NCBI GenBank assembly: GCA_944384235.1
Contig: CALWSP010000006.1
Location: forward strand, 62,001 to 126,000
Origin: an uncultured Clostridia bacterium
GTDB taxonomy: Bacteria > Bacillota > Clostridia > Lachnospirales > CAG-274
Length of the DNA: 64,000 nt
Reading direction: 5' to 3'
The translations under genes were made by a program, and so were the position numbers. Numbering within the stretch: position 1 is the stretch's first letter; every line of letters starts with the position of its first letter. The notes below the pieces were generated by a model. That model was not told the DNA's origin. It did no database searches and saw nothing but the letters and a program-made list of their open reading frames with translations. This document shows, piece by piece, positions 1 through 64,000 of this stretch.

Positions 1-1055
1 TTAGGGCTGTAAGAAGGAATCTTATCCTCTGCCATTTCAATAGCCTTAGAAATAGCTTCAGTCTTAGCGTGCTCAATCTCAGCATCGCTTACTGTAAAGC
101 CACCCTTTTGAGCTTCATCAACAATAGTATCTCTTACTGTCTGTCCTACCTGTGCTTCAATTTTAGCCATAACATCAGCCTTAACACCGTCCATAAATGC
201 AATAATGTTTGGGTTTTCAATTAACTCGTCCTTAAATTCAGCGTTGTCTGGGTAGATAACAGCCTTAATGTTGTTTAAAGCTTCCTGCTGAGCAGTGTCG
301 CCGCTCTTAATAAGTGGAGCTAAGATGTCGTTTAAAGCTTTCCAGCTTGCTTCACTTCTAATAGGAGCCTTAATAGAACCATTCACAGCAGCATCATAAG
401 ATACAGTAACACCATCAACTGTTGCCTTAACAGGAACTTCAAGATATGTTTCCTTGCCATTCCATTCTACTCTTAAAGAAACAATTTCGTCAACTTCAGC
501 GCCATTTATTGTGTTTTCATGCTTAAATTCCTTTAACTCATAAGGTCTTTCAAATCTGTTAATTAAAGTATCAATTCTAGCATCAGTTACAAATCTGTCA
601 ATAAGAGTACCGTCTTTATCAACTAAAGTTTCAACTTCAGCAGCAGTTGCACCAATATTGTATGTAGATCCAATAACAGTCATACCCTTTTCATCTGTAG
701 CAGTAATAGTACCTAATTCGTCCTGATAGTTAGCTAATGCTTCATATGTTCTAACATTACCCTTAGCAGACTCAGTAGTAACCTTAACAGCTACATTTTC
801 AACAATAGTAGTTGGTCTAAGAATAGTGTTGTATAAAACCTTAGCATCAAGAGCATCAATGCCATCTTTACTACCATCTACATTAGCCTCTGCATCATTG
901 TTAGCTAAGCCAACTAAAATTTTATATACATCATTTGCAGTAAGACCATTACTACCGTCTACATCACCAGTTCCTCTTGGTGTAGCAGCAAAAGCAGAAG
1001 TAGTCATAGACATAGCCATAGCAATAGCAGCAAATCTACAAAGTTTTCTTTTCAT
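1..1055 (-). CDS. Secreted protein with N-terminal dockerin-like domain (3' end cut by window edge)
   Basis: The reading frame starts at ATG 1055 behind a good TAAGGAGG site and runs off the left edge, so the C-terminus is missing. The first ~23 residues are a signal peptide (basic start, Ala/Met-rich core, ending SAFA). Residues ~30-80 hold two calcium-loop-like repeats, GDVDGSNGLTANDVYKIL and NVDGSKDGIDALDAKVLY, the arrangement of a type I dockerin; the second loop has an extra residue. The rest (~250 residues) is Ala/Glu/Lys-rich, with a beta-rich segment around VSLRVEWNGKETYLEV that I cannot assign. Dockerins normally bind cohesins in cellulosome-like complexes, but they are usually C-terminal, and a dockerin repeat also occurs in unrelated secreted proteins. 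Function is unknown; secretion is likely. Confidence 0.75.
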   Translation of the reverse strand, partial: MKRKLCRFAAIAMAMSMTTSAFAATPRGTGDVDGSNGLTANDVYKILVGLANNDAEANVDGSKDGIDALDAKVLYNTILRPTTIVENVAVKVTTESAKGNVRTYEALANYQDELGTITATDEKGMTVIGSTYNIGATAAEVETLVDKDGTLIDRFVTDARIDTLINRFERPYELKEFKHENTINGAEVDEIVSLRVEWNGKETYLEVPVKATVDGVTVSYDAAVNGSIKAPIRSEASWKALNDILAPLIKSGDTAQQEALNNIKAVIYPDNAEFKDELIENPNIIAFMDGVKADVMAKIEAQVGQTVRDTIVDEAQKGGFTVSDAEIEHAKTEAISKAIEMAEDKIPSYSP

Positions 1056-1264
1056 TTTTTTGCCTCCTTAATATTAAACATATATAATTGATTAATTACA
1101 ATTATATCAAATGATTATATAAATTACTAGTCTTTTTTTTAAATTTGTTAATATTGAACAAATATCTTATAAACTTACATATACATTACATAATAATATA
1201 TTAAATTGTATAAATTTTTAATACTATTTTAATATATTTAAACATATTTTAAACATATTTTAAA

Positions 1265-1294
1265 CAAAAAAAGGATAGCAGAGCTATCCTTTTT
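1265..1294 (-). terminator. Intrinsic terminator of the tRNA array
   Basis: GGATAGC-TCT-GCTATCC followed by seven T on the minus strand, directly after the 3' end of tRNA-Gly(GCC). Confidence 0.85.
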
Positions 1295-1296
1295 AG

Positions 1297-1368
1297 AGCG
1301 CGAGACGGGATTCGAACCCGCGGCCCTCGCCTTGGCAAGGCGATGCTCTACCACTGAGCCACTCGCGC
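1297..1368 (-). tRNA. tRNA-Gly(GCC)
   Basis: The minus strand folds as a complete cloverleaf with acceptor stem GCGCGAG/CTCGCGC, D-loop GGCTCAGTGGTAGAGC, anticodon loop TTGCCAA and T-loop GGTTCGAATCC. Discriminator is T; CCA is not encoded (CTA follows). It is the last gene of a three-tRNA unit. Confidence 0.95.
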
Positions 1369-1389
1369 ATATAATAACATTATTAACCA

Positions 1390-1461
1390 AGCGGGTGAAG
1401 GGAGTCGAACCCTCGTCCTCAGCTTGGAAGGCTGATGTACTAGCCGTTGTACCACACCCGC
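1390..1461 (-). tRNA. tRNA-Gly(TCC)
   Basis: Cloverleaf with acceptor GCGGGTG/CACCCGC, anticodon stem-loop TCAGC-CTTCCAA-GCTGA and T-loop GGTTCGACTCC. Discriminator T, no encoded CCA. Middle gene of the three-tRNA unit; with the GCC isoacceptor it covers all glycine codons. Confidence 0.95.
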
Positions 1462-1472
1462 ATTTTTTAATG

Positions 1473-1548
<76 letters not shown>

Positions 1549-1583
1549 AAGTTTGTCATTGCATAACTGCGATGACAAATATT

Positions 1584-1612
1584 ATTATAAATCAAACTTT
1601 CTCCTTTGTCAA
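1584..1612 (-). promoter_or_regulatory. Sigma-A type promoter of the tRNA-Phe/Gly/Gly unit
   Basis: TTGACA (1607-1612), 17-bp spacer, TATAAT (1584-1589) on the minus strand. This is a consensus promoter, consistent with stable-RNA expression. Confidence 0.9.
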
Positions 1613-1665
1613 GCATTTTTTTAAAATTTTTTTATTTTTTTTAATAATGCTCTAAAACGCAATAT

Positions 1666-3033
1666 TTAATCAGCTTTTTCTTCTTCAATTTCAGTTTCTT
1701 CAGCCTTTGTTTCTTCTTCAGAAACATTTTCTGTAACATTTTCTTGTTGAACATTTTTTTCCTTTATAGTCACATTAACATAAATATCGTTAATTAAAAT
1801 TGCGTTGTTTGGTAAGTTAACCTTTAGCTTAACATCATATACGCCACTTTTGTACCCTGTTAAGTCTATTAAAGGAGATAGTGTAACAATATCTACATTG
1901 TCTATTCCACCAATTTCAACAAAAGTATCCTCGTTTATAACTGCCTCTAGTTCTGGAGATAACCCGCTAATTAAAATATCGTTTTTTGATATATCTACTC
2001 TTTTAGCACTTTTTAATTTAACTTTAATATCCACTTTAATATGCCTTGACTTAGAGTCTAAACCAGCCTTTTCTAATATATCGCTAATATCCACATCAAC
2101 TGTTGTGTTTTTGCTAATTTGGCTTAAATCAATAGCTGGTATACTAATGCTTTTTAATGAATTTTCACTTAAGCTAGTTCCCTCAATAACCTTTGGAGTC
2201 CAATCCATTGAAACAAACTCTAAATGCTCAGGTAACATTCCAACTAAATTAGGCTCATCAATGTTCACACTAACCTCTTTTTTAATAATCACATTAACAT
2301 TTAAACTGTTGTAATCAACATTAAAGTTGTTTAACTTGTTTCCTTTCCCATCTACAACAAATAGTTCACATTCCCTGCTAAGGCTTTTCTTAGTCCCTGT
2401 AATGTCCACAACAGCAACAACACAATCAACTTCGTTAATTTTGCTTTTTGGTCCAGAAACAACAACTTCTTTAACTTTGCTTTCAACTGCATCAAGATTA
2501 TATCCGTCTGCAACCTCTCCATAAGTCTTAACTTCAACTGGAACTGTCTTTTCCCCAACTTTGTCAATTTCCACTTGACAAATTGTAGGGTAATAAGTTG
2601 CTATATCGTAATTATGAGCATAAACACCAGTAGGTAATGACGGAGAAATAACAACAGAATAATTTTTAGGAAAAACATCGTCCTCTTTTATATCAAGTTT
2701 AGATAAATCAACCTTGGCCTTAATGTTGTTTTTGTTTTCACTTTTGCTAAGCTCATCTAAAGCAGGCCTTGTAGCTTCTATTTTAAAAGATATGTTCATA
2801 CTCTCTAAAGTGTCGATGTTGCTAATAACAAACCCCTTTTTTGTTATGTAATCCATATTTTCTAGCCCAACTTTAGCGTTAAAAGTTTTTACTTCTGTTG
2901 GGTTAATAATGTTCATAACAACAAGCCACATTATAATTGCAACAACTAAAGAAAATAATTTCCATAAAGTATCTTTTGCAAAAAAATTTTTAATATAATT
3001 AAATAAATGGTGAGAAGTATTTTTGTTATTCAT
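1666..3033 (-). CDS. cdaR: CdaR, YbbR-domain regulator of the diadenylate cyclase CdaA
   Basis: A 455-residue protein with one N-terminal membrane helix (residues ~23-45, LFSLVVAIIMWLVVMNII) followed by about four beta-rich YbbR repeats outside the membrane and an acidic Glu/Thr/Val tail. The family partner is CdaA, encoded immediately upstream with an 8-bp overlap; in other Firmicutes CdaR binds CdaA through the membrane and modulates c-di-AMP production. Length and layout are normal for clostridial YbbR proteins. The glmM gene that often follows is not here: tRNA genes follow instead. Family assignment is secure from context and architecture; the sign of regulation (activator or repressor) cannot be read from sequence. 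Confidence 0.92.
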   Translation of the reverse strand: MNNKNTSHHLFNYIKNFFAKDTLWKLFSLVVAIIMWLVVMNIINPTEVKTFNAKVGLENMDYITKKGFVISNIDTLESMNISFKIEATRPALDELSKSENKNNIKAKVDLSKLDIKEDDVFPKNYSVVISPSLPTGVYAHNYDIATYYPTICQVEIDKVGEKTVPVEVKTYGEVADGYNLDAVESKVKEVVVSGPKSKINEVDCVVAVVDITGTKKSLSRECELFVVDGKGNKLNNFNVDYNSLNVNVIIKKEVSVNIDEPNLVGMLPEHLEFVSMDWTPKVIEGTSLSENSLKSISIPAIDLSQISKNTTVDVDISDILEKAGLDSKSRHIKVDIKVKLKSAKRVDISKNDILISGLSPELEAVINEDTFVEIGGIDNVDIVTLSPLIDLTGYKSGVYDVKLKVNLPNNAILINDIYVNVTIKEKNVQQENVTENVSEEETKAEETEIEEEKAD

Positions 3034-3913
3034 TCTTTCCCTTCCCCCTCCATATTTTGTTTATATTTATACTAGATGTTTTGTTAACATCTGCCATTTT
3101 GTATAATGTATTTTCTAATTCTTGGTTTGAAACACCTTTTTTTAACTTGCCCTCTTTAGCAATTGAAATTTTACCAGTTTCTTCAGACACAATAATAAAA
3201 TAAGCGTCAGAATTTTCGCTTCCACCAACAGCAGCTCTGTGCCTAGTTCCAAGCTCTTGCCCTATTTCCTTTTCAGTAACTGGCAATATACAGCTGGCTG
3301 CCGCAATTTTATTGTTCCTAATAATCACAGCGCCATCGTGTAAAGGCGTTTTGTTTACAAATATATTTTGCAACAATTGAGAAGAAACATCTCCGTTAAT
3401 AACAACACCTGTTCCTCTAGCCATATCGCCAATTGGCACGTGCTGTTCCACAACAATTAAAGCACCTGTTTTTTCCTTTGCCAACTTAATGCAAGCATTA
3501 TATATTTCCTTTGCGCTTTCAACGCTAATTTTCCCGTTTCCAGTTGGTGTTTGTAAAATTCCAGAAACACCGTTTACAGCACCAGTTCCAATATGTTCAA
3601 GAGCCTTTCTAAGTTCTGGCTGGAATATAATTATAAAAGCAATAATACCAACAGATAATGTTTTTTCAATTATCCAAGTTAATGTATAAAAATGTAAATA
3701 ATAACTTAAAGAGGATACTAAAACAATAATTATAAGCCCTCTAAATAAAGTCCAAGCTCTAGTTTCCTTTATCCATCTAATTAATATGTAAACTAAGGCA
3801 GCAACTAATAAAATATCTATAACATCAGTTATTCTAATAGATGGTAGCCTTAAAGTAGTAATATTTATCTGCCTAAAAAACTCACCAATAGGATTAGTGA
3901 TAGCATTTTGCAT
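3026..3913 (-). CDS. cdaA: Diadenylate cyclase CdaA (c-di-AMP synthase)
   Basis: Makes cyclic di-AMP from two ATP at the membrane. A 295-residue protein with three N-terminal membrane helices (~30-100) and a DAC domain (~105-265). The catalytic motifs are intact: DGA at 193-195 (LHDGAVIIRN) and RHR at 224-226 (GTRHRAAVGGSE). ATG 3913 has the site GAGGGTGAG. The stop overlaps the start of cdaR by 8 bp, so the two are translationally coupled. c-di-AMP in Firmicutes controls potassium and osmolyte transport and cell-wall homeostasis; no target is encoded nearby. Confidence 0.96.
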   Translation of the reverse strand: MQNAITNPIGEFFRQINITTLRLPSIRITDVIDILLVAALVYILIRWIKETRAWTLFRGLIIIVLVSSLSYYLHFYTLTWIIEKTLSVGIIAFIIIFQPELRKALEHIGTGAVNGVSGILQTPTGNGKISVESAKEIYNACIKLAKEKTGALIVVEQHVPIGDMARGTGVVINGDVSSQLLQNIFVNKTPLHDGAVIIRNNKIAAASCILPVTEKEIGQELGTRHRAAVGGSENSDAYFIIVSEETGKISIAKEGKLKKGVSNQELENTLYKMADVNKTSSININKIWRGKGKNE

Positions 3914-3977
3914 AGACTCACCCTCTTAACATTCTTTCTTATTAATATAGTATATCACACTTTTGCACATTTGAATG

Positions 3978-4005
3978 TTACAAATTAATTAAAAACGAGT
4001 ATAAA
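3978..4005 (+). promoter_or_regulatory. Possible promoter of the CmpB-like gene
   Basis: TTACAA (3978-3983), 16-bp spacer, TATAAA (4000-4005). The start codon at 4034 would be only ~20 nt from the transcription start. Confidence 0.45.
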
Positions 4006-4033
4006 ATTTAAAATAACATTCAAAATAAATAAT

Positions 4034-4441
4034 ATGATAAAAAGATTTACATTATATGGACTAATTGGAATTTTCCTTGAAATATTCTGGACAGGGTTTA
4101 ATTCCTTTTTAAATGGCGATTTAACCTTTCAAGGTCATAGCTCTTTAATAATGTTCCCAATTTATGGAAGTATAATTTTTTTAGAAAAAGCCTTCATTCA
4201 GCTTAAAAATGCCCCTTTGTTTTTGAGAGGGCTTGTGTATATGTGTTTAATATTTTCAGCCGAATACTTTAGTGGAATTTTGCTAAATAAACTAAATATG
4301 TGTCCTTGGAGCTACGCTAACGCATATTTTAACATAAACAATGTAATTCGCATAGACTATTCTCCACTTTGGTTTTGTGCAGGGCTATTTTACGAATTAC
4401 TTTATAAAAAAATCACTTCAAATCATAATAAAAACATTTAA
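4034..4441 (+). CDS. Small CmpB-type putative ABC-transporter permease family membrane protein
   Basis: A 135-residue protein with about four predicted membrane helices and the motif series GxxxExxWTG, MFPIYG and CPWSY seen in the ABC_trans_CmpB family (often labelled putative ABC transporter permease). No ATPase gene is nearby and the biochemical role of the family is unknown. There is no recognisable Shine-Dalgarno sequence before ATG 4034, unusual in this window, where nearly every other gene has one. The spmA gene begins 30 bp after the stop, so the three genes may be co-transcribed; a sporulation role is possible by position only. Confidence 0.7.
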   Translation: MIKRFTLYGLIGIFLEIFWTGFNSFLNGDLTFQGHSSLIMFPIYGSIIFLEKAFIQLKNAPLFLRGLVYMCLIFSAEYFSGILLNKLNMCPWSYANAYFNINNVIRIDYSPLWFCAGLFYELLYKKITSNHNKNI

Positions 4442-4471
4442 TGAATATGCTACATTAAGGAGGTGTAGCAA

Positions 4472-5047
4472 ATGCTAAATTTTTTATGGGGAGCTATGAT
4501 ATTTATAGGAATAGTAGTTGCAGCCTTTACAGGAAATATGTCAGAGGTAACAAATCAAGCAATAAATTCTTCTAAAGAAGCTGTAACTCTTTCTATAACA
4601 ATGTTAGGAATAATGTCTATGTGGACTGGAATAATGAAAATTGGCGAAAAATCAGGTTTAATAAAAGAAATGTCTGTAAAACTTCAACCTTTTTTAAGTT
4701 GGCTTTTTCCAACAGTTCCAAAAAACCATAAAGCTATGGAATACATATCTACAAATGTAATTGCAAATATACTAGGCCTTGGTTGGGCTGCAACCCCTGC
4801 TGGAATAAATGCAATGAAAGAACTTCAAAAACTAAATAAAAATAAGCAAGTTGCAAGCAATGCAATGTGTATGTTTATGATTTTTAATATGTCCTCACTT
4901 CAGTTAATAAGCATAAACATAATAGCTTATAGAAGCCAGTATAACTCTCAAAACCCATCTGAAATAATAGGCCCTGGCCTAGTAACAACTTTAATTTCAA
5001 CACTTGTAGCTGTTTTTTATGCAAAACTAAGGGAGATAAAAAAATGA
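4472..5047 (+). CDS. spmA: Spore maturation protein A
   Basis: A 191-residue nucleoside-recognition (Gate) domain membrane protein. It begins MLNFLWGAMIFIGIV and carries the SpmA features ISTNVIANILGLGWAATPAG and NAMCMFMIFNMSSLQ. In Bacillus, spmA and spmB mutants form spores with poorly dehydrated cores; the transported substrate is not settled. ATG 4472 has AAGGAGG. The stop overlaps the start of spmB by 4 bp (ATGA), so the products are coupled and probably act together. Length matches the family. Confidence 0.93.
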   Translation: MLNFLWGAMIFIGIVVAAFTGNMSEVTNQAINSSKEAVTLSITMLGIMSMWTGIMKIGEKSGLIKEMSVKLQPFLSWLFPTVPKNHKAMEYISTNVIANILGLGWAATPAGINAMKELQKLNKNKQVASNAMCMFMIFNMSSLQLISINIIAYRSQYNSQNPSEIIGPGLVTTLISTLVAVFYAKLREIKK

Positions 5048-5574
5048 AAATTGTAACTTTAATTTCCGACTTAATAATGCCTTTAACAATAATTTACATA
5101 CTTTCTTATGGATATAGCAAAAAAATAAATGTCTACGAAACATTTATAGAAGGAGCAAATGATGGCTTTAAAACAGTTCTAGAAATTTTGCCAACCCTTA
5201 TAGGTTTAATGATGGCAATTGGAATTTTAAGAGGAAGTGGAGCTCTTAATTTGCTTTCACTTTTGTGTGAGCCTTTTGCAAATTTAATAGGCTTTCCAAA
5301 AGAAGCAGTCCCAATAACGCTTATGCGTCTTGTCTCCTCCTCTGCAAGCACAGGCATATTGTTAGACCTTTTCAAAACCTATGGCCCAGATAGCTTTGTT
5401 GGCAGGTTTGTTTCTGTTATGATGAGTTGCACAGAAACTGTTTTTTACACTATGAGCGTTTACTTTTTGTCTGTTAAAATCACAAAAACAAGGTATACTC
5501 TTTCAGGGGCATTAATTGCAAATTTTGCTGGTGTTTTTGCCGCTCTTTTGTTAAGTAAATACCTTTGGGGTTAA
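5044..5574 (+). CDS. spmB: Spore maturation protein B
   Basis: A 176-residue partner of SpmA, also a Gate-domain membrane protein with about five helices. It contains the typical YETFIEGANDGFKTVLEILP segment and LMRLVSSSASTGILLDLF, then MSCTETVFYTM, all strongly conserved in SpmB. It starts inside the spmA stop codon (ATGA overlap), showing translational coupling. Expected in the spore inner-membrane or mother-cell membrane, affecting core dehydration. No clear terminator follows before the promoter at 5612. Confidence 0.93.
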   Translation: MKIVTLISDLIMPLTIIYILSYGYSKKINVYETFIEGANDGFKTVLEILPTLIGLMMAIGILRGSGALNLLSLLCEPFANLIGFPKEAVPITLMRLVSSSASTGILLDLFKTYGPDSFVGRFVSVMMSCTETVFYTMSVYFLSVKITKTRYTLSGALIANFAGVFAALLLSKYLWG

Positions 5575-5611
5575 TAATATATTTCTTATTTATTACAAAA
5601 CTTAAAAAAAG

Positions 5612-5640
5612 TTGTAATTTAATTGTAAATGTTGTATACT
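5612..5640 (+). promoter_or_regulatory. Promoter of the LysM protein-rho operon
   Basis: TTGTAA (5612-5617), 17-bp spacer, TATACT (5635-5640); about 80 nt of leader before ATG 5726. Confidence 0.65.
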
Positions 5641-5725
5641 TGATACATAGTTTTTTAAATTCAATTTTATCAAATTATTATTTGACATAATTAAACAAAA
5701 TCATAATAAACTAAGGAGGAATTAT

Positions 5726-7246
5726 ATGTCTGAGCATAATAAGGGCAATTTAAATAGCAAAATTCTTGCTGAAAAGAAAAACAAAAGACTTGAACAAGCC
5801 CTAAGTGCATTTTCTGATGAACAAGCTAAGGAATCCGTAAATAAATTAATAGAAAAATTTATAGACGATGGAGAAGAATCCTACTTTAACGCTGGCTATG
5901 TAGATAAAACATTATACTTTGCTGATGATGACTACATCGAAGCAATAGAAAATGAAAAAAAGAAAAATAAAAAGAAATCAATAACAAATAAATTCCAAAA
6001 ATTTGTGTCTAAAAAATCAGATAAAAATGATATCTTCAAAAACTCAGATTCTAGTCAGTCAAGTAACGACGCTTCAAAGAACAATCTCGATGAAACAATG
6101 GTTTTTAAGCCAATTAATGACGAAAGTAATTTAACAAATAAAAATTTTAAAAGAGATTTTGATGAAACAAAACTTGACTTAGAGCTTGAAAAAACAACAG
6201 TTATAACACCTGTTGATGAAAACATTTTAAATAAATCTACAAACGATGATAAATTAGAAAATAAAGATAATACAGAAATTTTAGAAACAAATAAAACTTC
6301 TAATGATAAATTAGAGGAGGTAAATGAAAATATGAGACGAGAAACTTTTGAAACTGTAGATAAAACAAAAGAAAATCAGTCAGAATTTCAAAATACAAAC
6401 GAAAATAACTTTAAATCAGATGAAACTAAAATTTTCAAAAAAGAACCTGTTTTGCCATCTGATGAAATAGCATCTGATGTAGAAAAAACAGACAATGAAA
6501 CAGAAACATCTTCAAAAGAAGTTAATAATGAATTTGTAGAATCTAATAACAACTTTGAAATGGAAAATGAGTTAGAAAATACAGACCTTAACGATGAAAA
6601 AGTTAATGAAGATGAATACAATGAAGATTTTTCTAACGAAGATGAAGAAAAAGAAGAGAAAAACAAAAAATTTGGTAACTTCTTTAAACGTAAAAACTTA
6701 AACGACCCTTTTGAAGATGATGACGATGAATATGACGAATTTGACGATGAAGATTATGACGATGAATATGATGATTATTATCACGAAGGTCCATCTAAAC
6801 TTTCAAAAGTGTTAAATGCTCTTTTAATAATTGTGTTGTTAGGTTCAACAGCTTTCTTTGCTGCTAGTAACTACTTAAATGTTAAAAAATTAGAAAGTGT
6901 AAACTCCCAAGTTAATAACACCACAAATAACGATGACCAGCTTGTTGAACAGCTTCAAGAGCAAGTAAGTAAACTCCAAGCAGAAAATGCAACATTAAAA
7001 AATAATCAAACACAAAACACTGAGCCAACTTCAAGCTCAAATACTAACTCAAATTCTGAAACAAACACAAATACAAACACATCAACTCAATCTACATACA
7101 CAATTCAGCCAAATGATACAGGCTCAAAAATATGTATAGCAGTTTATGGTAAATACACAGAGGAGTTGTGGCAAGGTATACTTAAAGCAAATAATATGAC
7201 AAGCTCAACTGTATACCACCCAGGCGATGTTCTTCAAATTCCATAA
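5726..7246 (+). CDS. Membrane-anchored LysM protein with long acidic cytoplasmic region
   Basis: A 506-residue bitopic protein. Residues 1-355 are soluble, low-complexity and very acidic (Asp/Glu/Asn/Lys-rich, with an uninterrupted Asp/Glu/Tyr tract near 330-350). One membrane helix lies at ~362-384. Outside are a short coiled coil (QLVEQLQEQVSKLQAEN), a Ser/Thr/Asn linker and a C-terminal LysM domain (458-506, YTIQPNDTGSKICIAVYGK). LysM binds N-acetylglucosamine glycans such as peptidoglycan, so the protein probably tethers wall to membrane; the role of the acidic part is unknown. The N-terminus contains repeated DETKxF/DETxVF-like short motifs. ATG 5726 has AAGGAGG; rho follows after 14 bp, so the two form an operon. 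Confidence 0.75.
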   Translation: MSEHNKGNLNSKILAEKKNKRLEQALSAFSDEQAKESVNKLIEKFIDDGEESYFNAGYVDKTLYFADDDYIEAIENEKKKNKKKSITNKFQKFVSKKSDKNDIFKNSDSSQSSNDASKNNLDETMVFKPINDESNLTNKNFKRDFDETKLDLELEKTTVITPVDENILNKSTNDDKLENKDNTEILETNKTSNDKLEEVNENMRRETFETVDKTKENQSEFQNTNENNFKSDETKIFKKEPVLPSDEIASDVEKTDNETETSSKEVNNEFVESNNNFEMENELENTDLNDEKVNEDEYNEDFSNEDEEKEEKNKKFGNFFKRKNLNDPFEDDDDEYDEFDDEDYDDEYDDYYHEGPSKLSKVLNALLIIVLLGSTAFFAASNYLNVKKLESVNSQVNNTTNNDDQLVEQLQEQVSKLQAENATLKNNQTQNTEPTSSSNTNSNSETNTNTNTSTQSTYTIQPNDTGSKICIAVYGKYTEELWQGILKANNMTSSTVYHPGDVLQIP

Positions 7247-7260
7247 TAAAGAGGATTTTT

Positions 7261-8556
7261 ATGAATTATTTAGACTTAAATCTAACTAAATTAAGAGAAA
7301 TAGCAAAAGAAAAAGGTATAGAAAGCGTAACAAAATATAAAAAATCTGAACTTATTGAGCTTTTAAATAATTTAAACTCTCAAAAAGAAGAAATGCTAGA
7401 AAAACCTTCCTACCTTGACGAATTAGACTCTGGCATAATAGGCGAAGGCATTTTAGAAGTAATTGCTGATGGTGGCTTTGGCTTTTTAAGGTCAGATAAC
7501 TACCTTTCTAGCACAAAGGATATCTACATCTCTCAATCTCAAATTCGTAGGTTTAACCTTAAAACTGGCGATAAAATAAAAGGTAAAATAAGAATACCAA
7601 AGGAAAACGAAAAGTTTCCTGCCCTTCTTTTTTTAACAGAAGTAAATGATGAAAACCCTACTCAAGCTCAAAAAAGGCCTAATTTTGAAGATTTAACACC
7701 AATTTATCCAACTAAAAATTTACACCTTGAAACAAATAAAAACGAGTTTTCAACAAGGCTAATAGACTTAATTGCACCTATTGGTAAAGGCCAAAGAGGG
7801 CTTATTGTAGCTCCGCCAAAGGCAGGCAAAACAGTTCTTTTAAAGAAAATAGCAAATGCTATAACCCAAAAATATAAAGATGTTTATGTAATGGTTCTTT
7901 TAATCGATGAAAGGCCTGAAGAAGTCACAGATATGCAACAAAGTATATCTGGCAATGTTGAAATACTCTATTCAACATTTGACGAACAAGCAGAACACCA
8001 TAAAAAAGTTGCAGAAATGGTAATTGAAAGAGGAAAACGCCTTGTAGAGCAGAAAAAAGATGTTGTAATTCTTCTAGATAGCATAACAAGGCTTTCAAGA
8101 GCCTACAACTTAACAGTTCCATCTAGTGGAAAAACTCTTTCTGGTGGCCTTGACCCTGCTGCTCTTTATATGCCAAAAAAGTTCTTTGGAGCAGCTAGAA
8201 ATTTAGTTGAAGGTGGTAGTTTAACCATTTTAGCAACAGCCCTTGTTGAAACAGGCTCAAAAATGGACGATATGATTTTCGAAGAATTTAAAGGCACTGG
8301 AAATATGGAATTAGTCTTAGATAGAAGAATGAGTGAAAAACGCATTTTCCCAGCAATAGACATTTCAAAATCTGGCACAAGACGAGAAGACCTCTTGCTA
8401 AAAAATGATGAAATAGAAGCAAGCTATTTTATAAGAAAATCTTTCACAAACAATCTATCAAATGCTGAAGTAACAGAACAAATAATTGACATACTTTCAA
8501 AAACAGAAAATAATAGTCAATTTGTCCAAACAATTTTAAAATTATATAAACAATAA
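7261..8556 (+). CDS. rho: Transcription termination factor Rho
   Basis: A 431-residue hexameric RNA-dependent ATPase that ends transcription. It has a Rho N-terminal helical part (1-45), an RNA-binding cold-shock-like domain with GGFGFLRS (~71-78), a Walker A P-loop APPKAGKT (~184-191), Walker [17 protein letters not shown] and the Q/R-loop region. Length is that of the compact Rho of Firmicutes, without the large insertions of actinobacteria. RBS AGAGG. It lies 14 bp after the LysM gene and ends in a strong intrinsic terminator, so it is likely transcribed with its upstream neighbour. Confidence 0.97.
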
Positions 8557-8582
8557 AATACACCTAATAAGGTGTATTTTTT
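8555..8582 (+). terminator. Intrinsic terminator after rho
   Basis: AAATACACC-taata-AGGTGTATTTTTT: a hairpin with flanking A and T runs starting at the rho stop codon. Confidence 0.85.
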
Positions 8583-8602
8583 GTAAAAAAATAGGTGGCT
8601 AT

Positions 8603-9064
8603 ATGGCGAAAATATCTTTTATAGACGATGAGCAAGTATACATTGTAACTGATAATAATAAATTTGAATCTTATAATAAAAAAGCTTTAAACTTTAATGC
8701 AAAAGTTGGAGATGTAGTTTCTGTTGATGTTGTAAATAACAAAATAATAATTTCAAAACAAAAAACTAAAAATTTTAATACTGAAACAAAAAATAAACCT
8801 AAAACATCAACTCAAAAATATAATAATATAGAAAAACCCATTTTTAACGAAGAACCTACAAAACCTGTAAATAAACTAATTTATTGTATTTTTGCAATTC
8901 TTTTCGGCTCTTTAGGGGTGCATAATTTTTTTGCTGGTAAATCTAAACAAGGAATTTTGTATTTGCTTTTTTCTTGGAGTGCTATTCCTAATATACTTTC
9001 AATAATTGACTTTATAAAAGCCTTAACAAAAAAAGCTGATGAAAATGGAAATATTTATTTATAA
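8603..9064 (+). CDS. TM2-domain membrane protein
   Basis: A 153-residue protein. Residues 1-~50 form a small beta-rich domain (FIDDEQVYIVTD...VGDVVSVDVVNNKIIIS), ~50-90 is a polar Lys/Asn/Thr linker, and ~92-145 is a TM2 domain: two helices around the motif GSLGVHNFFAGK, with a polar C-terminus. TM2 proteins are widespread and of unknown function. RBS AGGTGG before ATG 8603. It sits between the rho terminator and the rpmE promoter, so it is probably transcribed alone or by readthrough. Confidence 0.75.
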   Translation: MAKISFIDDEQVYIVTDNNKFESYNKKALNFNAKVGDVVSVDVVNNKIIISKQKTKNFNTETKNKPKTSTQKYNNIEKPIFNEEPTKPVNKLIYCIFAILFGSLGVHNFFAGKSKQGILYLLFSWSAIPNILSIIDFIKALTKKADENGNIYL

Positions 9065-9127
9065 TATATCTACAATATTCTACTTAAAACCACAAATAAT
9101 ATCTAACTTTTTTGTATAAAAATCTAC

Positions 9128-9156
9128 TTGCAATTTAATTTTTTCTATGTTATAAT
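9128..9156 (+). promoter_or_regulatory. Promoter of rpmE
   Basis: TTGCAA (9128-9133), 17-bp spacer, TATAAT (9151-9156). Start of transcription expected near 9163. Confidence 0.85.
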
Positions 9157-9162
9157 TTTAAT

Positions 9163-9210
9163 GTTGTAAAAGGTCGGGATGCCAAAATGTATCCCAATAT
9201 ATATGAAAGA
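9163..9210 (+). promoter_or_regulatory. rpmE 5' leader, candidate L31 autoregulatory element
   Basis: A ~58-nt leader lies between the predicted start and ATG 9221. It contains GGGAT-gccaaaatgt-ATCCC, a small hairpin just before the ribosome binding site. Leader RNAs that bind L31 are known in Firmicutes as a class; whether this one belongs to it needs a covariance search. Confidence 0.35.
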
Positions 9211-9220
9211 GGTGTAAGTA

Positions 9221-9424
9221 ATGAAGGAAGGTATCCATCCAGAATATTACCAAACAAAAGTTACTTGTAACTGTGGTAATGAATTCGTTATTGGTTCAAC
9301 TAAAGAAGAAATCAGAGTAGAAGTATGTTCTAAATGTCACCCATTCTACACTGGTAGCCAGAAGCTTCTTCTTGACGCTGGTGGTAGAGTTGACAAGTTC
9401 AACAAGAAATACAATAGACAGTAA
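9221..9424 (+). CDS. rpmE: 50S ribosomal protein L31 (zinc form)
   Basis: A 67-residue ribosomal protein. It has the zinc-binding cysteines CNCG (~16-18) and CSKCHPF (~36-39), marking the C+ type (RpmE, not the zinc-independent paralogue YtiA). RBS AGAGGTG. Codon usage is richer in GGT, AAG and CTT than that of its neighbours, as expected for a highly expressed gene. It stands alone between its own promoter and terminator. Confidence 0.98.
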
Positions 9425-9428
9425 TTCA

Positions 9429-9463
9429 AAAAATGTTCTGACAAAGTCAGAACATTTTTTATT
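9429..9463. terminator. Bidirectional terminator between rpmE and the Ca2+ ATPase gene
   Basis: AATGTTCTGAC-aaa-GTCAGAACATTTTTT: an 11-bp perfect stem flanked by A and T runs, placed between two convergent genes. Confidence 0.9.
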
Positions 9464-9464
9464 T

Positions 9465-11939
9465 TCACTCCCCTATAAACTTTTTCTCTATCTCACACAC
9501 TAAAATTGGCACAAAACTTAAAGCAAAAACTATTCCCCACTGTGGCAAATTAAGGCTGTATGTCCCAAATATACCATTCATATACTCAGGTGCAACAACT
9601 AAATACTGTAAAAACACTCCTAAAATTAAAGCTCCAACTAAATATATGTTCTTAAAAATATGTATCTTAAAAACACTTTTTTCACTTCTCATATTAAAAG
9701 AATGTATAAGTTGAGATATGCTTAATGTTGAAAAACATAAGGTTCTAGCAATGTCCAACCTCCCAAACATAAACTTTCCAATAGCAAAAGCTAAAAGGGA
9801 TAAAGCCCCTATCATAATTCCCTCTAAAATTATTCTTCCATATAAATCTTTTTCCTTTCTGCTCCCAACCATTATATCTTTATCTACTATGTCAACACCT
9901 AATGCAACCGCAGGCAAACTGTCTGTAACAAGGTTCACCCAAAGCAACTGAACAGGTAATAAAGGAACACTAAACCCCATTACAACTGCTAAAAATATAA
10001 CAATTATCTCGCCTATATTTGACGATAATAAAAAATGTATAACCTTTAAAATGTTTTCATATATTCCTCTACCCTCTTTAATCGCCTCAACAATTGTGTT
10101 AAAGTTGTCGTCAGCTAAAACAATGTCACTAGCCTGCCTTGCAACCTCTGTTCCGTTCCCACCCATAGCGCAACCAATGTTTGCAAGCTTTATAGATGGT
10201 GCGTCGTTAATTCCATCTCCAGCAAAGGCAACTATTTCCCCTTGGCTTTTTAACTCGTTCACTATTCTGTACTTGTCCTCAGGAGTAACTCTAGCATATA
10301 TTGAACACTCTCTAACAGCTTTAGAAAACTCTTTTGCCCCCATATTTTTTATTTCATTTCCAGTTAAAACACTTGAATTTATACCTATTTCGTTTGCAAT
10401 AGCTTTTGCTGTAACTCCATTATCCCCCGTAATCATTATAGTTCTTATCCCTGCTAATTTACACACTTCAACAGACTTCGAAACACCGTTTCTTGGCCTG
10501 TCAGCAAGTGCAATAAGCCCAACAAACTCAAAATCTCTTTCGTTTTTAACAATTGTTGAGGAAGCTTTTTTTGCAACACCCATAACTCTAAGCCCTTTTG
10601 AGGCTAGAGTTTCAGCTTCTTTTAATATCTTGTTGCCATATACATTTCTACATATTTTTAAAATTTCTTCTATTGCACCTTTAGAAATAGCTAAATAATC
10701 TCCTTTAACTTTGTGAACAGTTGTCATAAGCCTTCTCTCAGATGTAAAGGGAATTTCAAACACTCTTGGCATAAATAGCTCTAATTCCTCTTTGTCAAAT
10801 CCCCTTTCCTTTGCTCCCCTAACAATGCCTATCTCAGTAGCTTCTCCTTTTTTTAAACTTGCATCACAACAAAGGCAAGCTAACTTTATAGCTTCATCGT
10901 TGCTAGAATAACAAAGTGTCATTTTGTTTTCAGTTATAGTTCCTGTCTTGTCGCTACAAATAATTGTAGCATTTCCTAAAGCCTCAACAGCAGATAATTT
11001 TTTAACAATAGCGTTTTTCTTTGCCATTTTTTGAACACCAATAGCTAAAACAATTGTTATAACTGCCGTAAGCCCCTCTGGTATAGCTGCAACAGCAAGG
11101 CTAATTGATGTCATAAACATTTTAAAAGCTGAAAACCCTCTAAAAACACCTATACAAAAAATTGTTATACAAATAAAAATTGCTCCAATTCCTAAATTTC
11201 TTCCAAGCTTGTCTAACTTTTTTTGTAAAGGAGTTAGTTCTTCTTTAACTTTAAGCATTGCAGAAATTTTTCCCATTTCACTTTCTTTTCCAGTTTCTGT
11301 AACAACAGCTTTGCATCTTCCCTGAACAACGCTTGAACCCATATATATCATATTTTTTCTCTCTGCTAAAGCCACTTCCCCTTTTAAAGTGGCCTCGCTT
11401 TTTTCAACGCCCACAACTTCTCCAGTCAAAAGAGATTCGTCTGTTTTAAGGCTCATAGCCTCAATAATTCTGCAATCAGCTGGAATAATATCTCCCGATT
11501 CTAAAACTATAATATCCCCTTTAACAAGGTTTTCTGCATCTATTTCAATTTCTTCCCCGCCTCTAATAACTTTTGCCTTTGGCATAGACATTTTTTTTAA
11601 AGCATCAATTGCATTGTCTGCTCTAAACTCTTGTATAGTTCCAATTATGCCGTTAAAAATAACAATCACACCAATAACAATGCTGTCTATAAAATCGTTG
11701 CCACCAGAATATATCTCTGCCAATGCACTAATAATTGAAGCAGCAATTAAAATAATAACCATAAAATCTTTAAACTGCGATAGAAACCTTAAAATAATTG
11801 GCTTTCTTTTTTCAGTTTCCAAAACATTTTTTCCATCTCTTTTAAGCCTTTCTGTAGCTACATTATAATCCAGCCCGTTGTTAATACTTGTTTTTAACTC
11901 TTTAATAACCTGTCTTATATCCTCGTTGTAGTATCTCAT
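9465..11939 (-). CDS. Calcium-transporting P-type ATPase
   Basis: An 824-residue P2-type cation ATPase pumping Ca2+ out of the cell at the expense of ATP. It has an N-terminal cation-ATPase domain (1-~70), actuator loop with LTGE (~171-174), membrane helix M4 with the ion-binding motif AAIPEGL (~284-290), phosphorylation site SDKTGTIT with Asp330, nucleotide-binding domain, hinge GDGINDAPSIK, and C-terminal helices with NLVTDSLPAVALG. The length is at the short end for the SERCA/PMCA family of bacteria (YloB-like). ATG 11939 has an AAGGAGGTAAAAT site. Monocistronic by position, convergent with rpmE. Mg2+ or Mn2+ as substrate is less likely given the PEGL/NLVTD motifs. Confidence 0.9.
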   Translation of the reverse strand: MRYYNEDIRQVIKELKTSINNGLDYNVATERLKRDGKNVLETEKRKPIILRFLSQFKDFMVIILIAASIISALAEIYSGGNDFIDSIVIGVIVIFNGIIGTIQEFRADNAIDALKKMSMPKAKVIRGGEEIEIDAENLVKGDIIVLESGDIIPADCRIIEAMSLKTDESLLTGEVVGVEKSEATLKGEVALAERKNMIYMGSSVVQGRCKAVVTETGKESEMGKISAMLKVKEELTPLQKKLDKLGRNLGIGAIFICITIFCIGVFRGFSAFKMFMTSISLAVAAIPEGLTAVITIVLAIGVQKMAKKNAIVKKLSAVEALGNATIICSDKTGTITENKMTLCYSSNDEAIKLACLCCDASLKKGEATEIGIVRGAKERGFDKEELELFMPRVFEIPFTSERRLMTTVHKVKGDYLAISKGAIEEILKICRNVYGNKILKEAETLASKGLRVMGVAKKASSTIVKNERDFEFVGLIALADRPRNGVSKSVEVCKLAGIRTIMITGDNGVTAKAIANEIGINSSVLTGNEIKNMGAKEFSKAVRECSIYARVTPEDKYRIVNELKSQGEIVAFAGDGINDAPSIKLANIGCAMGGNGTEVARQASDIVLADDNFNTIVEAIKEGRGIYENILKVIHFLLSSNIGEIIVIFLAVVMGFSVPLLPVQLLWVNLVTDSLPAVALGVDIVDKDIMVGSRKEKDLYGRIILEGIMIGALSLLAFAIGKFMFGRLDIARTLCFSTLSISQLIHSFNMRSEKSVFKIHIFKNIYLVGALILGVFLQYLVVAPEYMNGIFGTYSLNLPQWGIVFALSFVPILVCEIEKKFIGE

Positions 11940-12028
11940 ATTTTACCTCCTTGTAAAATGTCATATTCAAATATATGCGTACAAGCACAAAACTATAACC
12001 TAATCATATTCTTAATAGAGGTGGTAAA

Positions 12029-12580
12029 ATGTTAGAAATTATTACATTGTCAATAATACTTTCAATAGACGCTCTCTTTTTTGGAATAAGCCTTGGAATA
12101 AATAATATAAAGCTCCCTAAACGCTCTCTTTTTTCAATGACAATAACAGGCTTAGTAATAGTTTTAGGAGCTGTTGAACTTGGAGATATGCTTTATACAA
12201 TTTTACCAAGTGCAAAAATTTTTGGTGGCATACTTTTAATAGGAATAGGCATTTTTTTAGCAAGTGATACTAAAAACAAAAATTCAATAAAAACTATGCT
12301 TGACAATCCTAAAACAACAGATATAAATAATAATGGTGTAATTGAAGTTCCAGAGGCAATAGCAATCTCTCTAGCTCTTTCAATAGATTCCTTTGCAGTT
12401 GTAACTGGAACAGCATATTTAGGATACTTTTTCCCTTTTGTTATTATGCTTATGCAGTTTGTCTTTTTAATCTTAGGAAATATTTTAGGCAAAAAAATAA
12501 AGCCTAATATAAAAGGCAAATACATTGCCATTATATCAGGCGTTATCATTATAATAATAGGCTTTAAACAACTTATCTAA
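12029..12580 (+). CDS. ytaF: Sporulation membrane protein YtaF (MntP-like fold)
   Basis: A 183-residue membrane protein with six predicted helices in two halves related to the MntP manganese exporter family. Conserved acidic helix motifs occur twice: SIDALFFGISLG near the start and SLALSIDSFAVVTG in the second half. Between them is the YtaF hallmark segment LDNPKTTDINNNGVIEVPEA. In Bacillus ytaF is a sporulation gene of unclear transport function. RBS AGAGGTGG. Its last 8 bp overlap the 3' end of the convergent pseudokinase gene. Confidence 0.85.
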   Translation: MLEIITLSIILSIDALFFGISLGINNIKLPKRSLFSMTITGLVIVLGAVELGDMLYTILPSAKIFGGILLIGIGIFLASDTKNKNSIKTMLDNPKTTDINNNGVIEVPEAIAISLALSIDSFAVVTGTAYLGYFFPFVIMLMQFVFLILGNILGKKIKPNIKGKYIAIISGVIIIIIGFKQLI

Positions 12581-13829
12581 TAATTGAAAGTATACCTGAG
12601 CCAGACTCCACATCATCTTTAGGTATGCTTTCTGTTTCTTCTTCAGATGTTGTTTCTGTTTCTTCTTCAGTCCCAAAAATTTCAAATATACTCTTGTTTG
12701 TATCTGGTATAGCCTCAGTTGAAATTTCTTCTTCAATTTTTTTCTTATCGTCAACATCTTTTTTAGCAAACAAAAATTCCACAGCCACAACCACAACACT
12801 TATAACAACAATAGCTATAACCCCATATATAAAAGCATAAAACCAGAAATCCTTATTTTTTCCTTTTTGAACATCTTCTTTGCTAATACTTTTTTTCTTA
12901 GGGCTTTCTTTAACTTTTAAATTAATTTCCTCGTAAAATTCTTTAACGCTACTTGTCCTGTTTTTTTCGTCAATAGCTAAAGCTTTCATAATAGCATCGC
13001 CAATGTTTTTGCTAATATCTACATATCTAAAATCTCTTAAAGTGTCGTTTTCGCTTCTAGCCACTGCTGTAATAGGAATAATGTTTGTTGTCATTTCATA
13101 AAAAATAGCACCTAAAGAATATATATCAACTTTTGTAGTTAGCTTTTCCCCTCTTTTGTACTGCTCTAAAGGGGAGTACCCTTCGTTTGTATAAACTGGT
13201 ATAATTCTTGACATATACCCACAAAAACTAAAAGAAGTAAAAACAATTTTGTTGTTTCTGCTGTCAATAAATATAGTTTCTGGAGTAAGGTTTCCGTGAA
13301 TAATTCCCAAGTTGTGAATAGGCTCTAAAGCTTTTAAAGTAGATGAAATTAACTTTTTAACATAACTTTCGTTAATGTCATAATCCCCGTCAATAATTTC
13401 AGCAAAAGAAACGCCTTCAACAACTCTCCTAACAACATAAAAAGTGTTGTTTTCTTCAAACCCAGCTATAATATCTGTATGTTCTATTTCTAAAAGGTCA
13501 CTACACTCGTCAATAAAAGCATTTAAACCAGATAAATACTTGTTTTTGTTATGTTCTTCAAATACAACTTCTAGCTTGTTTTTCTCTCTTTTACAAATTG
13601 AAATAGGAAGAAATTCATCAATAAAAACTTTCTCGTTTTTTTCTTCATCAAAAGCATTGTAAGTAACAAAAATGCTATTTGCCTCTAAAACACAACCAAG
13701 TTCATATCTATTAAATAAAATAGTTCTAGGAGCTAAATGCCTTTTTTCAACTGTTTCCATAACTTGCTTTTTGTTGCAAAAAGGGCAAATTTCAGAATTT
13801 ATTTCTTTCATACAGCTAATACATCTCAT
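12573..13829 (-). CDS. Zinc-ribbon, membrane-anchored pseudokinase (Ser/Thr kinase fold without catalytic residues)
   Basis: A 418-residue protein. Residues 3-18 form a zinc ribbon (CISC...CPFC); 41-305 follow the bacterial Ser/Thr kinase fold; 329-354 is a membrane helix; the tail is acidic (Glu/Thr/Ser). The fold is recognisable from GYSPLEQY (activation segment end) and KVDIYSLGAIFYEM (helix F). The catalytic residues are gone: the VAIK lysine position reads VFIDEF (Asp71), HRD reads HGN (178-180) in IIHGNLTPETIF, and the DFG position reads SFS (199-201); the glycine-rich loop is also lost. It is therefore probably a binding or scaffold protein, not an active kinase. RBS AGGTG before ATG 13829. 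Confidence 0.8.
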   Translation of the reverse strand: MRCISCMKEINSEICPFCNKKQVMETVEKRHLAPRTILFNRYELGCVLEANSIFVTYNAFDEEKNEKVFIDEFLPISICKREKNKLEVVFEEHNKNKYLSGLNAFIDECSDLLEIEHTDIIAGFEENNTFYVVRRVVEGVSFAEIIDGDYDINESYVKKLISSTLKALEPIHNLGIIHGNLTPETIFIDSRNNKIVFTSFSFCGYMSRIIPVYTNEGYSPLEQYKRGEKLTTKVDIYSLGAIFYEMTTNIIPITAVARSENDTLRDFRYVDISKNIGDAIMKALAIDEKNRTSSVKEFYEEINLKVKESPKKKSISKEDVQKGKNKDFWFYAFIYGVIAIVVISVVVVAVEFLFAKKDVDDKKKIEEEISTEAIPDTNKSIFEIFGTEEETETTSEEETESIPKDDVESGSGILSIIR

Positions 13830-13950
13830 AACTACACCTCCACTATGAAATTTTATTATATCACTTTTTTCTTAAAATTCAATATATTTAATAATTGTTT
13901 AAAAAAATATTTGTTCACAAAAAGTTTACAAATAAATTCCTTAATTTTTC

Positions 13951-13979
13951 TTTACTTTTTTATTAATATATTGTATAAT
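13951..13979 (+). promoter_or_regulatory. Promoter of the candidate small RNA
   Basis: TTTACT (13951-13956), 17-bp spacer, TATAAT (13974-13979); start expected near 13986. Confidence 0.65.
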
Positions 13980-13985
13980 AAATTT

Positions 13986-14100
13986 ATCAACAGGGGAAAC
14001 CCTTAATAAACTTTTAGTTTATATTAAATTTGCCAAACTCTATTATTCATATACAACTCTCCAAACAAAAGGTAGCAATCTCCACGCTACCTTTTGTTGT
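13986..14100 (+). ncRNA. Candidate small RNA, ~115 nt, between own promoter and terminator
   Basis: The 345-bp gap between the pseudokinase gene and recQ contains a complete small transcription unit: the promoter at 13951-13979, a hairpin GGGG-aaa-CCC near 13992-14001, a second hairpin TTAATAAAC-tttta-GTTTATATTAA, an unstructured AU-rich stretch, and a 12-bp perfect terminator stem at 14066-14098. No reading frame with a ribosome binding site is present. recQ has its own promoter further on, so this is unlikely to be only a recQ leader. I do not recognise it as a known riboswitch. Confidence 0.5.
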
Positions 14101-14104
14101 CTTT
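14062..14104 (+). terminator. Terminator of the candidate small RNA
   Basis: ACAAAAGGTAGC-aatctccac-GCTACCTTTTGT, a 12-bp perfect stem followed by a T-rich tail (TTGTCTTT). Confidence 0.75.
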
Positions 14105-14112
14105 AAAATCAT

Positions 14113-14140
14113 TTGACTTTTTCCTAAAACATTATATAAT
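14113..14140 (+). promoter_or_regulatory. Promoter of recQ
   Basis: TTGACT (14113-14118), 16-bp spacer, TATAAT (14135-14140); a ~28-nt leader precedes ATG 14175. Confidence 0.75.
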
Positions 14141-14174
14141 TAAACTATAAATCAATAATTTATAGAGGTAAAAT

Positions 14175-15629
14175 ATGCTAAATATATTAGAACAAGTCTT
14201 TGGTTACAAAAGTTTTAGAAAAGGTCAAGAACAAATAGTTTCAAATCTAATATCTGGAAAAGATGTGCTTGCTGTAATGCCAACAGGCGCAGGAAAATCA
14301 ATTTGCTATCAAGTCCCTGCCCTTAAACTAGATGGAATTACAATCGTTGTTTCTCCCCTAATCTCCCTTATGGTAGACCAAGTTAGAACCTTAAGACAAT
14401 ACGGCGTAAAAGCAGCATATTTTAACTCTCTACTCTCCCCCTCAAACTACTATAAAGCTATTAATTTAGCAAAAAAATATACCTATAAAATAATATATGT
14501 AGCCCCAGAAAGGTTAAATACAGAAACATTTTTAAACTTTGCAAAAAGCGTAAACATTTCAATTGTGGCAATTGATGAAGCTCATTGCATTTCTCAATGG
14601 GGGCACGATTTTAGGCCAAGCTATTTAAACATAATAGACTTTATAAACCAGCTTCCAAAACGCCCAATAATTGGTGCTTTCACAGCCACTGCAACTGATA
14701 AAGTAAAAAAAGATATAATATCTTCTCTTTCCCTAAATAACCCCTTCACCTTAACAACTGGCTATAATAGAGAAAATCTATATTTTTCAGTTTTAAGAAA
14801 TAAAGATAAAAAGTTTGAACTTTTCAAAATTTTAAACCAAAACCAAAATAGCAGTATAATAATATATTGTAACTCAAGAAAAAATGTAGATGAATTAACA
14901 GATATTTTGCTTTTCAAAAAATATAAAGCAACAAAATATCACGCAGGTCTTGAAGATAGTGAAAGAAATGTAAACCAAGAAAAATTCATTCAAGGCGATT
15001 GTAACATTATGATTGCCACAAATGCCTTTGGTATGGGAATAGACAAACCCGATGTTAGAGTTGTTGTCCACTATAATATGCCTCTTAGTATGGAAGGCTA
15101 CTACCAAGAAGCTGGCAGAGCTGGTAGAGATGGCGAAAAATCAGAATGTATCCTCTTATATAACTATCAAGACTATACAACAAATAAATTTTTAATTAAT
15201 CTAGTTAAAGATAATGAAGATTTAACAGAAGAAGAAAAAGACGATATAATAGCTAAAGAAATGTATAAACTAGATAGAATTCGTTCCTACTGCTTAACAA
15301 ATAGATGTCTACGAGAATACATTTTAAAATACTTTGGCGAAAAATCAACCTCTACTTGCTCAAGTTGTGGAAATTGCCTTGGGGAAATAACTCAAGATGT
15401 AAAACAGTTTAATAATAATAAAGAATTGTTTAATAAACTAAAAGCAATAACAAGAGAAATTGCAAAACACGAAAGAATTCCAACTTACGCCGTCTTAAAC
15501 GACTCTGTTCTTTTAAATATGAGTGTTAAAAGGCCTAAAACCCTTGAAGATATGAAGTCAATATCTGGTATGGGTGCTTTTAAAATCAAAAAATATGGTC
15601 ATATTTATTTAAGAATTATAAATGAATAA
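14175..15629 (+). CDS. recQ: ATP-dependent DNA helicase RecQ (short form without winged-helix domain)
   Basis: A 484-residue superfamily 2 helicase that unwinds DNA 3'-5' in recombination and repair. Motif I is PTGAGKSICYQ (~37-47), motif II is DEAH (in AIDEAHCISQWGHDF), motif III is FTATAT, and motif VI is YYQEAGRAGRDG. The zinc cysteines follow (NRCLR...TCSSCGNC). The winged-helix RQC domain that normally comes next is absent; the protein passes after a short linker to a C-terminal HRDC-like domain (~420-484, KLKAITREIAKHERIPTYAV). RBS AGAGGT. The short length resembles RecS-type RecQ of Bacillus, though here an HRDC remains. Confidence 0.9.
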   Translation: MLNILEQVFGYKSFRKGQEQIVSNLISGKDVLAVMPTGAGKSICYQVPALKLDGITIVVSPLISLMVDQVRTLRQYGVKAAYFNSLLSPSNYYKAINLAKKYTYKIIYVAPERLNTETFLNFAKSVNISIVAIDEAHCISQWGHDFRPSYLNIIDFINQLPKRPIIGAFTATATDKVKKDIISSLSLNNPFTLTTGYNRENLYFSVLRNKDKKFELFKILNQNQNSSIIIYCNSRKNVDELTDILLFKKYKATKYHAGLEDSERNVNQEKFIQGDCNIMIATNAFGMGIDKPDVRVVVHYNMPLSMEGYYQEAGRAGRDGEKSECILLYNYQDYTTNKFLINLVKDNEDLTEEEKDDIIAKEMYKLDRIRSYCLTNRCLREYILKYFGEKSTSTCSSCGNCLGEITQDVKQFNNNKELFNKLKAITREIAKHERIPTYAVLNDSVLLNMSVKRPKTLEDMKSISGMGAFKIKKYGHIYLRIINE

Positions 15630-15639
15630 TTTTAAAATT

Positions 15640-15655
15640 TGTTGCAAATACAACA
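15640..15655 (+). promoter_or_regulatory. Candidate Crp/Fnr-family operator upstream of hcp
   Basis: TGTTG-N6-CAACA is a perfect palindrome in the 5-6-5 format of Crp/Fnr sites. A -10-like TATATTAT lies at 15677-15684 with no good -35, so the transcription start would be near 15690 and the palindrome centre near -42, the class II activator position. Hcp genes are often controlled by Crp/Fnr-type nitrosative-stress regulators (HcpR). Confidence 0.45.
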
Positions 15656-15743
15656 GACTTCTAAAATTACTTGTGTTATATTATCTTTGTAAATGACGCA
15701 AATAATTAATTTTAATATAAAAAGTAATTTAGGAGGAATAAAT

Positions 15744-17363
15744 ATGGAAAACAAAATGTTTTGCTATCAATGTCAAGAAACTGCTGCTTGCAAAGGCTGT
15801 ACACAAGTTGGTGTTTGTGGAAAAAAACCTGACACAGCTTTCTTGCAAGACAAATTAATTTATGTAACAAAAGGCTTGGCTCAAGTCACAACTGCTCTTA
15901 GAAAAGAAAATAAAGAAATAAAAAAAGATGTAAACTACCTTGTAATTGAAAACCTTTTTGTAACAATTACAAACGCAAACTTTGATAATACAGATATTAA
16001 AAATTATATTACAAAAACAATTGCTTTAAGAGATGAACTTCTTTCTTCTTTAGATGACACTTCTTCTTTAGGCGATGAAGCTAAGTGGCACGAAGGTATG
16101 AACGAAGATAAAATTGGCGTTTTAGCAACTGAAAACGAAGATATTCGCTCTTTAAAAGAACTTATCACATACGGCCTTAAAGGTATGGCTGCATATCTTC
16201 ACCACGCAGCAGCTTTAAACTACTACGATGAAAACATCGATAAGTTTTTACAAGAAAGCCTTGCAAAAATAACTGACGAAAATGCAACTGCTGATGAGTT
16301 AGTGGCTTTAGCCCTTGAAACAGGTAAGTTTGGTGTAAACACAATGGCTTTGCTTGACACAGCAAATACATCAAGCTTTGGTAACCCAGAAATTTCAAAA
16401 GTTAATATTGGTGTAGGCAATAGACCTGGCATTTTAGTTTCAGGCCACGACCTTCACGACCTTGAAATGCTTTTAGAACAAACAAAAGATAGTGGAATCG
16501 ACATTTACACTCACTCTGAAATGCTCCCAGCTCACTACTATCCAGAATTAAAGAAATATACTCACCTTGTTGGTAACTATGGTAACGCTTGGTGGAAACA
16601 AAAAGAAGAATTTGAGTCCTTTAATGGTCCAATTCTTTTAACAACAAACTGCCTTGTTCCACCTCTTGAAAGCTATAAAGACCGTATCTTCACTACTGGT
16701 GCAGTAGGTTTTGAAGGCTGTAAATATATTTCTGCTGATGAAAATGGTTATAAAGACTTTAGTGAAATAATCAATCTTGCAAAAACATCAAACCCACCAA
16801 CAGAAATTGAAACTGGCGAAATAATCGGTGGCTTTGCACATAACCAAGTTTTAGCCTTAGCAGATAAGGTTGTAGATGCAGTTAAATCTGGTGCAATTAA
16901 GAAATTTGTTGTTATGGCTGGTTGTGATGGTAGAAGTAAAGCTAGAAACTACTACACAGACTTTGCTAAAGCTCTTCCAAACGACACAGTAATTTTAACA
17001 GCAGGTTGTGCAAAATATAAATATAATAAACTTGACTTAGGCGATATTGGCGGAATTCCAAGAGTTTTAGATGCAGGCCAATGTAATGACTCTTACTCCC
17101 TTGCTTTAATTGCTTTAAAACTTAAAGAAGTATTTGGCCTTAATGACATTAACGAGTTGCCAATTGTTTATAACATTGCTTGGTATGAGCAAAAGGCAGT
17201 AATTGTTTTACTTGCTTTACTCCACTTAGGTGTTAAAAATATCCACTTAGGTCCAACACTTCCAGGCTTTTTATCCCCAAATGTTGCTAAAGTTTTAGTT
17301 GATAACTTTGGAATTGGTGGAATATCCACAGTAGAAGAAGACATTAAAAACTTAATAGGTTAA
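15744..17363 (+). CDS. hcp: Hydroxylamine reductase / hybrid cluster protein
   Basis: A 539-residue iron-sulfur protein with a proximal 4Fe-4S cluster and the hybrid Fe-S-O cluster. It is thought to protect anaerobes by reducing nitric oxide or hydroxylamine. The N-terminal cysteine motif is [20 protein letters not shown], matching Desulfovibrio Hcp in spacing. Further hybrid-cluster ligand segments are visible: [36 protein letters not shown] and [11 protein letters not shown]. An in-frame ATG at 15693 lacks a ribosome binding site; ATG 15744 has TAGGAGGAA, so it is chosen. It is a single-gene unit with a strong terminator. Confidence 0.96.
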
Positions 17364-17365
17364 TA

Positions 17366-17405
17366 AATAAAAACCCCTTTACAAATGTAAAGGGGTTTTT
17401 ATTTA
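17366..17405. terminator. Bidirectional terminator between hcp and the flippase gene
   Basis: AAAAACCCCTTTA-caaatg-TAAAGGGGTTTTT, symmetric, with A and T runs. It overlaps the stop codon of the convergent gene. Confidence 0.9.
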
Positions 17406-19064
17406 TATCCTGTTAAATTTTCTTAAAACATTAATTAACTTGTTTCCAGCAGGTATCATCTTTAAATCTTCTTCCCTAAAGCCCTTAATTAAAGCCATAA
17501 CAACAAAATAAACAACCATAGCAAATAAAATTGCCATAATAGTTGCAAATGTGTTGCTAGGAATAATATACATAATTCCATAATATGCAGCAATTGCTGC
17601 TATACTCATAAAAATAGCTGATATACTAGGCTTAATAAGCATACCTACATAATCTGGCTTTGTGTTTGTCGCTCTAATTAAAGCTCTAAAGTTTAATATA
17701 CTACAAACAATATAACAAACAGTTGTGCTAATTACTGCACCAACTACATTAATTTGAGGTATAGCAATAAGAACATAGTTTACAGGAATTTTAGTTAAAG
17801 CACCCCATAAAGCGTTGTAAGCAGGAGTTTTCACCTTTCCAATTCCCTGTAAAACACCTGTTGAAATTTGGCTTAAAGCTAAAAATATAACACTAAAAGA
17901 ACCAACGCTAATAAGCACTCCACCATCAGAATAGTTAGGAAATAACATTTTTAAAATTTGGCTTCCTAAAGCGCCAAGCCCAGCTGCCGCTGGAATAGAA
18001 ATTAACATAGTAACTCTTAGCGCTGTGTCCACTTTAGACTTAACAACTGCCATATCTTTTTTTGCCATACTAACAGTTATACTTGGTATAACAGCTGTGG
18101 CAATAGCTGTTGAAATAGAAACAGGCATTGTTGTAAGGGTAACATATTTTCCATTTAACTGGCCATATAAACTTTGAATAGCCTCTGAATTAAACCCCGC
18201 TGCTGCAAGCCTGCTGTTCACCATAACCATATCAACAAAGTTTGTCATACTAAAAATTGCAGTGCCAGTAATCATAGGAATAGCAATTTTAAAAAGCTCA
18301 ATAACTATGCTTTTTCTACTTTCAATTTTGTAATTTCCCTTGTCTAAAGAAAATATTTCTTTCCTACTTTTTCTAGACTTAATATAGAAAATAAATAAAA
18401 CTATAAGGCCTGAAACAGCACCTATACCAGTTCCAGCAGTTCCACCTGCCGCACCAAACTCAACACCAAATTTAACTAAAACATAAGCTAAATAAACACT
18501 AAAAATAGCGTTAAATATTTGCTCTATAAGTTGAGATAAAGCAGTTGGAACAGTTGTGTTAAAGCCTTGAAAAAATCCTCTAAAAACAGCCATAATACTA
18601 ACAATGAATATAGTTGGAGCTAAAGTATATAAACACCATATACTGTCATACCAAAACTTGTATTTATAACTGTCTTCTAAAAAACTCCATTTACTGTGCC
18701 ACATAAAACTAATTCCATTAGCAATTAAAACCATTAATATAGCACAAATAAAACTTAAAACACCAGTTGCTATCATTGAAGTAGTAAAAACTTTTTTAAC
18801 ATTTTTATACTCTTCAAAGGCAATTCTTTTAGACACCATTTTGGATATTGCAACAGGTAAACCAGCCGAACTCATAATTAAAAAGAAGTTGTAAATGTTA
18901 TATCCCGCTGCATATATACCATTTCCCTCGTCACCAATCATATTAGTTAAAGGCAACCTATATAAAAAGCCAATAAACCTAACAATTAAGCCTGCTGCTG
19001 CTAAAATTGCAGCCATTTTCACAAACGAACCGCCAAATAAATCCTTGTTTTTATTTTCACCCAT
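17403..19064 (-). CDS. SpoVB/MurJ-type polysaccharide flippase (MVF family)
   Basis: A 553-residue membrane protein with about 14 predicted helices, of the MOP exporter superfamily's polysaccharide-transport branch (COG2244). The N-terminal segment IVRFIGFLYRLPLTNMIGDEGNGIY is diagnostic of the SpoVB/YabM/YkvU group in Firmicutes, proposed to flip lipid-linked peptidoglycan precursors. In a spore former a cortex role is plausible, but several paralogues are usual, so I do not give a gene symbol. ATG 19064 has AGGTG. It follows typA on the same strand, separated by a terminator whose T-run abuts the ribosome binding site. Confidence 0.85.
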   Translation of the reverse strand: MGENKNKDLFGGSFVKMAAILAAAGLIVRFIGFLYRLPLTNMIGDEGNGIYAAGYNIYNFFLIMSSAGLPVAISKMVSKRIAFEEYKNVKKVFTTSMIATGVLSFICAILMVLIANGISFMWHSKWSFLEDSYKYKFWYDSIWCLYTLAPTIFIVSIMAVFRGFFQGFNTTVPTALSQLIEQIFNAIFSVYLAYVLVKFGVEFGAAGGTAGTGIGAVSGLIVLFIFYIKSRKSRKEIFSLDKGNYKIESRKSIVIELFKIAIPMITGTAIFSMTNFVDMVMVNSRLAAAGFNSEAIQSLYGQLNGKYVTLTTMPVSISTAIATAVIPSITVSMAKKDMAVVKSKVDTALRVTMLISIPAAAGLGALGSQILKMLFPNYSDGGVLISVGSFSVIFLALSQISTGVLQGIGKVKTPAYNALWGALTKIPVNYVLIAIPQINVVGAVISTTVCYIVCSILNFRALIRATNTKPDYVGMLIKPSISAIFMSIAAIAAYYGIMYIIPSNTFATIMAILFAMVVYFVVMALIKGFREEDLKMIPAGNKLINVLRKFNRI

Positions 19065-19074
19065 TTTTTCACCT

Positions 19075-19117
19075 ATAAAAAAGTATAGAAAAAGAACAAA
19101 AGCCTTTTTCTATACTT
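19075..19117 (-). terminator. Terminator between typA and the flippase gene
   Basis: AAGTATAGAAAAAG-gcttttgtt-CTTTTTCTATACTT then TTTT on the minus strand; a 14-bp stem ending 11 nt before the next gene. Confidence 0.75.
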
Positions 19118-19158
19118 AAATTTATCACTGAAATAACAAAACTTAAACTATAACTACA

Positions 19159-20994
19159 CTATTTGTTTCTGTTAGCTTTTCTTCTTTCAACAGGGTCTAA
19201 AATCTTCTTTCTAAGTCTTAAAGACTCTGGTGTAACCTCTACAAGCTCATCATCAGAAATAAAGTCAATACACTGTTCAAGGCTCATAACAATGTGAGGA
19301 GTAAGCTTTAAAGCGTCGTCAGAGCCAGACGCTCTTGTGTTAGTAAGCTGCTTTTTCTTACAAACATTAATAGGCATATCCTCACTTCTTGAGTTTCTAC
19401 CAACAACCATACCCATATAAACCTTAGTGCCAGCACCAATAAATAAGTCGCCTCTTTCTTGTGCATTGTAAAGACCATAAGCAACTGCATCGCCAGTTTC
19501 GCTAGCAACTAAAGAACCTTGGCTTCTAGATGGAATATCGCCTTTAAAAAGCTCATATCCGTTAAATTGGCTGTTCATTATGCCGTTACCTCTAGTGTCT
19601 GTAAGAAATTCGTTTCTGTAACCAATAAGCCCTCTAGCAGGAATGTTAAATTCCAATCTAGTGTATCCACCTTGCCCTGGAGCCATATTTACCATTTCGC
19701 CCTTTCTAGTGCCAAGCTTTTCAATAACAGCGCCAACAAATTCCTCTGGCACATCAATTGTAACAAGCTCCATAGGCTCAATCTTCTTGCCATCTTCATC
19801 AGTTTTGTATAAAACTTCAGGTCTTGAAACTTGGAACTCATAGCCTTCTCTTCTCATTGTTTCAATAAGAATAGATAAATGAAGCTCACCTCTACCACTA
19901 ACTTTGAAAGCCTCAGCAACGTCTGTGTCTTCAACTCTTAAAGACACATCTGTGTTTAACTCTTTCATAAGTCTATCTCTTAAATGTCTGCTTGTAACGT
20001 ACTTACCCTCTTGTCCAGCAAAAGGAGAATCATTTACGTGGAAAGTCATAGATAAAGTAGGCTCAGAAATTTGGCTAACTTCTAAAGCAATAGGGTTGTC
20101 CATACCTGCAATAGTGTCGCCAATGTGTATATCTGGCATACCAGAAACAGCAACAATAGAACCAACAGTGCTTTCTTTAACCTCAACTCTCTCAAGCCCT
20201 TCATATTCATATAACTTAGTTACTCTAATTTTAACTTTCTTATCTGGCTCGTGATAGTTTAAAATACAAACTTCGTCATTAACTTTAACAGTACCCTGCT
20301 CAATTTTACCAATACCAATTTTTCCAACATACTCGTTAAAATCAATAGTAGTAACAAGCATTTGTAAATTAGCCTCAGGGTCTCCCTCTGGAGCTGGAAT
20401 ATGCTCAATAATAGTGTCAAATAAAGGCTTCATATCTGTTGCTTCAAGAGCTTCTTCAGGAGTTAAAGCTGCCTTTCCAAGTTTAGCAGAAGCAAACACA
20501 AAAGGTGAGTCAAGCTGTTCGTCAGTTGCGTCTAATTCCATAAATAACTCTAAAATCTCGTCAACAACTTCGTCAGGTCTAGCTTCTGGTCTGTCAATTT
20601 TGTTCACACAAACAACAACAGGAAGCCCAAGAGCTAAAGCGTTTCTAAGAACAAACTTAGTCTGTGGCATAGCACCCTCATAAGCATCTACAACAAGAAC
20701 AACACCATTAACCATCTTTAATACACGCTCTACCTCGCCACCAAAGTCAGCGTGTCCAGGTGTATCTACAATATTAATTTTAGTATGCTCATAATAAACA
20801 GCAGTGTTTTTTGAAAGTATAGTAATGCCTCTTTCTCTTTCAATATCACCACTATCCATTACTCTTTCTCTAACAACTTGGTTAGTTCTAAAAGTACCAC
20901 TTTGCTTTAAAAGCTCGTCTACTAAAGTAGTTTTACCGTGGTCTACGTGTGCAATAATAGCAATATTTCTAATATCATCTCTTGTTTGAATCAT
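19159..20994 (-). CDS. typA: Ribosome-associated GTPase TypA/BipA
   Basis: A 611-residue translational GTPase related to EF-G and LepA, acting in ribosome assembly and stress adaptation. GTPase motifs are G1 AHVDHGKTT (~15-23), G2 RGIT, G3 DTPGHADF and G4 NKID; then come domains II, III, V and the TypA-specific C-terminal domain (ending RRKANRNK). Length is the usual ~610. The start ATG 20994 has only a weak AGTGGA site. It has its own promoter and terminator, so it is probably monocistronic. Confidence 0.96.
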
Positions 20995-21053
20995 TTAAAA
21001 TTCCACTCTTTCTTCTTTAATTTACAAAAAATTAAACACTTTCGCATTATTTT

Positions 21054-21082
21054 ATTTTATCATTTAATACTCTATTTATCAA
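21054..21082 (-). promoter_or_regulatory. Promoter of typA
   Basis: TTGATA (21077-21082), 17-bp spacer, TAAAAT (21054-21059) on the minus strand. Confidence 0.65.
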
Positions 21083-21180
21083 GATAAATCACTTACCAAA
21101 TTTATTATTTCCTTTTAATACATATCTAGTCAAAATAAACAAAACATAAATATATTTTACTAAAAAAACTATTTAAACCT

Positions 21181-21209
21181 TTGCTAAATAAATACATTTG
21201 TGATATTAT
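21181..21209 (+). promoter_or_regulatory. Promoter of the dehydrogenase-aminotransferase operon
   Basis: TTGCTA (21181-21186), 17-bp spacer, TATTAT (21204-21209); ~22-nt leader with AAAGGGGG before ATG 21237. Confidence 0.55.
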
Positions 21210-21236
21210 TAAATTAATAAAAAGGGGGCATATTTT

Positions 21237-22238
21237 ATGAAAATTTTACACATTGGCAAAAAAGGAAACATCTCAAAATACATTCCTGATTTTGCTAAAG
21301 AAAAAAACTACAATTTCTTGGAAATATCAAATGCCAATGATATTTCCGCTATAAAGTCAAGCCTTGATGAAATTGAGTTTATAATAGCTGATGCTATATC
21401 TCAAATTTCAGGGGATTTTCTTAAAAAATTCAAAAACTTAAAACTACTTCACTCAGAGGGTGTAGGCTACAACTTTTTTGACTTAAATCAAGCTGATAAA
21501 CAAAATGTTTATGTCTGCAATTGTAAAGGTATGAACTCGTCAGCTGTTGCAGAGCATATAATTATGCTAATGCTCACGTTAATAAAAGACACAGTAAAAA
21601 ACGACTTTTTGGTTAAACAAGGCAAACAAATTGAACAAAAAGAAAAATATATGAAAAACGGCAATCTTTTAGAGCTTTCAGACCTAAAAATAGGGCTAAT
21701 AGGCTTTGGTGACATTGCAAAAAGCCTTGCAAAACTTTTAAAAGCTTTTAACGCAACTACATACTACTACAATAGAACAAGAGCAAGTAAAGAAGTTGAA
21801 TCTCTTTATAATGTCAATTACCTTCCTTTAGATGAACTTCTTAAAAATAGCGATATAATAAGCCTTAATATTGCTGTAACTGATGAAACTAAAAATTTAG
21901 CAAATAAAGACTTTTTTAATAAAATGAAACCTAATTCCTATTTCATAAATACATCAAGGGGAGAATTAGTTGATGAAATGGCATTAATAGAAGCCTTAAA
22001 AACAAATAAAATTTCTAAAGCAGGAATTGACACATTAAAAAACGAGCCTATAACTTTAGAGAACCCAATTTTAAAAGAAAATAAAGAACTTTTAGATAAA
22101 ATTATACTTTCCCCACATATAGCAGGAATAACATCTTCTAGCTTTAAAAGAGGCTATGAAACTATATTTAAAAACATAGAAAGAATAGAAAATAATCAAA
22201 AACCAATAAACATTGTAAATTTCAAAAAGGAGCTATAA
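21237..22238 (+). CDS. D-isomer-specific 2-hydroxyacid dehydrogenase family protein
   Basis: A 333-residue NAD-dependent oxidoreductase of the D-2-hydroxyacid dehydrogenase family. The catalytic domain is split around a Rossmann domain with GLIGFGDIAKSLAKLL (~150-165). The active-site Arg is in NTSRGELVD (~243), Glu in the KNEP segment and His in SPHIAGIT (~294-300). It reduces a 2-oxo acid to a D-2-hydroxy acid or the reverse; the substrate cannot be read. It lacks the ACT domain of SerA, and a true serA is at 49975. The aminotransferase gene follows after a single base, so the two enzymes likely act in sequence on one amino acid. Confidence 0.85.
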   Translation: MKILHIGKKGNISKYIPDFAKEKNYNFLEISNANDISAIKSSLDEIEFIIADAISQISGDFLKKFKNLKLLHSEGVGYNFFDLNQADKQNVYVCNCKGMNSSAVAEHIIMLMLTLIKDTVKNDFLVKQGKQIEQKEKYMKNGNLLELSDLKIGLIGFGDIAKSLAKLLKAFNATTYYYNRTRASKEVESLYNVNYLPLDELLKNSDIISLNIAVTDETKNLANKDFFNKMKPNSYFINTSRGELVDEMALIEALKTNKISKAGIDTLKNEPITLENPILKENKELLDKIILSPHIAGITSSSFKRGYETIFKNIERIENNQKPINIVNFKKEL

Positions 22239-22239
22239 T

Positions 22240-23427
22240 ATGATAAATCAAGAATATAAAAAATTGCTAAAGGGCAAATCAATAATAAGAGAGTTAAGCG
22301 AGTATGCAACTAAAAGAGGTAAAGAAATTGGCTATGAAAACGTGTTTGATTATAGCTTAGGAAACCCTAGTGTGCCTTGTGCTAAAGAATTTAACGAAGC
22401 AATAATTAACATTGTGTCAAATAATGACTCAACTTATGTCCACGGTTATAGCCCATCTCTTGGCATAACAAGCGTTAGAGAAGCAGTTGCTAAAAGCTTA
22501 AATGAAAGATTTAATATGGACTATCAAACAAAACATATTTTTATGACTTCTGGTGCTGCTGGTGCTTTAGCTCACGCATTAAGAGCTGTAACAAAGCCAA
22601 ATGACGAAGTTTTAACTTTTGCACCTTTCTTCCCTGAATACCATCAATATGTAAATCAAACAGGGGCAGTTTTAAAAATAGTTCCAGCAAACACAAAAGA
22701 TTTTCAAATAAATTTTGAGGCTTTTGAAAATATGCTAAATAAAAATGTAACTGCTGTTTTAATAAACACACCAAATAACCCATCAGGCATAGTCTATTCA
22801 ACTAAAACTATTAAAAAACTAGCAGAAATTCTTGAAAAAAAGCAAAAAGAATATAACCACGACATCTTCCTTATAAGCGATGAACCTTATAGAGAAATTT
22901 TGTTTAAAAACGCAGACTCACCTTATATTAGTAAGTTTTATAATAACACTCTTTCTTGCTACTCTTTTTCAAAAAGTTTAAGCCTACCTGGTGAAAGAAT
23001 AGGTTATGTTGCTGTAAACCCAAGGTGTACAGACTCTGAAATTTTAACAACAATTTTTGGCCAAATAAGTAGAGGAATAGGCCATAACTGCCCAGCCTCT
23101 TTAATTCAATTAGCAATAAAAGAAGTTTTATATAAAACAAGCGACCTCTCTGTTTATGAGGAAAATATGAACCTAATTTATAATAAACTTCTAGAACTTG
23201 GCTTTGAAGTTGTAAAACCAAATGGAACATTTTATATTTTCCCAAAAGCACTAGAAGAAGATGCAAACGCATTTTGTATGAAAGCAAAAAAATACGACTT
23301 AATCTTAGTCCCAAGTGATAATTTTGGGTGCCCTGGCTATTTTAGAATGGCATATTGCATTTCAAAAGAAAAGGTTCTAAGAAGCCTTGATGTCCTTGAA
23401 AAATTTGTAAAAACTGAATATAGGTAA
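22240..23427 (+). CDS. PLP-dependent aminotransferase, class I/II
   Basis: A 395-residue fold-type I aminotransferase. Visible features are NTPNNPSGIVYS (cofactor-binding Asn), the substrate/cofactor Asp-Tyr segment ISDEPYREIL, the Schiff-base lysine in YSFSKSLSLPGERIGY, and a C-terminal Arg in FRMAYCIS that binds the substrate carboxylate. It belongs to a clostridial group starting LLKGKSxIREL...GNPSVPC, annotated only as aminotransferase. RBS AGGAG sits inside the end of the dehydrogenase gene; the one-base spacing indicates tight coupling. Substrate unknown; an aromatic or branched amino acid is possible. Confidence 0.88.
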   Translation: MINQEYKKLLKGKSIIRELSEYATKRGKEIGYENVFDYSLGNPSVPCAKEFNEAIINIVSNNDSTYVHGYSPSLGITSVREAVAKSLNERFNMDYQTKHIFMTSGAAGALAHALRAVTKPNDEVLTFAPFFPEYHQYVNQTGAVLKIVPANTKDFQINFEAFENMLNKNVTAVLINTPNNPSGIVYSTKTIKKLAEILEKKQKEYNHDIFLISDEPYREILFKNADSPYISKFYNNTLSCYSFSKSLSLPGERIGYVAVNPRCTDSEILTTIFGQISRGIGHNCPASLIQLAIKEVLYKTSDLSVYEENMNLIYNKLLELGFEVVKPNGTFYIFPKALEEDANAFCMKAKKYDLILVPSDNFGCPGYFRMAYCISKEKVLRSLDVLEKFVKTEYR

Positions 23428-23428
23428 T

Positions 23429-23464
23429 AAAAAAGGCTGTTAATAAAATTAACAGCCTTTAACT
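23429..23464. terminator. Bidirectional terminator
   Basis: AAAAAAGGCTGTTAAT-aaa-ATTAACAGCCTTT, between convergent genes. Confidence 0.85.
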
Positions 23465-23466
23465 TT

Positions 23467-24645
23467 TTATTTTGCCATCTTGTAAATGTTATAAACATCT
23501 TCAATTCCAAGCTTTTTAACTACGCCAACTGTTCTTTTGCCACCAAAACAACACTTTGTTGCAAGCTCTCTCATTTCTTCGTCGCTAACATCTAAGCCAA
23601 GCTCTTTTAAACTAATTGGCATCTCAATTTCTCTATAAAACCTTTCCATTGCCTCAATTCCAGCAATAGCTGTTTCTCTTAAATCTCCTCTATGCTTAAT
23701 ATCCATTACATTAACAGCAAATTTAGCAAACCTGTCAAGCCTTTCGTCCATAACATACCTAGCCCAACTTCCCCAAACAGCAGCTAAACCTGCACCGTGA
23801 GCAACATCATACATTCCACCAAGCTCGTGCTCAATTTGGTGAGTTGCCCAGTCGCCGCCGTCGTTTCCACAAGACATTAAACCGTTGTGAGATAAACTTC
23901 CAGCCCACATAACTTCAGCCCTAGCATTATAGTTTTTAGGTTCGTTTAAAAGTATTCTAGCATTTAACATAACATCTTTTAAAAGTTCTTCACTCATTCT
24001 GTCTGTAATTTCCATTGTTTCGCCGTAATTTAAATATCTTTCCATAGTGTGCATCATAATGTCAACACACCCGCAAGATGTTTGATACTTAGGTAAAGAC
24101 ATAGTAATTTCAGGGTTCATAATGGCAAATTTAGGCCTTGAATAGTTGCTACTATATCCTCTTTTAATAAGCCCTTCTTCTTTTGTAATAACAGAAGATT
24201 GGCTCATTTCAGAACCAGCTGCCGCAATAGTTAAAACAACACCTATTGGCAAACAAGCAGTTGCCTGCCTTTTTTTCTCATAAAAATCCCACACATCTCC
24301 TTCGTTTGTAACACCATATCCAATAGCTTTGGCAGAGTCAATAACACTTCCGCCACCAACAGCTAAAATAAAATCCACACTATACTTTTTGCATAATTCA
24401 ATTCCCTCGTAAACTAAAGATAATCTTGGGTTAGGCACAACTCCACCAAGAGTTATATAATTAACATTGGCTTCGTCTAATGACTTGCAAATTTTTTCCA
24501 AAAGCCCTGTTTTAATAACACTTCCACTACCGTAGTGAATCAAAACCTTTTTGCAATTATTTTCCCTAACTAAATTTCCAACTTCGCTTTCAACACCCTT
24601 GCCAAATACCACTTTAGTTGGCGTATAATAATTAAAATTATACAT
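23467..24645 (-). CDS. Iron-containing alcohol dehydrogenase (butanol dehydrogenase-like)
   Basis: A 392-residue NAD(P)H-dependent group III alcohol dehydrogenase of the BdhA/YugJ type. It begins YNFNYYTPTKVVFGKG and has the dinucleotide loop GGGSVIDSAKAIG (~97-109). Metal ligands are visible as an Asp in the CVDIMMHTMERY segment with its His, and the later histidines in HQIEHELGG and DVAHGAGLA. It reduces aldehydes such as butyraldehyde to alcohols as an electron sink. RBS AGGAGG. The hotdog thioesterase gene ends 23 bp upstream, so the two are probably one operon. Confidence 0.9.
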   Translation of the reverse strand: MYNFNYYTPTKVVFGKGVESEVGNLVRENNCKKVLIHYGSGSVIKTGLLEKICKSLDEANVNYITLGGVVPNPRLSLVYEGIELCKKYSVDFILAVGGGSVIDSAKAIGYGVTNEGDVWDFYEKKRQATACLPIGVVLTIAAAGSEMSQSSVITKEEGLIKRGYSSNYSRPKFAIMNPEITMSLPKYQTSCGCVDIMMHTMERYLNYGETMEITDRMSEELLKDVMLNARILLNEPKNYNARAEVMWAGSLSHNGLMSCGNDGGDWATHQIEHELGGMYDVAHGAGLAAVWGSWARYVMDERLDRFAKFAVNVMDIKHRGDLRETAIAGIEAMERFYREIEMPISLKELGLDVSDEEMRELATKCCFGGKRTVGVVKKLGIEDVYNIYKMAK

Positions 24646-24668
24646 ACCTTTCCTCCTAAATATAAAAT

Positions 24669-25052
24669 TTATTTTTTGTTGTTTGTTTTTTCTTGAAATT
24701 TTAAATTTTCAACAACAAATCTTTCGTGAACGCCCTCTCCAATTTTCCCAACTTTGTCATAAGCTTCAACTTTAAAAACAAGCTTTCTTCCCTCAATTTC
24801 AATTAACTCACATCTAGCTTTAACCTCCATTCCAACAGGAGTGCTAGATAAATGCTTAACATTCATACTTGTTCCAACGCTACCAAATCCATCTTCTAAA
24901 TAATTCAAAACACAAGTATATGAAGCCTTTTCCATTAAAGCTATCATAGCAGGAGTTCCATAAACTTCAAGCTCTCCACTGCCTAAATAAATAGCAGTTT
25001 TTTCCTTTGTAACTACCTCACTTACCTCGTTTTTAAGTCCAATCTCTAACAT
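24669..25052 (-). CDS. Hotdog-fold thioesterase, FlK-like
   Basis: A 127-residue protein of the thioesterase superfamily's FlK (fluoroacetyl-CoA thioesterase)-like branch. It has VYGTPAMIALMEKAS in the central helix and SVGTSMNVKHLSSTPVGMEV in the strands that line the acyl-CoA pocket. The natural substrate is probably a short acyl-CoA; there is no evidence for fluoroacetate. A longer frame opens at 25100, but ATG 25052 has the only good site (GTGGAGG), so it is chosen. It precedes the alcohol dehydrogenase gene on the same strand. Confidence 0.85.
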   Translation of the reverse strand: MLEIGLKNEVSEVVTKEKTAIYLGSGELEVYGTPAMIALMEKASYTCVLNYLEDGFGSVGTSMNVKHLSSTPVGMEVKARCELIEIEGRKLVFKVEAYDKVGKIGEGVHERFVVENLKFQEKTNNKK

Positions 25053-25157
25053 AAATCCTCCACTTAATAAAAGCCTTTCTAAATTTAGCTTATCACACAT
25101 TCAACTTTCCGTCAACATTTTTTAAAATCAAAAACATACACAAAAAAACAATTTAAA

Positions 25158-25196
25158 TAAAAAAATAGGAGTAGAAAAATCTACTCCTAAAAAAAA
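25158..25196 (-). terminator. Terminator of the second tRNA-Phe gene
   Basis: TAGGAGTAGA-tttt-TCTACTCCTA with a T run on the minus strand. Confidence 0.85.
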
Positions 25197-25198
25197 TA

Positions 25199-25271
<73 letters not shown>

Positions 25272-25289
25272 AAATAACTTATAGACAAC

Positions 25290-25318
25290 ATTCTACCACA
25301 TACCTCAAAAAATGTCAA
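25290..25318 (-). promoter_or_regulatory. Promoter of the second tRNA-Phe
   Basis: TTGACA (25313-25318), 17-bp spacer, TAGAAT (25290-25295) on the minus strand. Confidence 0.85.
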
Positions 25319-25334
25319 GTTTTATTTTCAACAC

Positions 25335-25365
25335 CAAAAAAGTGTGGAAAAACCCACACTTTTTC
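25335..25365 (-). terminator. Terminator after cwlD
   Basis: AAAAAGTGTGG-gtttttc-CCACACTTTTTT on the minus strand, 60 bp past the cwlD stop. Confidence 0.75.
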
Positions 25366-25423
25366 AGAAAATACATATAAGAAGGAATTTATATAAACAA
25401 CTGCCATTGGCAGATTGGGAATT

Positions 25424-26104
25424 TTATGCCACACTTTCTCCAAAATAATCTAAAATACCCATATAAATTGCCCACGCAATTTTTTCTTGATATTCATCAC
25501 TTAATAACTTTTCTCTTTCAATATGGTTGCTTAAAAAACCACATTCAACAATAACACTTGGAATTTCAATTTGCTTTAAAACATAATAACTTTCATTTGC
25601 CTTTGAAACCCTGTCGTTTTCAATGTCAACAACTTCTTTAAGCCTTTTTTGAATTTTGTTTGCCAACTCTTTGCCCTTTTCAGACTCTTTGTAATAAAAA
25701 ACTTGAGCCCCTTTAACATCTCCTTTAGGAAAAGAATTTTGATGTATACTAACAAATAAGTCAGCCTTTGAAGTGTTAGCTATTTCTGCTCTCTTTTTCA
25801 AGTCCTCTCTTTTATTGTTTGATAAAGCGTCGTCATTTATTCTTGTTGTTTTAACAATAGCTCCACCTTGCTCTAAAAAACCATATAATTTGTTTGCAAT
25901 AGAGAGGTTAATGTTTTTTTCATCTGTCCCTGAAGCAACCTTTCCAGGGTCAAAGCCACCGTGTCCAGCGTCAATTACAATACACTTTTTATCAACTGGC
26001 ATAACAGCAACAGCAATGTTTTCGTCATAATAAGACTTGCAAACACCTATAAATATAATACATACATATAAAAGGACTAATAATTTGTTTCTGCTTAATT
26101 TCAT
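25424..26104 (-). CDS. cwlD: N-acetylmuramoyl-L-alanine amidase, CwlD type
   Basis: A 226-residue Amidase_3 zinc hydrolase with an N-terminal signal anchor (~6-24). Zinc-site segments are VIDAGHGGFDPG (His), a Glu in the KNINLSIANKL helix, SIHQNSF (His) and the catalytic Glu in VIVECGFLSN. CwlD cleaves peptide side chains from cortex glycan so that muramic-delta-lactam can form, needed for germination. Length and gene size fit CwlD better than vegetative amidases with binding repeats. A TTG frame opens at 26119, but ATG 26104 has GGGAG at the right distance. The exact name is an inference from size and the sporulating host. Confidence 0.8.
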   Translation of the reverse strand: MKLSRNKLLVLLYVCIIFIGVCKSYYDENIAVAVMPVDKKCIVIDAGHGGFDPGKVASGTDEKNINLSIANKLYGFLEQGGAIVKTTRINDDALSNNKREDLKKRAEIANTSKADLFVSIHQNSFPKGDVKGAQVFYYKESEKGKELANKIQKRLKEVVDIENDRVSKANESYYVLKQIEIPSVIVECGFLSNHIEREKLLSDEYQEKIAWAIYMGILDYFGESVA

Positions 26105-26182
26105 AATAACAACTCCCAAAGCTATTATTATATTATACTAATTTAAACATTTTATTATTACCTTTTAATTAATAATATATTA

Positions 26183-26230
26183 CCATATATTTCTAAAAAA
26201 ACAATTACATCAATATTATAATATTATTAA
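26183..26230 (+). repeat. AT-rich direct repeat, copy 1
   Basis: Shares the core ATTATAATATTATTAA and the preceding CATAT...AAAAAA.AATTA..TCAA block with copies at 26396-26442 and 26909-26952, all in the same orientation. Confidence 0.5.
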
Positions 26231-26252
26231 GTTTAATCAATTTAAATGCTTC

Positions 26253-26291
26253 AAAAAAAAGTAGCAAGGTTAAACCTTGCTACTTTTTTTT
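26253..26291. terminator. Terminator, probably of the orphan gene 26446-26865
   Basis: AAAAAAAAGTAGCAAGGT-taa-ACCTTGCTACTTTTTTTT, symmetric 18-base arms. Confidence 0.8.
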
Positions 26292-26395
26292 ATTTTGACA
26301 AATATAAGTCAAATTTATAAAAAGAAGGAATCAAACTCTTTCAGAATTTCTGCTCAATGAATAAAGAACTTTATCTTTACTACAATATAATATTA

Positions 26396-26442
26396 ACATA
26401 TAATTTTAACAAAAAAATTAAGTCAAAATTATAATATTATTA
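26396..26442 (+). repeat. AT-rich direct repeat, copy 2
   Basis: CATATAATTTTAAC, A-run, ATTAAGTCAA, then ATTATAATATTATTAA. It ends just before the stop codon of the orphan gene. Confidence 0.5.
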
Positions 26443-26445
26443 AAA

Positions 26446-26865
26446 TCATAAGCTACATAATAAAACATTTGATTTATTAATAATTTTACATAGCATTTCC
26501 ATAAGTCTAACTTGAATTTCATTTATTTCTGAAAATAACTTATGTAACTTGCTATAATCGTTTTCTATACTGTTAAATTCAATACAAAGTTGATGTTCAA
26601 AAGAAGTCTTTTCAAACTTTTCATTAAACTCAACTAAAGTTGTTTCCATTTCACTTTTCGCATCTATATAATCTCTAAATAACTCAATTTGCTCGTCAAC
26701 TAAATTTTTCTTGCTTTTTGCATACTCTTTCATTCTGCAATTAATTTCTTCCCCGTTGCTTTTTGTGCAACTAAGCATATTGCTTATAATTTCTGAGTTG
26801 CTTTTAACCGACTTAACCATAGATTCTACATTGTTAAACGAATATACCTTAACTTTTTCTCCCAT
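26446..26865 (-). CDS. Unknown helical protein
   Basis: A 139-residue protein that I do not recognise. It is almost wholly helical with heptad-like hydrophobic spacing (MVKSVKSNSEIISNML, IELFRDYIDAKSEMETTLVE), has four cysteines and no signal peptide or membrane helix. It resembles small flagellar-chaperone or secretion-accessory proteins in shape only. RBS AGAGG before ATG 26865 supports translation. It is flanked by the AT-rich repeat on both sides, and a terminator lies 155 bp past its stop. It is divergent from the DUF4358 lipoprotein gene. Confidence 0.6.
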   Translation of the reverse strand: MGEKVKVYSFNNVESMVKSVKSNSEIISNMLSCTKSNGEEINCRMKEYAKSKKNLVDEQIELFRDYIDAKSEMETTLVEFNEKFEKTSFEHQLCIEFNSIENDYSKLHKLFSEINEIQVRLMEMLCKIINKSNVLLCSL

Positions 26866-26908
26866 ACACTTTACCTCTCTTTTTCTTTATTACAATTAAA
26901 TTATACAA

Positions 26909-26952
26909 CATAACTTTAAAGAAAAAATTACAGCCAAGTTATAATATTATTA
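26909..26952 (+). repeat. AT-rich direct repeat, copy 3
   Basis: CATAACTTTAAAG, A-run, ATTACAGCCAA, then GTTATAATATTATTAA. It lies 36 bp before the DUF4358 gene and includes TATAAT, so it may be that gene's promoter. Confidence 0.5.
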
Positions 26953-26987
26953 AAAATATTGGTAAGAATAATTTTTGAGGTGATTAA

Positions 26988-27440
26988 ATGAAAAAATTAA
27001 TATTTATAATTAGCTTGGTTCTTTTAACAGCTTGCACAAAACTTGAAGCTAAAAACACGCCTATAAACAATGTTTTGTCAGAAATAAAAACAATAGCAGA
27101 GTTTGAAAATACATCTACCCTAGATTTAAAAGACATAAAAAACGCTTCAACTTTTGGTCTTAACCCTAATTCTATATCAGAAGGCTACGCCTACTACACA
27201 AACTCAACATCGCCAGATTTGGTTTTAATTGCAAGAGCAACTAATATTGATGAAGTAGGTAATGTTGAAAAATCATTTTCAGCTGTTTTAAACTCACAAA
27301 TAATAGCTTGGCAAGACAATAAAGAACAATCAGATAAAATAGATAAACATCTCCTTAAAACCATAGGAGATTGTGTAATTTTGGCTATTGGTGAAAACAC
27401 AAACGAAATAAATCAAGTTTTTAGCCAATTAAAAAAGTAA
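26988..27440 (+). CDS. DUF4358 lipoprotein
   Basis: A 150-residue lipoprotein: signal peptide LIFIISLVLLTACT with lipobox cysteine at ~16, then a single DUF4358 domain. Family features are a central DLVLIARATNIDEVGNVEK segment and an alpha-helical ILNSQIIAWQ-like block followed by LKTIGDCVILAIGENTNEI. The family is common in gut Clostridia, and its function is unknown. RBS GAGGTG. The lipoprotein gene at 27539 follows on the same strand but has its own promoter. Confidence 0.75.
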   Translation: MKKLIFIISLVLLTACTKLEAKNTPINNVLSEIKTIAEFENTSTLDLKDIKNASTFGLNPNSISEGYAYYTNSTSPDLVLIARATNIDEVGNVEKSFSAVLNSQIIAWQDNKEQSDKIDKHLLKTIGDCVILAIGENTNEINQVFSQLKK

Positions 27441-27465
27441 CCTAGCCCAATATAATACTTTGCTA

Positions 27466-27494
27466 TTGACAAACCCTCTTACAAATATTAAAAT
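27466..27494 (+). promoter_or_regulatory. Promoter of the lipoprotein gene at 27539
   Basis: TTGACA (27466-27471), 17-bp spacer, TAAAAT (27489-27494). A short inverted repeat GCCAT-N7-ATGGC (27506-27522) lies in the leader just before the GGGAGG site. Confidence 0.75.
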
Positions 27495-27538
27495 AGAAGT
27501 AGTAAGCCATTTTATATATGGCAAGTGGGAGGATTAAT

Positions 27539-28564
27539 ATGTTTGTAAATAAAAAATTCATTTTGACTTATTCTCTTGCTGTATTATCACTTTTTGCTGT
27601 TGGCTGTAATAAACCAAAGCAAGATGAAATAAACCCTAATATAGCTATAACTGGTGAAACTCCAATAGTTAATGATGATATAGCGCCTTCAGATAAAGAA
27701 AAATTAAATATTGAAATAGGCATAATTAAAAACAGTGCTTCTGCTTTAGGTGCAACATCTCTTTTTAAAAATAGTGAGGATAATTCATCTTATGAAAACT
27801 ATTCCCCCGTTATTTTTAATACAAATGAAGAACTTAAAAACGCTTTTATAAACGGCGAAGTAAATGTGGCTATCTTGCCACCAGATGTAGCCTATGAAGC
27901 ATATAATAATAAAGATTGCTATATACTTGCTGTAACAAACGGCTGTAACTACTATATAGCCGAAAACGGCAATACAATTCAAAACATTTCAGATTTAGCA
28001 AATAAAACAGTTTACACAAGCAAAGAGGACTCTCTTTCAAAAACTATGCTTTCTGCTATTTCAAACTATAACAACTTAAATATCAATATATTAGAAATAG
28101 ACACAACTAGCAATTTGCTTTCTCAAATAAAAAATGGTACAATAACAACTGCAATAATCCCAGAGCCATATTTAAGCTATGTAGCAAATGAATCTATAAG
28201 AAGTGCCATCGACCTTTACGACATTTGGAACGATTCCTTTGGTGCAGATTTGCCTACTTCCTGCCTTTTAATTGAAAAATTCTATCTCTCAAATAACATA
28301 ATAGATATACAATTTTTCTTAAAAGACTATTCTGCGTCAGCTTCAATAGCTAGAAGAAACGCTGAAGAAACTGCAAAAAATGCAAATAAATTTGCTTTAA
28401 TAGATAATGTTTCTGCAAGCAAGTCAGCAATTCCAGGCTGTGGTTTCACTTTTAAAACAGAAGATGAACTCTATAAAATGTTAAACACATACTATACAGC
28501 TACAAAAGAAATAACAAACCAAAATCCACCAGATGATAATTTCTATTATAAAAACCAGCATTAA
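27539..28564 (+). CDS. Substrate-binding lipoprotein, NMT1/SsuA-like ABC transporter component
   Basis: A 341-residue lipoprotein. The signal peptide ends LFAVGCN (lipobox), followed by a two-lobed periplasmic-binding fold resembling the NMT1/SsuA group: VNVAILPPDVAYEAY, ISDLANKTVYT and TTAIIPEPYLSYV. These proteins capture pyrimidine, sulfonate or similar small ligands for ABC importers. No permease or ATPase gene is adjacent, so it is an orphan here. A frame opens at 27518, but ATG 27539 has GTGGGAGG. The ligand is unknown. Its 3' end overlaps the terminator. Confidence 0.75.
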   Translation: MFVNKKFILTYSLAVLSLFAVGCNKPKQDEINPNIAITGETPIVNDDIAPSDKEKLNIEIGIIKNSASALGATSLFKNSEDNSSYENYSPVIFNTNEELKNAFINGEVNVAILPPDVAYEAYNNKDCYILAVTNGCNYYIAENGNTIQNISDLANKTVYTSKEDSLSKTMLSAISNYNNLNINILEIDTTSNLLSQIKNGTITTAIIPEPYLSYVANESIRSAIDLYDIWNDSFGADLPTSCLLIEKFYLSNNIIDIQFFLKDYSASASIARRNAEETAKNANKFALIDNVSASKSAIPGCGFTFKTEDELYKMLNTYYTATKEITNQNPPDDNFYYKNQH

Positions 28565-28583
28565 ATTAATGCTGGTTTTTTAT
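28549..28583. terminator. Bidirectional terminator
   Basis: AAAAACCAGCATT-aaa-TTAATGCTGGTTTTTTA, overlapping the end of the lipoprotein gene. Confidence 0.85.
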
Positions 28584-28597
28584 ATAACTAAATTTAT

Positions 28598-29098
28598 TTA
28601 TGCCAATTTTAATAAAAATGGAACTACATAAGTTATAAAACTCATAATAGCACTTGCTAATAATATACCTAAAAATATGGCTGGAACCGCTTTTTTAAGC
28701 TTAATTCTAAGTAAAGCTGCCACTAAAGCACCTGTCCAAGCGCCTGTTCCTGGTAAAGGAATTCCTACAAATAATAAAAGCCCCCAAAATTCATATCTTT
28801 GAATACTTTCACTTTTCCCCATAGCCTTTTCCTCAATCCTAGTAACTAAGCCTTTAGTTAGCTTAACTTTCTTTAAAATAGCAAATATTTCATTAATAAA
28901 AATCAAAATAAATGGAATAGGTATCATATTTCCAACAATACATAAAACTAAAGCCCTAATATATGGAATTTTTAAAATAGCACTAGCTATTAACCCTCCT
29001 CTAAGCTCTAAAATAGGCACCATCGATACAATAAAAACAGTAAGGTCTTTGTTAAGTCCATTTAAGGCTTCCAGCATAAAATTAAGTAAAGATTCCAT
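28598..29098 (-). CDS. Small multidrug-export family membrane protein (COG2426)
   Basis: A 166-residue membrane protein with about four to five helices. It has the family motifs VPILELRGGLIAS and WGLLLFVGIPLPGTGAWTG. The family (Sm_multidrug_ex, COG2426) is named for weak early evidence; real substrates are unknown and it may act in lipid or envelope transport (DedA-like glycine/proline motif). A frame opens at 29143, but ATG 29098 has TTGGAGGAAG and is chosen. It looks monocistronic. Confidence 0.8.
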   Translation of the reverse strand: MESLLNFMLEALNGLNKDLTVFIVSMVPILELRGGLIASAILKIPYIRALVLCIVGNMIPIPFILIFINEIFAILKKVKLTKGLVTRIEEKAMGKSESIQRYEFWGLLLFVGIPLPGTGAWTGALVAALLRIKLKKAVPAIFLGILLASAIMSFITYVVPFLLKLA

Positions 29099-29211
29099 CA
29101 ATTCTTCCTCCAAAAAAATAAATTCCCTTAAATTATACAACATTAAAAAATTATATTCAATATATATTTTATGAACTATTTTAATATATTATATCCAATT
29201 GTTCACAAAAA

Positions 29212-29243
29212 TAAAAGAAGGCTATTAAAATAGCCTTCTTTTT
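29212..29243 (-). terminator. Terminator of the cytidylate-kinase-like gene
   Basis: AAAAGAAGGCTA-ttttaa-TAGCCTTCTTTT with flanking A and T runs. Confidence 0.8.
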
Positions 29244-29851
29244 TAATTCATTTTGTTTATATAGTCTATAATGTAATCAACTGTGTTGTCAAAACCAATT
29301 TTAGATGTGTTAATTACTAAATCATAGTTTTCAATGTCTTCCCAACGGTTGCCAGTATAGAATTTGTAGTAAGAACTTCTTTTCTTATCTGTCTTAGCAA
29401 TAACCTCTTCAATAGTGGCTTTTTCAGGCTTTCCATAAACCTTTTCATATCTCGCCTTTTTAAAATCCTCGTCAGCCTTTAAAAACACTCTCACAAGCTT
29501 CTTTTCTTCTCTTAATATGTAGTTAGAGCAACGGCCTAGAACCACACAAGAACCCTCATTAGCTGCCTTTCTAATAATATCAGCTTGTATATTAAATAAC
29601 TTGTCATTATCTGGCATCATACCAGCTTGAGCTGAATTGTGAACACCCATAATAAGAGAATATAACAAACTGTTAGTAGCAACCTCATCAACCTTTTCAA
29701 AAGCAGATTCTGCATATCCAGCTTCCTTAGCTGCTAAATTAACAAGCTCCTTGTCGTAAAAAGGAATATCAAGTTTTTCAGCAAGTTTTTTCCCTACATA
29801 GTTACCACCGCTACAAAACTGTCTGTTAATTGTAATAATAACCTTATCCAT
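29243..29851 (-). CDS. Cytidylate kinase-like family protein
   Basis: A 202-residue P-loop kinase of the Cytidylate_kin2 family. The N-terminal ITINRQFCSGGNYVGKKLAEKL is a degenerate P-loop (SGGNYVGKKLA rather than GxxGxGKT), typical of this family. A central VVLGRCSNYIL segment and RVFLKADEDFKKARYEKVYG correspond to the nucleoside monophosphate kinase LID region. True cytidylate kinase (cmk) is longer; this family's substrate is unknown. ATG 29851 is preceded by AGGAGGTG; a GTG nine bases earlier overlaps that site and is rejected. Confidence 0.8.
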   Translation of the reverse strand: MDKVIITINRQFCSGGNYVGKKLAEKLDIPFYDKELVNLAAKEAGYAESAFEKVDEVATNSLLYSLIMGVHNSAQAGMMPDNDKLFNIQADIIRKAANEGSCVVLGRCSNYILREEKKLVRVFLKADEDFKKARYEKVYGKPEKATIEEVIAKTDKKRSSYYKFYTGNRWEDIENYDLVINTSKIGFDNTVDYIIDYINKMN

Positions 29852-30052
29852 ATACAACACCTCCTAATATATATAAATATATTTTATAACAAATAATCAC
29901 CTTTGTCTACAATAAAAGTAAAATTTTTTCAAATTCCTTAAATAATTAATAAAATATATTTATAACTAAATAAATTTTAAACATTCCTTTTAATTAAAAT
30001 AAAAATATAATTTAATTTATTATATTTTTATGAATCTAAATATATTACAAAT

Positions 30053-30125
30053 AAAAAAAGGACTACTATCTAAATCACACCTAAACATAAGCCTAAGGTG
30101 CAACCCAGCCAGTAATCCTCATTTA
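30053..30125 (-). terminator. Branched terminator-like structure after rpsR
   Basis: On the minus strand, an outer stem GGATTACT/AGTAGTCC encloses an inner CACCTTA/TTTAGGTG hairpin and is followed by seven T. It is larger (~65 nt) than other terminators in the window. Confidence 0.6.
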
Positions 30126-30133
30126 ACTAAATC

Positions 30134-30364
30134 TTACTCTGCAACGTAAGCCATAAGAGCAACGTGTCTTGCTCTCTTAACTGCAGAAGTTAATAATCTC
30201 TGATGCTTAGCACAGTTGCCAGTAATTCTTCTAGGTAAAATTTTACCTCTTTCAGAAACAAACTTTCTTAACTTTGCTACATCTTTATAATCAATAGAAG
30301 TTGCCTTTTCAGCACAGAATAAGCAAACCTTCTTCTTTCTTCTACCACGCTTTTTATTAATCAT
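30134..30364 (-). CDS. rpsR: 30S ribosomal protein S18
   Basis: A 76-residue ribosomal protein with basic start [12 protein letters not shown] and the conserved [15 protein letters not shown] and [17 protein letters not shown] segments. It binds the platform of the 30S subunit beside S6. The CLFC cysteine pair marks the zinc-capable form. RBS AGGAGG. It is the last gene of rpsF-ssb-rpsR, the order conserved across Firmicutes. Confidence 0.98.
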
Positions 30365-30402
30365 GATTAAGAATCCTCCTTACTTAAAAATTCAACAACA
30401 AA

Positions 30403-30873
30403 TTACCAAGGTATATCGTCGTCCTCAACATCGCCATTGATGTCAAAGCCAGCTGATGTATCCTGCATAGGGCTAGTTGGCTGAACATTGTTGCTGTAAT
30501 TGTTAGCATTCATATTTGTTCCACCTTGATTAGCCTCTCTTTCAGCCTTACTTTCAACAAACTCAAAATCTTCAACAATAACATCTGTTGAATATCTCTT
30601 GTTACCCTGTTGGTCAGTATAGCTACTCACCTGCATTCTACCAGTAACAGCTATTTTGTTACCTTTTCTAAAGTATTGACCAATGCTTTCGCCTCTTTTG
30701 CCAAAGCAAACGCAGTTAATAAAATCTGCCGTTGGCTCGCCCTCTTGTCTATTTCTAGAAAAAGGCCTGTCCACAGCAACTGCAAACCTGCAAACTGCAA
30801 GTGGTTCAACACCTTGAGTAAACCTAATTTCAGGGTCTCTCGCCATTCTTCCTAACAATATAACTCTGTTCAT
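30403..30873 (-). CDS. ssb: Single-stranded DNA-binding protein
   Basis: A 156-residue homotetrameric SSB. The OB fold (1-~105) begins MNRVILLGRMARDPEIRFTQG and includes DFINCVCFGKRGE. A flexible Asn/Gln/Gly linker follows, then the acidic protein-interaction tip DDDIPW, intact. RBS GGAGG. It lies between rpsF (18-bp gap) and rpsR, so its level is tied to ribosomal-protein supply, as in Bacillus. Confidence 0.97.
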   Translation of the reverse strand: MNRVILLGRMARDPEIRFTQGVEPLAVCRFAVAVDRPFSRNRQEGEPTADFINCVCFGKRGESIGQYFRKGNKIAVTGRMQVSSYTDQQGNKRYSTDVIVEDFEFVESKAEREANQGGTNMNANNYSNNVQPTSPMQDTSAGFDINGDVEDDDIPW

Positions 30874-30891
30874 ATAGGCGACCTCCTTTAA

Positions 30892-31182
30892 TTAAGCTTC
30901 TTCTTGAGCAACAATTAAATAACGAAGAACCTTTTCATTGATACGCATACGAGACTCAATTTCAGCAGGAGCTGAAGTCTCTGCAGTGAAAGTAACAAAG
31001 TTATAAAAACCTTCGTTTACCTTCTGAATTTCGTAAGCAAGTCTCTTCTTACCCCAATCGTCAACGCTTTCTACATTACCGCCAAATCTCTCAATAAGAG
31101 CTTTAACGCCTTCCTTAGCTGCATTTAATGCTTCTTCATCTAAAGATGGGGAATAAACTACACAAAGTTCATACTTTTTCAT
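30892..31182 (-). CDS. rpsF: 30S ribosomal protein S6
   Basis: A 96-residue protein that pairs with S18 on the small subunit. Conserved stretches are YELCVVYSP, DDWGKKRLAYEIQKVNEGFY and the RINEKVLRYLIV end. A GTG four codons upstream overlaps the AGGAGG site, so ATG 31182 is chosen. It is first in the rpsF-ssb-rpsR operon, with its own promoter inside the 3' end of ddl and a structured leader. Confidence 0.97.
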   Translation of the reverse strand: MKKYELCVVYSPSLDEEALNAAKEGVKALIERFGGNVESVDDWGKKRLAYEIQKVNEGFYNFVTFTAETSAPAEIESRMRINEKVLRYLIVAQEEA

Positions 31183-31194
31183 CTTTTCTTGCAC

Positions 31195-31262
31195 CTCCTT
31201 TTGGTCTTTGGCCCTTGCCTTTTTGCAAGAGCAAGGCGATGTTTTTCACATCGTATGGAATA
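31195..31262 (-). promoter_or_regulatory. rpsF leader with two hairpins, candidate S6:S18 autoregulatory RNA
   Basis: The ~75-nt leader contains CGATGT-gaaaa-ACATCG and then GCCTTGC-tcttgcaaaaa-GGCAAGGGC just upstream of AGGAGG. An S6:S18-binding leader is known before rpsF in many bacteria; the exact bulge motif was not verified here. Confidence 0.5.
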
Positions 31263-31263
31263 T

Positions 31264-31292
31264 ATTTTAACAAATTTAAACACTAATGTCAA
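31264..31292 (-). promoter_or_regulatory. Promoter of rpsF-ssb-rpsR
   Basis: TTGACA (31287-31292), 17-bp spacer, TAAAAT (31264-31269) on the minus strand, overlapping the ddl stop region. Confidence 0.85.
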
Positions 31293-32256
31293 CACTTTTT
31301 TTGCTATTTTTTCTTAATATTTGCTCATAAATAATGGTGTCTAAAAACTTTGAAAAACCAATTCCAGAACTTTTACAAGCCATAGGAATTAAACTACTTT
31401 TAGTTAAGCCAGGGGAAGTGTTAATTTCTAAAAGATAAATCTGTTCATCTCTAACAATCATATCAATGCAAGCATAATCTTTGCACTTAGCACATTTAAA
31501 AGCTTTAATTGCTATATCTTTAATCATATCCTTCATAAAATCTGGCATTAAACTAATTTCAGAGGAAACACCTCTTTCATACTTGTCCTCATATCCAAAA
31601 ATATTACCCTTTTTGTTCGCCTCTAAAATAGCTAGAACCTTAACCTCGCCATCTTGTTCCATCATACAACAGCTTATTTCCTTGCCCTTAATATATTTTT
31701 CAACTAAAGTGTCGTCATAATACTTTTCTCTTATTTTATAAACAGCATTTTCAAGCTCGCAAATGTTTTCAACAATTTCAATTCCAATACTTGAGCCACC
31801 TAAATTAGGCTTAACAATTAATGGAAACTCCATAACCCTTATATCGTCTAAAAACAGCTCAAATTTGTCGCTTTTTTTAATTAAAACATCTTTTGCAACT
31901 TGTATGTGGTTAAAACTTAATAACTCTTTTAAAGCCTTTTTGTCCATACATAAAGCACTTGAAAAAACCTTGCTTCCAACATACTCAATTTCAAGGGATT
32001 GTAATAACCCCTGAATTGAACCATTTTCTCCAATTCCACCGTGTAATGTGTTAAATATAACATCTAAATTGCTGTTTATAATCTCATCTAACCAGTTAAT
32101 TTCGTTGCTCTCTGTTATTTCAATCCTCTTTATAATATACTTGTTTTCATCTAAATGCTTGATAACATTTTCACAAGATTTAATAGAAATATACCTTTCG
32201 CTAGAAACTCCACCAGTTAATACACCAACCTTAATTTTATCCAAACTCCACACCAC
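31276..32256 (-). CDS. ddl: D-alanine--D-alanine ligase
   Basis: A 326-residue ATP-grasp ligase forming the D-Ala-D-Ala dipeptide of peptidoglycan. The N-terminal KVGVLTGGVSSERYIS and FNTLHGGIGENGSIQGLL are the conserved Ddl start; then KPNLGGSSIGIEIV, VEKYIKGKEIS, and metal-binding ACIDMIV...LLEINTSPGLTKSSL. There is no ATG start: GTG 32256 has GGAG six bases upstream (inside the end of the galT-like gene), and GTG 32253 or TTG 32244 are alternatives. It begins 3 bp after the preceding stop, so it is coupled to the upstream operon. Confidence 0.93.
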   Translation of the reverse strand: MVWSLDKIKVGVLTGGVSSERYISIKSCENVIKHLDENKYIIKRIEITESNEINWLDEIINSNLDVIFNTLHGGIGENGSIQGLLQSLEIEYVGSKVFSSALCMDKKALKELLSFNHIQVAKDVLIKKSDKFELFLDDIRVMEFPLIVKPNLGGSSIGIEIVENICELENAVYKIREKYYDDTLVEKYIKGKEISCCMMEQDGEVKVLAILEANKKGNIFGYEDKYERGVSSEISLMPDFMKDMIKDIAIKAFKCAKCKDYACIDMIVRDEQIYLLEINTSPGLTKSSLIPMACKSSGIGFSKFLDTIIYEQILRKNSKKSVDISV

Positions 32257-32259
32257 CTT

Positions 32260-33186
32260 TTACTCCACATCAACACTTCTTAACTCCTCTGCTGCAACTT
32301 CAGGCAAAACAGAGTTAATATAACAGCCTGTGCTAAACTCAAAACCTGCCATTCTCCCTATTCTAGGTATAATTTGAGCATAAAAGTGAAAATAATCTCC
32401 ACACTTAATATCCTTAGGAGCTGAATATATGCACACATTGTAAGATATGTTAGGTCTTAATTTAACAAGCCTTTTTAAAGAATCTCTAAGTATCTTTCCA
32501 AACTCCTTAACCTCGCTGTCAGTAAAATCCTTAATTGAATATATATGCCTTTTTGGCAGTATATCCATTCCATATGGAAACTTTCCATCTGCTGGTATGT
32601 AAGATATAAAACTTTCGTTTTCTTCAACAATTCTGTTTTCAAATTCTAAATTACAAAAATAACACTTCTTGTTTTTTTCATAATAGCTCTTTAAAACATT
32701 TAAAACATTTTCCATTTTAACTGGAACAACCTCTAAAGAAGTTATTTGCCAATGAGAGTGGGACTGGCTTGCGCCAGCCTCCATACCCTCATTTTTAAAT
32801 ATTTGAACATATCTGCTTTTTTCATCTTTTTCTAACTCAATAAACCTGTTTTTTAAAACGGTTATAAGTCTTTTAATATGCTCGTCGCTAAAATCCACTA
32901 GCTTTAGCTCGTGCTCAGTTGTGTCTATAACAACGTCGTGAACACCGTAAGTTTCCTCGTTTGTTTTAACAAAAGGATATTTGTTTGGCACAATTTTAAT
33001 TTCACCATCATCATATATAGGCTCTGGTGTCATAAAACTGTTTTGCGGACAAAACGGGCAAAAATCCTTAGGCGTACTTTGTGGTATACTTTTTTTAAAG
33101 CTATGTGGCCTTTTAGCCCTGTCTGTTGCATAAAATACATATTCACCTGTTAAAAAACATCTTTTAATCATCGTCTTATCTGCCAT
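32260..33186 (-). CDS. GalT-like nucleotidyltransferase (HIT superfamily)
   Basis: A 308-residue enzyme of the galactose-1-phosphate uridylyltransferase family. It has CPFCP (metal-binding cysteines), VPNKYPFV, the catalytic HxHxQ motif as SQSHSHWQI, a second CYFC pair, and the C-terminal YFHFYAQIIPR. Classical GalT has HPHPQ; the Ser and Trp here suggest a variant acceptor, for example another sugar phosphate or an ADP-glucose-phosphorylase-like reaction, so I give no symbol. No galK or galE is nearby. It lies between the binding-protein gene and ddl on one strand with short gaps. Confidence 0.75.
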   Translation of the reverse strand: MADKTMIKRCFLTGEYVFYATDRAKRPHSFKKSIPQSTPKDFCPFCPQNSFMTPEPIYDDGEIKIVPNKYPFVKTNEETYGVHDVVIDTTEHELKLVDFSDEHIKRLITVLKNRFIELEKDEKSRYVQIFKNEGMEAGASQSHSHWQITSLEVVPVKMENVLNVLKSYYEKNKKCYFCNLEFENRIVEENESFISYIPADGKFPYGMDILPKRHIYSIKDFTDSEVKEFGKILRDSLKRLVKLRPNISYNVCIYSAPKDIKCGDYFHFYAQIIPRIGRMAGFEFSTGCYINSVLPEVAAEELRSVDVE

Positions 33187-33198
33187 TAAATTTCACCC

Positions 33199-34737
33199 CT
33201 AACCAATATACCACTTATAAATATTGCCATAAATGTTGTTTATTGTCGGCTCTTTTTCCCCTTTAATTTTACCACTTGTAACTAAAACTTCAGACTTAAA
33301 CCCTATTCCAATCACAGGTAGCTGAACACTAAAATACTTGTTTAATTCGTTTAAACAAGCCTTGTATCCCTCGTTGCTAATAGCCGAATTACAATCTCCA
33401 ATTAATTTATCCATATTCACATCTTTATACTTTCCAAAGTTCATATTGCCGCTGCTACCAGCTAAGGCCATAATGTCCATATTTTCTTTTAAAACAATTC
33501 CACCAACATACATATCAAATTGGCCGTTTTTAAGCCTTTCTTGATACTCTTGAAAATCAACTGCTTCAACTTTTGTGTTCATACCTACATCATTAAAGGC
33601 AGAACAAATTAATCTAGCACTTTCAATTCTAGAAAAATTTTCTTTGTTTACTAATATACTAAAATTAAAGCTGTTAAACCCTCTATTTCCAGCAGAAACT
33701 AAAGTGTTTGCAAGGCCTTTGTCATATTCATAACTACTTTCGCCCACTTTTGAAGTGTTGTAGTTGTTAGGGTTTATAGGCGTAATTGATGGCGTCATTT
33801 TGTTTAAGTATATATTTTTAATAATATCCTCTCTAGGAATTAAATGTGCAAGTCCTTGTCTAACAGAAAGGTTTGAAAACATATCTTTTTCAACATTAAA
33901 TCCAATAAATTCAAATTGGTTTGTGTTGTAATCTATTGCACTGTTTCTTAAATCTGTTGGTAAAGAGCCTAGCTTGTTAATGTCAATAGTCATTGCGTCT
34001 ATTAAACTAGCTTCTAAGGCGCTTAATGCCGTTTCATCATTTGAAATAATCATAACTTTAACATCGTTAATATATGGCCTTCCATTTAAACCACTTTCAG
34101 ATGCCTTTAAGTTTAATTCTTTCACTAGCTTGTAGTCAACAAATTTATATGAGCCATTTCCAACAGCACCAATTTCATCAACACTTTTTCCTGAAAAATA
34201 ATGTTTAGGAATAATAGGAAAACACAAGCTATATCCAACAGAACCTAAACCCTTTTTATAGCTTATTTTAACAGTCAAATCATCAATTTTAGAATAGCTT
34301 CCTAAATTTTCCACACAATATTTGTATATTGTGTCAAGCCCAGCCTTTTCAAGCTCCCTTAATGTATATATTAAATCGTCTGCACTTACATTTTTGCCAT
34401 CGTCCCATTTAACATTAGCTTTTAGTTTAACAATAACATTGTTTCCCTCAACTGTGTAACTTTCAGCTAAATTTGGCGTAATGTTCATATTGTTGTCTAA
34501 AACAAATAACGGCTCATACACTAGCCTTAAAACCTTGTCCACAGTCTTATCTCTGTTGTAAATTGGGTTTAATGTTTCTGGCTTGTGCATAGCTAAAGAT
34601 ATTTGCCCGCCAACACTAGCTTGTTTAACCTCGTTTTTGGTTTCAACTTTTTCTTCAACACTATGTTCGCTTTCTTTTCCACAACCACTTATACCTAAAC
34701 ATAAAGCTAACAATACACTAATTATTCGCAATTTCAT
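33199..34737 (-). CDS. Oligopeptide/nickel-type ABC substrate-binding lipoprotein (SBP family 5)
   Basis: A 512-residue lipoprotein: signal peptide with lipobox LGISGCG (Cys ~19), then the family 5 solute-binding fold. Family features are PETLNPIYNRDKTVDKVLRLVYEPL near the start, LAESYTVEGN and VKLKANVKWDDGKNVSADDLIYTLR, and SVRQGLAHLIPREDIIKNIY. These proteins deliver peptides, nickel or other ligands to Opp/Dpp importers. No permease genes are adjacent. Its first 20 bp overlap the end of the lytic transglycosylase gene, so expression is coupled to it. Confidence 0.88.
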   Translation of the reverse strand: MKLRIISVLLALCLGISGCGKESEHSVEEKVETKNEVKQASVGGQISLAMHKPETLNPIYNRDKTVDKVLRLVYEPLFVLDNNMNITPNLAESYTVEGNNVIVKLKANVKWDDGKNVSADDLIYTLRELEKAGLDTIYKYCVENLGSYSKIDDLTVKISYKKGLGSVGYSLCFPIIPKHYFSGKSVDEIGAVGNGSYKFVDYKLVKELNLKASESGLNGRPYINDVKVMIISNDETALSALEASLIDAMTIDINKLGSLPTDLRNSAIDYNTNQFEFIGFNVEKDMFSNLSVRQGLAHLIPREDIIKNIYLNKMTPSITPINPNNYNTSKVGESSYEYDKGLANTLVSAGNRGFNSFNFSILVNKENFSRIESARLICSAFNDVGMNTKVEAVDFQEYQERLKNGQFDMYVGGIVLKENMDIMALAGSSGNMNFGKYKDVNMDKLIGDCNSAISNEGYKACLNELNKYFSVQLPVIGIGFKSEVLVTSGKIKGEKEPTINNIYGNIYKWYIG

Positions 34738-35293
34738 ATAAATCTGTCCTTAAAATTATTTTATAAACCTTTTCATATAGCATAACTTTTTCTACATAAT
34801 CTGCAGTTTCTTTAAATGGAATGTTGTCTAAACTTTCTCCATCTTTGCTATATTCCTTGTTTCCTAACCATTTTCTAACATTTCCGATTCCAGCATTATA
34901 GGCTGCTGCCATAAGTTCTTCATCAGAATCTAGTTGCCCTTTTAAATAACTTAATAGCCAGCAACCAATTTCAATGTTAACTTCTGGGTTTTGAATATCT
35001 TCATAATTAAAATCTTCATATTCCATTTTTTCAACAGCCCAGTTTATTGTGCCTGGCATAAGTTGCATAAGCCCAATAGCCCCCTTGTGTGACTGTGCAT
35101 CTGTTTTAAACCTACTTTCAGTGTTTATAATAGCACAAACAAAACCTGGCTCTAAATCATATTTTTTGCTAAACTTAATAATTTCATCTCCATACTTAAT
35201 TGGAAATAAAACACATATAACACAATACCCTATAAATAAAAATATTATTAACCAAATTATTGCCGTCAAAACAAATTTAAGCAATTTAAACAT
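34718..35293 (-). CDS. Lytic transglycosylase (SLT domain)
   Basis: A 191-residue membrane-anchored muramidase-like enzyme. An N-terminal helix (~8-30) anchors it outside; the SLT domain covers ~45-180. The catalytic Glu is in AIINTESRFKTDA; GAIGLMQLMPGT and AAYNAGIGNVRKWL complete the family motifs. It cleaves glycan strands to 1,6-anhydromuramic products in wall remodelling. It starts at the last base of coaE and runs 20 bp into the binding-protein gene, indicating a compact operon. Confidence 0.9.
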   Translation of the reverse strand: MFKLLKFVLTAIIWLIIFLFIGYCVICVLFPIKYGDEIIKFSKKYDLEPGFVCAIINTESRFKTDAQSHKGAIGLMQLMPGTINWAVEKMEYEDFNYEDIQNPEVNIEIGCWLLSYLKGQLDSDEELMAAAYNAGIGNVRKWLGNKEYSKDGESLDNIPFKETADYVEKVMLYEKVYKIILRTDLYEIANN

Positions 35294-35883
35294 TAAATAA
35301 TCTCCTCAACCCTCATATTATTCAAAACAGCTTCTTCAAGCTCTCTAATGCCTTTGTTGTTTTTAATAATAACATTAGCATATTTTTTCATTTCTTCAAA
35401 ACTCATTTGGTTTTTAAACCTTAAAATTGCATCTTCTTTTGAAATACAATCTCTTTTTACAACTCTTTCCACTCTAATATCAAAATCTGCGTATACAATC
35501 CAAACACTGTCACACATTTTCTCAAGCCCAGCCTCAATTAATAAAGGTGCATCAATAACAATTGCTTTTGCAAAACTATTTTCACAAATAAATTCCTTAA
35601 TTTTCTCCACAATATATTTGTGAGTAATTTTGTTAAGCTCTTTCAACTTTTCATTGTCATTAAACACAATTTGGCCAAGCTCTCTCCTGTTAATAAACCC
35701 ATTTCTATCTAAAACTTTCTCTCCAAAACTTTCTAAAATAGGCTTGTAAGCTTTCCCTTTTGGTAACATATTTTCGTGAGCAATTTTGTCGCAATCTAAA
35801 ATCAAACAACCTCTATCTTCCATAATTTTTGCAACAGCCCCTTTTCCGCAACCACTGTTTCCTGTTAAACCAATAATTTTCAT
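35293..35883 (-). CDS. coaE: Dephospho-CoA kinase
   Basis: A 196-residue P-loop kinase catalysing the last step of coenzyme A synthesis. Walker A is GLTGNSGCGKGAV (~5-17); the CoA-domain motifs are DCDKIAHE (~29-36) and IDAPLLIEAGL. Length is typical. It overlaps the small membrane protein gene by 4 bp upstream and the transglycosylase gene by 1 bp downstream. The polA-coaE neighbourhood is conserved in Firmicutes. Confidence 0.95.
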   Translation of the reverse strand: MKIIGLTGNSGCGKGAVAKIMEDRGCLILDCDKIAHENMLPKGKAYKPILESFGEKVLDRNGFINRRELGQIVFNDNEKLKELNKITHKYIVEKIKEFICENSFAKAIVIDAPLLIEAGLEKMCDSVWIVYADFDIRVERVVKRDCISKEDAILRFKNQMSFEEMKKYANVIIKNNKGIRELEEAVLNNMRVEEII

Positions 35884-36260
35884 TTTTTATCCTCAATCAT
35901 ACCATATTCTAAATAATTAACAATAACCATTAAAGCAAAACTTGCAATAAACATAGTTCTAACATTTGCAAAATATGATAACACTAAAGAATATCCTAAA
36001 AATATAACCCATAAAACTAATGAAGCTAAATAACCGTAAAACCATTTTTTGCTTTCTTTTATAACATTTCCAGTCCATAAATAAAATTTTGTAAAAACTA
36101 ACACGCCAATAGCAAACATACAGTTTCTAATTGGGAAAAACTCGCTGTAAGTTATTCCCTCGTTGTTTTTATTTATGCTAAAAATCAAAAAAGTTATAAT
36201 AAGAGTTAAAACAAAAATAGCCACATTCACCACATAAGATATAATTTTTCTATTTTCCAT
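35880..36260 (-). CDS. Small four-helix membrane protein, unknown
   Basis: A 126-residue protein with four predicted membrane helices (about 7-27, 48-66, 73-95 and 100-118) and charged ends (MENRK..., IEDKK). I do not recognise the family. It lies between polA (10 bp) and coaE (4-bp overlap), so translation is very likely; RBS AGGTGAG. The compact arrangement suggests co-expression with polA and coaE rather than a shared function. Confidence 0.6.
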   Translation of the reverse strand: MENRKIISYVVNVAIFVLTLIITFLIFSINKNNEGITYSEFFPIRNCMFAIGVLVFTKFYLWTGNVIKESKKWFYGYLASLVLWVIFLGYSLVLSYFANVRTMFIASFALMVIVNYLEYGMIEDKK

Positions 36261-36270
36261 ATTCTCACCT

Positions 36271-38907
36271 TTACTTCACATCGTACCAAGTTTTTCCAGT
36301 ATGAACTTCAGCAACTAAAGGCACAAATAAACTCACTGCATTTTCCATTTCATCTTGTAAAATCTTAGATACTCTCTCAACTTCGTCAATGTGTGCTTCA
36401 ATTAAAAGCTCATCGTGAACTTGTAATATCAATTCGGCTTTTAACCCCTCTTTTTTCATTCTTTCATAAACTCTAACCATTGCCACTTTAATAATGTCAG
36501 CTGCTGTTCCCTGAACAGGCATATTCATAGCAACTCTTTCTCCAAAAGAACGCTGAATAAAGTTAGAACTGTTTATTTCTGGTATATATCTCCTTCTGTT
36601 AAACATAGTAATTCCATATCCGTTGTTTTTAGCAAATTCCACACAAGAGTCAATAAAATCTTTAATTTTAGGGTATTTGTTAAAATAGCTTTCAATATAG
36701 CTGTCGGCCTCTTTTTTAGTAATTCCTAAATCTTGAGAAAGGCTAAAAGCACCAATACCATAAATAATTCCAAAGTTCACAGCCTTTGCATTTCTTCTTT
36801 GTAAAGAAGTAACTTCCTCAAAAGGCACATTAAACACTTGAGAAGCTGTTATAGTATGAATATCTTGGTTTTCTTTAAAGGCATTTATAAGAGTTTCATC
36901 ACCTGATAAATGGGCTAAAACTCTAAGCTCAATTTGCGAATAATCAGCGTCTATATATACATAGTCTTTTTTAGGAACAAAAACCTTTCTAAGTTGCCTA
37001 CCAAGCTCAATTCTAACAGGAATGTTTTGTAAGTTAGGCTCTGTTGAGCTTATTCTTCCAGTTGTTGTAATGGTTTGGTTAAAATTAGAATGTATTCTGT
37101 CATCACTTTCTATTACAGCCTTTAAACCATCAACATAAGTTGACTTTAACTTCGTATAAGAACGATATTCTAAAACTTTCCCAACTATTTCGTCGCTGTC
37201 TTTTAACTTTTCAAGTATCTCTGCTGATGTTGAATAGCCAGTTTTAGTCTTTTTGCCGTGCTTTAAACCAAGCTTTTCAAACAATATATAACCTAATTGT
37301 TTAGGGGAGTTAATGTTAAATTCCTCTCCAGCAAGCCAATATATGTCGCTTGTTAGCTCGTCAATTTTAACATCTAAGTTTTTGCCATACTCCTCTAAAG
37401 TTTCTCTGTCCACACCTATTCCAACATACTCCATATTTGCAAGCACATTAATTAAAGGTAGCTCAATGTTGTAATATAAATTCTCTTGCTCGTTTTCTTT
37501 TAGCCTTTCTTTAATAATAGGATAGGCTCTAAAACTTATGTCACACATTCTTCCACAAAAACTTGTAAATTCTTCGTCACTTAAGCTAGATAACTTTTTC
37601 TTGCTCTTTCCCTTTCCAAGAACTTCTTCTTCAGATGGGTAACTTTCGCCTAAAAAGTCCTCTGCTAGCTCATTATATTCATAATTGTCCATAGAAGAAT
37701 TTATTATATATCCACCAAGCATAGTGTCAAATATAATGTTCCTTAAATTAATGCCCTTCTTTTTAAGCAAAACTAAGTCAACTTTTCCATTGTGTGCAAT
37801 TTTAGAATTCTGGCTTTCAAAAAAGTCCTTAAATATATCTAAAATAACATCTTCTTTTAGCCTAAAAATGGTTGCACTGTTTTCTTTTTGAGTTGTCGCA
37901 ACTGCTATTATTTCTTGCTCCTCAACAAAAATTTTATACCCACAATCACTAAATGGGTTAATTTCTGATATAGCAATTTTTGCCTCTTCAATGTCTGTAA
38001 TAAGCTTATAATTTGCTTCAACACTCTGTTTTTTCTCGCCTACACTAAACCTATTTAACATAGACTTAAATTCATATTTTTTAAACATTTCATAAGCATT
38101 TTGGTTAAACATATCTTCAATTTTCATCTCAGAGATGTTAATTTCAAAAGGCACATCGGTTTTAATTGTAACAAGATATTTGCTATCTAATGCCTGCTGA
38201 GAATAAAGTGCTAAATTTTCACTAGCTCTTTTTGGCTTAACTTTGTCACTGTTAGCTATTGCGTTTTCAACACTTTTAAACTCTTGAATAATTTTTATAG
38301 CAGTCTTTTCACCAATTGATGGAACTCCAGGCACATTGTCGCTTGTATCTCCCATAAGAGCTTTAACGTCAATAAATTCCTCAGGTGTAACACCATATAA
38401 ATTAAAAACATCTTTTGCATTGTAGTTTTCTATAATAGTGCTTCCAGCCTTAGTCTTTGGTATTCTAATTTTAATAGTTTCAGATGCAAGCTGTAATAAA
38501 TCTCTGTCGCCACTTACAATAACAGGAACAATTCCGTCTTTGTCTGCACTTGTTGCTATTGTGCCTAAAAGGTCGTCAGCTTCAAACCCACCCATTTCAC
38601 AAGTTTTAATATTCATAGATTTTAAAACTTCTTTAACTAAACTCATTTGGGGAACTAATTCTTCTGGCATACCCTTTCTAGTTCCCTTATAATCTTTATA
38701 TTCTAAATGCCTAAAAGTTGGTTTTTTCACATCAAAACAAACTGCACAATACTCAGGTTTTTCCTCGTCTAATAACTTAAAAAATATATTTAAAAAGCCA
38801 TATACACCGTTTGTATATTCTCCATCTTTGTTTGTCAGTAGGGGCATTGCATAAAAAGCTCTGTTCATTAAGCTGTTTCCATCAATTAATATTATTTTTT
38901 CAGCCAT
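36271..38907 (-). CDS. polA: DNA polymerase I
   Basis: An 878-residue repair and Okazaki-maturation polymerase. It has a 5'-3' exonuclease domain (~1-290; GDRDLLQLA, ALMGDTSDNVPG), a degenerate 3'-5' exonuclease domain (~300-480) and the polymerase domain (motif A DADYSQIELRVLAHLSGD, motif B RRNAKAVNFGIIYGIG, motif C QVHDELLIE). The first exonuclease motif DxE of proofreading polymerases is absent (the region reads NPFSDCGYKIFV), so proofreading is probably lost, as in Bacillus and Thermus. ATG 38907 has GGGAGGAAAG. It is first in the run polA-membrane protein-coaE-transglycosylase-binding protein-galT-like-ddl. Confidence 0.96.
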   Translation of the reverse strand: MAEKIILIDGNSLMNRAFYAMPLLTNKDGEYTNGVYGFLNIFFKLLDEEKPEYCAVCFDVKKPTFRHLEYKDYKGTRKGMPEELVPQMSLVKEVLKSMNIKTCEMGGFEADDLLGTIATSADKDGIVPVIVSGDRDLLQLASETIKIRIPKTKAGSTIIENYNAKDVFNLYGVTPEEFIDVKALMGDTSDNVPGVPSIGEKTAIKIIQEFKSVENAIANSDKVKPKRASENLALYSQQALDSKYLVTIKTDVPFEINISEMKIEDMFNQNAYEMFKKYEFKSMLNRFSVGEKKQSVEANYKLITDIEEAKIAISEINPFSDCGYKIFVEEQEIIAVATTQKENSATIFRLKEDVILDIFKDFFESQNSKIAHNGKVDLVLLKKKGINLRNIIFDTMLGGYIINSSMDNYEYNELAEDFLGESYPSEEEVLGKGKSKKKLSSLSDEEFTSFCGRMCDISFRAYPIIKERLKENEQENLYYNIELPLINVLANMEYVGIGVDRETLEEYGKNLDVKIDELTSDIYWLAGEEFNINSPKQLGYILFEKLGLKHGKKTKTGYSTSAEILEKLKDSDEIVGKVLEYRSYTKLKSTYVDGLKAVIESDDRIHSNFNQTITTTGRISSTEPNLQNIPVRIELGRQLRKVFVPKKDYVYIDADYSQIELRVLAHLSGDETLINAFKENQDIHTITASQVFNVPFEEVTSLQRRNAKAVNFGIIYGIGAFSLSQDLGITKKEADSYIESYFNKYPKIKDFIDSCVEFAKNNGYGITMFNRRRYIPEINSSNFIQRSFGERVAMNMPVQGTAADIIKVAMVRVYERMKKEGLKAELILQVHDELLIEAHIDEVERVSKILQDEMENAVSLFVPLVAEVHTGKTWYDVK

Positions 38908-39009
38908 TTTCTTTCCTCCCTAACATATAAAAATCAATACAATATCCTATTTTATAGTATACTAAATTTTTAACAATATTAAAAGAGCAAAATTTATTTT
39001 TTTCAAAAA

Positions 39010-39058
39010 AATAAAGCTGTTAGCTAGAGTTTTTCCTCTAAAACTAACAGCTTTTATT
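39010..39058 (-). terminator. Terminator after ppk
   Basis: ATAAAGCTGTTAG and CTAACAGCTTTAT-type arms enclosing an inner CTAGAG/CTCTA hairpin, T run on the minus strand. Confidence 0.75.
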
Positions 39059-41158
39059 TTATTTTTCTTCAGCTAATATAGGTGTAAATATGTCGTTGCT
39101 ACTTTCCTTTTTAAACTTGTCGTAATCTCTTTTTGCTATTTTGTAAAACTCCATTTGGCTTGATAAAATTTCCCTTGCCCCTCTTTTGTCAACAGCTTTG
39201 TAAGAACCATCTTCTTGCTGTATTTTAGCTTTTAAATTGTCCCTTAATGTAATATCTATAATGTCTATAACTTTCTTTTTTAACTCATCGCTTTCAATAG
39301 GGAATGCAACCTCAACTCTGCTATCTAAGTTTCTGTTCATCCAGTCAGCAGAAGATAAATAAATTTTGTAGTTTCCACCATTTTCAAAATAATAAATTCT
39401 ACTATGCTCTAAAAACCTGCCAACTATGCTTCTAACAGTAATGTTTTCGCTAACATCCTCTATTCCAGTTTTTAAACAACAAATTCCTCTAACAATAAGC
39501 TCAATTTTCACCCCAGCCATACTAGCTTTGTATAAGGCTTTAATAATTCCTGTGTCAACTAAAGAATTCATTTTAGCAATAATTTTAGCTTCCTTTCCTT
39601 CTCTAGCATTTTTCTCTTCGTTTTCAATGTTTTTAATAAACATTTCTCTAAGGTCAGTTGGAGCAGCAGCTATTTTGTTCCAATGTGGATACTTAGCATA
39701 TCCAGATAAACAGTTAAATATAGCGCTAATATCCTCTCCAATAGTTTCGTTGCAAGTAAAAAGCCCTAAATCTGTATATAACTTTGCAGTTTTGTCGTTG
39801 TAGTTTCCAGTTCCTAAATGGCAATATCTAACAATGCCTTCTTCCTCTCTCCTAACAACTAAACATAATTTGCAATGTGTTTTTAAGCCAACTAAACCAT
39901 ATATAACGTGGCAACCTGCCTTTTCCAATTTTTTAGCCCAGTTAATGTTGTTTTCCTCGTCAAACCTAGCTTTTAATTCCACTAAAACAGTAACTTGCTT
40001 TCCATTTTCTGCCGCTTCTATAAGAGCTTTAATAATAGGCGAATTGCTAGAAACTCTGTATAGAGTCTGTTTAATAGCAAGAACATTTTTGTCCTTTGCA
40101 GACTGCCTAACAAAGTTCACAACTGGCTCAAAAGATTGATATGGGTGGTGCATAAGAATATCTTTTTCTTTAATTGCATCAAACATATCCCTTTCCTCAA
40201 AATCAATAACAGGTATAGGTGGCATAGGCTCGTCACATAAGTCAGGTCTATCTAATATTCCCCTTAAACTAAATAAAGTTGTAAGGTCAATAATATCTTC
40301 AATTAAATAAACCTCGTGTTCCTTTATTTCCAATTGCTTTTGTAAAAACGAAAATGAGCTTTCACAAATGTTTTTCTCTATCTCAAGCCTAACTGGTGCA
40401 CCCCATTTTCTTTGTTTAATAGAATCTTCAATTTCAGATAATAAGTCCCTGCTGTCCTCCTCGTCTATTTCAAGGTCAGCATCTCTTGTAATTCTAAAAC
40501 AAAAGGCAGATAAAACTTCGTTTTCGTTAAATAACTTTTCAATATATGCCTTAACAATTTCCTCTAAAAATATAAGTTCTACTTTTCCGTTTTCGCTAGG
40601 CAATTTAACTATTCTAGGCACAACAGATGGAACTTGAACAACTGCAAACCTTTCTTCTTTTAACTCTATTATAAGGTTTAAACTTTTGTTAGCCAACAAA
40701 GGAAACGGCCTAGATTGGTCAATAGCCATTGGCGTTAAAATTGGATATAAAGTCGTGTTAAAATATGTTTTTACATAGCTTTTTTGCTCTTTAGATAATT
40801 CATTAAACTTTAAAATTTTAATTCCATTTTCTTCTAACATAGGAAGTAACATTTTGTTTAAACAATTATACTGCCTTTTAACAATGCTATGTACCTTTTC
40901 TGATATAGCCAAAACCTGCTCACTTGCTGTCATACCAGCTGGGTCTAATTTTTTTGAACCAAGATATTGCTGGGTAATAAGCCCAGCCACTCTAACCATA
41001 AAAAACTCGTCCATATTAGAGGCTGTAATAGCTAAAAAATTAAACCTTTCAAGTAAAGGGTGGCTTTTGTCAATGGCCTCCTCAAGAACTCTAATGTTAA
41101 ATTCTAACCAGCTAAGTTCTCTGTTATAATAATAATCTTTGTTCTCTAAATTTATCAT
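39059..41158 (-). CDS. ppk: Polyphosphate kinase
   Basis: A 699-residue PPK1 making and using inorganic polyphosphate. It begins YYYNRELSWLEFNIRVLEEA and carries the PLD-like catalytic half with IKQTLYRVSSNS, VTVLVELKARFDEENNI, the phosphorylated His in YCHLGTGNYNDKTAKLYTD and the second His in FLEHSRIYYF. ATG 41158 forms TGATG with the ppx stop and is chosen; GTG 41161 one codon earlier is equally possible (site AAGGAG). Direct coupling to ppx means one mRNA yields both the synthesising and the degrading enzyme. Confidence 0.96.
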   Translation of the reverse strand: MINLENKDYYYNRELSWLEFNIRVLEEAIDKSHPLLERFNFLAITASNMDEFFMVRVAGLITQQYLGSKKLDPAGMTASEQVLAISEKVHSIVKRQYNCLNKMLLPMLEENGIKILKFNELSKEQKSYVKTYFNTTLYPILTPMAIDQSRPFPLLANKSLNLIIELKEERFAVVQVPSVVPRIVKLPSENGKVELIFLEEIVKAYIEKLFNENEVLSAFCFRITRDADLEIDEEDSRDLLSEIEDSIKQRKWGAPVRLEIEKNICESSFSFLQKQLEIKEHEVYLIEDIIDLTTLFSLRGILDRPDLCDEPMPPIPVIDFEERDMFDAIKEKDILMHHPYQSFEPVVNFVRQSAKDKNVLAIKQTLYRVSSNSPIIKALIEAAENGKQVTVLVELKARFDEENNINWAKKLEKAGCHVIYGLVGLKTHCKLCLVVRREEEGIVRYCHLGTGNYNDKTAKLYTDLGLFTCNETIGEDISAIFNCLSGYAKYPHWNKIAAAPTDLREMFIKNIENEEKNAREGKEAKIIAKMNSLVDTGIIKALYKASMAGVKIELIVRGICCLKTGIEDVSENITVRSIVGRFLEHSRIYYFENGGNYKIYLSSADWMNRNLDSRVEVAFPIESDELKKKVIDIIDITLRDNLKAKIQQEDGSYKAVDKRGAREILSSQMEFYKIAKRDYDKFKKESSNDIFTPILAEEK

Positions 41159-42681
41159 CACATTACACTCCTTTTGTTTAAAACTGCCTTTATTCCATAC
41201 ACATCTTCAAATAACTGTTTTCTCTTTTTAAACGCCCACTTTTCAAGGTCAATGTTTTTGTATGTGGATATTGTAACAATTAATTCTTTGCCACTACACT
41301 TAACATTCACACTCTCAAACTTATTGTTGTGGCTTGTATATACTGCATTTGCCAGTTTTAAAATAGCACTTAATTTACACACTCTAACTCTTTTTTCGCA
41401 GTCCATACTTAAATAAACCCCATTGTCATCAAATGGCATAACATCGTTGTGATAATAAGAAATTGAAGCAATAGTTTGCTTTTCCTCGTCGTTAATGCCA
41501 ACTATATCTAAACCCTTTATCATATGGTATGATAACCTGTCGTGAGATGTAATATTTACAGCCTTTCCAATGTCTTCAAGAATTGCTGCAATATTTAACA
41601 TAAGCCTATCTCTTTCTCCAAGCCCGTGATGTTTTTTCATTTTGTCAAAAATTTCTAAAGCCGTCTTGCTAACATCGTTAAAATAATTTTCATCGCTACC
41701 AAATTTTTTAGCAATGTTTTTAGCTGAAATAATGCTAAATTCTTCGTATCCCTTGTTAATTTTTTCATTTTCATAAGGGAATAATATCTCATATAATATT
41801 GCATCTCCAACAGTATATATAGGCGATAAAATGCTTTTAGCATTTGTAAATTTTAATATTCTAGAATATATAATAATAGCTGGCAAAATAACTTCAGCTT
41901 TTTCAACTTCTATTCCATATTTTTCTGCAATTTCAACTGGTGAAACATCTCTAACTTCTTTATATAACTTTAAAAAATCCTCTCTTGATATTATATTAAT
42001 GCCATTTTTCTTTTTTGCCTTGCAAATGCTTGAAATACTTTCTATTTGATTTCCAGTTATAACAAACTTTTGAAAATTTTCTTTAACAAAATCCCCAATG
42101 CCGTCTTGAAAAGGCTTTAAATACTCTTTTATAACCTGTAAATAATTAGAAGCATTTCCCCTGTAACTGTCAAAAAATTCAGATATTCTAAGAGCACCAG
42201 TCTGTATGTTTTGGCTTGCAATAGCCTTGCAATCTTTAAATATAGTTATGCTTATATTTCCAGAGCCTAAATGAGCAATTAAAGTTGAATCCATTTCTTC
42301 TTTGCTAAGAAAAGATAAAACCATTTTGTTTATATAAATTTTTTCTTCAGTTCCATCAATAACTTCTACATCTATTCCAGTTTTAACTTTAATTTGGTCA
42401 ACAAAAAAATCTCTGTTTTTGCTTTCTCTAACAGCTGTTGTTGCAAAAGCATATATTTCCTTAACCCCATAATCTCTTGCAAGTAACTTATATCCATTTA
42501 TAATTGCCGACAACTTTTCAATGCTGTCAAAAGAAATAATTCCACTATGAAAAGTGTCTTTTCCAAGAGAAAGCGGGTTGCTTACAGACTCAACAACTTT
42601 AACTTTCTTGTTTCCTTTTTCCCCAATTTTTAGCCTAATTTCATTAGAAGCAATTTCAATAACAGCAACACATTTTTTCAT
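41158..42681 (-). CDS. ppx: Ppx/GppA-type exopolyphosphatase with C-terminal HD-like domain
   Basis: A 507-residue phosphatase of the sugar-kinase/ASKHA fold. The N-terminal domain shows VIEIASNEIRLKIGE, FATTAVRESKNR and a nucleotide-loop-like LIAHLGSGNISI. The C-terminal helical half (~310-500) is HD-like: HHGLGERDRLMLNIAAILEDIGK...HDRLSYHMI, where the usual LHDIG reads LEDIG, so a metal ligand may be lost. It degrades polyphosphate or pppGpp; which is not decidable here. RBS GGAGGAGG. It lies upstream of ppk with overlapping stop and start. Confidence 0.88.
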   Translation of the reverse strand: MKKCVAVIEIASNEIRLKIGEKGNKKVKVVESVSNPLSLGKDTFHSGIISFDSIEKLSAIINGYKLLARDYGVKEIYAFATTAVRESKNRDFFVDQIKVKTGIDVEVIDGTEEKIYINKMVLSFLSKEEMDSTLIAHLGSGNISITIFKDCKAIASQNIQTGALRISEFFDSYRGNASNYLQVIKEYLKPFQDGIGDFVKENFQKFVITGNQIESISSICKAKKKNGINIISREDFLKLYKEVRDVSPVEIAEKYGIEVEKAEVILPAIIIYSRILKFTNAKSILSPIYTVGDAILYEILFPYENEKINKGYEEFSIISAKNIAKKFGSDENYFNDVSKTALEIFDKMKKHHGLGERDRLMLNIAAILEDIGKAVNITSHDRLSYHMIKGLDIVGINDEEKQTIASISYYHNDVMPFDDNGVYLSMDCEKRVRVCKLSAILKLANAVYTSHNNKFESVNVKCSGKELIVTISTYKNIDLEKWAFKKRKQLFEDVYGIKAVLNKRSVM

Positions 42682-42853
42682 AAAAAACCCTCCTCCTTGT
42701 TCTAATAATAAATATCTTATAATTCAGTAAATTTTTAAAGACCCTTTAGGTTAAACTATTGTAAAATAAATGTAAAAACAAAAAACATTTTACATACTTC
42801 AAATTTTAAGTTAAAATATAAATATATATTAATAAGTTATAGGTGGTGAAAAT

Positions 42854-43774
42854 ATGCTAACAATTTTAAACACAACAGAAAACTACACATTTAAATCAAA
42901 TAAAATCACTAAAGGTAGCTGGGTTAGTTTAAATGCCCCTACAAACCAAGAAATACTTGATGTAGCTAATTCTCTTCAGATAGATTTAAAAGACATACGC
43001 TCAGCCCTTGACTCTGACGAGGTTTCCCGTCTTGAAAAGGAAGATAACTACACTCTTTTGCTTATAGACATACCAACTGTAATTTTAAAAAATCAAAGGT
43101 CTATATATACTACTATACCACTTTCTATAATATATTCAAGAGAAAATATAGTAACAGTTTGCTTAGAAGATACTCCTGTAACAAAAAAAATAATGTCAAA
43201 TAAAGACCTTTGCACATATAAAAGAACTCAACTTATATATAAAATTCTATATAATTCCGCAAAACTTTATATGGAATATCTTATAAAAATAAATAGTATG
43301 CGTTCTTATATAGAAACAAAGGTTTCCACAAAAGAAACACTAACAGAACTTTATGACCTTGAAAAAAGTTTAGTCTACTTTAAAACTTCTTTAAAAAGCA
43401 ATGAAATAGTTTTAAATAGGCTTTTAAAACAGCCCACAATAAAACAATATCCAGAAGATGCAGATCTTTTAGAAGATGTTTTAATAGAATATAAACAGGC
43501 AATAGAAATGACCCAAATCTATTTTGAAGTTTTAGATAACACAATCGCAAAATACTCAGCTCTTATGGACTATGACTTAAATAACGCAATGAAACTTTTA
43601 ACATCTTTTACAATTGTTTTAGCCATTCCAACAGTTATTTCTGGCATCTTTGGAATGAACCTTTTAAACATACCTTGGGGCAACTCTAGCTTAGGCTTTT
43701 GGATTGTTAATTTTATCACACTTTTTATATGCATTGTAAGCATAATTTTGCTAAGAAAAAAGAAAATGCTATAA
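42854..43774 (+). CDS. CorA-family Mg2+/divalent cation transporter
   Basis: A 306-residue CorA-type channel subunit. A soluble cytoplasmic N-domain (~1-240) with a long helix (LLEDVLIEYKQAIEM...LDNTIAKYSALMDYDLNNAMK) precedes two C-terminal membrane helices with the signature GMN in VISGIFGMNLLNIPWG and a basic tail LRKKKML. It allows uptake of Mg2+ or related cations down the membrane potential. RBS AGGTGG. Divergent from ppx-ppk; ends in a strong terminator. The exact ion cannot be read, so I give no symbol. Confidence 0.9.
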   Translation: MLTILNTTENYTFKSNKITKGSWVSLNAPTNQEILDVANSLQIDLKDIRSALDSDEVSRLEKEDNYTLLLIDIPTVILKNQRSIYTTIPLSIIYSRENIVTVCLEDTPVTKKIMSNKDLCTYKRTQLIYKILYNSAKLYMEYLIKINSMRSYIETKVSTKETLTELYDLEKSLVYFKTSLKSNEIVLNRLLKQPTIKQYPEDADLLEDVLIEYKQAIEMTQIYFEVLDNTIAKYSALMDYDLNNAMKLLTSFTIVLAIPTVISGIFGMNLLNIPWGNSSLGFWIVNFITLFICIVSIILLRKKKML

Positions 43775-43776
43775 AA

Positions 43777-43805
43777 TTAAGGCTACCAAAAGGTAGCCTT
43801 AAAAA
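43777..43805 (+). terminator. Terminator after the CorA gene
   Basis: TTAAGGCTACC-aaaa-GGTAGCCTTAA, directly after the stop codon. Confidence 0.75.
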
Positions 43806-43824
43806 GGGTGTCTAAAGACACCCA
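43800..43824 (-). terminator. Terminator after lysC
   Basis: GGGTGTC-ttta-GACACCC then TTTTT on the minus strand, ~65 bp past the lysC stop; a second hairpin GTTAAGGG/CCCTTAATAAC lies between (43834-43860). Confidence 0.75.
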
Positions 43825-43889
43825 AACAAAGTTATTAAGGGAGAGGGGATTGCCCTTAACTCCTTTAATATATTATATTCATTTTTTAA

Positions 43890-45119
43890 TTAAAGGTGAT
43901 TAACATTTTCAAGCCCAGCATTCATAAACTTGTCGTGAATAGCAATAGCGGCTCTATCAGCGTCGTTTTCGCTAACAAGAACAGTAATTTTAATTTCAGA
44001 TGTAGAAATCATTTTAACATTAATACCTGCATCATAAGTAGCTTCAAACATCATTGATGCAACGCCTGGGTTAGTAGCCATACCTGCACCAACAGCAGAA
44101 ACCTTAGCAACTTGGTCGTTGTAGCTAATGCTTTCAAAACCAATAGTAGCTTTGTTTTCCTCAAGGAACTTAACAGCTGGCATCATATCAGCCTTAGTCA
44201 CAGTAAATGAAATATCCTTGCTAGAATCCCTACCAATAGACTGAATAATAAGGTCAACACTAATTTTCTCCTTGCTTAATAAAGAAAAAATTTTAAAAGC
44301 AACACCAGGCTCATCTTTAACGCCTAAAACAGCAATTCTAGCAACATCTTTATCTACGGCAACACCGTTTACTAACATTCTTTCCACTTTTGTTTCCTCC
44401 TTAACAACTGTACCCTCAGCATCTGTCATACTGCTACGAACAACTAAATTCACATTATATTTTTTAGCAAGCTCAACCGAACGGTTGTGAAGCACTTTAG
44501 CACCTAAACTTGCAAGCTCAAGCATTTCATCATAAGTAATTTCTTCAAGCTTTCTAGCTGTCTTTACAATTCTTGGGTCGCAAGTATAAACTCCATCTAC
44601 ATCAGTATAAATTTCACATAAATCCGCACCTAGCTTTGCTGCAAGAGCAACAGCAGATGTGTCAGAGCCACCTCTACCTAATGTAGTAACATCAAGGTTT
44701 CTGTTTATTCCCTGAAAACCAGTAATAATTACAATATTTTTTCTATCTAATTCGTTGTTAATTCTTGAAGTTGAAATGTCTTTAATTCTAGCATTGCTAT
44801 AATTAGAAGTTGAAAAAATATTGCACTGAAAAGCATTGAGAGAAATAGCTGGGTAACCAAGCTTTTCAATAGCCATAGCCATAAGAGCAACAGACTGCTG
44901 TTCACCAGTAGCTAAAAGCATATCCATTTCTCTTTTACTAGCGTTAGGGTTTATCTCTTTAGCCTTTTCAATTAACTCATCAGTAGTGTCGCCTTGAGCA
45001 CTAAGCACAACAACCACTTGATGACCTTCTTTGTAACTATTTACAATAGTTTGAGCAACGTGATTTATTCTCTCTGCATTTGCAACAGAAGAACCACCAA
45101 ATTTTTTAACAATTAACAT
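43890..45119 (-). CDS. lysC: Aspartate kinase
   Basis: A 409-residue enzyme committing aspartate to lysine, threonine and methionine. Kinase motifs are KKFGGSSVANAERI (start), TGFQG, TTLGRGGSDTSAVALAA and DVDGVYTCDPR. Two ACT domains follow (~265-400), as in feedback-inhibited aspartokinases (VRIAVLGVKDEPGVAFKIF). RBS AGGAGG. It follows hom by 10 bp and is the last gene of the UPF0735-hom-lysC operon. Confidence 0.95.
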   Translation of the reverse strand: MLIVKKFGGSSVANAERINHVAQTIVNSYKEGHQVVVVLSAQGDTTDELIEKAKEINPNASKREMDMLLATGEQQSVALMAMAIEKLGYPAISLNAFQCNIFSTSNYSNARIKDISTSRINNELDRKNIVIITGFQGINRNLDVTTLGRGGSDTSAVALAAKLGADLCEIYTDVDGVYTCDPRIVKTARKLEEITYDEMLELASLGAKVLHNRSVELAKKYNVNLVVRSSMTDAEGTVVKEETKVERMLVNGVAVDKDVARIAVLGVKDEPGVAFKIFSLLSKEKISVDLIIQSIGRDSSKDISFTVTKADMMPAVKFLEENKATIGFESISYNDQVAKVSAVGAGMATNPGVASMMFEATYDAGINVKMISTSEIKITVLVSENDADRAAIAIHDKFMNAGLENVNHL

Positions 45120-45129
45120 ACTTTGCCTC

Positions 45130-46368
45130 CTAGCCTTCCATTCTTATACTGTTAAGGATACTAACTATACCCTTGCAATTAATAAGTTCATTAAGTTTGT
45201 CGTTAATTTCAGCCTCTTTAGCCTCGCAAGTAACAAAAGCAAACTCATTTTCCAAACCAAAAAACTCCATAATTTCATCTGTTCCAAACACTTTTAAAAC
45301 ATCTGCTTTTGCTTCCTCTTTATTATTATATTCAACTCTAACAAACTTTCTCACTAAAACATCGTCAATGCTCATAAGCTCTTGTTTTTGCTCAGACCAG
45401 CCAATTCCAAGGTTAATATCCTTGTGCCTTATAGCCTCTACAATGTCTGAAACAACAGCGCTTGCCGTTGGCAACTTTCCAGCACCCTTGCCATAAAACA
45501 TAACATCTCCAAGCATATTGCCCTTTAATAAAATAGCGTTAAAAACGTCGTTTACCATACTTAATGGGTTTTCATTTAACACAACAGCTGGAGCAACTCT
45601 TGCCCAAACCTTACCGTCATTAAACTTAGCAGTAGCTAATAACTTCACGCTACCACCCATTTTCTTTATGTAAGCAATATCTGCTTTAGATATACTAGTT
45701 ATACCCTCTGTATATATGTCATCATAACTAACAGTTTTTTCAGTTGCTAAAGATGCTAATATAGCAATTTTTCTACAAGCATCATAACCCTCAACATCAG
45801 CGTCAGGGTTTCTTTCAGCATATCCTTTTTCCTGAGCATCGCTTAAAACGTCATTATACTCTAAGTCTTCGTCACTCATTTTAGAAAGCATATAATTAGT
45901 TGTTCCGTTTAATATGCCTGTTATTTCCTCTATTCTATCAGAAGTAATACTTCTGTTAATTGGTCTAATAATTGGAATACCGCCACCAACAGATGCCTCA
46001 TATAAGAAATTCACGTTGTTTTCTTTTGCAATTCTCATAAGCTCGCTACCATAAGAGGCAACTAATTCCTTGTTTGATGTGCAAACACTTTTTCCCTTTT
46101 GTAAAGCACTTTTAACAAAAGTGTAAGCAGGGTTTGTCCCACCCATAACCTCCACAACCACTTCAACACTAGGGTCGTTTAATATATCATCATAATTGTG
46201 TGTAATAACATTTTGGATTGGGTCGTTAGGAAAGTCCCTTAAATCCAAAACATATTTAATTTCTATTGGCTGACAAGCCTTAGCCTCAATTCTTTTTTTG
46301 TTAGTTTTTAAAACTTCAACAACACCAGAACCTACGGTTCCGTAGCCTAAAATCGCAATGTTTGCCAT
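45130..46368 (-). CDS. hom: Homoserine dehydrogenase
   Basis: A 412-residue NAD(P)-dependent enzyme reducing aspartate semialdehyde to homoserine. Rossmann motif ILGYGTVGSGVVEVL (~5-19), then SNKELVASYG, EASVGGGIPIIRP and NGTTNYMLSKM around the active site, and GYAERNPDADVEGYDACRK; a C-terminal ACT domain (~335-410) suggests threonine control. The UPF0735 gene ends 7 bp upstream and lysC starts 10 bp downstream. Confidence 0.96.
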   Translation of the reverse strand: MANIAILGYGTVGSGVVEVLKTNKKRIEAKACQPIEIKYVLDLRDFPNDPIQNVITHNYDDILNDPSVEVVVEVMGGTNPAYTFVKSALQKGKSVCTSNKELVASYGSELMRIAKENNVNFLYEASVGGGIPIIRPINRSITSDRIEEITGILNGTTNYMLSKMSDEDLEYNDVLSDAQEKGYAERNPDADVEGYDACRKIAILASLATEKTVSYDDIYTEGITSISKADIAYIKKMGGSVKLLATAKFNDGKVWARVAPAVVLNENPLSMVNDVFNAILLKGNMLGDVMFYGKGAGKLPTASAVVSDIVEAIRHKDINLGIGWSEQKQELMSIDDVLVRKFVRVEYNNKEEAKADVLKVFGTDEIMEFFGLENEFAFVTCEAKEAEINDKLNELINCKGIVSILNSIRMEG

Positions 46369-46375
46369 TTTATTA

Positions 46376-46819
46376 TCACTCCCTTGCTATAACCTTTAAA
46401 GAAATCACCCCGTGTATTTTAGAAATATTTTCGAGCATTTCTTTAATCCCCAAAGTCAAACCAGCTGTGTCAATAGTAATTGTTACATTAGCAACATTGT
46501 TGATAGGTATTGTTTGGTTTATAGTCAAAACATTAGCACCTTGGTCAGCCATAATGTTTAAAACTAAAGATAAAATACCTGCTTTGTCCTCAAGACTAAA
46601 AGCTAAAATAACAATTTTTCCCCTTGAATTGTTACTTAATGCAGAAACATAGTCCTTGTACTTGTAATAAGCACTTCTGCTAACGCCAACTTTTTCTACG
46701 GCTTCTTGCACAGAACTAACAAGCCCTTTTTCCATTAATTCTTTAACCTGCACAACTTTTATAAAGACTTCTGGCATAACCTTTTTGTCAACAATGTAAT
46801 AGTCTGAATTCATTTGCAT
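46376..46819 (-). CDS. UPF0735 ACT-domain protein with N-terminal HTH-like region, likely operon regulator
   Basis: A 147-residue protein. Residues ~33-57 (LVSSVQEAVEKVGVSRSAYYKYKDYV) look like a helix-turn-helix; ~68-145 form an ACT domain (KIVILAFSLEDKAGILSLVLNIM), a fold that binds amino acids. The family (UPF0735, including PheB next to pheA in Bacillus) has no settled function. Here it heads an operon with hom and lysC, so an amino-acid-sensing regulator of aspartate-family synthesis is a reasonable inference. A frame opens at 46840, but ATG 46819 has AGGAGG. An inverted repeat straddles its transcription start, compatible with autoregulation. Confidence 0.82.
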   Translation of the reverse strand: MQMNSDYYIVDKKVMPEVFIKVVQVKELMEKGLVSSVQEAVEKVGVSRSAYYKYKDYVSALSNNSRGKIVILAFSLEDKAGILSLVLNIMADQGANVLTINQTIPINNVANVTITIDTAGLTLGIKEMLENISKIHGVISLKVIARE

Positions 46820-46827
46820 TTGTTTTC

Positions 46828-46856
46828 CTCCTATGTACATTTGTTTTCCATAGGAG
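46828..46856. promoter_or_regulatory. Inverted repeat at the UPF0735-hom-lysC transcription start (candidate operator)
   Basis: CTCCTATG-N13-CATAGGAG, perfect 8-bp arms with centres 21 bp apart. One arm covers the predicted transcription start and the other covers the AGGAGG ribosome binding site. Confidence 0.55.
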
Positions 46857-46857
46857 A

Positions 46858-46886
46858 ACTATACCACAATTTTCATTTTTTTGCAA
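46858..46886 (-). promoter_or_regulatory. Promoter of UPF0735-hom-lysC
   Basis: TTGCAA (46881-46886), 17-bp spacer, TATAGT (46858-46863) on the minus strand; start expected near 46851. Confidence 0.8.
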
Positions 46887-46986
46887 CACTTTTTTTAATT
46901 TTTTCTTAAAAATAAACCTCTAAAAAGTATAAAATAAATTTTTTAAACTTTCAAGAGGTTTTGTCAATAATATTATTTTTTTAATT

Positions 46987-48465
46987 TTATAACATAATAC
47001 AAATTAAACCACCGTTGCCTTCGTTAATAATTTTTTGTAATGTTTCTTTAAATTTAAATTGAGTGTCCTCAGGCATTCTCATAAGTTTAGAGTTTAAATC
47101 ATCTGTCATAAGCTCTTTTAAAGTTCTGCCAAATATACTATAACTCCACATACCCTCAGGGTTTTCTTTGTATTGGCTGCATAAATACTTAACAAGCTCT
47201 TTAGATTGCTCCTCGCTGCCAACAATAGGCGAAACACTAGTTTTTATGTTAGTTTTTATAAGGTGTATTCCTGGTGCGTCAGCATCTATTTTAATTCCAT
47301 ATCTACTACCTTGCTTTAAAACTTCAGGCTCAGAAATTGTCATTTCTTCAACAGATGGAGTAACAATTCCATATCCCTTTTCATTAACTTCATCTAAAGC
47401 ATATCTAATTTTATCATAAGCTTTTTTCGCCTCTGCTAATTGCTTCATCATCGAAATAAGCTCATATTCGCTTTTAATCTCCATACCAGTTGTTTCAGAT
47501 AATATTCCGTAAAATAAATGGTCTTTCAAACTAACTTCTAACCCAACTTTACCCTCGCCTAAATTTATTTCATCAGAATATAACTTTTTAACATTTCCGT
47601 TGTTTTCGAGAATAGAAAGGTTTTTGCTAATATCTCTAATGCCGTTAATTTTTTCCATCATTTCTTTAACAGAGTCAATAATGTTTTCTTTAAGCCAGTG
47701 GTTGCTAGGCATAGCCTCAAGCCATTTAGGTAACATAATGTCAACTTCACTTAAAGGAAATTGATATAAAGCTTCCTCTAATATAGAATTTATATCCTCT
47801 TGGCTTAAATTTTTACAATCGCAAATAATAACCCTGCAACCATATTTGTTTTCCATTTGCTTTGCAACTTCTAAAGTTGATTCTGAGTTTTTCTTAGCAG
47901 AGTTTAAAACAATAACAAAAGGCTTGTTAAGCTCCTTTAATTCCTTTATAACTCTTGCCTCGCTGTTAATGTAACTTTCTCTAGGTATGTTTGTAATAGA
48001 ACCATCGCTTGTAATAACCATAGCAACTGTTGAATGTTCTCTTATAACTCTCTGAGTTCCAAGTTCAGCAGCCTGAGCAAAAGGCATTTTTTCATCTGAC
48101 CAAGGCGTTGAAACCATTCTAGGCTGGTTGTCAATAATATGTCCACTTGCCCCGTCTACAATGTAACCAACACAGTCAATTAACCTAACATTTAAATTAA
48201 TGTTTCCATCTAAATTAATTTTAACAGCTTCATTTGGCACAAACTTAGGCTCTGTTGTCATAATTGTGCTACCCTCGGCAGATTGAGGCAACTCATCTCT
48301 AGTTCTAGTTTTAACATACTCATTTTCAATGTTTGGTATAACTAGCTTTTCCATAAAATTTTTGATGAATGTAGACTTGCCAGTTCTAACAGGTCCAACA
48401 ACACCTATGTAAATATCCCCTGCTGTTCGTTTTGCTATGTCCTTGTATATATCAAAACTATTCAT
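46987..48465 (-). CDS. spoIVA: Stage IV sporulation protein A (spore coat base ATPase)
   Basis: A 492-residue ATPase that polymerises on the forespore surface to anchor the coat. Walker A is VVGPVRTGKSTFI (~22-34); other conserved parts are EYVKTRTRDELPQSAEGSTIMTTEPKF (positions ~49-75), DCVGYIVDGASG and the C-terminal EGNGGLICIML region. RBS GGAGG. Length matches Bacillus and Clostridium SpoIVA. I found no convincing sigma-E promoter by eye. Its presence is strong evidence for endospore formation. Confidence 0.97.
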   Translation of the reverse strand: MNSFDIYKDIAKRTAGDIYIGVVGPVRTGKSTFIKNFMEKLVIPNIENEYVKTRTRDELPQSAEGSTIMTTEPKFVPNEAVKINLDGNINLNVRLIDCVGYIVDGASGHIIDNQPRMVSTPWSDEKMPFAQAAELGTQRVIREHSTVAMVITSDGSITNIPRESYINSEARVIKELKELNKPFVIVLNSAKKNSESTLEVAKQMENKYGCRVIICDCKNLSQEDINSILEEALYQFPLSEVDIMLPKWLEAMPSNHWLKENIIDSVKEMMEKINGIRDISKNLSILENNGNVKKLYSDEINLGEGKVGLEVSLKDHLFYGILSETTGMEIKSEYELISMMKQLAEAKKAYDKIRYALDEVNEKGYGIVTPSVEEMTISEPEVLKQGSRYGIKIDADAPGIHLIKTNIKTSVSPIVGSEEQSKELVKYLCSQYKENPEGMWSYSIFGRTLKELMTDDLNSKLMRMPEDTQFKFKETLQKIINEGNGGLICIML

Positions 48466-48576
48466 ATTAAACCTCCATTTAAACTCTTACACTATAATAT
48501 GAATATTAATTAATTTTTAGAATATAAATTTAAAATATTAAAAGCATAATTAATTATTAAATATAAAAAAATATAT

Positions 48577-48605
48577 TTGACAAATATATTAAATACAGTT
48601 ATTAT
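48577..48605 (+). promoter_or_regulatory. Promoter of the HPr-like gene
   Basis: TTGACA (48577-48582), 17-bp spacer, TATTAT (48600-48605). Confidence 0.75.
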
Positions 48606-48645
48606 TATCTTATAAACAATTTTTATCCTAAAGGGAGGTAATGCT

Positions 48646-48879
48646 ATGAAATCATTAAATATCAAATTAGACTCTATCGATAAGGTAAAAGACTTTGTAA
48701 ACACAGTAAACACATTTGATGGTGACTTTGATTTAGCTTCAAGCAGATATGTAGTAGATGCTAAGTCAATTATGGGTATCTTCTCATTAGATGTAAGCTC
48801 AACTTTACGCCTTGATGTTCACGATGACTCTGAGTTTGAGGCAGTTAAGTCAGCTTTAAATGACTATATCGTAGAATAA
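48646..48879 (+). CDS. HPr-like protein lacking the active-site histidine
   Basis: A 77-residue single-domain protein with the HPr fold. Aligning back from the conserved KSIMGIFSL places Ser41 at the regulatory Ser46 position of HPr, while the phosphorylated His15 position is Ser10 and Arg17 is Asp12 (SIDKVKDF instead of GIHARPAT). It therefore cannot carry phosphate in sugar transport but could still be a target of HPr kinase or a regulator like Crh, which likewise lacks His15. RBS GGGAGGT. It has its own promoter and terminator, and richer codon usage (CTT, AAG, GGT) suggests high expression. It is divergent from spoIVA. Confidence 0.82.
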   Translation: MKSLNIKLDSIDKVKDFVNTVNTFDGDFDLASSRYVVDAKSIMGIFSLDVSSTLRLDVHDDSEFEAVKSALNDYIVE

Positions 48880-48909
48880 AAAATACCTCTTTACGAGGTA
48901 TTTTTTTAT
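48880..48909. terminator. Bidirectional terminator after the HPr-like gene
   Basis: AAAAAATACCTC-tttac-GAGGTATTTTTTT between convergent genes. Confidence 0.85.
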
Positions 48910-49931
48910 AAATATTTTTCCAATTTTTCAATTTCTTCGTCTTTTGTTGCCCAACTTGTTACAAACCTAACAATAGAACTTTTTCCATCATATTTTTCCC
49001 AAAAACTAAAAGAAACATTTTCTCTTAACTTCTTTATTTTTTCATTCTCAATTATAACAAAAATTTGGTTTGTAGGCGAGTTAATATATAATTTATACCC
49101 CTTTTCAATAAAAATCTTCTTTAGCTTTTTTGCTTTGTCTATTGCATTTTCAGCTATTTTAAAATATAAATTGTCGCTAAATAAAACATCAAATTGCAAC
49201 CCAAGTAGCCAGCCTTTAGCTAAAAGAGCTCCCCTTTGTTTTATCATAGTTTTAAAATGAGGAATAAAATCTTTTTCCTTCATAACTATTGCCTCTCCAA
49301 ACAATGCCCCAACTTTTGTTCCACCTATATAAAATATGTCGCAACTATTTGCTAAAAAAGATATGTCCATATCACACTCATCACAAACTAAACCATATCC
49401 AAGCCTTGCTCCATCAACCATTAAATAAACATTATATTTTTGACAAACATTATATATTTCTTCTAACTCCCTTTTGCTGTATATAGTTCCAAATTCAGTT
49501 GGCATTGAAATATAAACTAGCTTAGGAAAAACTGTATGTTCATTGTTTTCATCGTCATTAAAATCTTTTAAAAACCTTGAAAGATTTTTTGCCTCCATTT
49601 TTCCGTCAACACCAGAAATTGTAGAAACTTTATGCCCAGTTGCTTCAATAGCCCCAGCCTCGTGGGTTGATATATGCCCGCTTTCAACAGCCACAACACT
49701 TTCATATGGCTTTAAAATAGAGCTTATAATAGTCATATTAGCCTGCGTGCCACCACTTATAAAATATACATCTCCATTTTCTAAACCACAAGCTTTCAAA
49801 ATTTTCTCTTTTGCACTTTTAGAATAGCCATCTGTCCCATACCCAGCGTTTTTCTCAAAATTAATTTCAGCTAACTTCTCTAAAATGTTTGGGTGGCAAC
49901 CCTCCATATAGTCACTATCCAATTTTAACAT
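48906..49931 (-). CDS. Low-specificity L-threonine aldolase / beta-eliminating lyase family
   Basis: A 341-residue PLP enzyme of fold type I. The cofactor lysine is in FYIGGTKVGALFGEA; other family parts are GYGTDGYSKSAKEKI near the start, FISGGTQANMTIIS, VESGHISTHEAGAIEATGHKV and LMVDGARLGYGL. It would cleave threonine to glycine and acetaldehyde, giving a glycine route beside the adjacent serine genes. A frame opens at 49952, but ATG 49931 has TTGGAGGAAAG. The serA terminator runs up against this ribosome binding site, so expression may depend on readthrough. The exact substrate is inferred from family. Confidence 0.87.
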   Translation of the reverse strand: MLKLDSDYMEGCHPNILEKLAEINFEKNAGYGTDGYSKSAKEKILKACGLENGDVYFISGGTQANMTIISSILKPYESVVAVESGHISTHEAGAIEATGHKVSTISGVDGKMEAKNLSRFLKDFNDDENNEHTVFPKLVYISMPTEFGTIYSKRELEEIYNVCQKYNVYLMVDGARLGYGLVCDECDMDISFLANSCDIFYIGGTKVGALFGEAIVMKEKDFIPHFKTMIKQRGALLAKGWLLGLQFDVLFSDNLYFKIAENAIDKAKKLKKIFIEKGYKLYINSPTNQIFVIIENEKIKKLRENVSFSFWEKYDGKSSIVRFVTSWATKDEEIEKLEKYL

Positions 49932-49943
49932 ACTTTCCTCCAA

Positions 49944-49970
49944 AAAAGCCACCTAAAAAGGTGGCTATAA
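49944..49970 (-). terminator. Terminator between serA and the aldolase gene
   Basis: AGCCACC-tttttag-GTGGCT then TTTTTT on the minus strand, adjoining the aldolase GGAGG. Confidence 0.7.
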
Positions 49971-49974
49971 TATA

Positions 49975-51108
49975 TTATTCAATTAATCTAACGCCTAAAA
50001 CGCCGTCAATACTTTCAATTTTAGATACATCAACATTTTTAACATCAGCTATTGTGTATCCATATTCGCCCTTAACTTTAGCCACAAACTGCTCTGCACC
50101 GCTAATAGCGTTTTTAACACTGTCCATAGCACTTTCTCTTGAAAGAACACAAACTCTCTTGCAACCATTAACTCTGTTTGCAACAACAGATGGGTAGTTT
50201 ACAGAGTTAATAATATTTCCCTTTTCTAAATATTCCATCATTTGCTCTGCTGCCATAGTTGCACAATTGTCCTCTGCTTCTGGTGTAGATGCACCAAGGT
50301 GAGGTAAAGTAATAATTCTTTCTACGCCAACAGTTTCTTCGTTAGGAAAATCTGTTGCATAGTAACTAACTTTTCCGCTTTCAATAGCCTTTTTAATAGC
50401 CTCTACATTAACTAACTCGTTTCTAGCAAAGTTAAGTATTCTAACTCCGTCTTTACACTTAGAAAGGCTTTCCTCGTTAATAAAGTTAGTTGTTTCCTTT
50501 GTTGCTGGAACGTGCACAGTAATATAGTCGGCTACTTCATATATTTCATCAAGGCTATTAACCACTTTAACATTGCTGTTAAGAGCTAACGCACTTTTAA
50601 TTGAAAAATATGGGTCATAACCAACAACTTTCATACCAAGGTCAATAGCAGCGTTTGCAACAAGAACACCAATAGCACCAAGCCCTACAATACCTAAAGT
50701 TTTGCCCATAATTTCAGGTCCAGCAAAGTTAGCCTTGCCCTTTTCAACCTTTGCAGCAATTCCATCTTCGCCTAAAAGGCTTTGAGCCCACTTGTAAGAG
50801 CCAATAATATCTCTGCTAGTAAGCAACATCGCAGTTATAACAAGCTCTTTAACAGCGTTAGCGTTAGCTCCTGGTGTGTTAAAAACAACAATACCCTTTT
50901 CAGCACACTTTTCAAGTGGAATGTTGTTTACGCCAGCACCACATCTAGCAACAGCCTTTAAGCTTTCTGGTAATTCCATATCGTGCATTTTAAAACTTCT
51001 TAATAAAATAGCATCTGGGTTTGCCATTTCATCAGCCACATTGTAGTTTGCATTTAATTTTCCAAGACCAACCTTAGAAATTTTATTTAAAGTTAAAACA
51101 TTAAACAT
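49975..51108 (-). CDS. serA: D-3-phosphoglycerate dehydrogenase
   Basis: A 377-residue enzyme for the first step of serine synthesis. The Rossmann motif is LGIVGLGAIGVLVANAA (~143-159), with active-site segments FARNELVN (Arg), the Glu of the DFPNEE loop, and LPHLGASTPEAEDN (His). The last ~70 residues form a regulatory ACT-like domain (VCVLSRESAMDSVKNAISG...YTIADVKNVDVSKIESIDGV). This is the shorter clostridial SerA without the intervening domain. It follows serC with an 83-bp gap containing a hairpin. Confidence 0.92.
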   Translation of the reverse strand: MFNVLTLNKISKVGLGKLNANYNVADEMANPDAILLRSFKMHDMELPESLKAVARCGAGVNNIPLEKCAEKGIVVFNTPGANANAVKELVITAMLLTSRDIIGSYKWAQSLLGEDGIAAKVEKGKANFAGPEIMGKTLGIVGLGAIGVLVANAAIDLGMKVVGYDPYFSIKSALALNSNVKVVNSLDEIYEVADYITVHVPATKETTNFINEESLSKCKDGVRILNFARNELVNVEAIKKAIESGKVSYYATDFPNEETVGVERIITLPHLGASTPEAEDNCATMAAEQMMEYLEKGNIINSVNYPSVVANRVNGCKRVCVLSRESAMDSVKNAISGAEQFVAKVKGEYGYTIADVKNVDVSKIESIDGVLGVRLIE

Positions 51109-51144
51109 ATTTTTTCCCCTTTCAATTCAAAAATATAAACCATT

Positions 51145-51190
51145 TTTATAAAAATAGACAAATCAAGGTCGACATTAGCCGACCTTGATT
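51145..51190 (-). terminator. Hairpin between serC and serA
   Basis: AATCAAGGTCG-gctaatgt-CGACCTTGATT, an 11-bp perfect stem followed on the minus strand by the T-rich TTGTCTATTTTTA. Likely a partial terminator within the ser operon. Confidence 0.6.
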
Positions 51191-51191
51191 A

Positions 51192-52271
51192 CTACTTGTT
51201 TTCTAATTCAAATTTCTTCATAAAATCAACTAACGCCTTAACGCCCTCTATTGGCATAGCGTTATAAATACTTGCTCTCATACCACCAACAGTTCTGTGC
51301 CCTTTAAGGTTCACAAAACCTTGGCTAGTAGCTTCTTTAATAAACTTAGCATTAAGTTCTTCGCTTTCAGTAACAAAAGGAACATTCATTAAACTTCTGT
51401 CCTTTGGAATAACAGTTCCTTTAAACATCATAGAGTTGTCAAGGTAGTCATATAAAATGCCTGCTTTTTCAACATTTAATTTATACATTTCCTTAACGCC
51501 ACCCATTTTCTTAAGCCACTTAAACACTAAGCCAGCAATGTATATAGCGTAACAAGGTGGTGTGTTGTAAAGAGAATTAGCCTCACAATGAACCTTATAA
51601 TCTAACATAGTAGGGCAATTTTCCTTAGCCTTGCCAATAAGGTCCTCTCTCATAATAACAACAGTAACGCCAGCAGGGCCAATGTTCTTTTGAGCACCTG
51701 CAAAAGCAAGACCAAACTTGTTAATATCAATTTCTTCAGACATAATCATACTAGATAAGTCAGCAACTAAAGGCACATTTCCTGTGTCAGGTAACTCAGT
51801 GTATCTAGTGCCATAAATAGTGTTGTTGTATGTAATATAAAAATAATCAGCATCTTTATTAAATTTAGATTTATCTAAGGCAGGAATATAATTGTATACC
51901 TTATCCTCGGAGGACGCTACAACATTTACCTTACCAAACTTCTTTGCTTCCTGCATAGCCTTTTTAGACCATTGGCCAGTGTTCACTAAGTCACAGGAGC
52001 CTTTAACCATAAGGTTTAAAGGTATCATTGCAAACTGAGTTGAGCCGCCACCCTGTAAAAACATAACTTTGTAATTTTCAGGTATGTTCATAAGCTCTCT
52101 TAAGTCAGCTTCAGCTTCTTTAATAATGTCATCAAACCACTTGGATCTATGGCTCATTTCCATAACCGACATACCTGACCCCTTGAAATTAAGCATATCT
52201 TTTTGAGCCTGTTCAAGCACCTCAATAGGTAACATTGATGGACCTGCTGAAAAATTGTAAACTCTTTCCAT
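51192..52271 (-). CDS. serC: Phosphoserine aminotransferase
   Basis: A 359-residue PLP enzyme converting 3-phosphohydroxypyruvate to phosphoserine. It begins RVYNFSAGPSMLPIEVLEQ; FLQGGGSTQFAMIPLNL and the lysine segment FGLAFAGAQKNIGPAGVTVV are diagnostic, as is the final GGMRASIYNAMPIEGV. The frame opens at 52298, but ATG 52271 has TTGGAGG nine bases upstream and gives the normal SerC length. It is first of serC-serA-aldolase, with its own promoter. No serB-type phosphatase gene is nearby. Confidence 0.95.
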   Translation of the reverse strand: MERVYNFSAGPSMLPIEVLEQAQKDMLNFKGSGMSVMEMSHRSKWFDDIIKEAEADLRELMNIPENYKVMFLQGGGSTQFAMIPLNLMVKGSCDLVNTGQWSKKAMQEAKKFGKVNVVASSEDKVYNYIPALDKSKFNKDADYFYITYNNTIYGTRYTELPDTGNVPLVADLSSMIMSEEIDINKFGLAFAGAQKNIGPAGVTVVIMREDLIGKAKENCPTMLDYKVHCEANSLYNTPPCYAIYIAGLVFKWLKKMGGVKEMYKLNVEKAGILYDYLDNSMMFKGTVIPKDRSLMNVPFVTESEELNAKFIKEATSQGFVNLKGHRTVGGMRASIYNAMPIEGVKALVDFMKKFELENK

Positions 52272-52348
52272 TTTCTTCATCCTCCAATTTTGTAACAATA
52301 GCTACTTCATTGATAAAAAAATATCTATCATTAAATAACTTAATCTAT

Positions 52349-52378
52349 ATTATAATACACTTCATCACAATATGTCAA
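52349..52378 (-). promoter_or_regulatory. Promoter of serC
   Basis: TTGACA (52373-52378), 18-bp spacer, TATAAT (52349-52354) on the minus strand; a ~72-nt leader with no recognisable T-box. Confidence 0.75.
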
Positions 52379-52427
52379 TACTAATTCTTTAATATATAGA
52401 CATTTGTTTTTCTACTAAAAAACAAAA

Positions 52428-52456
52428 AATAAGGTGGTAACCCACCTTATTTTAAA
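52428..52456 (-). terminator. Terminator at the end of the NhaC-family gene
   Basis: AAATAAGGTGG-gtta-CCACCTTATTTT, overlapping the 3' end of the gene. Confidence 0.8.
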
Positions 52457-54086
52457 CATTTTTCATATTCGTTTTTTTCTTTATAAGAACTAAAACTAAA
52501 ATTAAAACTAAAATAGAAATTGGTAATACAATAACAGATTGTATAAAACCAGCTAAAATGTAACCTACAAAACTAATTAAAGCTACAACTAAAACATATG
52601 GAATTTGAGTAGTTACGTGGTTCATATGGTTACACTTAGCACCAGCTGATGCCATAATAGTTGTGTCTGAAATAGGAGAACAATGGTCCCCACATACAGC
52701 GCCTGCCAAACAAGATGAAATAGTTATAATTAAAATTTCGCTATCAGCTGGGAATATAGGCACAATAATTGGAAGAAGAACACCAAAAGTTCCCCAAGAT
52801 GTACCAGTTGAAAAAGCTAAACCAAAAGAAACCATAAATAAAACTGCTGGCAAGAAATAATTTAAACTTTTTGCACTTCCTGCAAGAATTCCAGCCACAA
52901 AAACATCTGCTCCTAAAAGGTTTGTAACACCGCTTAAAGTCCAAGCAAAAATTAAAATTAATACAGCTGGAACCATAGCCTTAAAACCTTCTGGGAAAGA
53001 CTCCATAATTTCGTTAAACTCTAAAACACCTCTAACCATATAGAAAACAAAAGTAACAAAAATTGCAACACTTGAACCTAAAACAAGGCCTATTGAAGCG
53101 TCTGAGTTAGCAAAAGCATTAACAAAATTTTTAAAGTTTTCTGAACTTGAATCAAAAAATCCACCTGAATATATCATACCTAAAACACAAAAAACAATAA
53201 GAGATATAACAGGTAAAACAAGGTCAATAACTTTTCCTTTTGAAGAAATGTTAATCTTTTCTTCGTCTTTCATTGCTTTTCCACCAAATAAATCTCCGTT
53301 TTCAGCCATTATTTCGTGCTCTTTCATAGGTCCAAAATTAATATCCATAACAATAATTAAAATAACTGCTATAATAGTTAAAATTGCATATAAATTATAT
53401 GGTATGGCTTTAATAAATATTTCTAAACCATTTGCTCCCTCAACAACACCAGTAACGGCAGCTGCCCAAGAAGAAATAGGCGAAATAATACAAACAGGAG
53501 CTGCTGTTGCGTCAATAATGTAAGCAAGTTTAGCTCTCGAAATTTTATACTTGTCTGTTATTGGACGCATAACGCTACCAACAGTTAAACAGTTAAAATA
53601 ATCGTCAACAAAAATAAGAATACCTAACCCAAGAGTTGATAATAAAGCAGTTTTTTTGCTTTTTATCTTCGTTCTAGCCCACTTACCATAAGCGTCAGAA
53701 CCACCAGCTTTATTTATCATAATAACTAATGTACCAAGTAAAACTAAAAAAATTATAATACCAATATTCCACTGATTTGCAACCTTAGGAATCATACCAC
53801 CAACAAATTCACCATCTATTTCTACGCCCTGGAATATACCAACAAAAGCTTTTTCAATATCCAAGTCAAAATATAATAAAAAACCTGTTGCTATACCAAC
53901 AAAAAGAGATGAATAAACTTCCTTTGTAACTAAAGCTAAAACTATTGCCACAACTGGTGGAATAAGCGACCAAATAGTGTTTACTGCACCACCGTCGTTA
54001 AAAACTATATATGAAACAAATATAGCAACTAACACAAAAAAAGCAGTGCCGTATAGCTTAATTTTAATTTTTTCATTGGAATTCAT
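52452..54086 (-). CDS. NhaC-family Na+/H+ antiporter
   Basis: A 544-residue membrane protein with about 12 helices from the NhaC family. Typical parts are LVTKEVYSSLFVGIATGFLL, FVDDYFNCLTVGSVMRPITDK (acidic ion site), FSTGTSWGTFGVLLPI and CGDHCSPISDTTIMASAGA. NhaC relatives exchange Na+ for H+, and some exchange metabolites such as malate/lactate or tyrosine/tyramine, so the substrate is not certain. The start ATG 54086 has AAAGGAAAAA. It stands alone between serC and the parvulin gene. Confidence 0.88.
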   Translation of the reverse strand: MNSNEKIKIKLYGTAFFVLVAIFVSYIVFNDGGAVNTIWSLIPPVVAIVLALVTKEVYSSLFVGIATGFLLYFDLDIEKAFVGIFQGVEIDGEFVGGMIPKVANQWNIGIIIFLVLLGTLVIMINKAGGSDAYGKWARTKIKSKKTALLSTLGLGILIFVDDYFNCLTVGSVMRPITDKYKISRAKLAYIIDATAAPVCIISPISSWAAAVTGVVEGANGLEIFIKAIPYNLYAILTIIAVILIIVMDINFGPMKEHEIMAENGDLFGGKAMKDEEKINISSKGKVIDLVLPVISLIVFCVLGMIYSGGFFDSSSENFKNFVNAFANSDASIGLVLGSSVAIFVTFVFYMVRGVLEFNEIMESFPEGFKAMVPAVLILIFAWTLSGVTNLLGADVFVAGILAGSAKSLNYFLPAVLFMVSFGLAFSTGTSWGTFGVLLPIIVPIFPADSEILIITISSCLAGAVCGDHCSPISDTTIMASAGAKCNHMNHVTTQIPYVLVVALISFVGYILAGFIQSVIVLPISILVLILVLVLIKKKTNMKNV

Positions 54087-54222
54087 AAATTTTTCCTTTC
54101 TATACTCATAATTATTCTATAATATCATATAATACCACATATTTATTCACTTTTCAATAAAATATTTTAAATTACAATCTCAATTATAAATATATCATTT
54201 TTATTACAACTTTTCAAAATTC

Positions 54223-54251
54223 TTGAATTAATAAAATTAATATATTATACT
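54223..54251 (+). promoter_or_regulatory. Promoter of the parvulin lipoprotein gene
   Basis: TTGAAT (54223-54228), 17-bp spacer, TATACT (54246-54251). Confidence 0.65.
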
Positions 54252-54279
54252 AAAAAAAGAGTTAAAAGAGGTGATACAA

Positions 54280-55230
54280 ATGAAAAATTTAATTATACTT
54301 ATACTTACAATATTTCTTTCTAGCTGTTCTTTTTCAACTGATTATGTCTTAAAAATCGGAAATGAAAAAATATCAAAAGGCGAGTATCTAATTTATCTAA
54401 TGGAACAGAAAAAAAGTTTTGAAACACAAGGCGGAACTGACATTTGGGAAGCAGACTTTGACGGTGTTAGTGCTGAGGAAGTCGCAAAACAAAATGCTTT
54501 AAACACAATAACAGTTGTTAAAACTGCTGTTAAGGAAGCTCCTAATTTAAATATTTCACTAAATGATGATGAATTAAACCTAGTAAATAAACAAACTGAT
54601 GAACTTATTTCTGAGTTTTCTCAAAACGAACTAGAAGAACTTGAGTTAAATAGAGATAAAATTTTTAACATTATGAAAGAAGTTTCAATTCAACAAAAAG
54701 TTTATAAATACATAACAGATAAATACACTATAAATGAAGCCCAGTTTCAAACCTACTTAGAAGAATATTATAACGACCATAAGTCTGACTATTCAAAATA
54801 TATAATAAAAGAAATATTCATTCAGCCAGATACAGACGGCGAAGATAATAAAACTAAAATAGAAAAGGCATATAACTTAATTCAAAAGGGTGCAAACTTT
54901 GATGAAATTTCAAAATCAATAAACCCAAATATCTCAACAGAAGCTGTTGAAATAGATAAAAGTTTATACACAGAAAACACACTCTCTCAAATATACTCCC
55001 ATACAACTGGAGATATATTCTTTGTCGATGATATAGATGGTTACCACATTTTTAAAATAGAAAATATAATAACAATCTCAATTGAAGATGTGAAAGAAGA
55101 AATAAAACAAAACTATATAAATCAAAAGAAACAGTCTATATATCAAGAGCAAAATATAAGCTGGCAAGGTAATTTAAAAATCGAAAAAAATGATGCCATT
55201 TGGAACTCAATTTCAATAGTCAAAAGTTAA
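54280..55230 (+). CDS. Parvulin-type peptidyl-prolyl isomerase lipoprotein (PrsA/SurA-like)
   Basis: A 316-residue lipoprotein. The signal peptide ends FLSSCS (lipobox ~15). A helical SurA/PrsA N-domain follows (VLKIGNEKISKGEYLIYLMEQ) and a parvulin-like domain at ~170-265 (IIKEIFIQPDTDG...KAYNLIQKGANFDEISKS...DGYHIFKIENI). The order fits an extracellular foldase anchored in the membrane. The isomerase active site is not clearly conserved, so it may act only as a chaperone. A GTG at 54271 overlaps the GAGGTG site; ATG 54280 is chosen. It ends at a terminator convergent with the ANTAR gene. Confidence 0.82.
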   Translation: MKNLIILILTIFLSSCSFSTDYVLKIGNEKISKGEYLIYLMEQKKSFETQGGTDIWEADFDGVSAEEVAKQNALNTITVVKTAVKEAPNLNISLNDDELNLVNKQTDELISEFSQNELEELELNRDKIFNIMKEVSIQQKVYKYITDKYTINEAQFQTYLEEYYNDHKSDYSKYIIKEIFIQPDTDGEDNKTKIEKAYNLIQKGANFDEISKSINPNISTEAVEIDKSLYTENTLSQIYSHTTGDIFFVDDIDGYHIFKIENIITISIEDVKEEIKQNYINQKKQSIYQEQNISWQGNLKIEKNDAIWNSISIVKS

Positions 55231-55293
55231 TATAAAAAGCCTATACATAATCCATACAGTCTTTCTGCTATAAATTATGAATAGGCTTTTTAT
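55231..55293. terminator. Bidirectional terminator
   Basis: TATAAAAAGCCTATaca-TAAT and ATTA-tgaATAGGCTTTTTATA arms with a ~22-nt loop, between convergent genes. Confidence 0.75.
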
Positions 55294-55817
55294 ATTTCTA
55301 AAATAATTTTTGCTATTTCTACCATTTTTTTGCCTGTGTCCATACTCTTTTTCTGAATATACCTATAAGCTTCGTCCTCGCTTATTAAATATTTGTCAAT
55401 AAGCATTTTCTTTGCCTCTTGAATAACACTTTCATCACTTTCATTCTTTTTCTTTTCTGGCATATAATTGTTCTCAACGCACATAAACATTTCAACAAAA
55501 CTAATAAGCTCGTGTTTTTTTAAAGGCAAAGCAAGCTTAAAAACTCTGCTACAAGAAATATTAGTTAAACAACTACTATTTCCAAGAACAATTATACTAA
55601 ACTCCTCTGGAATATAATCAACAACACTGTCAATAAATACTCCATCAAAGTTATGGCTTTTAATAATTATGCCACCTGAATAATATCTTAATTTATCCAA
55701 AAGCTCAGAAGAGCTTTTTGCAATACACACAACATTGTTTCCGTTAGAAATTAAAATCTTTGCAATACTTGTTGCAATCTTGTAATTGTCAAAGGCTATA
55801 AAAATATTATTGTTCAT
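55290..55817 (-). CDS. ANTAR-domain RNA-binding antiterminator with pseudo-receiver domain
   Basis: A 175-residue protein. Residues 1-115 follow a receiver fold, but the acidic pocket is lost: strand 1 ends IAFDNY with one Asp, the phosphorylated Asp position after strand 3 reads IIIKSHNF, and the switch Lys-Pro region reads LALPLKK. Residues ~130-175 are an ANTAR domain (QEAKKMLIDKYLISEDEAY...MDTGKKMVEIAKIIL), which binds RNA hairpins to prevent termination. It lies 113 bp after glnA, from which it is probably co-transcribed. A glnA-linked ANTAR regulator (NitR) is, as I recall, described in solvent-producing clostridia. RBS AAAGGGG. It probably controls nitrogen genes. Confidence 0.85.
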   Translation of the reverse strand: MNNNIFIAFDNYKIATSIAKILISNGNNVVCIAKSSSELLDKLRYYSGGIIIKSHNFDGVFIDSVVDYIPEEFSIIVLGNSSCLTNISCSRVFKLALPLKKHELISFVEMFMCVENNYMPEKKKNESDESVIQEAKKMLIDKYLISEDEAYRYIQKKSMDTGKKMVEIAKIILEI

Positions 55818-55887
55818 ATTTAATTACCCCTTTTTTTACACAAAACCTATACAATTATATTTCCATAAGCCAAACTTTATTATCAAT

Positions 55888-55917
55888 ATAATTTTAGGCT
55901 TCTGAAAACAGAAGCCC
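55888..55917 (-). promoter_or_regulatory. Hairpin between glnA and the ANTAR gene
   Basis: GGCTTCTG-tttt-CAGAAGCC on the minus strand, followed by TAAAATTAT rather than a clean T run. It may be a weak terminator, a processing site or a 3' stabilising hairpin. Confidence 0.5.
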
Positions 55918-55930
55918 AAAACAATTTAAA

Positions 55931-57265
55931 TTAATAATTAGTTAAATACTTGTCAAGTTCCCACTGGCTAACATACATTCTAAATGCGTCCCATTCAGCC
56001 ATCTTACAAGCCATATAAGAGTTGTAAGCGTGGTCACCAAGAACTTCTCTAACAAGGCCGTCCTCTTCCATAACTTGAAGAGCCTCATATAAGTTGTCTG
56101 GAAGGTTTTTAACACCAAGAGCATCTCTTTCCTCTTGAGTTGACTTAAATAAGTTAATGTCAACACTAGGTGGTGCTGGCATATTGTTTTTAATACCATC
56201 AAGACCAGCAGCTAAACAACAAGCTAAGCAAAGGTAAGGGTTTGTAGCAGGGTCTGGGCTTCTTAACTCAACTCTAGTTCCTGCACCTCTTGAAGCAGGA
56301 ATTCTAATAATGTCAGTTCTGTTAGATGCAGACCAAGCAATATAACAAGGAGCTTCATAGCCAGGAACTAATCTCTTGTAAGAGTTAACAAGAGGGTTAG
56401 TAATAGCTGTAATGCCAGCAACGTGCTTTAACACACCAGCAATAAAGCTGTATGCAGTGCTAGAAAGCTGTAACTCACCATTAGGGTCAAAAAATACATT
56501 CTTTCCATCTTTAAATAAAGACATATTAGTGTGCATACCAGAGCCATTAATTCCATAAATAGGCTTTGGAATAAATGTAGCGTGTAAACCATACTTCTTA
56601 GCAATAGTTTTAACAACAATTCTAAAAGTAACTACATTGTCAGCAGTAGTTAAAGCGTCAGCATACTTAAAGTCAATTTCGTGCTGACCTTCAGCAACTT
56701 CGTGGTGAGAAGCCTCAATTTCAAAGCCCATTTGCTCAAGAGTTAAACAAATATCTCTTCTTGCATCTGTACCTAAATCTACTGGGTCAAGGTCAAAATA
56801 ACCTGCCTCGTCGTTAGTGTCCGTAGTTGGTCTGCCGTCCTCGTCAGTCTTAAATAAGAAAAACTCACATTCGTTACCAACATTAAATTCATAACCCATC
56901 TTTTCAGCTTCTGCAATCTGCCTTTTTAAGATAGCTCTAGGGTCGCCCTCAAAAGGCTTGTCATTTTTAGCATCATATACATCACAAATAAATCTTGCAA
57001 CCTTGCCCTTTTGTGGTCTCCAAGGGTAAATAACAAAAGTATCAAGGTCAGGTCTAAGATACATATCAGATTCTTCAATTCTTGCAAAACCCTCAATAGA
57101 AGAACCGTCAAACATCATACCGTCAGTAAGTACTTTTTCAAGCTGTGAACGAGTTACAGCAATATTTTTAGATATACCTAAAACATCGATAAATTGAAGT
57201 CTTATAAACTCAACATCTTGTTCGTCACAAATTCTAATAATTTGCTCCTTAGTGTATTTAGCCAT
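55931..57265 (-). CDS. glnA: Glutamine synthetase type I (GSI-alpha)
   Basis: A 444-residue enzyme condensing glutamate and ammonia. Conserved segments are [19 protein letters not shown] (glycine/metal loop), [32 protein letters not shown] (ATP site), [13 protein letters not shown] and the [21 protein letters not shown] substrate region. The adenylylation-site Tyr region of GSI-beta is absent, and the length fits the feedback-controlled alpha form. An upstream frame opens at 57283, but ATG 57265 has AAAGGGGA. Its short leader holds a terminator-like hairpin, and an ANTAR gene follows. Confidence 0.97.
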
Positions 57266-57291
57266 TTTAAAATCCCCTTTCATACATCAAT

Positions 57292-57330
57292 AAAAAAAGG
57301 TGCTCGAATACCTCGTATTCAAACACCTTT
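57292..57330 (-). terminator. Terminator-like hairpin in the glnA 5' leader
   Basis: On the minus strand AAAGGTGTTTGAATAC-gag-GTATTCGAGCACCTTT, a 16-bp stem with two G-T pairs, then seven T. It starts about five bases after the predicted transcription start and ends ~27 bases before the glnA ATG. Confidence 0.75.
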
Positions 57331-57341
57331 GTTATGATGTT

Positions 57342-57370
57342 ATTATACGCACTTTTTAACTAAAAGTCAA
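57342..57370 (-). promoter_or_regulatory. Promoter of glnA
   Basis: TTGACT (57365-57370), 17-bp spacer, TATAAT (57342-57347) on the minus strand; start expected near 57335. Confidence 0.85.
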
Positions 57371-57467
57371 CTAATAAAATCAATTTATTATTTTTTTATT
57401 AAAATTGTATATATTTTTTCTTAAATATAGTCTTGTTTCAATGCAATTTTATACATACTAAACAACA

Positions 57468-58739
57468 TTATCTATATAAAATTTCATCTCTCTTAGGCCC
57501 GTTACTTACCATACTAATTCTTACGCCAAGCTCTTTTTCAATAAACTCAACATAGTCTTTAGCCTCTTTAGGCAATTCATTGTAGTCTTTAATGCCTCTA
57601 ATGTCACACTTCCAACCAGGCAATGTAGCATAAACAGGCTTAGCTTCATATAACTTATCAGTAGTTAAAAACTCCTTGTAAACAACACCATCATACTCGT
57701 ATCCAACACAAATATGTAATGTTTCCATATAGCTTAAAACATCAAGGCAAGTCATACAAACTTCAGTAGCACCCTGAATTTCACAACCATATCTAGTAGC
57801 AACAGCGTCAAAGTAACCAACTCGTCTAGGTCTGCCAGTTGTTGCGCCAAACTCGCCCTTGTCGCCGCCTTTAATTCTAAGTTCATCAGCTTCTTCGCCG
57901 AAAATTTCAGAAACAAATGGGCCTTCGCCAACAGCAGAAGAATATGCCTTTGTAATAACAGTAATGTTGTCAATAGCATAAGGAGGCACACCAGCACCAA
58001 CTGCTGCATAACCAGCTAAAGTAGATGAACTAGTTACATAAGGATAAATACCGTGGTCAGTGTCTTTTAATGAACCTAACTGGCCTTCAAATAAAACGTT
58101 TTTACCCTCTTTAATAGCATCTCTTAAAAGCTTAGAAGTGTCGCAAACATATTCTTTAATAAATTCAGCGTCAGCAATTAATTTTTCATAAACTTCCTTG
58201 TAGTCAATTTCAGGCTTGTTGTATAAATACTTAAACTGAACATTAACCTTTTCATATAAATGCTTTAACTTGTCAAGAAGTCTTTCCTTGTTGTAAAGCT
58301 CCCAAACTTGAATACCAGTTTTAGAATACTTGTCTGCATAAAAAGGTGCAATACCGCTTTTAGTAGAACCAAATTTTCTATCCCCAAGCCTTTCTTCCTC
58401 GTAAGTGTCCATAAGAACGTGGTGAGGTAAAATAACTTGAGTTCTTTCACCAATACGCAAATTAAACTCAATGCCAGCGTCAATAAGAGTTTGCATTTCC
58501 TCTCTTAAAGACTCAATGTTAAGAGCAACACCATTTGCAATAACATTAATAATATTTTTATGGAAAACACCACTAGGAAGTAAATGTAAAGCAAATCTAC
58601 CATATTCATTTATAATAGTATGCCCTGCGTTAGCACCACCTTGGTATCTAACAACAATGTCAGACTGGCTAGCACACATATCAGTAATTTTACCCTTACC
58701 TTCATCGCCCCAGTTTGCACCTACAATAGCTCTAATCAT
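57468..58739 (-). CDS. purA: Adenylosuccinate synthase
   Basis: A 423-residue GTP-dependent enzyme making adenylosuccinate from IMP and aspartate. The GTP loop is VGANWGDEGKGKITD, followed by the catalytic His in GGANAGHTI, then KSGIAPFYADKYSKTG, VLFEGQLGSLKD.DHGIYPYVTSS and TGRPRRVGYFD. The Gln-Leu-Gly-Ser variant of the FEGAQG motif is seen in a subset of Clostridia. A TTG two codons upstream is possible, but ATG 58739 has AGGAGG at good spacing. Last gene of purC-purF-purB-purA. Confidence 0.94.
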   Translation of the reverse strand: MIRAIVGANWGDEGKGKITDMCASQSDIVVRYQGGANAGHTIINEYGRFALHLLPSGVFHKNIINVIANGVALNIESLREEMQTLIDAGIEFNLRIGERTQVILPHHVLMDTYEEERLGDRKFGSTKSGIAPFYADKYSKTGIQVWELYNKERLLDKLKHLYEKVNVQFKYLYNKPEIDYKEVYEKLIADAEFIKEYVCDTSKLLRDAIKEGKNVLFEGQLGSLKDTDHGIYPYVTSSSTLAGYAAVGAGVPPYAIDNITVITKAYSSAVGEGPFVSEIFGEEADELRIKGGDKGEFGATTGRPRRVGYFDAVATRYGCEIQGATEVCMTCLDVLSYMETLHICVGYEYDGVVYKEFLTTDKLYEAKPVYATLPGWKCDIRGIKDYNELPKEAKDYVEFIEKELGVRISMVSNGPKRDEILYR

Positions 58740-58754
58740 TAACAATTTCCTCCT

Positions 58755-60185
58755 TTATACAGATAATTCTGCATCATCTATAAGAATATCCTTGTTCATT
58801 TCAAGGACAGGCTTAACCTGTTCATTAATATATTCCTCAACCTGTTGAGGAGCACGGCCTACAAAGTTTTTAGGCTCTAAAACCTTTTCTAATTCTTCGT
58901 AAGTCATATTAAACATTGGCTCGTTAGCAATTCTTTCCATAAGGTCGTTTTTGCCACCTTCAGCCTTAACAACATAAGCTGCCTCCATAGAAAGCTCTCT
59001 AATTCTTTCGTGCAACTCTTGTCTATCTCCACCTTTTTTAACAGCGTCCATCATAATGTTTTCAGTTGCCATAAAAGGTAATTCTTCCATAAGGTGCTTG
59101 TTTATAACCTTTGGATACACAACAATACCACTTGCTACATTAATGTAAATGTTTAAAATAGCATCACAAGCAAGAAACGCCTCTGGAATAGCAATTCTCT
59201 TGTTTGCACTATCATCTAAAGTTCTTTCAAACCACTGGTTTGAAGCTGTAATAGCTGGGTTTAAAGCATCAACAATAATGTATCTAGCAAGAGAAGACAT
59301 TCTTTCGCTTCTCATAGGGTTTCTCTTGTATGCCATAGCAGATGAACCAATTTGGTTTTTCTCAAAAGGTTCTTCCATTTCCTTTAAATGCTGTAATAAT
59401 CTCATATCGTTAGAAAACTTAGTACAGCTTTGAGCAATACCACTTAAAACATTTAAGAAAATAGAGTCAAGCTTTCTAGTGTATGTTTGGCCACTCACTG
59501 CAAACACGCCACTATATCCTAACTTTTCAGCTATCATATAGTCAAGTTTTTTAACCTTTTCAGTGTCGCCCTCAAAAAGCTCCATAAAAGAAGCCTGAGT
59601 TCCAGTAGTTCCCTTAGAACCTAAAAGTTTTGCATTTTCAAGAACAAAATCAACCTGCTCAAGGTCCATCATTAAATCTTGAATCCAGAGAGTAGCTCTT
59701 TTACCAACAGTTGTAGTTTGAGCTGCTTGGAAGTGAGTAAAGCCAAGGGTTGGCATATCTTTATATTCCATAGCAAATTTAGATAACTTGTTTATAACAG
59801 AAAGAAGCTTTCCTCTAATAATTTTCATAGCCTCAACCATAATTATAACATCTGTGTTATCTCCAACAAAACAACTAGTTGCACCTAAGTGAATTATACC
59901 CTTTGCCTTTGGGCATTGCTCGCCGTAAGCATAAACGTGTGACATAACATCGTGGCGAACAAGCTTTTCTCTTTCTCTAGCAACTTCATAATTTATGTTG
60001 TCCTTGTTAACAATAAGCTCGTCAATTTGCTCTTGAGTAATCTCAAGGCCTAACTCTTTCTCGCTTTCAGCAAGAGCAATCCATAACTTTCTCCAAGTTT
60101 TAAACTTCATATCAGGAGAAAAAATTTCTTTCATTTCTTTACTTGCATATCTTGAATTAAGAGGACTTTCATATTCGTTTTTCAT
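58755..60185 (-). CDS. purB: Adenylosuccinate lyase
   Basis: A 476-residue fumarase/aspartase-superfamily enzyme used twice in purine synthesis. It has the signature SSAMAYKRNPMRSER (catalytic Ser loop), RHDVMSHVYAYGEQCP and LGATSCFVGDNTD, plus TLGFTHFQAAQTTTVGKR with the catalytic His. The C-terminal domain is the long type with Met/Asp/Glu-rich helices. A TTG frame opens 15 bp earlier, but ATG 60185 has TTGGAGGT. It lies 15 bp before purA and 18 bp after purF. Confidence 0.95.
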   Translation of the reverse strand: MKNEYESPLNSRYASKEMKEIFSPDMKFKTWRKLWIALAESEKELGLEITQEQIDELIVNKDNINYEVAREREKLVRHDVMSHVYAYGEQCPKAKGIIHLGATSCFVGDNTDVIIMVEAMKIIRGKLLSVINKLSKFAMEYKDMPTLGFTHFQAAQTTTVGKRATLWIQDLMMDLEQVDFVLENAKLLGSKGTTGTQASFMELFEGDTEKVKKLDYMIAEKLGYSGVFAVSGQTYTRKLDSIFLNVLSGIAQSCTKFSNDMRLLQHLKEMEEPFEKNQIGSSAMAYKRNPMRSERMSSLARYIIVDALNPAITASNQWFERTLDDSANKRIAIPEAFLACDAILNIYINVASGIVVYPKVINKHLMEELPFMATENIMMDAVKKGGDRQELHERIRELSMEAAYVVKAEGGKNDLMERIANEPMFNMTYEELEKVLEPKNFVGRAPQQVEEYINEQVKPVLEMNKDILIDDAELSV

Positions 60186-60203
60186 CTTAACTACCTCCAA
60201 AAT

Positions 60204-61589
60204 TTAACTCTCTAATAAATGCTCAACATCTACACTGTATTTTCCGCTAAAACAAGCGTCACAAAAACCACAACTACTATTTGGTGCAATTTTGTGTAAA
60301 TTTTCATAGCTTAAATAATCAAGAGAATCTGCGTTAATTATCTTAGCAGTTTCTTCTATTGTGTATTTGTTTGCAATAAGCTGGTCCCTTGATGGAATAT
60401 CTGTTCCAAAAAAGCAAGGCCAAGTAAAAGGTGGTGCAGAAATTCTAACGTGAACTTCTTTTGCCCCAGCATCTCTTAAAAGCTGAACTATTCTGCCACT
60501 TGTAGTTCCTCTAACAATACTGTCATCTACCATAATAACTTTTTTGCCCTTAACGGCACTTTTAAGAACATTTAACTTTAACTTAACAGATATTTCTCTA
60601 TCTTCCTGAGTTGGCTTAATAAAAGTTCTAGCAATATACTTGTTTTTAATAAACCCTGTGTCAATTGGTATGCCACTATATTCAGCATAACCTTGAGCAG
60701 CAGATAAGCCAGAGTCAGGCACACCAATAACTATATCAGCCTCAACTGGGGATTGCATAGCTAAAAACGCACCAGCTCTTTTACGACACTCGTGAACAAC
60801 TTCGTTTGCAATTTCACTATCTGGCCTAGCAAAATAAATATGTTCAAAAATACAAAGGCTTGATTTTTGAGTGTTGCAAAGCTCTGTGTCGTTTCTCATT
60901 TTTCCATCTTCTACAACAATGATTTCACCTGGCTCAACATCTCTAACAAATTCAGCATCAACAGCGTCAAAAGCACAAGTTTCACTTGAAAAAATAATTG
61001 CATTATCTCTTTTTCCAATAGATAAAGGTCTAAAACCCCAAGGGTCCCTTGCTGCAATTAATTTGTTTGGGCTCATAACAAGTAAAGTAAATGCCCCTTT
61101 AAGCTTTCTCATAGCCTTTTTAACAGCTTCTTCAATAGACTTTGAGTTAATTCTCTCTCTTGCAATTAAATAAGCTATAATTTCAGTGTCTGCTGTTGTC
61201 TGGAAAATAGCGCCGTTTTGAATTAACTCTTTTCTAATCTCGTCTGTGTTTGTAACGTTTCCGTTGTGGCTAATAGCAAGTTGTCCTTTTATATATCTTA
61301 ACACAAGAGGCTGAACATTTTCTCTTAAAGAGCCTCCAGCTGTTGAATATCTAACGTGGCCAATAGCCATTCTGCCTTTTAAATTTCCTAAAATTTCCTC
61401 ATCAAAAACTTCATTTACAAGCCCAATATCCTTGTAATGAAAAATTTCTCTATCTCTATTTACAGCAATGCCACAACCCTCTTGCCCTCTATGCTGTAAA
61501 GCCACAAGACCATAATAAGTTGTTGCCGCTGGGTTACACTCTGGGTCATAAATACCAAATACACCACATTCTTCACGAAGTTTAGCCAT
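60204..61589 (-). CDS. purF: Amidophosphoribosyltransferase
   Basis: A 461-residue first enzyme of purine synthesis. The N-terminal glutamine amidotransferase cysteine is at residue 8 (MAKLREE-CGVFGIYD), so a seven-residue propeptide must be removed to expose it. Then come LQHRGQEGCGIA, GHVRYSTAG and the PRPP loop VIMVDDSIVRGTTSGRIV. C-terminal cysteines (CFFG, CGFCDACFSG) match the 4Fe-4S cluster ligands of the Bacillus-type enzyme, which makes it oxygen-sensitive. RBS TGGAGG. It is 25 bp after purC. Confidence 0.96.
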   Translation of the reverse strand: MAKLREECGVFGIYDPECNPAATTYYGLVALQHRGQEGCGIAVNRDREIFHYKDIGLVNEVFDEEILGNLKGRMAIGHVRYSTAGGSLRENVQPLVLRYIKGQLAISHNGNVTNTDEIRKELIQNGAIFQTTADTEIIAYLIARERINSKSIEEAVKKAMRKLKGAFTLLVMSPNKLIAARDPWGFRPLSIGKRDNAIIFSSETCAFDAVDAEFVRDVEPGEIIVVEDGKMRNDTELCNTQKSSLCIFEHIYFARPDSEIANEVVHECRKRAGAFLAMQSPVEADIVIGVPDSGLSAAQGYAEYSGIPIDTGFIKNKYIARTFIKPTQEDREISVKLKLNVLKSAVKGKKVIMVDDSIVRGTTSGRIVQLLRDAGAKEVHVRISAPPFTWPCFFGTDIPSRDQLIANKYTIEETAKIINADSLDYLSYENLHKIAPNSSCGFCDACFSGKYSVDVEHLLES

Positions 61590-61614
61590 TTTTCATTTCC
61601 TCCATTTGATAATA

Positions 61615-62331
61615 TTACTTGTAAAATTCTGTAAGTCTTTTCCAGACTTCGTTATAAACATCACCAAATTCGCCCAGGTCTAGCCTAAATCTATCTTTGT
61701 CAAGTTTTTTATTTGTTTCTTTGTCCCAAAGCCTGCAAGTGTCAGGACTAATTTCGTCAGCAAGAACTATTTCGCCATCTAAAGTTCTTCCTAACTCTAT
61801 CTTAAAATCTACTAACTTTATACCTATATTCAGAAAAATCTTTTTCAGACTTTCATTCACCTTAAAAGCGATTTCGCTAATTTTTTCTATATCTTCTCTT
61901 GTTGCAACACCTAGGGCAATAGCCTGGTAGTCGTTTATAAGAGGGTCGCCAAGCTCATCGTTTTTGTAGCTAAACTCAAGTGTTGGAGATACAAATTCCC
62001 TGCCTTCTTCAACACCATACCTCTTAGAAAATGAGCCTGCTGCAACATTTCTAACTATAACTTCAAGTGGGATAATATCAACTCTTTTAACAAGAGTCTC
62101 TCTAGGAGATAACTCCTCAACTAAATGCGTTTTAACGCCGTCTTTTTCCAAAAGTTTAAAAATAAAATTAGCCATTTGGTTGTTAATAATTCCTTTGCCT
62201 TCAAATGAACCCTTTTTTTGTCCATTAAATGCAGTTGCATCGTCCTTGTATTCAAATATACAAAGTTTTGGGTCATCTGTTTTATAAACTTTCTTTGCCT
62301 TGCCTACATAGAGTAAATCTAGCTTCTTCAT
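61615..62331 (-). CDS. purC: SAICAR synthetase
   Basis: A 238-residue ATP-dependent ligase joining aspartate to CAIR. Conserved parts are LYVGKAKKVYKTDDP (nucleotide loop), DDATAFNGQKKGSFEGKG, PLEVIVRNVAAGSFSKRYG, KIELGRTLDGEIVLADEISPD and DKDRFR. The length is normal. It is the first gene of purC-purF-purB-purA, an unusual short subset: purE, purD and purH are not here. Its promoter has a ~90-nt leader without a recognisable purine riboswitch. Confidence 0.96.
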   Translation of the reverse strand: MKKLDLLYVGKAKKVYKTDDPKLCIFEYKDDATAFNGQKKGSFEGKGIINNQMANFIFKLLEKDGVKTHLVEELSPRETLVKRVDIIPLEVIVRNVAAGSFSKRYGVEEGREFVSPTLEFSYKNDELGDPLINDYQAIALGVATREDIEKISEIAFKVNESLKKIFLNIGIKLVDFKIELGRTLDGEIVLADEISPDTCRLWDKETNKKLDKDRFRLDLGEFGDVYNEVWKRLTEFYK

Positions 62332-62421
62332 TTTTCATTACCTCACTTATTAAGTTAAATTATATAGATTTTTAGCATTAGTAGATTAATATATTTTAAA
62401 TCTCTAAAACCATACATTTAT

Positions 62422-62450
62422 ACTATAACAGATTTTTTAACAATAATCAA
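62422..62450 (-). promoter_or_regulatory. Promoter of purC-purF-purB-purA
   Basis: TTGATT (62445-62450), 17-bp spacer, TATAGT (62422-62427) on the minus strand. Confidence 0.75.
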
Positions 62451-62560
62451 TCGAATTTTATACTAAATTTAACATTAAAATAAAGTAAAAATTAAATATA
62501 TTGCTTTTTTTATAAATTAAGTATAAAATAAATATATAACACAAAAAAAGGAACGATTTA

Positions 62561-64000
62561 ATGGATATATTAACAGTTGAAGGCATTGTAGAAAGAATAA
62601 CCTTTTACAATGCAGAAAATGGATATGCTGTCTTTGTTGTAAACCCAAACAACACAGAAAAAGTTAATGAAATAACTTGTGTTGGCTACACCTCCACAGT
62701 AAATGTTGGAGAGTCTGTAACAATAAAAGGCAAAGTAGTAAACCACCCATACTACGGCAAACAAATTAATATAGAAACCTTTGAAAAAACTGAGCCACGT
62801 TCAGAAAAGGCAATAGAGCTTTATCTTTCAAGTGGGGTTATAAAAGGAGTTGGTCCAAGAACTGCTAAAAGAATAGTAGAAAAATTTGGTGATAAAACTC
62901 TAGAAGTAATAGATAAAACCCCCGAAAAACTTTCAAAAATAAAAGGCATAAGCCACGAAAAAGCCATTTCAATTGGTAAAGTGTATAGAGAAAAAACAGA
63001 TGAAAGAAATGCTCTTTTGTATCTTTCAGAATACGGAATTAGCCTCTCTTATGCAATTAAAATTTACGATAAATATAAAGACAAAACCATTAGCATAGTA
63101 AATAAAAACCCCTATGCTTTAGCTGATGACATTTTCGGAATTGGCTTTAAAATAGCTGATAATATAGCTGAAAATATAGGAATTCCTAAAAACTCGCCTT
63201 TTCGAATAAAAGCAGGAATTAAATACATCTTAAATCAAGGTGCAAATAATGGCAATGTGTTTTTGCCAGAAAATGTTTTAATTTCAAAAACAGCAGAACT
63301 TTTGTCCCTTCAACAAGAGCTTGTTGAAACAGAGCTTTTAAATATGCACATAGAAAATAAAATCTGGATAGAGCGAGCTGAAAACTCAACAAATGTCTAT
63401 CTAAACTTCTTCTATTATGCAGAAGGCTATGTTTCAAGAAAACTAAATGAGTTAAATTCAATAAATGTCAATTTAAACTATAACTACGATGCTGAAATTG
63501 ACTACCTTGAAAACATTCATAAAATCAAGTTTGCTAAACAACAACGAGATGCAATAAAACTTGCCACACAAAACGGGGTTTTAGTAATAACAGGTGGCCC
63601 TGGAACAGGAAAAACAACAATAATAAATGCCATAATAGAAATATTTAAGGCAGAAGGCTATAAAATAGAACTAGCTGCCCCAACTGGTAAAGCAGCTAAA
63701 AGAATGAAAGAGGCAACTGGCCACGAAGCCCAAACAATACATAGGCTTTTAGGCACAATTTCTTTAAGTGAAACTTCAAGAAATCAATCTTTTGAGAAAA
63801 ACGAAGAAAATCCAATAGAGGCTGATATAATAATAATTGATGAATCCTCTATGATAGACATTTTGCTAATGCACTCTCTTTTAAAAGCCATAGCAAGGGG
63901 AACAAGGCTAATTTTAGTTGGAGATAGCAATCAGCTCCCGTCTGTTGGCCCTGGCAATGTTTTAAAAGATGTGATTAATTCAAAAATTATAAGTGTTGCT
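62561..64000 (+). CDS. recD2: RecD2-type DNA helicase (3' end cut by window edge)
   Basis: The first 480 residues of a superfamily 1 helicase. The N-terminal OB-like region begins MDILTVEGIVERITFYNAEN; helix-hairpin-helix repeats follow (VIKGVGPRTAKRIVEKFG, LSKIKGISHEKAISIG, FGIGFKIADNIAENIG). Motif I is ITGGPGTGKTTI (~345-356), motif Ia LAAPTGKAAKRM, motif II IIIDESSM and motif III LVGDSNQLPSVGPG. The HhH repeats mark RecD2, which works without RecBC in 5'-3' unwinding and genome stability. RBS AAAGGAAC before ATG 62561. It is divergent from the pur operon. Confidence 0.95.
   Translation, partial: MDILTVEGIVERITFYNAENGYAVFVVNPNNTEKVNEITCVGYTSTVNVGESVTIKGKVVNHPYYGKQINIETFEKTEPRSEKAIELYLSSGVIKGVGPRTAKRIVEKFGDKTLEVIDKTPEKLSKIKGISHEKAISIGKVYREKTDERNALLYLSEYGISLSYAIKIYDKYKDKTISIVNKNPYALADDIFGIGFKIADNIAENIGIPKNSPFRIKAGIKYILNQGANNGNVFLPENVLISKTAELLSLQQELVETELLNMHIENKIWIERAENSTNVYLNFFYYAEGYVSRKLNELNSINVNLNYNYDAEIDYLENIHKIKFAKQQRDAIKLATQNGVLVITGGPGTGKTTIINAIIEIFKAEGYKIELAAPTGKAAKRMKEATGHEAQTIHRLLGTISLSETSRNQSFEKNEENPIEADIIIIDESSMIDILLMHSLLKAIARGTRLILVGDSNQLPSVGPGNVLKDVINSKIISVA

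Follow-up and report, generated by a model that had tools for sequence, protein, structure and literature searches.

Which DNA sequence is read by a predicted amino acid-sensing regulator that is encoded at the head of an operon for homoserine dehydrogenase and aspartate kinase? The question is raised by a locus on the minus strand of a 64,000-nucleotide stretch of an uncultured Clostridia bacterium (the window, to which all positions refer), where the original prediction had taken a perfect palindrome at the promoter for the operator of an autorepressor.

The thrR operon and its product

On the minus strand of the window, the gene order is promoter, thrR, hom, lysC and terminator-like hairpins. 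thrR (46376-46819) encodes a predicted repressor of 147 amino acids with an HTH and an ACT domain and belongs to the PheB/UPF0735 family; PheB is its older name. hom (homoserine dehydrogenase, 45130-46368) has the domains PF00742 and PF03447 and matches PRK06349 with 436 bits, lysC (aspartate kinase, 43890-45119) matches NF005155 with 549 bits and the hairpins found by a terminator scan lie 3' of lysC at 43823-43777. Other families of the comparison have an ORF between hom and lysC. A promoter scan identified the -35 hexamer TTGCAA (46881-46886), with the TTG kept in orthologues, and the -10 hexamer TATAGT (46858-46863), with a 17-nucleotide spacer and a TG ahead of the -10. The Shine-Dalgarno sequence AGGAGG can be read at 46827-46832; the more likely start codon of thrR is the ATG at 46819-46817, seven nucleotides past AGGAGG, rather than the ATG at 46840 chosen by the ORF caller.

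Directly upstream of the operon lies spoIVA (46987-48465, minus strand), encoding the spore-coat morphogenetic ATPase SpoIVA. An HPr-like protein of 77 amino acids is encoded on the plus strand at 48646-48879 (Pfam PTS-HPr, E 9e-6); its sole histidine is H59, so that the N-terminal histidine at which HPr is phosphorylated appears to be missing. Two tRNA-Phe genes, both with the anticodon GAA, are at 1473-1548 and 25198-25272. An Rfam search of the window found tRNAs alone and no leader family ahead of the thrR operon, and hence neither a riboswitch nor a T-box for the control of hom.

The thrR product is a full-length match to NF003361 (PRK04435, 'ACT domain-containing protein'): the alignment spans positions 2-148 of 148 and scores 182 bits, compared to a curated cut-off of 131. 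A Pfam search placed the ACT domain (PF01842) at residues 78-134, in the numbering of the 154-amino acid ORF. The N-terminus is predicted to form a tri-helical HTH, judged from a single-sequence structure model with three helices at residues 16-62 (core block pLDDT 77-88; the mean pLDDT of this model is 47.5 and it is poor outside the HTH), from a sub-threshold Pfam match to HTH_7 and from the residues S47, R48, Y52, K53 and Y54: all five are invariant in an alignment of 28 sequences and map to the predicted third helix or its edge, a pattern that would fit a recognition helix. No sequence relative of the protein was found among solved structures. An HTH and ACT-domain regulator at the head of hom and lysC, as originally proposed, is thus borne out at the level of domain predictions.

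Strong ThrR-like matches are present in roughly half of 299 sampled Bacillota genomes, most often directly before hom: hom is downstream of thrR on the same strand in 79/87 members of the order and in 50/60 representatives of the phylum. An NF003361 match is also present in B. subtilis, one of the control genomes, and in Bacillales-type genomes the members of NF003361 sit in the order spo0B-obg-thrR-pheA (Pfam-checked in L276 and L282), as published for thrR of B. subtilis (PMC8226366). By this match and this context, the window gene and B. subtilis thrR are of the same family. The family can hence no longer be described as lacking a settled function, as had been stated, since PMC8226366, citing Rosenberg 2016, names ThrR as the repressor of hom-thrC-thrB (hom-thrCB) in B. 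subtilis. According to PMC8226366, mutation of the ThrR binding site in the hom promoter raised hom-lacZ expression from 275 to 970 units, and inactivation of thrR also increased the expression of hom. ThrR is further listed as a negative regulator of thrC (PMC6522883).

A genus-specific palindrome and a conserved double box

The palindrome CTCCTATG-N13-CATAGGAG is present as an exact match at 46828-46856, where it overlaps the predicted transcription start and the Shine-Dalgarno sequence of thrR, and it is the only mismatch-free occurrence in the genome of 1.75 Mb. Inverted repeats of 8 bp are not rare as such: there are 198 with spacers of 3-25 in the window, and 16 (overlapping) with G+C-rich arms and spacers of 8-20, compared to 1.8 per shuffled window. 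It is not the inverted repeat itself that exceeds chance but its conservation within the genus: across seven genomes, all eight pairs are formed in the window, seven in five congeners and five in one, with compensating changes in the arms (CTCTATG/CATAGAG).

Outside the genus the pairing is lost, and what is kept instead is an overlapping element whose centre is 1.5 bp away from that of the palindrome. This predicted ThrR operator, which we call the double box, was found by promoter comparisons and has the consensus TGT-N13-ACA-NN-TGT-N13-ACA; its two dyads are spaced by exactly 21 bp and lie over the -10 and the start site. In the window it covers 40 bp on the minus strand (46821-46860) and reads AGT-N13-ACA-AA-TGT-N13-ACA: the left half-site is the final AGT of the -10 hexamer TATAGT (TGT in other genomes), the two dyads abut in the central element ACAAATGT (46837-46844) and the right half-site ACA (46821-46823) is 21 bp from the central ACA.

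Three samples of promoters were compared; the genomes are kin, so that the counts are not independent. Among the 87 thrR promoters of the order, 74 have ACAnnTGT-N13-ACA (0.06 in shuffles; window copy at 46821-46844), and these promoters come from 14 of the 16 families of the order; the spacing between TGT and ACA is 13 in these 74, and any other spacing occurs at most 13 times. The same pattern is present in 72/80 promoters of named Bacillaceae-type hom genes (0.07 in shuffles), where an additional TGT, separated by 13 bases from the ACA that follows it, completes the double box; the box predicted in the B. subtilis group (L131) is TGTCTGTGTTGAGTTAACAATTGTCTTTTTCGAGAGGACA. The third sample consists of sixty more thrR loci, about one per family of Bacillota: of the 50 with hom downstream on the same strand, 34 have the outer TGT and ACA at a spacing of exactly 34 bases, compared to between 1 and 7 at each of twelve neighbouring spacings, and 16 are without the outer pair. 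The phylum consensus is TATAATGTCTACC...GGATAAATGTCCA...AGGACA, with a weaker middle ACA in the phylum-wide lineages. The strict pattern is missing from some thrR-hom promoters (family f9, 1/7; family f17, 4/8). The phylum-wide double box appears to be new: no comparative description was found in the open-access literature that was searched.

These comparisons bear directly on the proposal that the main operator is the palindrome itself, as a single symmetric site whose arms are separated by two helical turns. Its perfect 8+8 arms, the seven of eight pairs in five of six congeners and the compensating changes are in favour of this, but none of the 67 other promoters of the order reaches seven pairs in that register, yet they retain the ACA/TGT elements, and the centre of the palindrome is offset from that of the conserved element. 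Beyond the genus, a role as conserved operator is ruled out, and we consider it very improbable that the palindrome is the main operator in the window. The two-turn spacing that had first drawn attention to it also holds for the conserved box, at 21 bp from ACA to ACA and from TGT to TGT. The palindrome inside the operator may provide an extra contact, serve another regulator or have arisen by drift around the Shine-Dalgarno sequence.

The probable link between the box and ThrR

Genomes in which thrR and hom are separated, or in which thrR is absent, connect the double box to the protein. With thrR in spo0B-obg-thrR-pheA or at some other distance from hom, five genomes (L303-L306, L308) have the strict double box at hom and three further ones (L309-L311) have partial forms, and 9/10 thrR genes with no adjacent hom have no box of their own. 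At the hom promoters of ThrR-less Bacillota genomes the box was found in no form (0/29; Fisher p ~1e-17 in comparison to the order set and 3e-10 in comparison to the phylum set, values that overstate the evidence because the sequences are related, so that the number of families with the box tells more). The same is true for the thrR-less members of the own order (0/5); here, one single deletion could have taken gene and box together, and the in-trans cases and the phylum-wide control therefore have more weight. Two of these five (L211, L212) retain the final codons of thrR (IARE or ARE, followed by a stop) directly before hom, a sign of recent gene loss. At two other loci (L113, L117), ThrR-like proteins are encoded apart from hom and there is no box at either thrR or hom; these proteins may have another regulatory target. 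Operon structure and conserved box together make the hom promoter the predicted target of ThrR.

The box could also be the site of another regulator of hom, or a feature of the core promoter, given its overlap with both the -10 and the start site and that its link to ThrR is drawn here from sequence comparison. However, it is gone from the hom promoters of ThrR-less genomes and remains at hom where ThrR is encoded elsewhere, and we consider this explanation as improbable as the palindrome as main operator.

A search of the own genome with the box pattern returned 16 matches, no more than with a reversed control (29); 15 are within ORFs and the only match outside an ORF is the thrR promoter. 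No box was found at thrC, at the thrB-like gene or at the second hom of this genome, and further ThrR targets in the genome are not supported. This second homoserine dehydrogenase (L218, C1:165225-166331) is 44% identical to the first.

Even less probable is translational control by an RNA hairpin that is formed by the palindrome and masks the Shine-Dalgarno sequence. An RNA starting at 46856 would indeed fold with -11.4 kcal/mol (z -3.5), but the -10 ends at 46858 and transcription is expected to start near A46851, leaving the left arm mostly untranscribed; an RNA starting there does not form this hairpin (-3.0 kcal/mol, z -0.2), and conservation stops at the genus. Start-site geometry and folding thus both make the hairpin unlikely.

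The weakest alternative, suggested by the old name PheB and by the position of thrR next to pheA in Bacillales-type genomes, is that the protein controls phenylalanine synthesis and that its location before hom is incidental. Against this, hom follows thrR on the same strand in 79/87 members of the order and 50/60 phylum representatives, the box is found at hom even where thrR adjoins pheA and the genetics of B. subtilis indicate hom-thrCB (PMC8226366).

Proposed mechanism and comparison with known systems

We consider it very probable (about 0.87) that the gene is the clostridial orthologue of ThrR and represses its own thrR-hom-lysC operon via the 40-bp two-dyad operator, by exclusion of RNA polymerase. 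Of the autorepressor first proposed, repression of its own operon is therefore retained as very probable on comparative grounds, while the site is a different one, the double box in place of the palindrome. In the proposed mechanism, the N-terminal tri-helical HTH would read the half-sites and ThrR would bind cooperatively to two identical TGT-N13-ACA dyads, which, being 21 bp apart, would face the same side of the helix. As the dyads extend from the end of the -10 across the start site into the first transcribed bases, bound ThrR would exclude RNA polymerase. We expect the ACT domain at the C-terminus to sense an amino acid of the aspartate family, with threonine as the first guess, and to form dimers or tetramers that hold both dyads, so that thrR-hom-lysC would be shut off when this amino acid is plentiful. 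For the organism of the window, we infer repression, autoregulation, ligand and the oligomeric state and stoichiometry.

A wider scenario, to which we give somewhat less than even odds, is that control of the threonine branch by ThrR is ancestral in all Bacillota, with a four-half-site operator of two 21-bp-phased dyads that meet in ACAnnTGT and would need a tetramer of ACT-domain dimers, and that the palindrome of the genus evolved within it to give an extra contact or to serve a second regulator.

In place of a palindrome of one single genus, there is now a testable, phylum-wide candidate operator of ThrR, and the double box names the exact bases for mutation. Many proteins annotated merely as 'ACT domain-containing protein' are tied by it to the predicted control of homoserine dehydrogenase; the ThrR annotation should be widely transferable, given how many of the sampled Bacillota genomes have a strong match and how often this lies directly before hom.

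The closest known system is ThrR of B. subtilis (Rosenberg et al. 2016, 10.1111/mmi.13429), which, in the account given by PMC8226366, shares with the window protein the NF003361 family, the HTH and the ACT domain. The hom promoters of B. subtilis-group species carry the same double box, which we infer to be the same site as the B. subtilis ThrR operator; repression of hom is published there and predicted here. There are three differences. Unlike thrR of B. subtilis, which is part of spo0B-obg-thrR-pheA and controls hom in trans, the window thrR opens thrR-hom-lysC and, being the first gene of this operon, should regulate itself; lysC is included in the window operon; and the left half-site at the -10 overlap is AGT in the window and not TGT. 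An ACT domain at the C-terminus is shared with amino-acid sensors such as the AHAS small subunit and aspartate kinase, to which the thrR product has weak profile matches, but in ThrR of the window it is fused to an HTH and is predicted to act on DNA rather than on an enzyme.
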